From Singulisphaera sp. (GTDB lineage Bacteria; Planctomycetota; Planctomycetia; Isosphaerales; Isosphaeraceae): a stretch of DNA of 32,129 bases. Under the pieces are notes generated by a model, which worked only from the letters and a program-made list of their open reading frames with translations, did not search any database and was not told where the DNA came from. Below, piece by piece: positions 1 to 32,129 of this stretch. How positions within the stretch are numbered: position 1 is the first letter of the stretch; every line of letters starts with the position of its first letter. The stretch covers positions 1 to 32,129 of the forward strand of contig DAIDJG010000602.1 of the NCBI GenBank assembly GCA_027451445.1, read 5' to 3'. The translations under genes and the position numbers were made by a program.

Positions 1-1
1 C

Positions 2-136
2 CACGGTCTACCGGCGGAAGACAACCCAAATCGTCCGATCCTCATCGGTGACGGTCCGGCGCCCAGTTCGCATGACTCAATGGCCATCACTGACGTGCGT
101 CGGGCGATCCTGGAGGCGATGTCGCTCGCGCCCTAA
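2..136 (+). CDS. 3' end of an unidentified gene (partial)
   Basis: An open frame enters from the left edge and ends at TAA 134-136, giving 44 residues that begin HGLPAEDNPNRP and end AILEAMSLAP. The tail looks like ordinary coding sequence, with balanced composition and a short amphipathic C-terminal helix. No family can be named from so little. It ends about 50 bp before a strong inverted repeat (185-246) that could act as its terminator. Confidence 0.5.
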   Translation, partial: HGLPAEDNPNRPILIGDGPAPSSHDSMAITDVRRAILEAMSLAP

Positions 137-184
137 AGTCCAGAGTGATCGAACCGCACACGCCGAAGCATCGAACATATTAAC

Positions 185-246
185 ACTAACCCGAAGCGCA
201 AGCGAGGCCATTATATAATTATCCCTCGCTCGCGCTTCGGGTTAGT
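185..246. repeat. 23-bp inverted repeat with AT-rich loop, planctomycete-type intergenic palindrome
   Basis: The left arm (185-207, core ACCCGAAGCG) and right arm (224-246, core CGCTTCGGGT) are reverse complements with one mismatch in 23 positions. The 16-nt loop is AT-rich (ATTATATAATTA core). The core CCCGAAGCG...GCGAGG resembles an intergenic repeat I recall as common in planctomycete genomes; this is from memory and unchecked. It lies between two convergent genes, so it may terminate transcription from both sides, or be a REP-like element. Confidence 0.85.
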
Positions 247-359
247 ATAAGACCGCAGCGTTATCAGTGGGACAAAATCACCACGAGCCCGCAGGGCGAC
301 GGCCCCGTCGTTGCGCGTCGCGGGCGATCGCAGCGCTCGACAATATGATCGCGGGTCCC

Positions 360-2336
360 TTACCCGCCGACCAGCTCAGGCAGCGGGTTCATTTTTTTTT
401 GAGGCGGGCTCCACGGTGTGAGCTCGCAGAGCCCCCCACCGCAGAACAGATGATGCCAGAGCTGCGTCGACACCACACATGTGAGCCCGACATCGTAGAC
501 AAACCGCTTAACCGTCATCCTCGGGATCGCCATTTGCCATGCACGTTCGCGAGCGACTACGTCGGGATTGAAGTACCCCGTCGCGCGCAGGGACTCGGGA
601 CTGAGAAGCTGGTCGACCCAGCGGGGCCGGTTGGGACCGAGGAAGGTCTTCGACAGGCTCGCGCGGAACATCGTCTTGGGCCGATTCGCGATCTCGGCGG
701 GTAAAGTCTTGGCCGCAACTTGCCGCAAGATCCACTTCTCGGTCATCCCGTGAAGTTTGTACTCCGGCGCGATTCCAGCACAGAACGAGATCACATCATC
801 ATCGAGGAATGGATACCGGGTCTCGACCGACGAATGCATCGAGATTCGGTCCCCTTTCGAGATCATCAGCAGACCCGCCAGCATCACGCGATAGCCGACA
901 TAGAGTGACTGGTTCAGAGGATGCCAGCGACTGATGCGGTCGTTCGTCATTGCGATGTCGGCATACGCGTTGCCGTCGCCCAGCCGATCCCACATCGCGC
1001 CGGTGAACAGCCTTTCGCGCGATTGGCCGATCAGCTCGTACATGTCCTGCTGCGCGGTCCGAACGCCGCCCATCGCGTTATCGGGCGGCCGATGGGTGCG
1101 TCCACCGCCGATCGCGGCCATGAGCAGCCCGCGCGTCAAGCGGGGCAGGAACGAACCGAATCGGTGACTAATCTGCTCGCGAACCTTTTGGCTTTTGAAC
1201 CAAACATATCCGGCCAGTGCCTCGTCGGCGCCTTCACCGGTCAGCGCGACCTTGTAGCCTTGCGAATGGACCTCCTGCGCCAGCCGCATCAGGGCGGCAC
1301 ATGAGGTGTCCAGCACAGGCCCTTCCGCCGCGACGGTCAGCTCCGGGAATGCGTCGGCGATCTTGGCGGTGTCCATTGTCACCATTGTCAGCCGAGAGCC
1401 GAGTTTCTCGGCCGCTTCGGTCGACGGTTTCCGCTCGTCTGGACCGGCTTTGTCGAGGCCGATCGTGAACGAAGGGATCGCCTCGCCTCGGTGCCTCGAG
1501 CAGAGACCGAGCACCACCGTCGAGTCGAGCCCGCCGCTGATGTAGCTCACCACCGGCACGTCCGCGCGGAGCCGGCGCTCGACGGCCTGCCACAAGAGGC
1601 CCTCCAGCTCGTCGACAAGAGGCGCGGGATTGTCGAGCCGTCGCTCGTGGCCCATGTCGGGAAAGTCGAGGTCCCAGTACTTGCGGACCTCGACGCGGCC
1701 GTCCCGGATCTTCAGGTAGTGCCCGGGGGCGAGTGACTTGATCCCCTCGAAAAATGTCCGGGTCGTCCCTGCGCAGAAGAAGGTGAAGAGGTGGTCGATC
1801 CCCTTCGGATCGGGCCGAGCGGCGACCATTCCCGACGCCAGGAGCGCCTTGACCTCGGATCCCCAGAGCAGCCAGCCATCGACCTCCGTGTAGTACAGAG
1901 GACAGATGCCGACGCGGTCGCGGCCCAGGATCAAGGTCCGGTTGGGCCGGTCCCACAGGGACACCGCAAACTGCCCGCGCGCCTTCTCGAACATTCCCTC
2001 GCGCAGATCCTCGTACAGATGGACCCACAGCTCAGTGTCGCAGCGCGTGGAAAAACGGTGCCCACGGCCCTTCAACTGTTCGAAGAGCTCGGGATACTCA
2101 AACAATTCGCCGTTGTAGGCGACCCAGATCTCGCCGGTCTCATTCGCGAGCGGTTGACGGCCCCCCTCAAGGTCGACAATCGAGAGACGGCGGTTGCCGA
2201 GGGCGATGCCCGGTTCGATGTGCACCTGCTCATCGTCCGGTCCGCGATGGGCGATGGCTCCCGTCATCGCCAGCAGCCGCTCCGCAGGAAACTCTCGGGT
2301 GCCTCTCAAGTCCACTGCGCCAGCGATTCCACACAT
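360..2336 (-). CDS. asnB: asparagine synthetase (glutamine-hydrolysing), AsnB family
   Basis: A class II asparagine synthetase that moves ammonia from glutamine to an adenylated aspartate-like substrate. Two ATGs are adjacent (2339 and 2336). The second is chosen because it places the catalytic Cys at position 2 (MCGIAGAV) and is better spaced from AAGGGA upstream. The N-terminal glutaminase domain shows RLSIVDLEGGRQP and the YNGEL motif. The synthetase domain has the ATP-pyrophosphate loop SGGLDS (about residue 267) and TGEGADE (about 366). At about 658 residues it is longer than E. coli AsnB and in the range of AsnB-like proteins from polysaccharide or exosortase loci, so the acceptor may not be free aspartate. 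It is last in the minus-strand run that includes the nitrilase. Family is certain, substrate is not. Confidence 0.95.
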   Translation of the reverse strand: MCGIAGAVDLRGTREFPAERLLAMTGAIAHRGPDDEQVHIEPGIALGNRRLSIVDLEGGRQPLANETGEIWVAYNGELFEYPELFEQLKGRGHRFSTRCDTELWVHLYEDLREGMFEKARGQFAVSLWDRPNRTLILGRDRVGICPLYYTEVDGWLLWGSEVKALLASGMVAARPDPKGIDHLFTFFCAGTTRTFFEGIKSLAPGHYLKIRDGRVEVRKYWDLDFPDMGHERRLDNPAPLVDELEGLLWQAVERRLRADVPVVSYISGGLDSTVVLGLCSRHRGEAIPSFTIGLDKAGPDERKPSTEAAEKLGSRLTMVTMDTAKIADAFPELTVAAEGPVLDTSCAALMRLAQEVHSQGYKVALTGEGADEALAGYVWFKSQKVREQISHRFGSFLPRLTRGLLMAAIGGGRTHRPPDNAMGGVRTAQQDMYELIGQSRERLFTGAMWDRLGDGNAYADIAMTNDRISRWHPLNQSLYVGYRVMLAGLLMISKGDRISMHSSVETRYPFLDDDVISFCAGIAPEYKLHGMTEKWILRQVAAKTLPAEIANRPKTMFRASLSKTFLGPNRPRWVDQLLSPESLRATGYFNPDVVARERAWQMAIPRMTVKRFVYDVGLTCVVSTQLWHHLFCGGGLCELTPWSPPQKKMNPLPELVGG

Positions 2337-2339
2337 CAT

Positions 2340-2510
2340 CTATCCCTTGCGCAAGGAAAGCGCCCAGTGAAACCGCGGGCGCGGATCGGCGAACAGCTCG
2401 GCCTTGTGGGGGTAAGGAAGCCGAGCGGTCCCATGCCGACCGAAAAAACCGCAAGTATCTCGCTCCGCACCGCCTGGACAGACGGTGTGAGGAGACACGT
2501 CCACCTTCAT
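2340..2510 (-). CDS. possible small protein (56 aa) abutting asnB
   Basis: An ATG-initiated ORF whose TAG stop is immediately followed by the two ATG codons of the asparagine synthetase gene, an arrangement suited to translational coupling. The product starts MKVDVSPHTVCPGGAE and ends RFHWALSLRKG, with no signal peptide or membrane segment. There is no convincing ribosome site upstream of its ATG and no family is recognised. The abutting stop/start could be chance in a short leader. Confidence 0.25.
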   Translation of the reverse strand: MKVDVSPHTVCPGGAERDTCGFFGRHGTARLPYPHKAELFADPRPRFHWALSLRKG

Positions 2511-2540
2511 TGTAGGGGCGTTTGCCCACTTGGGAACAGG

Positions 2541-2714
2541 TCAGATGACCGGCGGACCATCGGCCAGGACGACCAACGGAAGGGTTAAGCCGGGTTTGCG
2601 AAAGGCCCGACGCCGCGCAGCACGCCAGTAAACGAGGCCGCCCCACACGCCGATCAGCGTCGTGCCTATCTGGAAGAGGATACCGCGGGGGCCGAGTGGT
2701 ACGTAGAACGCCAC
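2541..2714 (-). CDS. small single-span membrane protein overlapping nitrilase 3' end
   Basis: A 57-residue frame starting at GTG 2714, with GAGGA eight bases upstream. It overlaps the last 49 nt of the nitrilase gene in another frame. The product has one hydrophobic segment (about residues 12-30, ILFQIGTTLIGVWGGLVYW) followed by a basic stretch RAARRRAFRK, as in a small inner-membrane protein with a cytoplasmic positive flank. Alternatively this is the true membrane-anchored tail of the nitrilase, separated by a -1 frameshift. No homologue is recognised. Confidence 0.45.
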   Translation of the reverse strand: MAFYVPLGPRGILFQIGTTLIGVWGGLVYWRAARRRAFRKPGLTLPLVVLADGPPVI

Positions 2715-3514
2715 GATTTGAGTCCTCGTTGGGGGTGAATGGTGATCGTCGACAGAACGACGGCTGACTCGACACCCGCTTGAACGGGCGGCCCGTGGCG
2801 ACCGTCACAGACACTGCTTTGACCAGCGAATCGGTCGATAATGTGCGTTTGGAGGACTGGAATCGTGGTTCGGGTCTCGCCGCATTGGTTGGCGAACACG
2901 ACCGGAATGCCGAGGTCCTGGGCCACCTTCCCGGGGATCGCCGCCGATAGAGGCCCGACATGACCGAGGAGCCAGTGTTTGCGCCCCGTGTGACGATCGG
3001 CGAAATCAGGCCAGGCCGCCGAAACGATGGCCAGGTCAATGCGTTCGGCGTAATCGCGCCAGACTTTGCGGTAGATCATGTCGGCGCAGATCGCGAAGCC
3101 GATGCGTCCGAATGGGGTTGGCACGATCAGGGGGCGCTTTCCTGGACAGAATTTGAACCGCTCCCAGAAGACGAGGTTCCGCTTGCGGTAAATCTGGGTT
3201 TCGCCGTCAGGAGTAACGAAGGCAAGCGAGTCGTAGAGGTGGCGTCCCTCGTGCTCGACAAAGCCGCCGGCGATGCACATCTTCCATTCCCGGCTCCGCT
3301 CGCGAAGCCAGGTTAGGGTCGGTCCGTGGGTGTCCTCGGCGTAAGGCGCGAAGTCGGGACACAGGCTATAGCCGGTGTTGAACAACTCCGGCAGCACGGC
3401 GAGTTCAGCACCGCCGTCGCGGGCCTCTCGAAGCAACTCATCGGCGCTTTCGAGGTTCGCCCCGACATTCAACGGAATGGCAGACATCTGGATCGCGGCA
3501 GCCACGATCTTCAT
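2666..3514 (-). CDS. carbon-nitrogen hydrolase (nitrilase superfamily amidase)
   Basis: A cytoplasmic amidase of the nitrilase superfamily, hydrolysing a non-peptide C-N bond (ureidopropionase, carbamoylputrescine amidase or omega-amidase type). The catalytic triad is visible: Glu43 in LPELFNTG, Lys111 in YRKRN, and Cys143 in ICADMIY. The start is firm, with GGAGGTG eight bases before ATG 3514. The catalytic core is complete at 282 residues. The extreme C-terminus (SWRSTYHSAPAVSSSR) is low-complexity and unusual, and a different frame across it encodes a membrane segment, so a frameshift near 2700-2750 is possible. It precedes asparagine synthetase on the same strand, suggesting linked amide/ammonia chemistry. 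Specificity cannot be assigned. Confidence 0.9.
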   Translation of the reverse strand: MKIVAAAIQMSAIPLNVGANLESADELLREARDGGAELAVLPELFNTGYSLCPDFAPYAEDTHGPTLTWLRERSREWKMCIAGGFVEHEGRHLYDSLAFVTPDGETQIYRKRNLVFWERFKFCPGKRPLIVPTPFGRIGFAICADMIYRKVWRDYAERIDLAIVSAAWPDFADRHTGRKHWLLGHVGPLSAAIPGKVAQDLGIPVVFANQCGETRTTIPVLQTHIIDRFAGQSSVCDGRHGPPVQAGVESAVVLSTITIHPQRGLKSWRSTYHSAPAVSSSR

Positions 3515-3874
3515 GGTGGTTCACCTCCACAGTCCTTTGAGGCGGGCGAACACTTGGGGAAGGGAGAGAGCCACCCGTTTTGAGCCGCCTGGTTGGGGAC
3601 CGATCCGCGCAGGACCGAACGGTGACTCCTTCCCGCGGGAAGGGCACGCCACCATTGTCCCTTTATCGGCGCACGACGCGGCTCAACTCTTGTGGAATCT
3701 CTCCGGCTGACTGGAGGAGAGCGTATCGAGACCGGCGAGAGGCCCCGCGCGACTCGTTCGCACAGGAGCCTCGATGAGCGGTGGACACGTTTGCCAATCA
3801 GCGAAGCGTCGTAGAGATAGCTCATTTGCCCGACCGGGGCCAGTGCAACTTGAGCGGTTTTAACGCGCGCCTCG
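3515..3874. other. intergenic region, no supported gene
   Basis: About 360 bp between the lipoprotein stop and the nitrilase start. Open frames here are short or compositionally implausible. It presumably holds the nitrilase promoter; no clear -35/-10 pair was found. The only distinct structure is a perfect 16-bp palindrome at 3628-3643. Confidence 0.5.
3628..3643. repeat. perfect 16-bp palindrome, possible operator
   Basis: CCTTCCCGCGGGAAGG is a perfect dyad with no spacer, about 115 bp upstream of the nitrilase start. Its size suits a homodimeric regulator, but GC-rich dyads of this size also occur by chance. Confidence 0.4.
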
Positions 3875-4333
3875 TCAGAATCCCAGGAAACCCAGGATTC
3901 CGCCCCGTCGCGGTGGCGGAGCCACCTGGCCCTGAACGCGCAGGGCCTCAGCCCTCTGAAGCAGGTCGCTGGTTTGCGGCACCTGCGGTGGGTTGAGCTT
4001 GTACGTGAAATCCCGATCGTCGCGCAGCACCACCGGAACGAGGTTCTCAGAGAAGAACTCCGTGAGATGGTTGTCCCACCACGGTGATTTTATCGGTTGA
4101 ATCACGCGCTGCGTTTCGAACCCATCCTTGATGAGCACGATCTCGCGGTCACCATAGTATTCGAAAGAGGACGAAACCGGCGTGACCCCCATCTCCTGCC
4201 CGTTCACAATCGCGAGGGCACCCGGCGGTTCCGTTCTAATCGTATAGCGGCGCGCGACGCACCCTGGAAGAACGCAGCACACGAGGCCCACGAGCAGGGC
4301 GATCCAGCGGCGGGGATAACGAGACGCCACCAT
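3875..4333 (-). CDS. PEGA-domain lipoprotein
   Basis: A predicted envelope lipoprotein of 152 residues. The start at 4333 gives a classic lipoprotein signal: MVASRYPRRW, hydrophobic IALLVGLVCC, then lipobox LPGC with the lipidated Cys at 25. GGGAGAG lies upstream. Longer upstream in-frame starts would bury the signal peptide. Residues about 31-80 form a PEGA-type beta domain (TEPPGALAIVNGQEMGVTPV, then a GFETQRV strand). The Pro-rich tail ends in GGILGFLGF. PEGA domains are common surface or periplasmic modules of unknown precise role. It is divergent from leucyl aminopeptidase. Confidence 0.85.
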   Translation of the reverse strand: MVASRYPRRWIALLVGLVCCVLPGCVARRYTIRTEPPGALAIVNGQEMGVTPVSSSFEYYGDREIVLIKDGFETQRVIQPIKSPWWDNHLTEFFSENLVPVVLRDDRDFTYKLNPPQVPQTSDLLQRAEALRVQGQVAPPPRRGGILGFLGF

Positions 4334-4589
4334 CCTTGGCTCTCCCGGGCGGGCGTAAACCGGAATCGATAGGCTCTCGGCCCAGTGCGATCCGCAAACG
4401 ACAACCTGCAACATGTGGCGACGGTTCCGAAGGGAACGAACCGAGGCCGCTGAAAGACTTGAGTGGGTGGCGATTCTAGCGGTTGATCACCCCTTGAGCA
4501 AGGCGACTTGGCGCGCTGGCGGGCGCTTGCGAAGATACACCCCTCGCGCTTACAGGATACGCCCACGAGAACACCGAGTCGATCTGTCC

Positions 4590-6077
4590 ATGAACATCAA
4601 GGCCGCCGTATTGCCGTTGTTGGAAGTGAGCACGGATTGGGTCGTGCTCGGACTCTTCGAAGGCGACTCCGCCGCTCCGCCCGTCTCAGCGGGAATGCCG
4701 TTGGCGAGCTTGCTCGAGCGCTTGCTCGCATCGAAAGACGTCTCCGGCGGCCTCGGCGATACGACGCCGCTTCTGGGACTGGGCGGTTTGAAAGCGGGCG
4801 CCGCCATGACCGTGGGCCTCGGCGCTCGGGCAAAGTTCGGCGTGGGACCCGCATTTGACGTGGGCGTCGCCGTCGGCAAGCGACTGGGGAGTAAACCTCG
4901 GGAAAGCGTCGCTGTCATCGTGCCTGAATCCGACGAGCCTGCTGCGGTTGTCTCGGCGTTGACCGCGGGAATCATCGTCGGCACGCGTGGGCCGGGACTG
5001 CGGAAGAGCGAAGCGGGTCGCCAACCGTTCGGTACGCTCTGGCTCGTTGGTCCTGAAGGTGCGCTCGACGCGAGCATTGCCCGCGGACGAATTGTGGGTG
5101 ATGCGATCAACCTGGCGAGAGACCTCGCGAACACGCCGCCAGCCGACAAACCACCCACGGCGCTCGCGGAACTGGTTCGGGCGTTGGCAACGGAAGCCGG
5201 ATTGAATTGCGAGGTCTGGGATCGCGCCCGAATTGAACTCGAGCGCTTCGGGGGCTTGCTCGGCGTGTCGGCCGGTTCGGATCGTCCTCCCGCTTTCGTC
5301 GTCCTCGAATACCGCAACGGCGGCGATTCACCGCCATTGGCGCTGGTGGGCAAAGGCGTGACCTTCGACTCCGGTGGGCTCTCGCTAAAGCCGAGCGCCT
5401 CAATGGAGGACATGAAGAGCGATATGACCGGCGCCGCGGTCGTCTTCTCCGCGATCCGCGCCGCGGCCCAGCTCGGCCTGCGCGTCAACCTGGTCGGCTA
5501 CCTCGCACTGACGGAGAACATGACCGGCGGCCACGCGATGAAGCTGGGCGACGTCCTCACGATGCGCAACGGGAAAACCGTCGAAGTCTTGAATACCGAC
5601 GCCGAGGGGCGATTGATCCTGGCCGATGCGCTCTCACTGGCCGTTGAGAGAAAACCTCGGGGCGTCATCGATCTGGCGACGCTGACCGGTGCATGTATCG
5701 TTGCGCTCGGCACGCGCATTGCCGGGCTCTTTACGAATAACGAAGATCTGTCTGAGAATGTACGCGCCGCCAGCCGGAAGGCAGGCGAACGGGTGTGGCA
5801 ACTGCCGCTCGATGACGACTTCAAGGACGCCCTCAAGAGCAACGTTGCAGACCTCAAAAACGTCGGCGGGAAGTGGGGCGGCGCAGTGACGGCCGCGAAG
5901 TTTCTCGAACACTTCGTCGGCGACGTTCCCTGGGTCCATCTTGATATCGCCGGACCCAGTTGGGCCGACTCGGACAGCAGCACCCGGGACTCCGGAGGAA
6001 CTGGTTGCTTCGTGCGCACCCTGATTGCTCTCTTTGAGAGCGCAGAGACGAGCGCATCCGAAGTGCCTGCCTCGTGA
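4590..6077 (+). CDS. pepA: leucyl aminopeptidase (M17 family)
   Basis: A cytosolic two-metal aminopeptidase that releases N-terminal residues from peptides. The M17 signature NTDAEGRL is at residues 335-342. Metal and catalytic residues are in place: Lys255 and Asp260 in GKGVTFDSGG, Lys267, Asp278, Asp337, Glu339, Arg341. The start at ATG 4590 (MNIKAAVLPLLEV) gives 495 residues, the usual family length. The open frame extends 59 codons further upstream, but that stretch is Arg-rich, overlaps the divergent lipoprotein gene and lacks family resemblance. The N-terminal macro-like domain is residues 1 to about 165 and the peptidase domain follows. Confidence 0.96.
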   Translation: MNIKAAVLPLLEVSTDWVVLGLFEGDSAAPPVSAGMPLASLLERLLASKDVSGGLGDTTPLLGLGGLKAGAAMTVGLGARAKFGVGPAFDVGVAVGKRLGSKPRESVAVIVPESDEPAAVVSALTAGIIVGTRGPGLRKSEAGRQPFGTLWLVGPEGALDASIARGRIVGDAINLARDLANTPPADKPPTALAELVRALATEAGLNCEVWDRARIELERFGGLLGVSAGSDRPPAFVVLEYRNGGDSPPLALVGKGVTFDSGGLSLKPSASMEDMKSDMTGAAVVFSAIRAAAQLGLRVNLVGYLALTENMTGGHAMKLGDVLTMRNGKTVEVLNTDAEGRLILADALSLAVERKPRGVIDLATLTGACIVALGTRIAGLFTNNEDLSENVRAASRKAGERVWQLPLDDDFKDALKSNVADLKNVGGKWGGAVTAAKFLEHFVGDVPWVHLDIAGPSWADSDSSTRDSGGTGCFVRTLIALFESAETSASEVPAS

Positions 6078-6212
6078 CGGCAGCCTGGAGGGATGTTTCC
6101 GCTTAGGCGAACGGTGCCGCGAAGCTAACCCACCATAGGCCACACGCTCCGCGTGAGGTCTACGATCATCGACCGCTCGCCGTATTCTCGATGACGCGCC
6201 CCGTCGCTTGCG

Positions 6213-6668
6213 TCAACCTGCTTGCAGCAGTCTGCGATCGAGACGGCACTCGATCCTTCGGCTGTTGATGTCGAGCGTTTCGAGGATGTTGATCACGTCG
6301 TCCATCCCGAGATCTTCGTCGATCGCCCAGTTGATGACATCGAGATTCTCCTCGCCAGCAATCAGGCGCTGAAGAATCGGTTCGATGAGGAACGAGTCCT
6401 GAAACGACCGTTGGAGCAAGCCGAAGTCGTCGTGATCCAACTCGATCCAGAAGGTACGTCCCTGAAGATGTTCGAGCCAACGTTCCCGGAGGAAGCCGTT
6501 CCAGTGCTCACGCACCCAGCCGCGAATTGCCCATTCGCCGAGATCGCGGCCCGCCTTCTCCGACTCGATCCATTTGTGTCTGAGGGCTTCGAGCTCGCCT
6601 CGGTCGTGGACACTGAGGCGAATGCTCGGGCGTGCTAGGGACATCGGCGGGGGGCTACACTGGCACAT
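6213..6668 (-). CDS. hypothetical protein, 151 aa
   Basis: No family is recognised. The protein is acidic, Trp-rich and apparently helical (GEWAIRGWVREHW, FWIELDHDDFGLLQ, VINWAIDEDLGMDDVINILE), with no signal peptide or membrane segment, so probably cytoplasmic. The 6668 start is favoured because GGAGG sits five bases before that ATG, although a second Met (MSLARPS, residue 9) is also possible. A perfect 9-bp hairpin lies directly upstream of the ribosome site. Confidence 0.7.
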   Translation of the reverse strand: MCQCSPPPMSLARPSIRLSVHDRGELEALRHKWIESEKAGRDLGEWAIRGWVREHWNGFLRERWLEHLQGRTFWIELDHDDFGLLQRSFQDSFLIEPILQRLIAGEENLDVINWAIDEDLGMDDVINILETLDINSRRIECRLDRRLLQAG

Positions 6669-6680
6669 CGAGACCTCCGT

Positions 6681-6701
6681 GAATGGGAGTGGCTCCCATT
6701 C
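6681..6701 (-). promoter_or_regulatory. 5'-leader hairpin adjacent to the ribosome site of the 151-aa gene
   Basis: GAATGGGAG and CTCCCATTC form a perfect 9-bp stem with a 3-nt loop (TGG on the plus strand). The hairpin ends two bases before the GGAGGT ribosome site of the minus-strand gene starting at 6668. In the transcript it would be in the leader, where it could modulate initiation or stability. It could instead be an operator for a dimeric regulator. Confidence 0.5.
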
Positions 6702-7009
6702 CTTCAGTAGGATCGATTTGCGACTCTTCTTATAGTTCGTTCAAAGCATCCTTGCGGATTTCAGAAAAACGCCCTTACTCACAACTTTTCGCAAAAAGCG
6801 AGCCTTGGAAAAAAAAAAAAGAGCCAACTGCCTCATCTTGCGGCAAAAAAACTTGAAGGGAGAGTGTAGCGGAGACGGCAATCCGCCGCAAGATTAAGTT
6901 CGTGACGGGGACGAGCTCGGCTTTATCATGAATTGTGCGTTCAAGATGTGGCTGGATTGATTTTTGCTTTTCGCCTGCGGAGGGGAATCATGAATTCTTC
7001 GTTGGCTCG
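6702..7009. other. AT-rich intergenic region, no supported gene
   Basis: About 300 bp between the DUF2252 stop and the leader of the 151-aa gene. It is much more AT-rich than its surroundings, with an A-tract of twelve or more at about 6809-6820 and a run of seven A at 6845-6851. A 10-bp inverted repeat (ATCTTGCGGC 6835-6844, GCCGCAAGAT 6885-6894) spans 60 bp. It probably contains the promoter of the minus-strand 151-aa gene and the end of the DUF2252 transcript. Confidence 0.5.
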
Positions 7010-8278
7010 TCATTTCCCACTCTTCGCGGCCGGCCTGGGACGTAAAGCGCTGGGGAGGTTCTTCGGATCGGCGAGCGCGGTCTGGTACTCCTCGAAATCG
7101 ACCCTCGTGCGTTCCGCATAGCGTGCCGCGGCGACGAGCACGGCGTCGAGACTTGAGCTCGCGGCCCATTTGACCAGTTCGTTCGTCCGGTCACCCTTGC
7201 GCCTGTGCTGGATCCCTCGGAGATGCGAGCAACCTGCCAGTTGCCCCGCTTCTTCGATCGCCTGGCGCAGTTTATCCGGCTGTTTCAGGAACCGGCTCAG
7301 GCTGGTCCGATTGTCGTCGGGGATCAATTCACGGATCCGGTAGGACTTGCCGTCGATCGACAGCACACCCAGTCCAGCTGCCGGTTTGGCCTGAAGCGTC
7401 CGCTGAGCGTCGACCACACGGTCAGCCTCGTGCGCCCCGAAGTCCGGCTGCGCGGAACCGGCACAGGCTTCGAGTGACGGCGGAAACTCCTCCTTGATGT
7501 CGAGTAGCCGGTTCGTTTCCGGCGTCTTTCCTCCGTCGATCAGCACAAGATAGCGCCGAGCGCCCAGGCTCCCTGTGCCGGCAATCCGGCCTGTGATATC
7601 GAGAACCTTGTACGCCTTGGGGTCAGGGCGAGTGGCCGCATAGCCTTTGAGCGCCTCGCGGATCCGCTTGGCACGGTTCGGCCCGACCGGCGGGTGCTTG
7701 GTCTTGCTCACGATGATTTCGCGCTTCTTGCCTTTGACGATTGTGGTGTTGCGGTTCAGGAGGGCCGTTTGACTGGTCTGCGCGGTCTCGCCGAGAAGCT
7801 CCCAGATCGGACCTCGGCCCATCTGAGGCACATCGTCCTTACGCAGGGAATGCGAGGTGACCGTCTCCCGATATCGATCCAGAAAGACCAGCGCCATCCC
7901 CAGTGCGGCCAGCGGGGTGAGCCGCCAGCATTCCGCCGCCACGAGAATGCTCGCGGTACAACGCACCAGGTCGAGACAGCAAGGCGCCACCAGGGCCTCA
8001 TCGAAGTCGTTGATGTCGTAGAGAAACGTGCCGTCGTCCGTTTGGTACGCGCCGAAGTTTTCGAGGTGGAGGTCGCCGCACTGGAGCAGGTGCGGCCCCA
8101 GGTCGGGTGGCTTCAAGTCGGGCCAGTACTGCGCGAGCAGGTGATTGGTTCCTCGGAAAAATGAGAACGCGTCCTGATTCATACGCTGGAGTTTCAGGGA
8201 CACGAGCTTCGGCTTGCGGCCCGCGTTGGCGGTGAGGATCGATTGAAGCACCGGCGCAATCGTGCGAGGCTGTGGCAT
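7010..8278 (-). CDS. DUF2252 family protein (kinase-like fold)
   Basis: A 422-residue DUF2252 protein. The fold resembles aminoglycoside phosphotransferase/lipopolysaccharide kinases: GDLHLENFG (68-76) mimics the catalytic loop HGDLHxxN, and NDFDEA (from 90) corresponds to the metal-binding DFD. FFRGTNHL near residue 41 is typical of the family. The start at 8278 is chosen because AGGGGA lies just upstream and the homologous part begins at MPQPRTIAPVL. The 95 upstream in-frame codons look non-coding. The substrate is unknown. The C-terminus (RPRPAAKSGK) is basic. It is divergent from the exported dimethylformamidase-like gene. Confidence 0.88.
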   Translation of the reverse strand: MPQPRTIAPVLQSILTANAGRKPKLVSLKLQRMNQDAFSFFRGTNHLLAQYWPDLKPPDLGPHLLQCGDLHLENFGAYQTDDGTFLYDINDFDEALVAPCCLDLVRCTASILVAAECWRLTPLAALGMALVFLDRYRETVTSHSLRKDDVPQMGRGPIWELLGETAQTSQTALLNRNTTIVKGKKREIIVSKTKHPPVGPNRAKRIREALKGYAATRPDPKAYKVLDITGRIAGTGSLGARRYLVLIDGGKTPETNRLLDIKEEFPPSLEACAGSAQPDFGAHEADRVVDAQRTLQAKPAAGLGVLSIDGKSYRIRELIPDDNRTSLSRFLKQPDKLRQAIEEAGQLAGCSHLRGIQHRRKGDRTNELVKWAASSSLDAVLVAAARYAERTRVDFEEYQTALADPKNLPSALRPRPAAKSGK

Positions 8279-8483
8279 GACGTCCCCTGCGCGTGCGAGC
8301 GTTCGGCGATTGGGAACAGCGTACACGTCATTCTCATAGCTGTCCGAGCCAGGGTTACACAAGTCGAACCCGCCTGCAAGACGCTGGCTGATTCCTGGAA
8401 TTCCCGTGCGTGGGCGGTAAGCTAGGGCGAGCTCAGGTCGCGAAAGACCAACGTCACCCGCCGCCCTTCGAGGATGGACCGTG

Positions 8484-9917
8484 ATGAAACCCCGCTCGTT
8501 GCTGATCGTGTGCACCTTCCTCTTCGCAACGGCCCACGCCGACGAGGTGAAGCCTCTTTTCATCGAGGGTTACGCCGATCGCCTCAGCTACTTGCCAGGC
8601 GAGGAGGTCGGATTCCACATCTCGACGAGTGCACCGACTTATACGCTGGAGATCGCTCGGGAAGGCGCCACACGCGAGGTGGTCTGGACGAAGTCCGGGC
8701 TGAAAGGCGAGGAACACGCGATCCCCGCAGACGCCTCGTCGCGCGGCTGCCGGTGGCCGGTCGCGTTTCGATTGCCCGTCCCCAGTGCCTGGCGCTCGGG
8801 ATATTACAGCGTCCGGATGCGCGTGGCCGACAACGGCGGTGAATTCACCCAGCGCGATCGCCGGACGGCCGAGGCAGAGATGTTCTTCGTCATCCGCTCA
8901 GCCCATCCGGGTCGTGACAGCAAGATGCTCCTCCAACTCACCACGAACACCTACAACGCCTACAACAACTGGGGCGGCTACAGTCTCTACGCCTATCACG
9001 GGCGCGGCAAGGTGCAAGGCCGCCGCGTGTCATTCGACCGGCCGCTCGCGGGCTTTTTCTCCAACTGGGAACGCCCTTTCGTAGTCTGGGCCGAGAAGGC
9101 CGGCTATTCGCTCGACTACGCCGTGAACTCCGACCTGGAGTTCCATCCCGACTTGCTGCCCCATTACCGGCTCGTCCTCAGCGTGGGCCACGATGAGTAC
9201 TGGTCCGCCCCGATGCGGGACCACCTGGAGAAGTACATCGCCGACGGGGGAAACGTCGCCTTCTTCAGCGGCAACACCTGCTGCTGGCAAGTGCGCTCCG
9301 AAGACGGCGGCCGGGCGCTCGCCTGCTGGAAACAGGCCTTTGCCCAGGACCCCGTGTACAAAACCGACGACCATCGTCTCCTGAGCACGCTCTGGAGCCA
9401 TTACCTCGTCAAACGTCCCGAAAATCAATTGACGGGCGTTGGCTTTCTCTTCGGCGGCTATCACCTGAGCCACGGCCAATTCATGGACGGCTCCGGCGCG
9501 TTCAACGTACAACGGCCCGAGCACTGGCTGTTCTCAGGAACCGGCCTGAAGGCAGGTGATGCATTCGGCGGCAAGGACACCATCGTTGGCTATGAGTGCG
9601 ACGGTTGCGAGTACACGATGAAGGACGGCAAACCCGTTCCCACACACCGCGACGGTACGCCCGAAAGCTTCGAAATCGTCGCCCTCGCCCCCGCGCGGTG
9701 GCACCCGGATGATTCCGAGTGGTACGAGCGCTGGGAAAAAGGACGCCTGGGTGCGGCGGTCATCGGTACGTACACGAAAGGAGGAACCGTCGTGACCGTC
9801 GGCACAACCGACTGGTCCCACGGCCTCCGCGGCAATGATCCGATAGTCGAGCGAATCACCCGCAACGTGCTGGACCGCCTCTCAGGGCACCGTGTAGCCC
9901 AGCCGTCGCAGAAGTGA
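8484..9917 (+). CDS. exported N,N-dimethylformamidase large-subunit-like protein
   Basis: 477 residues with a Sec signal peptide (MKPRSLLIVCTFLFATAHA, cleavage near 19), so exported. A beta-rich N-terminal domain is followed from about residue 140 by the dimethylformamidase C-terminal-like domain, recognised by NTYNAYNNWGGYSLY (155-169), HDEYWS (236-241) and GGNVAFFSGNTCCWQ. From family knowledge, the Paracoccus-type enzyme uses a mononuclear iron held by two Tyr and one Glu with a nearby His; the H-x-E of HDEYW and the Tyr-rich motif fit that pattern. True substrate unknown: a small amide or a glycan-linked amide. ATG 8484 is preferred to GTG 8481 because GAGG lies 9-12 bases upstream. Its 3' end overlaps the convergent maf gene by 36 bp. 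Confidence 0.85.
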   Translation: MKPRSLLIVCTFLFATAHADEVKPLFIEGYADRLSYLPGEEVGFHISTSAPTYTLEIAREGATREVVWTKSGLKGEEHAIPADASSRGCRWPVAFRLPVPSAWRSGYYSVRMRVADNGGEFTQRDRRTAEAEMFFVIRSAHPGRDSKMLLQLTTNTYNAYNNWGGYSLYAYHGRGKVQGRRVSFDRPLAGFFSNWERPFVVWAEKAGYSLDYAVNSDLEFHPDLLPHYRLVLSVGHDEYWSAPMRDHLEKYIADGGNVAFFSGNTCCWQVRSEDGGRALACWKQAFAQDPVYKTDDHRLLSTLWSHYLVKRPENQLTGVGFLFGGYHLSHGQFMDGSGAFNVQRPEHWLFSGTGLKAGDAFGGKDTIVGYECDGCEYTMKDGKPVPTHRDGTPESFEIVALAPARWHPDDSEWYERWEKGRLGAAVIGTYTKGGTVVTVGTTDWSHGLRGNDPIVERITRNVLDRLSGHRVAQPSQK

Positions 9918-10460
9918 CGTGAGCGCGATCAGCGGTAGGCCAGTGATGGCCGTGAAGTCCTGCGTCTCGATGCGGTCGAAGAGCGTGATCCCGCGCTCTT
10001 CGATCTTGTAGCTCCCCGCGCAGTCGAGGGGCTTGTCCGCCAGCACATACCGCTCGAGCTCGTCCTGCAAGAGAGGCCGCATGTGCAACACGGTGCGATC
10101 CGTGTGCACGTACGTCTGGCCGTCGTGCCAGACGGCGAGTGCCGTGATCAGCTCGTGCGATCGCCCTGAGAGCATCCCAAGTTGTTCGACTGCGCGTTCG
10201 ATCGTGCCGGGCTTCCCGTAGATCCGGCCATCCAGGACCACGACCTGGTCGCCGCCGATCAAGGTACCCGCGGGCTCGACCTTGCGCAGCGATTCAGCCT
10301 TGGCAACCGCGAGCTGTTCGGCCAGTTCCTTCGGGCCCCAGTTACCGATCTTCCAGTCTTCCTCGCGGACGACGGGGACCACGCAACGGAACGGCAAGCC
10401 GAGCCTCTTCAGCAGAGCTCGGCGCGATTGTGATGTGCTGGCCAGGACGAGTTCCGCCAT
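9882..10460 (-). CDS. maf: Maf-family nucleoside triphosphate pyrophosphatase
   Basis: A house-cleaning pyrophosphatase that hydrolyses non-canonical or modified nucleoside triphosphates; older name septum-formation inhibitor Maf. Visible motifs are LASTSQSRRALL at the N-terminus, LIGGDQVVVLDGR, GKPGT and CAGSYKIEERGI near the C-terminus. The ATG at 10460 follows GGGGAG with good spacing; the in-frame GTG at 10466 is too close to it. At 192 residues it has normal family length. It starts 17 bp after the stop of the zinc-ribbon gene, so it is probably the last gene of the hemQ cluster. Confidence 0.95.
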   Translation of the reverse strand: MAELVLASTSQSRRALLKRLGLPFRCVVPVVREEDWKIGNWGPKELAEQLAVAKAESLRKVEPAGTLIGGDQVVVLDGRIYGKPGTIERAVEQLGMLSGRSHELITALAVWHDGQTYVHTDRTVLHMRPLLQDELERYVLADKPLDCAGSYKIEERGITLFDRIETQDFTAITGLPLIALTSLLRRLGYTVP

Positions 10461-10477
10461 CGTCACTCCCCTGACGT

Positions 10478-10915
10478 TCAGTCCCCCAACGGCTCACGCA
10501 CGTGATCGGCCTTGAATTGCCGGTCGTAGTTGGCGACCCACTCCCTGGCGCGAGAGAGGTCTTCGGCACGGACCCAGACGCGAGGCCCGGAGCTCATGCT
10601 CCCGAGGGCGTCGTGCATGTCGTGCACGTCGGAGACAGCGGGGATTCCTTCGTCCGTAAGCCGGTCGGCCACAAACTTGGCCTGCATCACGTCGAGCGCC
10701 CAGTAGCACTCCACGAGTTCACCGGCCAACGGAGACGCGCCCTCGGGGAGCGGTTCTTGCCCTGACGGCATGTCCAGGTCCAGGGGCGATTGCGCAGGCG
10801 CAGCGTCAGCCGAAACGAAGGTGGGGTCCTCCACGCCGTCGGGCGTCGTCCCGCACGACCAGCACACGTCCAAGGACGGATCCACTTTGGTCCCACATTT
10901 CGGACAGGTCCACAT
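10478..10915 (-). CDS. zinc-ribbon plus DUF2007-like protein
   Basis: 145 residues. The N-terminus is a four-Cys zinc ribbon (C4, C7, C18, C21: CPKCG then CWSCG). An acidic, Pro-rich linker leads to a C-terminal DUF2007 (putative signal-transducing) domain: residues about 70-135 contain YWALDVMQAKFVADRL, EGIPAVSD and RVWVRAEDLSRAREW. The ATG at 10915 is chosen because GGGGGAG is about eight bases upstream; the GTG at 10924 is too close. It sits between hemQ and maf in a tight minus-strand cluster. A cytoplasmic regulatory or adaptor role is inference. Confidence 0.85.
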   Translation of the reverse strand: MWTCPKCGTKVDPSLDVCWSCGTTPDGVEDPTFVSADAAPAQSPLDLDMPSGQEPLPEGASPLAGELVECYWALDVMQAKFVADRLTDEGIPAVSDVHDMHDALGSMSSGPRVWVRAEDLSRAREWVANYDRQFKADHVREPLGD

Positions 10916-10960
10916 CAGAAACACTCCCCCAGGGCGATGTCGAATCCAAACGATTCGTGG

Positions 10961-11854
10961 TCAGAGCTGAATGGTATCGAGCAGCACCGCCGGGCTCAGA
11001 ATGTATCCAAAGTAAAAGTCACCGAACAAGGCATACCTGGCGGAACTTTCGTCAAAGCGCATGCTGTAGACGATGTCCTTCAGATAAGTCGGATTCTTTG
11101 CCCAGAGCGTCACGCCCCACTCCCAGTTATCGAGCCCCGTCGACGCTGTGATGAGCTGAGTCACCTTGCCAGCGAATTTCATTCCACTCCGCCCGTGGTG
11201 GCTCATCAGCTCGGCACGCTCCTCGAACGGGAGCAGGTACCAGTTCTGGCCCTCCTGGCGCATTTTGCTCATCGGATAGAAGCAGAGGCAGGGCCAGTCG
11301 GGAAACTCCGGATACAGCCGCTGCTTGTTCATCGGTTCGAGCCGCTGCGCGTACTGGGTGAGCTTCGTCTTGTAGGCGGGACTCTCCGGATCGACGCCTT
11401 CGCGCTCGCGGAGGATGCGCCCGTATTCCTCGATGTCCGGCACGTATTCGGACACCTCGGTGATCGAGTAGAAGGAATATGTGGCGGTGAGCGCCGGACC
11501 CAGCGGAGAGGACTGGATCGCGGTCTGGATCTGATGGATTGCTTTCAGATCCGGGCCGGCCACCATCACGCCGAAGTCGGCTTTATGGCCTGGGATCGCG
11601 AAACAATGCGACTGCTCGACAGAGCCGGGAGAGGTACGGTCGAGGGCTTGCTTGATGACTTCACGGCCTTCGGCACGCGCGGCGTCGCTGAGCGCGGCCA
11701 GGGTGGCGCGGTCCACCTTGTAGAAGACGTGGAGACAGTGCCACCCTTGCTCGGGAACGAGCGTCGCGGGAACCTGAGCCGAGGATGCCGGCCGGTGGCC
11801 GTGCTGCATCGGCTGGGTGGGGGAATGGGTCGGTGTTGTCGGCTCTTGCGACAT
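10961..11854 (-). CDS. hemQ: HemQ coproheme decarboxylase (chlorite dismutase family)
   Basis: The last enzyme of the coproporphyrin-dependent haem pathway: it uses hydrogen peroxide to decarboxylate coproheme to haem b. Key residues are present with the spacing of Gram-positive HemQ. Tyr193 in FYPMSKMR is the catalytic tyrosine and His220 in LMSHHGRSGMKFAG is the proximal haem ligand, 27 residues apart as in Listeria HemQ. LDNWEWGVTLWA and YSMRFDESSARYALFG are family motifs. The start at 11854 gives 297 residues with a Pro/Thr/His-rich N-terminal extension of about 35 residues not found in the core family; no strong ribosome site was seen. First gene of the hemQ / zinc-ribbon / maf cluster. 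Confidence 0.93.
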   Translation of the reverse strand: MSQEPTTPTHSPTQPMQHGHRPASSAQVPATLVPEQGWHCLHVFYKVDRATLAALSDAARAEGREVIKQALDRTSPGSVEQSHCFAIPGHKADFGVMVAGPDLKAIHQIQTAIQSSPLGPALTATYSFYSITEVSEYVPDIEEYGRILREREGVDPESPAYKTKLTQYAQRLEPMNKQRLYPEFPDWPCLCFYPMSKMRQEGQNWYLLPFEERAELMSHHGRSGMKFAGKVTQLITASTGLDNWEWGVTLWAKNPTYLKDIVYSMRFDESSARYALFGDFYFGYILSPAVLLDTIQL

Positions 11855-12054
11855 GGGAGGCGGTCCTGGCTGTGTTTCCGTGGCCTGTTCCTCAAAACAG
11901 CGATTGTAAGCCCATGCGACGGGGAGCGGCAAGCCGAGGGTTCGTTCGCGGTTTGATCCGCTCACGATTGCGGGGAGCCACGCGCCGGCCTAAAATGCCC
12001 GCCGTCCGGGAGTTATCCGAACGCCCTCTCTCCACAACTCTGAGGTGTGCCACC

Positions 12055-13125
12055 ATGCGAGCCGGCCGTGCGAGGAACCTGTGGGTCCCGGGATGCGCGA
12101 TCGCGATCCTCGGTTTCGGATTCATCCTTGTCGCCAACGCGCTCGGACAGAAGGCCGAGGAACGGGGCACCCAGCCGCCGAAAGGTTGGACGAAGGGAAA
12201 GGGCTGGGGCTGGGTGTGGGGGAAAGACGACGAAGTCGGCGCACTGAACGCCATGACGAATCAGTCGCGTGCAGCGGCTCTGGCGCTCGCCGGGCGAGGT
12301 GACGTCTTCGACCTCGGAATGACCTACAGCCGGCGCAGTTTCAAGTGGCCCGGCCACAGCCCCGGCGAAATCATCACCTTCCGCAGCCCCGACGGTATCC
12401 AGCGGATGAAGGATCCGGACGCACCTCCGGACGAGTTCAACAGCGATCGCGTCTTCTGGCACTCGGCCGCACTCTTCATCAACGATAACGTGGCCACGCA
12501 AATCGACGGCCTCGCCCACATCACCGCGGGGGCCGACAACCACTGGTACAACGGCTTCAACGAAGATCGCTGGGGCGGCGATTGGGGTCCCCGCAAGTGC
12601 GACGTAACGACCATTCCGCCGATTGTCGCCCGAGGCGTACTGATCGACGTCGCCGCGTACAAGAAGGTCGCCGCGCTGCCCGCGCACACGATCATCACCA
12701 CCGACGACCTCAAAGCCACGCTCGCGTGGGAGGGGGTCTCCTTACAACCCGGCGACGTCGTCCTTGTGCGCACGGGCACCGGCCGCTACTGGGGCGAAGA
12801 CGGCGCTGATCATCAGACCATCGCCGCGCACGACTCGGCCGGCCCCGACCTGGTGGCAACGCGCTGGCTCGTCGAGGACCAAGGGGTCATGATGGTCGGT
12901 TCCGACACCAGCGGCTACGAGGTCAACCCGCCGCCGGGCCATCCCGGTTGCGTCATCCCTTGCCACCGGTATCTGCTCGTCGATCAAGGCGTGCACATCG
13001 GCGAGTTTCATAACCTGGAAGGGCTGAGCAAGGCCAAGACGTACGAGTTTTGCTACATGGCGAGCATCAACCGAATCAAGGGCGCCGTCGCCGGATTTGC
13101 CCTCAGGCCGTTGGCATTGCATTGA
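12055..13125 (+). CDS. cyclase-family protein (kynurenine formamidase-like), membrane-anchored or exported
   Basis: 356 residues of the cyclase superfamily, metal-dependent hydrolases that include kynurenine formamidase. The ATG at 12055 has GAGGTG eight bases upstream. Residues 12-31 (PGCAIAILGFGFILVANALG) form a signal anchor or signal peptide, so it acts outside the cytoplasm. The metal motif is the variant TQIDGLAH (148-155): Asp151 and His155 remain, while the His found before the Asp in classical HxGTHxD enzymes is Gln149. This Gln form occurs in a large cyclase subgroup. A second conserved segment is GDVVLVRTGTGRYW. Function unassigned; divergent from hemQ. Confidence 0.85.
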   Translation: MRAGRARNLWVPGCAIAILGFGFILVANALGQKAEERGTQPPKGWTKGKGWGWVWGKDDEVGALNAMTNQSRAAALALAGRGDVFDLGMTYSRRSFKWPGHSPGEIITFRSPDGIQRMKDPDAPPDEFNSDRVFWHSAALFINDNVATQIDGLAHITAGADNHWYNGFNEDRWGGDWGPRKCDVTTIPPIVARGVLIDVAAYKKVAALPAHTIITTDDLKATLAWEGVSLQPGDVVLVRTGTGRYWGEDGADHQTIAAHDSAGPDLVATRWLVEDQGVMMVGSDTSGYEVNPPPGHPGCVIPCHRYLLVDQGVHIGEFHNLEGLSKAKTYEFCYMASINRIKGAVAGFALRPLALH

Positions 13126-13165
13126 GCCTGACCCAGCGTACAAGCGCGGGCACAGGTACTCGACG

Positions 13166-13756
13166 TCAAGGGGCCCGAAGCACGGTCCCCGCGACCAGGG
13201 GAGCATCGCGTTTCGGAATGATGTCGCGATTGGCCATCCAAAGGCGAGGGACGGCGTCCTGCGAGCCATAGAGCCTCATCGCCACGTCCGCGAGCGTCTC
13301 GCCCTCGGCCACATGCGTGAATCCCGGAGACTCGACCAACGGTGGATTGGCGGGACGACGGGAAGGAGCGGTTCTTGGGGCTATCGACGATGTCTTGACC
13401 ACAGGTGCTGCCGGCTGCGAAGTGTGGTTCGTTGCGCCGAGAGCCGGGTTATCGGTCTGACGGTTCACGGCTTCACGAACGGACGCTGGAACAGTCGGCG
13501 CGGACGAATGGACATCCGGCTTGCGATAGGCGCTCGCAACGGGACTCGCTTCGGTTACCGGCGCGGTCGGAACGGGTGGAGGTGGCGCGGTGGTTGTTTC
13601 GGTCGAATCGGTCACTGCGACCGGGTTTTGACCGACCTGCGCCGCGTCCGTTGCCCCCGGCTGCTCCGGGAGTTTATCAGGCTGGTAAAGGACGACCGCG
13701 AAGAATACGACGATCAGCACACTGTACAGGACGCTGACCCCGACATGGCGAGTCAC
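13166..13756 (-). CDS. LysM-like domain membrane protein
   Basis: 196 residues. One N-terminal membrane helix (about 7-25, VSVLYSVLIVVFFAVVLYQ), then a Pro/Thr/Ala-rich linker of about 120 residues, then a C-terminal LysM-like module (about 147-196: THVAEGETLADVAMRLYGS ... LWMANRDII). The likely topology is inner-membrane anchored with the LysM reaching glycan in the periplasm. The start is GTG 13756, supported by GAGAGG seven bases upstream. It follows the STAS gene on the same strand after about 150 bp. It converges with the cyclase gene over a 40-bp gap with no obvious terminator. Confidence 0.8.
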   Translation of the reverse strand: MTRHVGVSVLYSVLIVVFFAVVLYQPDKLPEQPGATDAAQVGQNPVAVTDSTETTTAPPPPVPTAPVTEASPVASAYRKPDVHSSAPTVPASVREAVNRQTDNPALGATNHTSQPAAPVVKTSSIAPRTAPSRRPANPPLVESPGFTHVAEGETLADVAMRLYGSQDAVPRLWMANRDIIPKRDAPLVAGTVLRAP

Positions 13757-13905
13757 GGGTTGACCTCTCCACCGATCTCAAAAGGTTGCGCGTCGTGATG
13801 CCGTAGTCTTGAGATCGGTGCGGGCACCAATGGTCTTGAGCTTTTTTTCGGAATCGGTTGGTGGTGGGGTGGGATAGGTCGTTTACAGGGTCCAGCAATT
13901 CGACC

Positions 13906-14256
13906 TCACGCCGAGAGTTGCAGAATGGCGTCCGCGCGCGTCTCCACAATCGTGAAGAACTGAAGCAGCTTCATCATCCGCAGCGCATCGAGGATGTAAG
14001 GATCGACCTCGTACATCACGAGCTTGCCTTTGCGGCTCTCGATCCTGCGTTTGAGGGTAATCAGGAATCCAATGTCGCTGCTCGCCATGTAGTTGACGGC
14101 ACTCAAGTCGAGTGCAAATCGCGAGTCCTGATGGGCCTCAATGGCCTTGTAAAGCGATTCACGGAGCGACGGCTGCCGGTCGTCGGCCGTTTCGTTCTTG
14201 TCTTCGAGGGCGATGATCAAGACGCCGTTCAGGTCATACGTATTGCAAGTGAGCAT
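13906..14256 (-). CDS. STAS-domain protein (anti-sigma-factor antagonist type)
   Basis: A 116-residue single-domain STAS protein. The family switches partner proteins through phosphorylation of a Ser or Thr. Here the site is probably Ser59 or Ser60 in DLSAVNYMASSDIGFL, preceding the helix LITLKRRIESRKGKLVM. The ATG at 14256 is chosen because GAGGGA lies upstream at acceptable spacing; the ATG at 14301 has its purine run too close. No kinase or sigma factor is adjacent, so the partner must be encoded elsewhere. Confidence 0.88.
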   Translation of the reverse strand: MLTCNTYDLNGVLIIALEDKNETADDRQPSLRESLYKAIEAHQDSRFALDLSAVNYMASSDIGFLITLKRRIESRKGKLVMYEVDPYILDALRMMKLLQFFTIVETRADAILQLSA

Positions 14257-14413
14257 AGCGCCGGGTCCCTCGACCGAGCCAGCGATGGAGGGGAACGCCA
14301 TCGCTCCGATGATGTGAGCGTGCCGCCGAGCAATTCCTAGACGATTCTATCTCGGCCCGAGGCGGACACAAGCGTCATCCTCATTCGAGGCGCGCGACCT
14401 GGCAAAACGAAGA

Positions 14414-14459
14414 AAGGTCGCGGTCCCACACCCTTTGCAGGATGCGGGGCCGAGACCTT
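14414..14459 (-). terminator. probable intrinsic terminator after the short hypothetical gene
   Basis: Arms 14414-14427 and 14446-14459 (AAGGTC...CCC and GGGGCC...GACCTT) pair over 14 positions with one mismatch and one G-T wobble. Read on the minus strand, the stem is followed by TTCGTTTTGCC, a modest T-rich tail. It sits 20 bp past the stop of the minus-strand gene ending at 14480. Confidence 0.6.
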
Positions 14460-14479
14460 GTGGGGTGGGCTGTCGGTCG

Positions 14480-14761
14480 TTAACCGACCGACCGAAGTGA
14501 AGGGTAGGCGGGAAAAACGAGGAGGTTAGAAAGGGCGTGATTTGGTGTATGGGCGGTCTCCCGACTGGTTGTCAGTTCCCCGGATCTGCGATCGGGAGAG
14601 CCTTCAGCCCATGCGTTGTCCGCATCGAGACGTTGGAGAATGCGACCGACCTCCGCACGCAAGGCTTTAGCCCGAGCCATCGTTATGTCGGCGGCGCTCA
14701 ACTCTTCCAGAAGCGCGCTCAACGCACTGATCGTCGCTGGGTCGTGTGTTCCAGGCTCCAT
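14480..14761 (-). CDS. short hypothetical protein, 93 aa
   Basis: No recognised family. The ATG at 14761 (MEPGTHDPATIS) has GGGAG about ten bases upstream. Residues about 8-45 form one amphipathic helical stretch (ISALSALLEELSAADITMARAKAL), and the rest is polar and low-complexity. No signal peptide. A terminator-like hairpin follows the stop, which supports a real transcription unit. An in-frame ATG 16 codons upstream is less likely. Confidence 0.45.
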   Translation of the reverse strand: MEPGTHDPATISALSALLEELSAADITMARAKALRAEVGRILQRLDADNAWAEGSPDRRSGELTTSRETAHTPNHALSNLLVFPAYPSLRSVG

Positions 14762-15079
14762 GAGCTTTGAACTCCCTATACCGCCGCTCCGTGGCGACAA
14801 TAGAATCATGTCTTTTCCTTGTATGCGCGTTTTTTATGCTACGCGATATACCAGATGCAAATCAGGGGCCAGAGGTTCGAATTGACCTCGAGAAAAGCGA
14901 CACGAACTTCTGGGCGAATTCGCAACCCTATTAGCTTGAAAGTGTTATGGGCGCACGCACGCACAACGGCAACGCGCCGGCCGAGTCATTCATTTCACGT
15001 ATCGGTGCGGCGCTGCCACAGTTGGAGGCACCGCGCACCGACTCGTGGGCGTTCGTCCCGATCCGCCCTGCATATTCGA

Positions 15080-15946
15080 TCACGCCACCGCGAACCGGGT
15101 GTCGCTGGCCTTTCGGGCGGAGGCCAGGGGAATCGATCGGATCGTCAGATTGTCGACCGGGCGGTCCCACGGGGAGGGGGGGTGGGCTCGGGGAAGTTGG
15201 AGCGGAATACCGTCGAGGTCCTGGTCAGCCACAGTCAGTGGAAGGGCGATCTGGAAGACGGAACTCTCAATGCCCAACGCGAACACGGTAGAGGGGACCG
15301 GATCATCGTCGCGAATCCGGCGTGCCAGTGCCGCCCAGGCGTGCGGGTACGGTGTTGATCCGACGAACACCTCGCAACGCAGTTCCGACATCAGGCTGGA
15401 GTCGAGTGCATGGTCAGGGTTGATCACCCACTCGATTGTATCCTCGACATCGTACAAGAGCTTTGCAGGTAGAATCAACACAGCCATGGCCGCGAGGGCT
15501 TTGAACGCGGCGATAGGCACAGAATGAGAGGAGCGTGCCGGTGCGTCGAAGGCCCCTGTGGAAGCATCACACGGAGTGAACGCCCGCACGAAGATCGCGA
15601 GCTCAGGATCCAACGACTCCCGGATCTGCTCGCGGCACTCGTGACACCACTCCACGGACCTCAGGGTCGAATTCCGCAGCATCGGCGACAGAATCAGCGC
15701 TGGCTCGTCGCGTGCTGCTGCGGGCGCAATCTGTTCGCAGAAGCGACAGCGGCGTCGGGCGAGGTTTCCGAGGACTGGGTCGGTGGGTTGCTCCAGGTCG
15801 TATCGGGCGATCACTTCGTAATTCAGGTCGAAACTGAGCGCGTCCTGCGCAGCGAGCCAGTCCTCACGGTCCGCGCCGTGGGCGCCCTGTCGTCGTAGCC
15901 AGCGGTAATAGGCAGCGGTTTGGATCTGAGCGTATGAAGGCACCAT
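15080..15946 (-). CDS. DUF2934 / double-CxxC zinc-finger hypothetical protein
   Basis: 288 residues, start MVPSYAQIQTAAYYRW at 15946. Residues 5-35 resemble the short DUF2934 motif (AAYYRWLRRQGAHGADREDWLAAQ). Residues 67-104 hold two CxxC pairs (C67/C70, C101/C104) forming a probable zinc site that resembles an HNH-like knuckle without the catalytic His. A hydrophobic stretch at about 146-163 (AAFKALAAMAVLILPAKL) may be a membrane segment or buried helix. The C-terminal third has no recognised domain. The longer frame to 16078 is not supported. Function unknown. Confidence 0.7.
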   Translation of the reverse strand: MVPSYAQIQTAAYYRWLRRQGAHGADREDWLAAQDALSFDLNYEVIARYDLEQPTDPVLGNLARRRCRFCEQIAPAAARDEPALILSPMLRNSTLRSVEWCHECREQIRESLDPELAIFVRAFTPCDASTGAFDAPARSSHSVPIAAFKALAAMAVLILPAKLLYDVEDTIEWVINPDHALDSSLMSELRCEVFVGSTPYPHAWAALARRIRDDDPVPSTVFALGIESSVFQIALPLTVADQDLDGIPLQLPRAHPPSPWDRPVDNLTIRSIPLASARKASDTRFAVA

Positions 15947-16411
15947 GGCCGGGGCTTCCTTGCCGAAGGCCGAGGATCGGGTCCAATCGAGACGAGCCGG
16001 CGGATTGTAACGAGTTTCCCCGATCACGACGATGCCAAAGCCGTGAGCGATTCGACCGAGAAACCGGCGATGCCCCACACGCCACCGGCACAGTGTGTGC
16101 GTCTCAACCTATTCGCAATGAGCCCATGGACCAGCGACGAATTCGACACCAGGGATCGACGCTTCACCCAGGAAATTGGCAGAACGCTCAGACCAAGCGA
16201 ACGAACTCTTATTCGCTCACGTAAGAAGGAATGGCGGCAAGGGTCGCGGAATGTGACGAATCGGTAAAGAATCTCCGTAAAGGGTGTCGATTCTGTGGCT
16301 GGTTCTCATGGCGTCGGCCTTGCCGGTCGTGCCGGCTAAAGCTATCATTCAGGCAGTCGTCGGCCGTATTTCCCACCTCCTGACCGATCTGTTCACACGG
16401 AACCCATACTC
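15947..16411. other. intergenic region, no supported gene
   Basis: About 465 bp between divergent genes, the DUF2934 protein (minus) and the Prc protease (plus). A plus-strand frame at 16043-16267 was considered and not accepted. Promoters for both flanking genes should lie here, but no convincing consensus was seen. Confidence 0.45.
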
Positions 16412-18484
16412 ATGCGCCGTCTCGTTTTCCGTCCGATGACAGTAATCGGGATTTTCGCCCTTCTGGCGGTTGTCGTAGGAGCTCAGGCTCCTAAGGCATC
16501 CCCCGTGGAACAGGTCACGGCCGAAATTGTGGTGCGACTGCTCGAACGCGACCACATGGCGCGGCCCAAGATTGACGACGAGACCTCAAAGAAATGGGCG
16601 CGCAACTTCCTCAAAGATCTCGACCCGCAAAAGAATTACTTTGAGAAAGCGGACGTCGACGAATTCCTGGCCAAGGACACCACGCTCGCGACTCAGATCC
16701 GCGAGCGCAATCTCGAATATCCCCAGCAAGTCTTCGCGCGGTACCTCGAACGCTCCGATCAGCGGCTTGCCACCGTCAAGGAACTGCTCAAGCACAAGCC
16801 CGACTTCACGATCGAAGAAGAGTACATCGACGACCCGGACAAGGTCGACTATCCAGCCGACGCCAAGGAGGCCCAGGAGCGTTGGCGGAAGAAAATCAAG
16901 TTCGAGTGGCTCCAGCTCAAGGTGCTCGACAAGGCCGATGACGAAGAGATCGTCAACAAGCTGACCATCCGTTATCGCGACCGCAACCGCGTCGTCCACC
17001 AGTTCGACATGTCCGAGCTGCTCGAGGTTTACCTCACCAGCCTCACGCGCACCTTTGACCCGCACTCGAACTACATGAGTGCGAAAACCTACGAAGACAC
17101 GATCCAGCAGCAGCTCCACCTGTCGCTCGAAGGGATCGGTGCTTCACTCCAGTCTGAGGATGGCTACGCCGTCGTGAAGGAAATCGTCCCCGGCGCAGCG
17201 GCTGACAAGGACGGCCGGCTCCAGCCCGAGGACAAGATCGTCGGCATCCAGAAAGAGGACGGCAGCGAGATCGACCTTGTCGAGAAGAAGCTTTCCGACG
17301 TCGTCCGCTACATCCGCGGGCCCCGGGGCACCAAGGTCCGCCTCATCATCCAGCCCGCCGGGACCAAGGAACGCAAGATTTACGAGTTGGTCCGTCAGAA
17401 GGTTGAGCTGGTCCAGCAGCACGCTCGCGGACAGATCCTCGAAGGCAAGGGTGAAGGCGGGAAGCCGATCAAGATCGGTGTGATCAACCTCCCCGCGTTC
17501 TATGGCGACACCGCCGCGATGCTCAAGGGTGACGCCGACGCCGTCAGCGCGACCGAGGATTGCCGCAAGATCATCAACGGATTCAAGGAGAAGGGTGTCG
17601 ACTGTGTCATGATGGACCTGCGCGGCAATGGCGGCGGTCTCCTCAATGAGGCGATCACCCTGTCCGGTCTCTTCATCGACAAAGGCCCCGTCGTCCAGGT
17701 CCGCGAGCTGAATGGCGTCAAACACCTCGACGACGACGAGGACGGCACCGCCTGGGGGGGACCGCTGGTCGTCCTGATCGACCACTTCAGCGCCAGCGCC
17801 TCGGAGATTTTCGCAGGCGTGATCAAGGATTACGGCCGCGGGCTCATCATCGGCGACTCCAGCACGTTCGGCAAAGGAACCGTCCAGCAGATCCTGCCGA
17901 TCAACGAGGCGCTCCGCCGCCGGGACTTCCCGCCCTTGGGCGCCTTGAAGCTCACGATCCAGCAGTTCTACCGGGCGAACGGCGAAAGCACGCAGGTCCG
18001 CGGGGTCGCGCCCGATGTGCACATCCCCTCGCTTGCCGACCAGGCCATCACCGGCGAAGGGAAGATGGACAACGCCCTGAAGTTCGACAAGATCGAAGGA
18101 CTCCCGCACGAGCAGTTCAACCGAGTTCCACGAGATCTGGTTGCGTTGCTGAATGCCCGTTCGGAGAACCGTCGCAAGGCGGATCCCAAGTTCCAGAAGG
18201 AAGACGAGAAGATCAAGAAGTACGTCGCACGCAAGGAACGTCACGCGGTATCGCTCAATGAAGAAAAGTTCCGCGCGGAGTTCGTTCCTGACGACCTCGA
18301 CAAGGACAAGCGCGACGAGGACACGAAGATCACCAAGGACAAGCGGAAGAACCGCTTCCAGGATCACCAGGTCTGGGAACCGGACTACTACAACGACGAG
18401 ATCGTCCGGATTGTCTCCGACTACCTCTCGCTGGGCTCGAAGGTGATCGCCTCAGCGCCCGTGCCGGCGCGGGCGAACAACTGA
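16412..18484 (+). CDS. prc: tail-specific (carboxyl-terminal processing) protease, S41 family
   Basis: A 690-residue Tsp/Prc-type periplasmic protease that degrades proteins from disordered C-termini. An N-terminal signal peptide (VIGIFALLAVVVGAQA) exports it. Order: helical N-terminal domain (about 30-230), PDZ domain (about 240-320, with GIGASLQSEDGYAVVKEIVPG), S41 catalytic domain (about 350-540), charged C-terminal domain. The Ser/Lys dyad is Ser462 in HFSASASEIFAG and Lys488 in FGKGTVQQ, with Asp473 eleven residues after the Ser as in E. coli Prc. MDLRGNGGG is the family substrate-site loop. The C-terminal part is very Lys/Asp-rich (DDLDKDKRDEDTKITKDKRK). Monocistronic, ending before a strong terminator. 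Confidence 0.96.
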   Translation: MRRLVFRPMTVIGIFALLAVVVGAQAPKASPVEQVTAEIVVRLLERDHMARPKIDDETSKKWARNFLKDLDPQKNYFEKADVDEFLAKDTTLATQIRERNLEYPQQVFARYLERSDQRLATVKELLKHKPDFTIEEEYIDDPDKVDYPADAKEAQERWRKKIKFEWLQLKVLDKADDEEIVNKLTIRYRDRNRVVHQFDMSELLEVYLTSLTRTFDPHSNYMSAKTYEDTIQQQLHLSLEGIGASLQSEDGYAVVKEIVPGAAADKDGRLQPEDKIVGIQKEDGSEIDLVEKKLSDVVRYIRGPRGTKVRLIIQPAGTKERKIYELVRQKVELVQQHARGQILEGKGEGGKPIKIGVINLPAFYGDTAAMLKGDADAVSATEDCRKIINGFKEKGVDCVMMDLRGNGGGLLNEAITLSGLFIDKGPVVQVRELNGVKHLDDDEDGTAWGGPLVVLIDHFSASASEIFAGVIKDYGRGLIIGDSSTFGKGTVQQILPINEALRRRDFPPLGALKLTIQQFYRANGESTQVRGVAPDVHIPSLADQAITGEGKMDNALKFDKIEGLPHEQFNRVPRDLVALLNARSENRRKADPKFQKEDEKIKKYVARKERHAVSLNEEKFRAEFVPDDLDKDKRDEDTKITKDKRKNRFQDHQVWEPDYYNDEIVRIVSDYLSLGSKVIASAPVPARANN

Positions 18485-18515
18485 ACGAGTGCCGTGGAAT
18501 CATGTGCAGTCGCGA

Positions 18516-18547
18516 ACAAGGGCGAGGCCACTAGGCCTCGCCCTTGT
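18516..18547. terminator. strong hairpin terminator after prc, usable from both sides
   Basis: Arms 18516-18529 and 18534-18547 (ACAAGGGCGAGGCC and its exact reverse complement) form a perfect 14-bp GC-rich stem with a 4-nt loop ACTA, 31 bp after the prc stop. The T-rich tail on the plus strand is short (TGCTTTCG). It also lies 75 bp past the stop of the convergent minus-strand gene and could serve both. Confidence 0.8.
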
Positions 18548-18621
18548 GCTTTCGAAACCGCCAGAAAGGGGGAAATACGCGCCGCGCTGAACTCGGTTGC
18601 TTCCTGGCCGTGATCTGCCTA

Positions 18622-18927
18622 TCATACTTTCTGGCCGGTCAAGGCTGCGCGAGCATCGGCCACTCGGGAGCGCAGGGATTCTTCCGACCAAGGCCAGGCG
18701 GGCGCCTCCGAAGGTGGAGGACCGAATCCGGCGGTTTCTTGATCCGACGGGTCGGGCAGCGTGGCGGCGATGAGAATGGCCAGGTCGGCTGGCACCGCGC
18801 GATGCTGAATTTGCAAACGTTTGGCCGGCCCCAGGCCCTCGCGGTAATGGAACTCGTCGTACATCCAGTGACGCAGGAAGACCTCCTCATCATGGGACAA
18901 TTTCATCAAGGGATGCTTGTTCGGCAT
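18622..18927 (-). CDS. hypothetical protein, about 101 aa
   Basis: No named family recognised. The core is MKLSHDEEVFLRHWMYDEFHYREG then LGPAKRLQIQHRAVPADLAILIAA, which looks like a folded helical domain, followed by a Pro-rich tail. No signal peptide. The start is uncertain among three Met codons (18975, 18927, 18906); none has a strong ribosome site, and 18927 is a compromise. Convergent with prc and upstream of nothing on its strand. Confidence 0.6.
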   Translation of the reverse strand: MPNKHPLMKLSHDEEVFLRHWMYDEFHYREGLGPAKRLQIQHRAVPADLAILIAATLPDPSDQETAGFGPPPSEAPAWPWSEESLRSRVADARAALTGQKV

Positions 18928-19009
18928 GGGCAGAGTTATCCAACGTAAGAGCGAGTCCCTGGATGAGTGAGCCAATTCCGCACAACCCCGTTTGCCTGGA
19001 TCTTTTCAT

Positions 19010-22000
19010 TCAACGATTCGGTGCCTTTGCGGGTGTCCCCTGGAGCCCTCGCAAGAAGCTGATGAGGTTCGCGAAATCCTGAGGCTCAAGGCCCTTCTCA
19101 AGCCCCTCGGGCATGAGCGAAAGTCCTGTCGAAGCGATCTCCTCGATCCGATTGCGCGGGATGACGTCGGTCGCGCCTTCCGCCCGCTTCAGCGTCACTG
19201 AGTTTGCGGCCTCCTCAGCGATCATGCCGGTCACGACCCGGCCGTCGAGGGTCGCAACGTTGTAATTCACGTACTGAGGGGGGACTTCGCGGTTCGGGTC
19301 GAGGATGTGGATGAGCAGATCCTCGGGTGTTCGTCCCGTGATCGTCGCCAGGTTCGGGCCCACCTCGTTACCCTCGCCCTCGGCCTTGTGGCATGTGGAG
19401 CAGGCCTTCTTGAAGACGGCTCGGCCGGGCTCGCGCTGACCGTCCAGACTCAGCGCCTTCCGGAATGACTCGATCACCCGTCCACGATCCGCGCTCGGAT
19501 CGCCGGCGAAGAGCTTGGCTGCACGTTCCTTGATTTTCGCATTCGTCGACGAGAGCAACTGCTTGCGACGGGCGGGGTCAACGTCGGAGGCAGGCACGAG
19601 CTTGCGTTCGATGGCGTCGAGCAGCGCCGTCACCCGCTCGGGTCGCGCGAATAGCGCCTCAACGCCCTCGCGCCGGACCGACGGACTCAGGGCCTTCCAA
19701 TGTCCGATGAGGCTTGGGCCGACCTGAGGGTCCGAGAGGCTGGCCAGCGCCTGCACCGCCGCAAGTTGCACGTTGGTCGGCTGGCGAGCGTCCAGCAGGT
19801 CGGGCAGGGTCTCGAGGGCTCCCGCGGCCGGCCCGAGACCAAGCAAGCGGACGGCGTCGAGACGTTCGTCAATCGCGGCGTCGGATTTGGCGACGCGCTT
19901 CGCCTGTTCAAAGAGAGGAGCGATCGACTTCGACGCCGATCCTTGAAGCACGCTGCGCAACGAACCTCCTGAGCGCTGCAGGCCCCGGCCCAGTCCGAGC
20001 AGGAACGCGCTCAACCGCTTGCGACGCGCTGCTTCGTCCGGTTCCGTGAGAACGCCGCGAATCCCGGCGACCGACCGCGCATTCGGCGGGTGCGTCTTGC
20101 TGAAGTCTGCGATCAAACCAAGGCTGGCCTCGACATCGTCCGCCCGATTGGCGGCACCGATCAGAGTGCTCAAATCGCCGATCCACACGTTTCCGGGGGC
20201 GGTGTCGAGGAAGTCCTTCATCGTGTACAAGTAGTCGAACAGCGTGCTCGCTCGGGAACCTCGTAGCGAGCTCATCACCGCCTGCCGCGACCAGCGGTCG
20301 CCCGCGTCGCGCATGGCGATCACCCAGAGTGGGCCGAACGCGGTGCCGTCGTCGATCCCCCCGCAGGACAGCGCGAGCTGGAATCGGACCATCGGATCGT
20401 TGTCGAGCACCAGACGCATCCAGAGAACGCGATCGCTCTTGAGGCGTTCCGCCAGCCGGGCCACCACTTCGCGGACGCCGGGGTCGGCATCGTAGGGAGA
20501 CACTGGAGAGTCGATCAACCGTTTGAGGTCGTCTGCCTCCAGCGCACCGAGCACGTCGAGCGTGCAGAGGGCATGGACGCGGGCGAGCGCGTTGGGTCGC
20601 TGCTCAACGAGTTGTTTGAGCAGAGGGATCGCGGCGGGATCCTTGCGCTCGATGAGAAGCCGTTGCGCGGTCTCCCGCCACCACGCATCCGGATCGGCTA
20701 ACGTCTTGACCAGTTCGGTGGTGCTCGCCTTACTCAAGGCCGGCTTCGCCCGACGTTTGGTGCCTTCGTACAACAGCTCGTAAAGTCGTCCACGGTCCTT
20801 CCCGCTGGTGAGATCGAGATGCTTCTTGATGGGCTCGGGGATCGAGAACGGATGCTCAATCGTTTCGCGATACATATCCACGATCAGCAGCGTTCCGTTG
20901 GGCGTGTTCGCGAAGTTGACCGGCCGGAACCAGTTGTCCGTCGACGCCAGGAACTCCACATTCTTGTCCGCCCGCGTCGCGCGGAACTCCGCCCCGTTCT
21001 TGGACATGATCTTGCGGTGGACAAGATTACCCCCGACGTCGCCGATGAACGCGTTGCCGCGATACTCGGGAGGGTAGGCGGTGCCTCGATAGATGGTGAC
21101 ACCTGTCGCCGAGGTGAAAAACCCGGTGGCCACGAGCTCAGTCGGCGGCAGCTTCTTTCGGAGCTCCGGATCCGCGGCACGCTGGCGGGTGCGGACGATG
21201 CGCCACGGTTCCGCGGAGCTGATGCGATAAACAGGCGCCGCTGGGCCTTCCGCGGGAATGTCGTCGACCACGGCGGGAACCGCGAGTGCTGGGTTCCGTT
21301 CGAGGTAGTGTGAGGGGAGCACGATCTGGCGAATGTGGTTGCTGTTGTTGCACGTGAACCGATGGCCCCAGTCGTCAAACGAGTGCCCGAACTGCCCGCC
21401 GCCCGACGCGGCCTCGAACACGGACGCATCGGGTTTGAACCGGAAATCACGCCCGCGCACGGAGACCGGCTTGGCTTCGGGGTGGACCATGTTTTTGATC
21501 TCACCGCCGTTGCCGCCGGCGACCCCGTAGATCCAACCGTCCGACCCCCAAAGCAGGCCATTCAAGAGGGCCTGGACATTCTGACCGCCGAACCCGGTGA
21601 AGATTACCTTGCGCACGTCGGCCTTGCCGTCGCCGTCGGTGTCTTTCGCGTAGATGATGTCCGGCACGACCGCGATGAACACGCCCCCGTCATATGGAAC
21701 GATGCCGGTCGGCCACGACAGGCCGTCGACGAAAATCGTGCTTCTATCAAAGCGCCCGTCGCCGTCCCGGTCTTCGAGCAAAGTGACATTGCCGCTCGGT
21801 GAGTTCTCGGGATACGGATACCCGCGCATCTCGACGACGTAGAGCCGGCCGTCGGCGTCGTAGCAGACGCTCACCGGATCCGTGACCAGCGGTTCGACCG
21901 CGATCGGCTCAACGTGGAAACCTTCATGAATCTTGAAGGACTTGAGCGCAGCTTCACCATCCTTGGGGGGAATGCGGGGCAGCTCGCGCGCGAGGTCGTC

Positions 22001-22090
22001 GTCTGCGCCAAGGGCAGTCGAGATCGATAACGCCAGGGCTGCCAGCCAGGCCAATCCGATTGCGAGTGGCGAATTCATGCGCAAGGTCAT
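19010..22090 (-). CDS. PVC-type membrane-bound dehydrogenase with HEAT-like repeats and C-terminal haem-binding domain
   Basis: A large (1026 residues) secreted c-type cytochrome typical of planctomycetes. Signal peptide: residues about 8-28 (AIGLAWLAALALSISTALGA). Residues about 40-430 form a beta-propeller dehydrogenase-like domain (DADGRLYVVEMRGYPYPE, DRDGDGRFD, YDGGVFIA, DTDGDGKADV). A helical repeat region of HEAT type spans about 440-850. The C-terminal haem domain has CSTCH at 897-901 and a probable axial Met993 in SLMPEGL. Such proteins are thought to oxidise sugars or other compounds in the periplasm; the substrate is unknown. The start at 22090 is kept, and MNSPLAIG (22078) is an alternative. 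Confidence 0.92.
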   Translation of the reverse strand: MTLRMNSPLAIGLAWLAALALSISTALGADDDLARELPRIPPKDGEAALKSFKIHEGFHVEPIAVEPLVTDPVSVCYDADGRLYVVEMRGYPYPENSPSGNVTLLEDRDGDGRFDRSTIFVDGLSWPTGIVPYDGGVFIAVVPDIIYAKDTDGDGKADVRKVIFTGFGGQNVQALLNGLLWGSDGWIYGVAGGNGGEIKNMVHPEAKPVSVRGRDFRFKPDASVFEAASGGGQFGHSFDDWGHRFTCNNSNHIRQIVLPSHYLERNPALAVPAVVDDIPAEGPAAPVYRISSAEPWRIVRTRQRAADPELRKKLPPTELVATGFFTSATGVTIYRGTAYPPEYRGNAFIGDVGGNLVHRKIMSKNGAEFRATRADKNVEFLASTDNWFRPVNFANTPNGTLLIVDMYRETIEHPFSIPEPIKKHLDLTSGKDRGRLYELLYEGTKRRAKPALSKASTTELVKTLADPDAWWRETAQRLLIERKDPAAIPLLKQLVEQRPNALARVHALCTLDVLGALEADDLKRLIDSPVSPYDADPGVREVVARLAERLKSDRVLWMRLVLDNDPMVRFQLALSCGGIDDGTAFGPLWVIAMRDAGDRWSRQAVMSSLRGSRASTLFDYLYTMKDFLDTAPGNVWIGDLSTLIGAANRADDVEASLGLIADFSKTHPPNARSVAGIRGVLTEPDEAARRKRLSAFLLGLGRGLQRSGGSLRSVLQGSASKSIAPLFEQAKRVAKSDAAIDERLDAVRLLGLGPAAGALETLPDLLDARQPTNVQLAAVQALASLSDPQVGPSLIGHWKALSPSVRREGVEALFARPERVTALLDAIERKLVPASDVDPARRKQLLSSTNAKIKERAAKLFAGDPSADRGRVIESFRKALSLDGQREPGRAVFKKACSTCHKAEGEGNEVGPNLATITGRTPEDLLIHILDPNREVPPQYVNYNVATLDGRVVTGMIAEEAANSVTLKRAEGATDVIPRNRIEEIASTGLSLMPEGLEKGLEPQDFANLISFLRGLQGTPAKAPNR

Positions 22091-22431
22091 GGCGGGGTTC
22101 TCAAAAGGTGGGCGTAAGAAGGCAGGAGAGACCGACAGCTTCCGTCAATACTCTACCGATGCGCTACCGAGTCTTCCAGCAAGGCGCGGATTCTCGGCTC
22201 CGCCGCGAGAGGTTGGAGCCAATGTCTGAAAAAAAATCATCTGTCACGCACATCATCGCTCGTTTGAACGCATCTCTCAAGTAGAGAAGGGGCTGGCGAC
22301 AACCCGCTCGTGCGTTGCTGCGCGGTGTCATGCACCGTCAGCTTGTTTCGACCGGATCCTTGATGCACTGCGCTCGTCTCGACACAATGCAGACGGTTCG
22401 TCTTTGAGCCCGACCCAAGGAGCTGAACCCG
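22091..22431. other. divergent intergenic region, no supported gene
   Basis: About 340 bp between the divergent PVC cytochrome gene (minus) and EF-hand gene (plus), so it should contain both promoters. No strong hairpin, convincing ORF or consensus promoter was seen. Confidence 0.45.
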
Positions 22432-23058
22432 ATGAAATATCTCCGAGCTGTCGGCGACGCCATCCTTGATCGCTCCGTGGAAGAGTTGATTGGCGCACTG
22501 CTGCTTGCGACGGCGGTTGCCGCCGTCATGGGTGGCGTGTATGCCCTGCGCAGTCGAAAGTCGAGTGCTACGCCGAATTTCGTCGGCGTGCTAGTTCTCG
22601 CGACCGCCGCCCTGTGCATGCCGCTGACCGCGGGATACATGGAGTACTTGACAACCGGCGGGCAATCTCCATCGCCGTTGCACTTCCCCGGTCCCGCGAT
22701 GCGGCCGCCACCAGAGGCTGGCCAGGCGAAGCCGCGGCCGCCTTGGGAGCCGCCGCCTTTCAACGGAGGTTGGTCAGCGGGCACTCACATCATGGTCGCG
22801 GCCGATGAGAATCGCGACGGCCGACTCACCGCCGATGAAGTGGCGGCGCTCGTGCGCCAGGCGGACACGGACGGCGACGGCGCGGTGAACTTCCAGGACC
22901 TCGACCGGCTGCTCGCACACCGCTTCCGGGCTCAGGTCCATCCGCCCGGACACCCACGCTCGGAGTCGCTGGTTCACGAACGCGGCAACGTTCCACCCGA
23001 TACCAAGCTGAGCGGGTTGCCGCATGACGATGAGTCGTCAAGCAACGCCGATCGTTGA
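22432..23058 (+). CDS. membrane-anchored EF-hand protein
   Basis: 208 residues. Two N-terminal membrane helices (about 17-38 and 49-68), then a Pro-rich linker (GPAMRPPPEAGQAKPRPPWEPPP), then two canonical EF-hand calcium loops: DENRDGRLTADE (125-136) and DTDGDGAVNFQD (145-156). The polar tail has no domain. AAGGAG nine bases before ATG 22432 supports the start. Probably a calcium-binding envelope protein; the partner is unknown. Confidence 0.85.
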   Translation: MKYLRAVGDAILDRSVEELIGALLLATAVAAVMGGVYALRSRKSSATPNFVGVLVLATAALCMPLTAGYMEYLTTGGQSPSPLHFPGPAMRPPPEAGQAKPRPPWEPPPFNGGWSAGTHIMVAADENRDGRLTADEVAALVRQADTDGDGAVNFQDLDRLLAHRFRAQVHPPGHPRSESLVHERGNVPPDTKLSGLPHDDESSSNADR

Positions 23059-23208
23059 AGCACGGCGATCCCCCAAAGTTTTGAGCTGACGTGGCCTCAG
23101 GGCTCACTCAAATCGATCCCGGTGTTCGCGGTACTCCTTTCCGCAACAACGCACGTTCCTTGTTCCCCCATGATCTGCTTCTGGTCACCGTTCGAGGGGT
23201 CTCGTTCC

Positions 23209-24621
23209 ATGAGAAGGGTAAGCATCGCAGCCTTGCTGCTTGCACTCGCTGTCTCGGCACGAGGACAGGAGTCCAAGCCGGCCGAACCCGCGCTGCCGCA
23301 GTTGACCGCGCAGCAAGACCACAAGCTCATGATGGACGCGCTCGGGATCAAATCGCTCCGTGAGGGCGCGAACGGGATGAACCGCAACGCGCCCAACGCG
23401 GCGAACTATGATGAGGCGAAAGCCAATCCGTACCCGGATTTGCCGGACCCCTTGACGTTGAAGAACGGCGATAAGGTGACAACCCCCGAACAATGGTGGT
23501 CCAAGCGCCGGCCTGAGATCGTCGAGGATTTCGACCGCGAGGTTTACGGGCGCGTTCCCAAGGATGTTCCCAAGGTGGCCTGGAAGGTAACCAGTCAAAC
23601 CGAGGACAAGGCCGGCGACGTGGCGGTGATCACGAAGAAGCTTTCCGGTCGAGTTGACAACACGCGCTGCCCGGAGATCAAAGTCGAGATCCAGCTCACG
23701 CTGACGACTCCGGCCGACGCGAAGGGACCAGTGCCTGTCATGCTGGAGTTTGGCTTCGGATTCGGCGGGTTCGGACCGCGGCCGGGCGGTCCACCGGGCA
23801 AAGGTGCCACGCCAAAGGGCGTGGGTGGCTTCGCGGCTGCCGGGCCATCGTGGCAACAGCAGGTCCTGGCGAAGGGCTGGGGCTACGCGATCATCGTTCC
23901 CAACAGCATTCAGGCTGACAACGGAGCGGGTCTGACCCGGGGCATCATCGGCCTGTGCAATGCGGGCCAGCCGCGCAAGCCCGAAGACTGGGGCGCTCTG
24001 CGTGCGTGGGCCTGGGGCGCCAGCCGTGCGCTCGATTATTTCGAGACCGACAAAGCCGTCGACGCCAAGCAGGTTGGCATCGAAGGTCTTTCACGATACG
24101 GCAAGGCTGCGCTCGTCACCATGGCCTACGACCCGCGCTTCGCCATCGGCTTCATCGGTTCCTCGGGTGAGGGCGGAGCCAAGCTGCATCGCCGCAACTT
24201 CGGCGAACTGGTCGAGAACCTTACGGGTTCGGGTGAATATCATTGGATGGCCGGGAACTTCCTCAAGTACGGTGGCCCGCTGACACCCAACGATCTGCCC
24301 GTCGACGCCCACGAGCTCATCGCACTCTGTGCGCCTCGACCCACGTTCATCAGCTACGGTGCGTCGACCGGCCCGGGTGCGGAAGGCCAGTGGGTCGATC
24401 AGCGCGGGAGCTTCATGGCCGCCGTCGCCGCCGGGCCCGTCTTCCAGTTGCTCGGGAAAAAGGACCTCGGCACCTCGGAGTTTCCCGAGGTGGAAACCGG
24501 AATCACCGGCGGCGAGCTCGCCTTCCGGCAGCACAAGGGGGGGCATACCACGGGCCCGAACTGGCCGACCTTTCTTGCGTTCGCCGATCGCTACATCAAA
24601 CTCGGCGCAGCCCCGCAGTAA
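23209..24621 (+). CDS. secreted CE15-like glucuronoyl esterase (alpha/beta hydrolase)
   Basis: 470 residues with a signal peptide (MRRVSIAALLLALAVSARG). The ATG at 23209 has GAGGGG about nine bases upstream. The nucleophile elbow GLSRYGKA (Ser295) matches the GxSRxGK signature of CE15 glucuronoyl esterases, which cut ester links between glucuronate side chains of xylan and lignin. His446 in HKGGHTTGP is the likely catalytic His. A Gly/Pro-rich insert (180-205, FGFGFGGFGPRPGGPPG) is unusual. The role, plant polysaccharide or other uronate ester hydrolysis, is inferred from family. Ends 13 bp from the convergent Gfo/Idh remnant. Confidence 0.88.
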   Translation: MRRVSIAALLLALAVSARGQESKPAEPALPQLTAQQDHKLMMDALGIKSLREGANGMNRNAPNAANYDEAKANPYPDLPDPLTLKNGDKVTTPEQWWSKRRPEIVEDFDREVYGRVPKDVPKVAWKVTSQTEDKAGDVAVITKKLSGRVDNTRCPEIKVEIQLTLTTPADAKGPVPVMLEFGFGFGGFGPRPGGPPGKGATPKGVGGFAAAGPSWQQQVLAKGWGYAIIVPNSIQADNGAGLTRGIIGLCNAGQPRKPEDWGALRAWAWGASRALDYFETDKAVDAKQVGIEGLSRYGKAALVTMAYDPRFAIGFIGSSGEGGAKLHRRNFGELVENLTGSGEYHWMAGNFLKYGGPLTPNDLPVDAHELIALCAPRPTFISYGASTGPGAEGQWVDQRGSFMAAVAAGPVFQLLGKKDLGTSEFPEVETGITGGELAFRQHKGGHTTGPNWPTFLAFADRYIKLGAAPQ

Positions 24622-24634
24622 ATCCCCGTCATCC

Positions 24635-25138
24635 TTACACCGTCGGCAATTTCCAGGGGTCGCGATACGGCCGGCTGAGTTGCGCGGAGGCCTCATCGTC
24701 CCCGATGATCTGTTCCGTCCGCGGATCCCAGCGCAGCCGTTCGCGCCCAAGGCGCATTGCGATATTACCGAGGTGGGCGATCGTGATTGAACGGTGGGCC
24801 ACCTCCACCGGCGCCGCGGTGGGCCCGCGCGAGAGCACGCAGTCGGTGAAGTTCCGGAAGTGATTCTCACTGGCATAAAGGTGGATCTCGTCCGGCCCGA
24901 TCACGCTGTCCACGAGCGATTTCGGGTCGGTCTCGAGCTTGCCGCGATTCGCGTAAACCGTCCCCTCGGTCCCCTGCCACGTGACTCCCATGCGTTCCTT
25001 GTTCGAGACAATCATGCGCACGCCGTCTCCGTAGACGGCTTCGAACGAATACTCGGTGGCGGTGTTCCAGAGCGAATCGGGCGGAAAGGCACCTCGTGTG
25101 TTGCGGATCTCGATGGGGCCGGTGAGCCGACGAGGGAG
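24635..25138 (-). pseudogene. C-terminal remnant of a Gfo/Idh/MocA oxidoreductase
   Basis: The last 167 codons of the frame ending at 24635 are clear Gfo/Idh/MocA C-terminal sequence: TGPIEIRNTRGAFPP, WQGTEGTVYANRGKL, ENHFRNFTDCVLSR, EVAHRSITIAHLGNIA. The N-terminal NAD-binding half is missing. Upstream of about 25138 the same frame runs on through low-quality sequence (GSRPCLERLQPFGCW) and then a palindromic repeat, with no GxGxxG motif in any frame. It is therefore a truncated gene. The loss may be linked to the repeat insertion at 25375-25500. Confidence 0.8.
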
Positions 25139-25316
25139 GATCAAAGGTCGCGACGGAAGCCAACACCCAAAAGGTTGGAGCCGCTCGAGACAGGGCCGAG
25201 AGCCCCACTCGCGTGGCACGCACCGCTCCTCAAAACAGTCCGAACTCCGGACGCGGAATCGCCACGTCAGATCCGATGCGAAACTAGAAGTAGCGAACGG
25301 AATCAACATGTAATTC

Positions 25317-25336
25317 CAACAATTTTGTAATTGTTG
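25317..25336. repeat. AT-rich perfect hairpin
   Basis: CAACAATT and AATTGTTG form a perfect 8-bp stem with loop TTGT, 38 bp before the palindrome pair. No T-tract follows immediately, so a terminator role is uncertain. Confidence 0.5.
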
Positions 25337-25374
25337 ATATACATACGTGTTTTCTTTAGGGAAGCAATAGGATA

Positions 25375-25500
25375 CCCCTCGTTCCCACGCTCCCGCGTGG
25401 GAATGCCGTCTTGGCCACTCCTGCGGCCGCATCGCCCCGACTCGAAGCGACGCAGTGCGTCGGGGACTGCATTCCCACGCGGGAGCGTGGGAACGAGGGG
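25375..25500. repeat. inverted pair of palindromic (REP/BIME-like) repeats
   Basis: The 32-bp left arm (25375-25406) and right arm (25469-25500) are exact reverse complements, separated by 62 bp. Each arm is itself a hairpin: TTCCCACGC and GCGTGGGAA pair around a 4-nt loop. The spacer contains a further dyad, CCCCGAC with GTCGGGG. Two inverted copies of a palindromic unit are the architecture of BIMEs mobilised by RAYT (TnpA-REP) transposases. I recall the GTTCCCACGC/GCGTGGGAA unit in several bacterial phyla, unchecked here. No transposase gene is in the window. Confidence 0.85.
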
Positions 25501-25937
25501 GATTCGCTTCGTTTGGCGGAAACATCCAACTGTGCAAATACCACAATCTATCAAATCATGTGAGTTAAGTAATCGCCACCCCAGGATGCGGTGTAGGAGC
25601 GCGGGCTCCGGCTCATGACGCGTCGGACATACCCCCGCGCTCTCCGTAACAACGAACCAAAACGCGAGACTTTGCCGTGTAGGCAATTGATGTCGATCGC
25701 ACAAGACTCGACGTTTGCGGATGAGGGATTTTACGAGCGTACGACACACGAAAAACCTGTACGCGCCGAATCCCCACGGGTAAACAGCTCTGAATCCCTG
25801 ATAAGCCTTGGTTTTTGGAAACTCAATCATGAACCGGATCACCGATCCTGGCCGATGAATCGATGGATTCGGCGAAGTCGGAGCGGCGGGTACTCTCATC
25901 GCGCCGCGGGACTTTTGACGTGACGAGGTGTGAAACG

Positions 25938-27750
25938 ATGGAACGATCCACCTGGGCACGAACGCCCCTGGCAGCCTTGCTGCTCTCCTCGGCCGGGCTG
26001 GCTTTCGGCGCCGGGAAGCCGTCGCCGGTCCTGCTAGCGACTGGTGCGCCGGTGCCTCCTCCCGCGAGTCCCCGACTCTCGCCCCCCGCACCACCCACAG
26101 TCGTGACCTCCGCGATCCGGCCGCCAGGGCCGGCCGCGCCCCTCGCAGCGCCTGGGCCAGGGGCTCAACCAACGGGTATCCCCCCGACGGGGCGCATGGA
26201 AGATGAGACGACGACCTCCGCCCTTCCGACCGGCCTGAAGCTCAAGCCGGCGCCGCTGGAGCCGACGGACCTTCAGTTCCCGATCGACCTCGCCACAGCC
26301 CTGGGGCTATCCGACGCCCGGTCGTTGATCGTCGCCGCCGCGCAGGCCGGGGTCTGGGTCGCGGAAGCCGAGCTTCAGCGCTCCAAGGTGCTGTGGGTGC
26401 CGATGCTCAATATCGGCTTCGATTACACCCGGCACGACGGCGGCGGCCCGGACTTCAACAAGGGCATCATGACCGCACCGAGCGTAAACTTCGTCTACGG
26501 CGGTGCCGGCATGTGGGGCGAGATGGATGGTGTCAACATCGCTACCTCCTATTTCCAGCCCTTGGTCCAGCGCCAGGTGCTCAACGCGCTGCAGTGGAAC
26601 ATCGAGTCCGCCAAGAACGATGCCCTGATGCAGACAGCAGATGCTTACTTTAGCGTCCACCGGGCGCATGGAATTTACTCCGGCGCCCTCCACAGCGTCG
26701 AACGCGGACGGGACCTCGTCGATCGCATCGCGAACCTCAGTCGTGAATTCGTCCCCAAGGTCGAAGTCGATCGAGCCCGCAACATGCTCGCCGACCTCGA
26801 ACCACAAGCCGCCATTTATCGCCAGGACTGGCGTGTTGCGAGTGCGGACCTCACCCAGATCCTCCGGCTCGATCCCCGCGTGGTGATCGTTCCGTTGGAG
26901 CACGATCACACGCAAATCACCCTCAACGATCCGACGCGGGCCCTCGACGACCTAATGCCAATTGCGCTGACGAATCGCCCTGAGCTTGCCTCGAAGCAGG
27001 CTATGGTCCAGGCCGCGATCCAGGAAATCCGCCGCGAAAAAGCCCCGCTTTTTCCTTACCAACATCGCCATCAACGGCTTTCAGACGCCTTATGAAATGA
27101 TCCAGGGCGGCATCTTCGGCCTCGGCCCCAACAGCAGTCTCAATCAATGCGTGGCTCGTGCCGAACTGAGTTACCAGGCCATGTGGCAATTGGAAGGGTT
27201 CGGAATCGGCAATCTCGCCCGCATCAAAGCCCAGCGCGGCATTCAGTCCATGGAGGTCATCGAGTTCTTCAAGGCGCAAGATACAGTGGCGGGGGACGTG
27301 AACCGGGCGTTGGCTCGCGTTCAATCGGCTGCCGCACGCGTCATCCAGGCCAATCGCGCGATGCGAACGGCGATCATCACCTTCAACGGCAACTATGAAG
27401 GGCTCCAGCAGCGACCCCGGCTGGGCAACGTTCTCGTTCTCGTCAATCGCCCGCAGGCGGCGGTGTTTGCCCGCCAGCTTCTGTTCGTGGCATTCCAGGA
27501 GTATTTCTCGACGGTCGCCGACTACAACCGGGCCCAATTTGATCTGTTCCACGCGATGGGCTACCCCGCGCAGGAGGTCGTTGGCATGAGTCCCCCAGGC
27601 GAGATCATGCAGGTCAACACGGCGCAGCCGTCCTTCCTGCCCCCCAGTCGGCAACGGGCCGCCTCCGGCGACCCGGTAAACCCGGCTTTTCACGAAGTTG
27701 TCCAGGCGTTTCGGGTGTTCTCGGGCGCAGGAGAGGGCCTCGATCCATGA
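25938..27750 (+). pseudogene. TolC-like outer-membrane efflux protein, copy 1, frameshifted
   Basis: The frame from ATG 25938 (GAGGTG eight bases upstream) encodes a signal peptide (MERSTWARTPLAALLLSSAG), a Pro/Ala-rich linker to about residue 105, and a TolC-type domain up to EIRREKAPLFP near 27055. There it leaves frame and stops at 27095. The rest of the domain continues one frame over (TNIAINGFQTPYEM ... GAGEGLDP) to 27750. One surplus base in 27040-27062, among runs of A, C and T, explains the break. The repaired product would be about 603 residues. TolC proteins form trimeric outer-membrane channels for efflux or type I secretion. The downstream part shows no further decay, so a recent mutation or an assembly error are both possible. 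Confidence 0.85.
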
Positions 27751-28418
27751 GCAGACGTCGGTTACCCAGGTTTCGACCTGGTCTCGAGCCGTTGGAGCAT
27801 CGCGTCGGGCTCAGCAGCGGAGCGCACCCCGCCGCGGCCCACCAGGCCATAGTCCCCAACACGAAGAAACCGCTGCACGGTTACCTCGTGTTCCGCATCA
27901 CTCAGCCTAACCAGTACAACGACAAAATCGTCGGCCCGATGGGCCAGGTGCTGGTGCAAGCAACCCAACCCGTGCCGCGCCAGGTGTACAACGTGCTTTA
28001 CGTCACGGTCCGCAACGGGACGCTCAAGACGTTCACAGCAGCCGATGGGTTCACCGTCCGATTCCCTGGCCAGGCCACTCCCACGCCAATCCTGACCGGA
28101 AACGAGCAGTGGCTCCCGGGTCAGAACTACACCTTCTACGTCCTGACCAAGAAGTACTACCCGATCAATAACCAGGTTGCAGGAGGGTTCTTGTTCGACA
28201 TGGGTGGCGCGAAGTCTACGATAGTTCCAGGCCCGTCCGGGATTTTCCTGCGCGTTACCTACAACCCGGCGACATTCCCGAAAACCCTCGATTGGATCGT
28301 TCTCCACGGCGCCGGCGCCCAGGGAGGGATCGGAATCACGTACGGATTGCCGGATACGGCGATCAACGAGTTTCTCCCCGCAATTACACACCGGAAAGAC
28401 TTCGGCGGCTACTTCTAG
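27747..28418 (+). CDS. secreted protein with planctomycetal LEPLE N-terminal motif
   Basis: 223 residues. The N-terminus MSRRRLPRFRPGLEPLEHRV carries the LEPLExR motif (13-19) that marks many planctomycete extracellular proteins. The rest is beta-rich and Tyr/Asn/Gly-rich (QYNDKIVGPMGQVLVQATQ, YTFYVLTKKYYPINN, GITYGLPDTAIN) with no recognised enzyme motif. Its ATG overlaps the TGA of TolC-like copy 1 (ATGA), so it is probably translated by coupling. That link to an outer-membrane channel suggests a surface or exported product, which is inference. Confidence 0.8.
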   Translation: MSRRRLPRFRPGLEPLEHRVGLSSGAHPAAAHQAIVPNTKKPLHGYLVFRITQPNQYNDKIVGPMGQVLVQATQPVPRQVYNVLYVTVRNGTLKTFTAADGFTVRFPGQATPTPILTGNEQWLPGQNYTFYVLTKKYYPINNQVAGGFLFDMGGAKSTIVPGPSGIFLRVTYNPATFPKTLDWIVLHGAGAQGGIGITYGLPDTAINEFLPAITHRKDFGGYF

Positions 28419-28532
28419 CCAGGCTCGGTGAGTGCTGATTCGGCTGGGCCTCGACGGAACGAGGATTGGCCGAGCAGGGGCGGATGTCGCTGACCACCCC
28501 GAAAAGACCAAGGAGGGAGAGGGGTCCGTCTT

Positions 28533-30164
28533 ATGAAGGAAGGCAGAGCCTGGTCTTTAGTCGCCACGGCCGCTGCGCTGGAGTGGCGGGCCAACGCACC
28601 CGCCGCAGCGCAGACCAGCGGTCCGGGGAGTACACTCCTCGCGCCCCCGGCCGCCTTACCTCGGCCTCCATCCGTCGATGCCAACCGGGGCACGAAGCCG
28701 GTGATTACCGTGTCGCCCGCGGCACTGCCGTCGACGGTCTCCCCCATGATCGAGCGACTCATGCAGCAGCGGGGAGCCAGTTTACCCCCGCCCGATCCGA
28801 CCCGGCGACCCATCCCGCCGATTGGATCACCGAGCCCCGTCCGACCACGGCCCGGGGCCACGCTGGCCCAGTCGGGCACGAGGCCCGGCACGCCGACTCC
28901 TGCGACGCCAGTCGCCACCGAGTTACCCCCGCTACCCGAGAGAGCGGAGCCGAACGCTGCTGATTTGGCCGCCTTCAGCTTAAAGCCCGCGCCCATACAA
29001 CCGACCGACCTCGCGTTTCCGATCACCCTGGCGACGGACTTGAGGCTCTCCGACGCTTGTCCGCTCATGGTCGCCGCGGCACAGGCCGGTGTCTGGGTGG
29101 CTGAAGCGGAGCTCGTGCGGGCGAAAGTCTTGTGGGTCCCGATGGCCATCTTCGGCGTCGACTTCCTGCGACATTACGGCGTTGGCCCTGACTTCAACAA
29201 GGGCATCATGACCGGCCCCAGCGTAAACTACTTCGAGGCCGGCCCAGGTGCTGTCCTCTTCCTGCCGCTGACCGACGCCTACTTTCAGCCTCGCGCCGTC
29301 TCCGATCGTCAGGAGCGGCGCGTCGCCAGCGCCGACCTGACCCAGACCCTGCGGCTCGACCCCCGCGCCGTGGTGGCTCCGCTCGAGCACGACCACGCCC
29401 AGGTGACACTGGTCGACCCGACCCGATCGCTCGACGACCTCATGTCCATCGCGCTCGTGAATCGTCCTGAGCTCGGCTCGAAGGCCGCTCTCGTCTCGGC
29501 GGCCGAACAGGCGCTCCGCCGCGAGAAGATGCGGCCGCTCATCCCCACGCTCCTGCTCGGCGGCTTCCAGACCCCGGCGATGTATACGCAGATCGGGCTC
29601 TTCGGCCTCGGACCCAACAGCAGCCTCAACCAGTTCCGTTACCGCGACGACGTCTCGGTTCAGCTCATCTGGCAGCTCGAAGGCTTCGGGATCGGCAACC
29701 TCGCCCGGATCAAAGCCAAACGCGGGGAGCAGTCGGACGCCATCATCAAGCTCCGCAAGGTCCAGGATATGATCGCGGGGGACGTGAATCGTGCCCAGGC
29801 GCGCGTCCAGTCCGCGGCGGCACGCGTCATCCAGGCTGACCGCGCCTTGCGTACGGCCATCATCACCTTCAACGGACACCTTGAAGGACTCGAGCAAACG
29901 CGGCGGCTGGAAAACGTCCTGGTTCTGACGTTCCGCCCGCAGGAAGCCGTGTATTTTTTGGAGCAATTGAACGTCTCGTTCGATGAATACTTCACGACTG
30001 TCGCCGAGTACAGCCGGGCTCAGTTCGACCTGTACCACGCAATTGGCTACCCCGCTCGCGAGATCGCGCTGAACAATCCGCCTGGTCCGGTCCAGGAGGT
30101 CGACACAGCGCGACCCGCCTATCTGCCTCCAGTCGGCAATGGGTCGCCCCCGGCAAGGCGTTGA
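28533..30164 (+). CDS. TolC-like outer-membrane efflux protein, copy 2, lacking 81 residues
   Basis: A 543-residue paralogue of copy 1, colinear with it from KPAPIQPTDLAFP onward (shared GPDFNKGIMT, GLGPNSSLNQ, QLEGFGIGNLARIKAKRG, RVQSAAARVIQA). At residues 250-256 (YFQPRAV; nt 29289-29291) it joins directly two positions that lie 81 residues apart in copy 1. The frame is kept but part of the helical hairpin is lost. The N-terminus (MKEGRAWSLVATAAALEWRA) is a poor signal peptide: its hydrophobic core is short and followed by Glu-Trp-Arg. A 120-residue Pro-rich linker follows. A purine-rich ribosome site precedes ATG 28533. It may be non-functional despite the open frame. Confidence 0.85.
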   Translation: MKEGRAWSLVATAAALEWRANAPAAAQTSGPGSTLLAPPAALPRPPSVDANRGTKPVITVSPAALPSTVSPMIERLMQQRGASLPPPDPTRRPIPPIGSPSPVRPRPGATLAQSGTRPGTPTPATPVATELPPLPERAEPNAADLAAFSLKPAPIQPTDLAFPITLATDLRLSDACPLMVAAAQAGVWVAEAELVRAKVLWVPMAIFGVDFLRHYGVGPDFNKGIMTGPSVNYFEAGPGAVLFLPLTDAYFQPRAVSDRQERRVASADLTQTLRLDPRAVVAPLEHDHAQVTLVDPTRSLDDLMSIALVNRPELGSKAALVSAAEQALRREKMRPLIPTLLLGGFQTPAMYTQIGLFGLGPNSSLNQFRYRDDVSVQLIWQLEGFGIGNLARIKAKRGEQSDAIIKLRKVQDMIAGDVNRAQARVQSAAARVIQADRALRTAIITFNGHLEGLEQTRRLENVLVLTFRPQEAVYFLEQLNVSFDEYFTTVAEYSRAQFDLYHAIGYPAREIALNNPPGPVQEVDTARPAYLPPVGNGSPPARR

Positions 30165-30232
30165 TCGTCACGAGCGGTGTGAAAAACGCGATCGACTCGA
30201 AATCCACGGACCTTTTTTATAGGAACTCGCCC

Positions 30233-31183
30233 ATGATCGCACGCGGACAGGTTGCGAGAAGGCCGTCATGGAAGGCGGTTGCCCTGACTTGGGTCACCGT
30301 CGTCTGCACCGGATTGACCGCGAGGGCAGGGGATGGCGAATTCTCATACCCTGCGCCGGCGATGACGGAATGTTCGTGCGGTAAGACGCACGCCCACCAT
30401 CATCGTCACCAAGGGCCCGGCCTCGGCACGCTCGGCTATGGTCCACCAGGCCTTTTCCCGGGCTTCCAGGGATTTGGGCTCGGCTATCATCTGGGCTACG
30501 GCTACGGCGGCTCGGCTCTCGGCGTCGGCGCTGAGGGGGGATACCCGCTTTACGGCGGCCCGGGCTACCCTCATCCGTGGCCCGTATTGAACCGGCACCT
30601 CGCCACGGAACCGTTCTTCTACTACGGAGGCCCCGGCTATCCGACCCCGGACCAACCCAACTACTTCGGGGGCACCGGTCCCCTCGTGAGCGACCAGCCC
30701 GTCGTACAGGTCGGCGAGCCCGCGTACGAGCCCGGCTACGGCGGGTTCAGTGGCGGCCCGCCCAACGCGGAGGCCGTCTTCGCACCGTTCGCGACGGAAG
30801 TCGGCGAAGGAGCGCGACTGCGACGCCACGCTCCTGGCACTCCCAACGCTCCCGCGGCGCCCGCCTCACCGGCAACTCCTCCCCGCGAACCGGAAGCCTC
30901 GGCGCCGGCAACACACCCCAAGCTCGGCATCGACACGGAACTGTTCAACGATGGGTCGGGCCGTCGTGGGCTCAAGGTCGCGAGCGTCGCTGCCGGAACT
31001 CCCGCCGAAAAGGCCGGCCTCCGTCCGGGCGATCTCATCCAATCGGTCAATGGGTACCACACAACGACTGCCGGCAATCTTCCATGGATCGTGGACAATG
31101 CAGCGCCCGACAAGGTGCTCACGATGAACGTGTACACCACCAGCGACGGCAAGGAACGGACACTCAAGGCCGAGCTTCGCTGA
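30233..31183 (+). CDS. secreted His/Gly/Tyr-rich protein with C-terminal PDZ domain
   Basis: 316 residues; ATG 30233 has AGGAA nine bases upstream. Signal peptide residues about 12-32 (SWKAVALTWVTVVCTGLTARA). Just after the cleavage region is a Cys/His cluster, CSCGKTHAHHHRHQ (47-60), a plausible metal site. Residues about 61-175 are Gly/Tyr/Pro-rich and probably disordered (GYHLGYGYGG, YGGPGYPHPW). After an Ala/Pro linker, a PDZ domain spans 231-316 (LKVASVAAGTPAEKAGLRPG, IQSVNGYHT). The PDZ may bind C-termini of envelope proteins. It follows TolC-like copy 2 by 68 bp and is probably in the same unit. Confidence 0.85.
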   Translation: MIARGQVARRPSWKAVALTWVTVVCTGLTARAGDGEFSYPAPAMTECSCGKTHAHHHRHQGPGLGTLGYGPPGLFPGFQGFGLGYHLGYGYGGSALGVGAEGGYPLYGGPGYPHPWPVLNRHLATEPFFYYGGPGYPTPDQPNYFGGTGPLVSDQPVVQVGEPAYEPGYGGFSGGPPNAEAVFAPFATEVGEGARLRRHAPGTPNAPAAPASPATPPREPEASAPATHPKLGIDTELFNDGSGRRGLKVASVAAGTPAEKAGLRPGDLIQSVNGYHTTTAGNLPWIVDNAAPDKVLTMNVYTTSDGKERTLKAELR

Positions 31184-31373
31184 GCTGACGAAACCGGCAC
31201 GAGCCAGTGCGGGCGCGCGGTCGAGTTTCGCTGCCGCCCTCGACCGTGCGTCCCGCCTCCGTGCATTGACGAGCGCCGGTAGAATCCAAAGTGAGCGGTC
31301 GGATTTGTCACCGCACCATCTTACAACGACCGGGAGCAGCACCATTCGATCGGCCCACAACCTCTTCTCGAAA

Positions 31374-31757
31374 ATGGGCTCCTGGCTCAAGCGATCGGAC
31401 GATCGCGCCCACCCAACACCCGCCGGGGACGAGGAACGCCTCGTCGCGGACCTCCGCAGAGCGCGGCTCAACGCGTTTTGCATCGGTCCGCTGCTGATCG
31501 TCGCCGCGCTGATTCTCGCGCTCGTGCTGCTGGGAGCCCGCGGAGTCCAGAGCTGGACGTCCACGGGGACGGTACTTACCGTGGTCGTTTGCGTTTGCTG
31601 GACAGGGGCTGGCATTGCGCTGTTGCTTTGGGCCTGTCTTTGGACGCCCGAAGCATGGGCGCGGCTCGTGATTCAAAAAAGCGAACGGAATCATCGCAAG
31701 GACAAGCGCAACCGTCCCGGAGCCGATGGATCCGCGTCGCGCAAGCCTGGGAAATGA
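31374..31757 (+). CDS. small two-helix membrane protein
   Basis: 127 residues. An acidic/basic N-terminus with the helix DEERLVADLRRARLNAF is followed by two hydrophobic segments (about 35-54, IGPLLIVAALILALVLLGA; about 66-88, TVLTVVVCVCWTGAGIALLL), then a strongly basic tail (KSERNHRKDKRNR). Both ends would be cytoplasmic. The ATG at 31374 is chosen because it starts the coding-like part, but no good ribosome site is seen. The longer frame from 31266 needs a TTG start and has an implausible N-terminus. No family recognised. Confidence 0.6.
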   Translation: MGSWLKRSDDRAHPTPAGDEERLVADLRRARLNAFCIGPLLIVAALILALVLLGARGVQSWTSTGTVLTVVVCVCWTGAGIALLLWACLWTPEAWARLVIQKSERNHRKDKRNRPGADGSASRKPGK

Positions 31758-32063
31758 CGCACTCTGTCGATTGCGATGCGAATCAACTCTCGCCGAAAAC
31801 AGGCATCTACATGGTATTTACTGAGGCAAAACGGGAGATAATGGCCACTGTAGTAGCGTTACCGGGTTGTCTTGGCGGTCGCTGACGCAAGAGGGGGAAG
31901 CCGCGGCCATTGCCCACCCCCCCACCCCCCTTCCCAAGGGGGGAGTAAGAAACGCGTGCGCGTCTGTTCAAACTCCCCCCCTTGGGAAGCTGGCGACCCG
32001 ACACTTTTCACGGGGGGGCCGAAAAGGCACACGGCATCGGCTGGCCAGCCGACGAGAACGAAC
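31758..32063. other. gene-free spacer with nested palindromes and a minus-strand G-quadruplex motif
   Basis: About 305 bp with no supported gene. At 31913-31935 the plus strand has four C-tracts (3, 7, 6 and 3 C), giving a GGG-rich quadruplex motif with loops of 1-2 nt on the minus strand. Arms 31930-31946 and 31972-31989 form an inverted repeat of 17 bp with one extra C in the right arm. The left arm also takes part in its own hairpin, CCCCCCTT and AAGGGGGG (31925-31943). Confidence 0.6.
31925..31989. repeat. nested C/G-rich palindromic repeat
   Basis: The outer inverted repeat is 31930-31946 against 31972-31989 (CTTCCCAAGG ... CCTTGGGAAG cores). The inner hairpin is 31925-31932 against 31936-31943 with a 3-nt loop. 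The nested layout parallels the pair at 25375-25500, though the sequence differs. Confidence 0.7.
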
Positions 32064-32129
32064 ATGGCGACGGTGGCTGAAAAACAGCCTTGTTCGAGCG
32101 ATCGCCGCCTGTTGGATCATAAGTGCAAA
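32064..32129 (+). CDS. 5' end of an unidentified gene (partial, possible)
   Basis: An ATG at 32064 opens a frame that stays open to the window edge (22 codons, MATVAEKQPCSSDRRLLDHK at the start). GAGAACGAAC precedes it, a weak ribosome site. It is too short to assign a family and may be chance. Confidence 0.35.
   Translation, partial: MATVAEKQPCSSDRRLLDHKCK

Follow-up and report, generated by a model that had tools for sequence, protein, structure and literature searches.

What is a locus that encodes two TolC-type channels and two exported proteins, with no pump beside them, doing in the genome of a planctomycete? The window analysed here, a stretch of 32,129 nucleotides from Singulisphaera sp., carries such a locus, which a preliminary description made from the sequence took for a possible export system without a pump of its own. 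Comparison with relatives, all of them Isosphaeraceae and among them Aquisphaera insulae JC669, leads us to a different answer: the locus is probably a copy, detached from its pump and decaying, of an RND efflux cluster specific to this family.

Organization of the locus

Four genes lie on the plus strand between positions 25938 and 31183 in the order OMF1, LEPLE, OMF2 and GY-PDZ, separated by gaps of 70, 114 and 68 bp. The first (25938–27676) and the third (28533–30164) correspond to copies 1 and 2 of a TolC-family outer membrane factor (OMF), and in both of them a Pro-rich stretch precedes the core. The second (27747–28418) encodes an exported protein with the LEPLE motif (RPGLEPLEHR) and a beta-sandwich domain of about 180 residues. 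The fourth (30233–31183) encodes a protein with a signal peptide, a Gly/Tyr-rich core (about 30410–30742) and a C-terminal PDZ domain (about 30917–31174; PF13180, E 6e-10). The order, strand and close spacing of the genes, the LEPLE motif, the PDZ domain and the Pro-rich stretches had been recognized in the preliminary description. It had likewise reported that neither pump nor adaptor is encoded nearby, and this is borne out within the window, where no RND pump and adaptor accompany the OMFs and the window proteins tested gave no RND, ABC or HlyD match. Promoter and terminator scans remained at chance level.

An RND efflux cluster in relatives

The LEPLE family was found in 16 of 45 Isosphaeraceae genomes, with one weak match in a further genome (G008), and in no genome of other families within a class-wide sample of 199 genomes. 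The neighbourhood is conserved, as the preliminary description had wondered, but only within the Isosphaeraceae. Moreover, the phylogenetic profiles of LEPLE and of the OMF clade to which the window copies belong, far from being unrelated, are identical: among 59 genomes, the same 11 have both families and the other 48 have neither (11/11 versus 0/48; Fisher p 4e-12, a value that ignores genome relatedness). The suggestion that the locus had not been described before also stands, insofar as the neighbourhood is restricted to planctomycetes and a literature search, covering open-licence papers only, found no description of the cluster.

What does not stand is the view that the locus has no pump. 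An AcrB-type RND pump and a HlyD-type adaptor (RND-MFP in the gene orders below) are part of it in 12 of the 16 LEPLE-bearing genomes, and for this reason we do not regard it as a new pump-free export locus. The pump of the relatives belongs to the AcrB family (PF00873, E 6e-165), while the adaptor matches HlyD_D23 (E 8e-26) and scores above the cut-off of TIGR01730 (RND_mfp family). Seven genomes (G001, G024, G029, G031, G062, G063 and G064) carry the one-strand arrangement RND-MFP-OMF1-LEPLE-OMF2-GY, and in five more the RND-MFP genes are convergent or rearranged next to the cluster. In G004, G035 and G066 they face OMF, GY, LEPLE and OMF genes on the opposite strand, and in G005 and G061 an RND-MFP-TPR-OMF-OMF array faces LEPLE. 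In G007 and G014 the cluster lies on short contigs without a pump gene; in G033, LEPLE and GY stand alone and the OMF pair is found elsewhere.

The outer membrane factors of the cluster

Sequence searches of the OMFs against solved structures gave no significant TolC match, and it was the fold search alone that found TolC: with the model of L087, an intact orthologue of OMF2, all 37 PDB matches at E up to 0.001 were TolC-type channels. The model displays the two-repeat beta-barrel and alpha-hairpin fold, its confidence being low outside the helices. For residues 24–156 the confidence is for the most part very low, as one would expect if the linker is disordered. The preliminary description had drawn attention to the Pro-rich stretch that separates the signal peptide from the core; intact relatives have it too, in varying length, and it characterizes the clade and not this window in particular.

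A second clade trait is found at the other end of the protein. Each of the 38 intact clade OMFs examined has, at its C-terminus, a version of the tail VDTxRPxYLPPVGNGPPPATR, which in the window is encoded at 30096–30161 on the plus strand, at the end of OMF2 (EVDTARPAYLPPVGNGSPPARR). When ten genomes were scanned with a DNA pattern of this tail, only these clusters and paralogous OMF pairs were retrieved, plus one control hit. The GY-PDZ proteins of G005 and G007 (L080, 12240–13604, and L082, 6764–7711) end in the OMF tail as well. We considered that these might be fresh copies of the adjacent OMF tail; however, the DNA shows silent differences from the neighbouring OMFs, and since identity within a genome is only 0.73–0.79, the copying is not recent. 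The C-terminal tail of OprM provides a precedent for partner recognition (PMC8277102), and by analogy the conserved tail of the clade OMFs may have the same role.

In the OMF tree, paralogues from the same genome frequently group with each other, as in G005, G007 and G066 (L080, L082 and L103), which suggests that the tandem copies undergo gene conversion or concerted evolution. An ancient and essential split between OMF1 and OMF2 finds no support in such a tree.

Probable decay of the window copy

In the present assembly neither OMF of the window is intact. The preliminary description treated copy 1 as a single gene, but the reading frame that opens at 25938 ends at 27095 and homology goes on in two other frames: the tblastn pieces 26217–27008, 27052–27645 and 27641–27676 are in three different frames, the first change falling between 27008 and 27052 and the second near 27641–27645. 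OMF1 scores 35.8 bits against PF02321 (OEP), above the cut-off of 22, compared with 40.7–49.5 bits for intact relatives. It groups with OMF1 of G001, with weak support. The frame of OMF2, the orthologue of OMF2 of G001 (support 100/97), is open throughout, yet lacks 81 residues (243 bp) that are found in all 16 intact OMFs aligned. The deletion junction, after YFQP, maps by alignment to 29280–29303, and the score against PF02321 is 15.4 bits, below the Pfam cut-off. The lost segment corresponds to residues 260–340 of L087, which include the greater part of the long helix 252–319 and the start of the return helix 325–360. A protomer needs two alpha-hairpins, and on this TolC-fold model the deletion is therefore predicted to leave the one of repeat 1 largely missing. 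For the channels to borrow a pump encoded elsewhere, as had been proposed earlier, they would still have to fold in spite of the damage.

The OMF pieces have also accumulated substitutions. Departures from otherwise invariant or conserved columns amount to 7.1, 8.8 and 11.5% in the three window pieces, as compared with 0–4.9% in 38 other clade OMFs. Part of this excess reflects a genome-wide faster rate in the host genome, since its paralogues on another contig, C97, also have longer branches in the OMF tree than their counterparts in G001. In contrast to the OMFs, the LEPLE and GY genes are intact, and because of this some function may persist at the locus. The window LEPLE departs from conserved columns at 5 of 52 positions, ranking first, but this barely exceeds the 4 of 48–50 seen in several intact clusters, and we draw no conclusion as to decay of LEPLE itself.

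The only close RND pump of the host genome (75% related) is on contig C97, where an adaptor, a TPR protein and a pair of intact OMFs accompany it. Could the damage then be an assembly or sequencing artefact, with an intact OMF1-LEPLE-OMF2-GY cassette working with the pump and adaptor of C97? Both frame changes of OMF1 fall in C runs and, in a fragmented assembly (10.9 Mb in 622 contigs), could be sequencing errors; the integrity of LEPLE and GY and the presence of the C97 pump would fit as well. We nonetheless consider this explanation unlikely. Homopolymer errors do not explain a loss of 81 residues that keeps the frame, the raised substitution at invariant sites affects all OMF pieces independently of the indels, and elsewhere in this assembly, on contigs C97, C77 and C361, long genes have open frames.

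Possible traces of rearrangement, too, are found at the locus. Directly upstream of the cluster, the minus strand bears what is left of a Gfo/Idh/MocA oxidoreductase gene (24650–25042), namely its C-terminal part (PF19051 profile positions 130–253 of 254). This remnant is followed, before OMF1, by a palindromic dispersed repeat (25372–25503) with 39-nt arms that are 95% complementary and with 93 matches in the genome. Remnant and repeat are consistent with a rearrangement at the place where relatives have their RND-MFP genes. The repeat itself looks like a REP- or MITE-like element.

On contig C77 (L010), a second RND pump with adaptors is surrounded by two more tandem OMF pairs, and a different exported protein, of LEVLEKR type, adjoins one of these adaptors. 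Tandem OMFs and LEPLE-like neighbours may thus be a more general feature of these genomes.

The LEPLE and GY proteins

Neither the window LEPLE alone nor a set of 13 orthologues gave an NCBIfam match or a convincing Pfam match. By eye, the motif might be likened to that of proteins with the LEPR-XLL N-terminal domain, but none of the 13 members convincingly matches a curated family model. The structural model has a beta-sandwich core (pLDDT 69); an attempt to read a function from this fold was unsuccessful (Foldseek returned nothing with E below 0.1, and VIA Z values did not exceed 3.3).

As for the last gene, which had been introduced as encoding a PDZ protein, the domain is real but does not define the family. 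Inspection of the sequences found it in G000 (the host genome), G001, G029, G031, G035, G005 and G007, and found it absent from G024, G033, G063, G064, G066, G004 and G014, that is, from about half of the orthologues. The conserved part is the Gly/Tyr-rich core (GFGLGYHLGYGYGG...GGPGYP), and the protein would be better named Gly/Tyr-rich exported (GY) protein, with PDZ as an optional addition.

Interpretation

The explanation that we favour starts from the observed conservation, gene order, co-occurrence, layout and homology of the cluster, and from the OMF damage in the present assembly. The intact cluster consists of an RND pump and a HlyD-type adaptor followed by, or head-on to, two TolC-type OMFs, LEPLE and GY; it would act as a tripartite efflux pump driven by protons, with LEPLE and GY as putative envelope accessories of its channel. 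In the host genome, pump function is now probably served by the RND-adaptor-TPR-OMF-OMF locus on C97, which would have left the window copy free to decay. It is tempting to go further and to picture, in intact relatives, a six-part envelope machine in which the RND pump uses two alternative or mixed channels, the tail acts as a docking tag read by envelope partners (the adaptor, GY-PDZ or LEPLE), and LEPLE and GY are working parts and not bystanders; this extension is speculative and, in our opinion, improbable as a whole.

Alternatively, the locus may be of a type I-like kind or otherwise dedicated to protein export, its channels exporting or anchoring LEPLE, as the preliminary description had proposed. 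The place of LEPLE, which in most genomes has OMFs on one or both sides, might hint at this. We regard this reading as very unlikely: the neighbouring transporter in relatives is an RND pump and not an ABC exporter, the cargo known from RND pumps is small molecules and metals, and G033 keeps LEPLE and GY away from any adjacent OMF. Although these genomes contain many TolC-type channels and PDZ domains, chance or generic synteny of four unrelated envelope genes is scarcely credible when LEPLE lies beside a clade OMF in 15 of the 16 LEPLE genomes, across about ten genera and in rearranged order, and when the two phylogenetic profiles coincide.

If the locus is indeed a decaying copy of the efflux cluster, the window illustrates the decay of an OMF cassette that has no pump. 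The envelopes of planctomycetes are unusual, and few studies have addressed their efflux machinery. With its defined components (RND, adaptor, two OMFs, LEPLE and GY), the intact cluster makes it possible to ask, in cultured Isosphaeraceae, whether additional exported proteins can become parts of an RND pump and whether the choice of docking partner depends on a short OMF tail.

Comparison with known systems

As in MexAB-OprM, AcrAB-TolC and CusCBA, an RND pump, a HlyD-type adaptor and a TolC-family OMF are encoded together in the relatives, and a TolC fold is predicted for the intact OMF. Unlike these systems, the cluster has two OMF genes and two extra exported proteins, and its OMFs bear long, low-confidence and probably disordered Pro-rich N-terminal linkers as well as a lineage-specific C-terminal tail. 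The pump differs from AcrB in TM4, where AcrB has VDD and the cluster pump VDE, within the motif GILVDE(A/S)T (RND genes of L074, L078, L079 and L083); consequences for the proton relay or the type of substrate are possible. GY recalls HtrA-type proteins in that its PDZ domain scores best against HtrA/DegP-type models; unlike them, it consists of a Gly/Tyr-rich exported carrier in which only PDZ domains match and no trypsin-like protease domain was found. An efflux operon whose OMF has an unusual extension is known from Burkholderia, namely the tetrapartite pump Bucl8-FusCDE (PMC7682875). The Bucl8 extension is, however, collagen-like and extracellular, whereas the OMFs of the cluster are extended by a Pro-rich linker at the N-terminus and by a short tail, and the additional components of the cluster are separate proteins. 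New here, then, are two accessory families tied to an RND pump, LEPLE and GY, whose putative functional connection with it is suggested by neighbourhood and co-occurrence, and the tail DTxRPxYLPPVGNGPPPATR, which is present on every intact clade OMF and on two GY-PDZ proteins.
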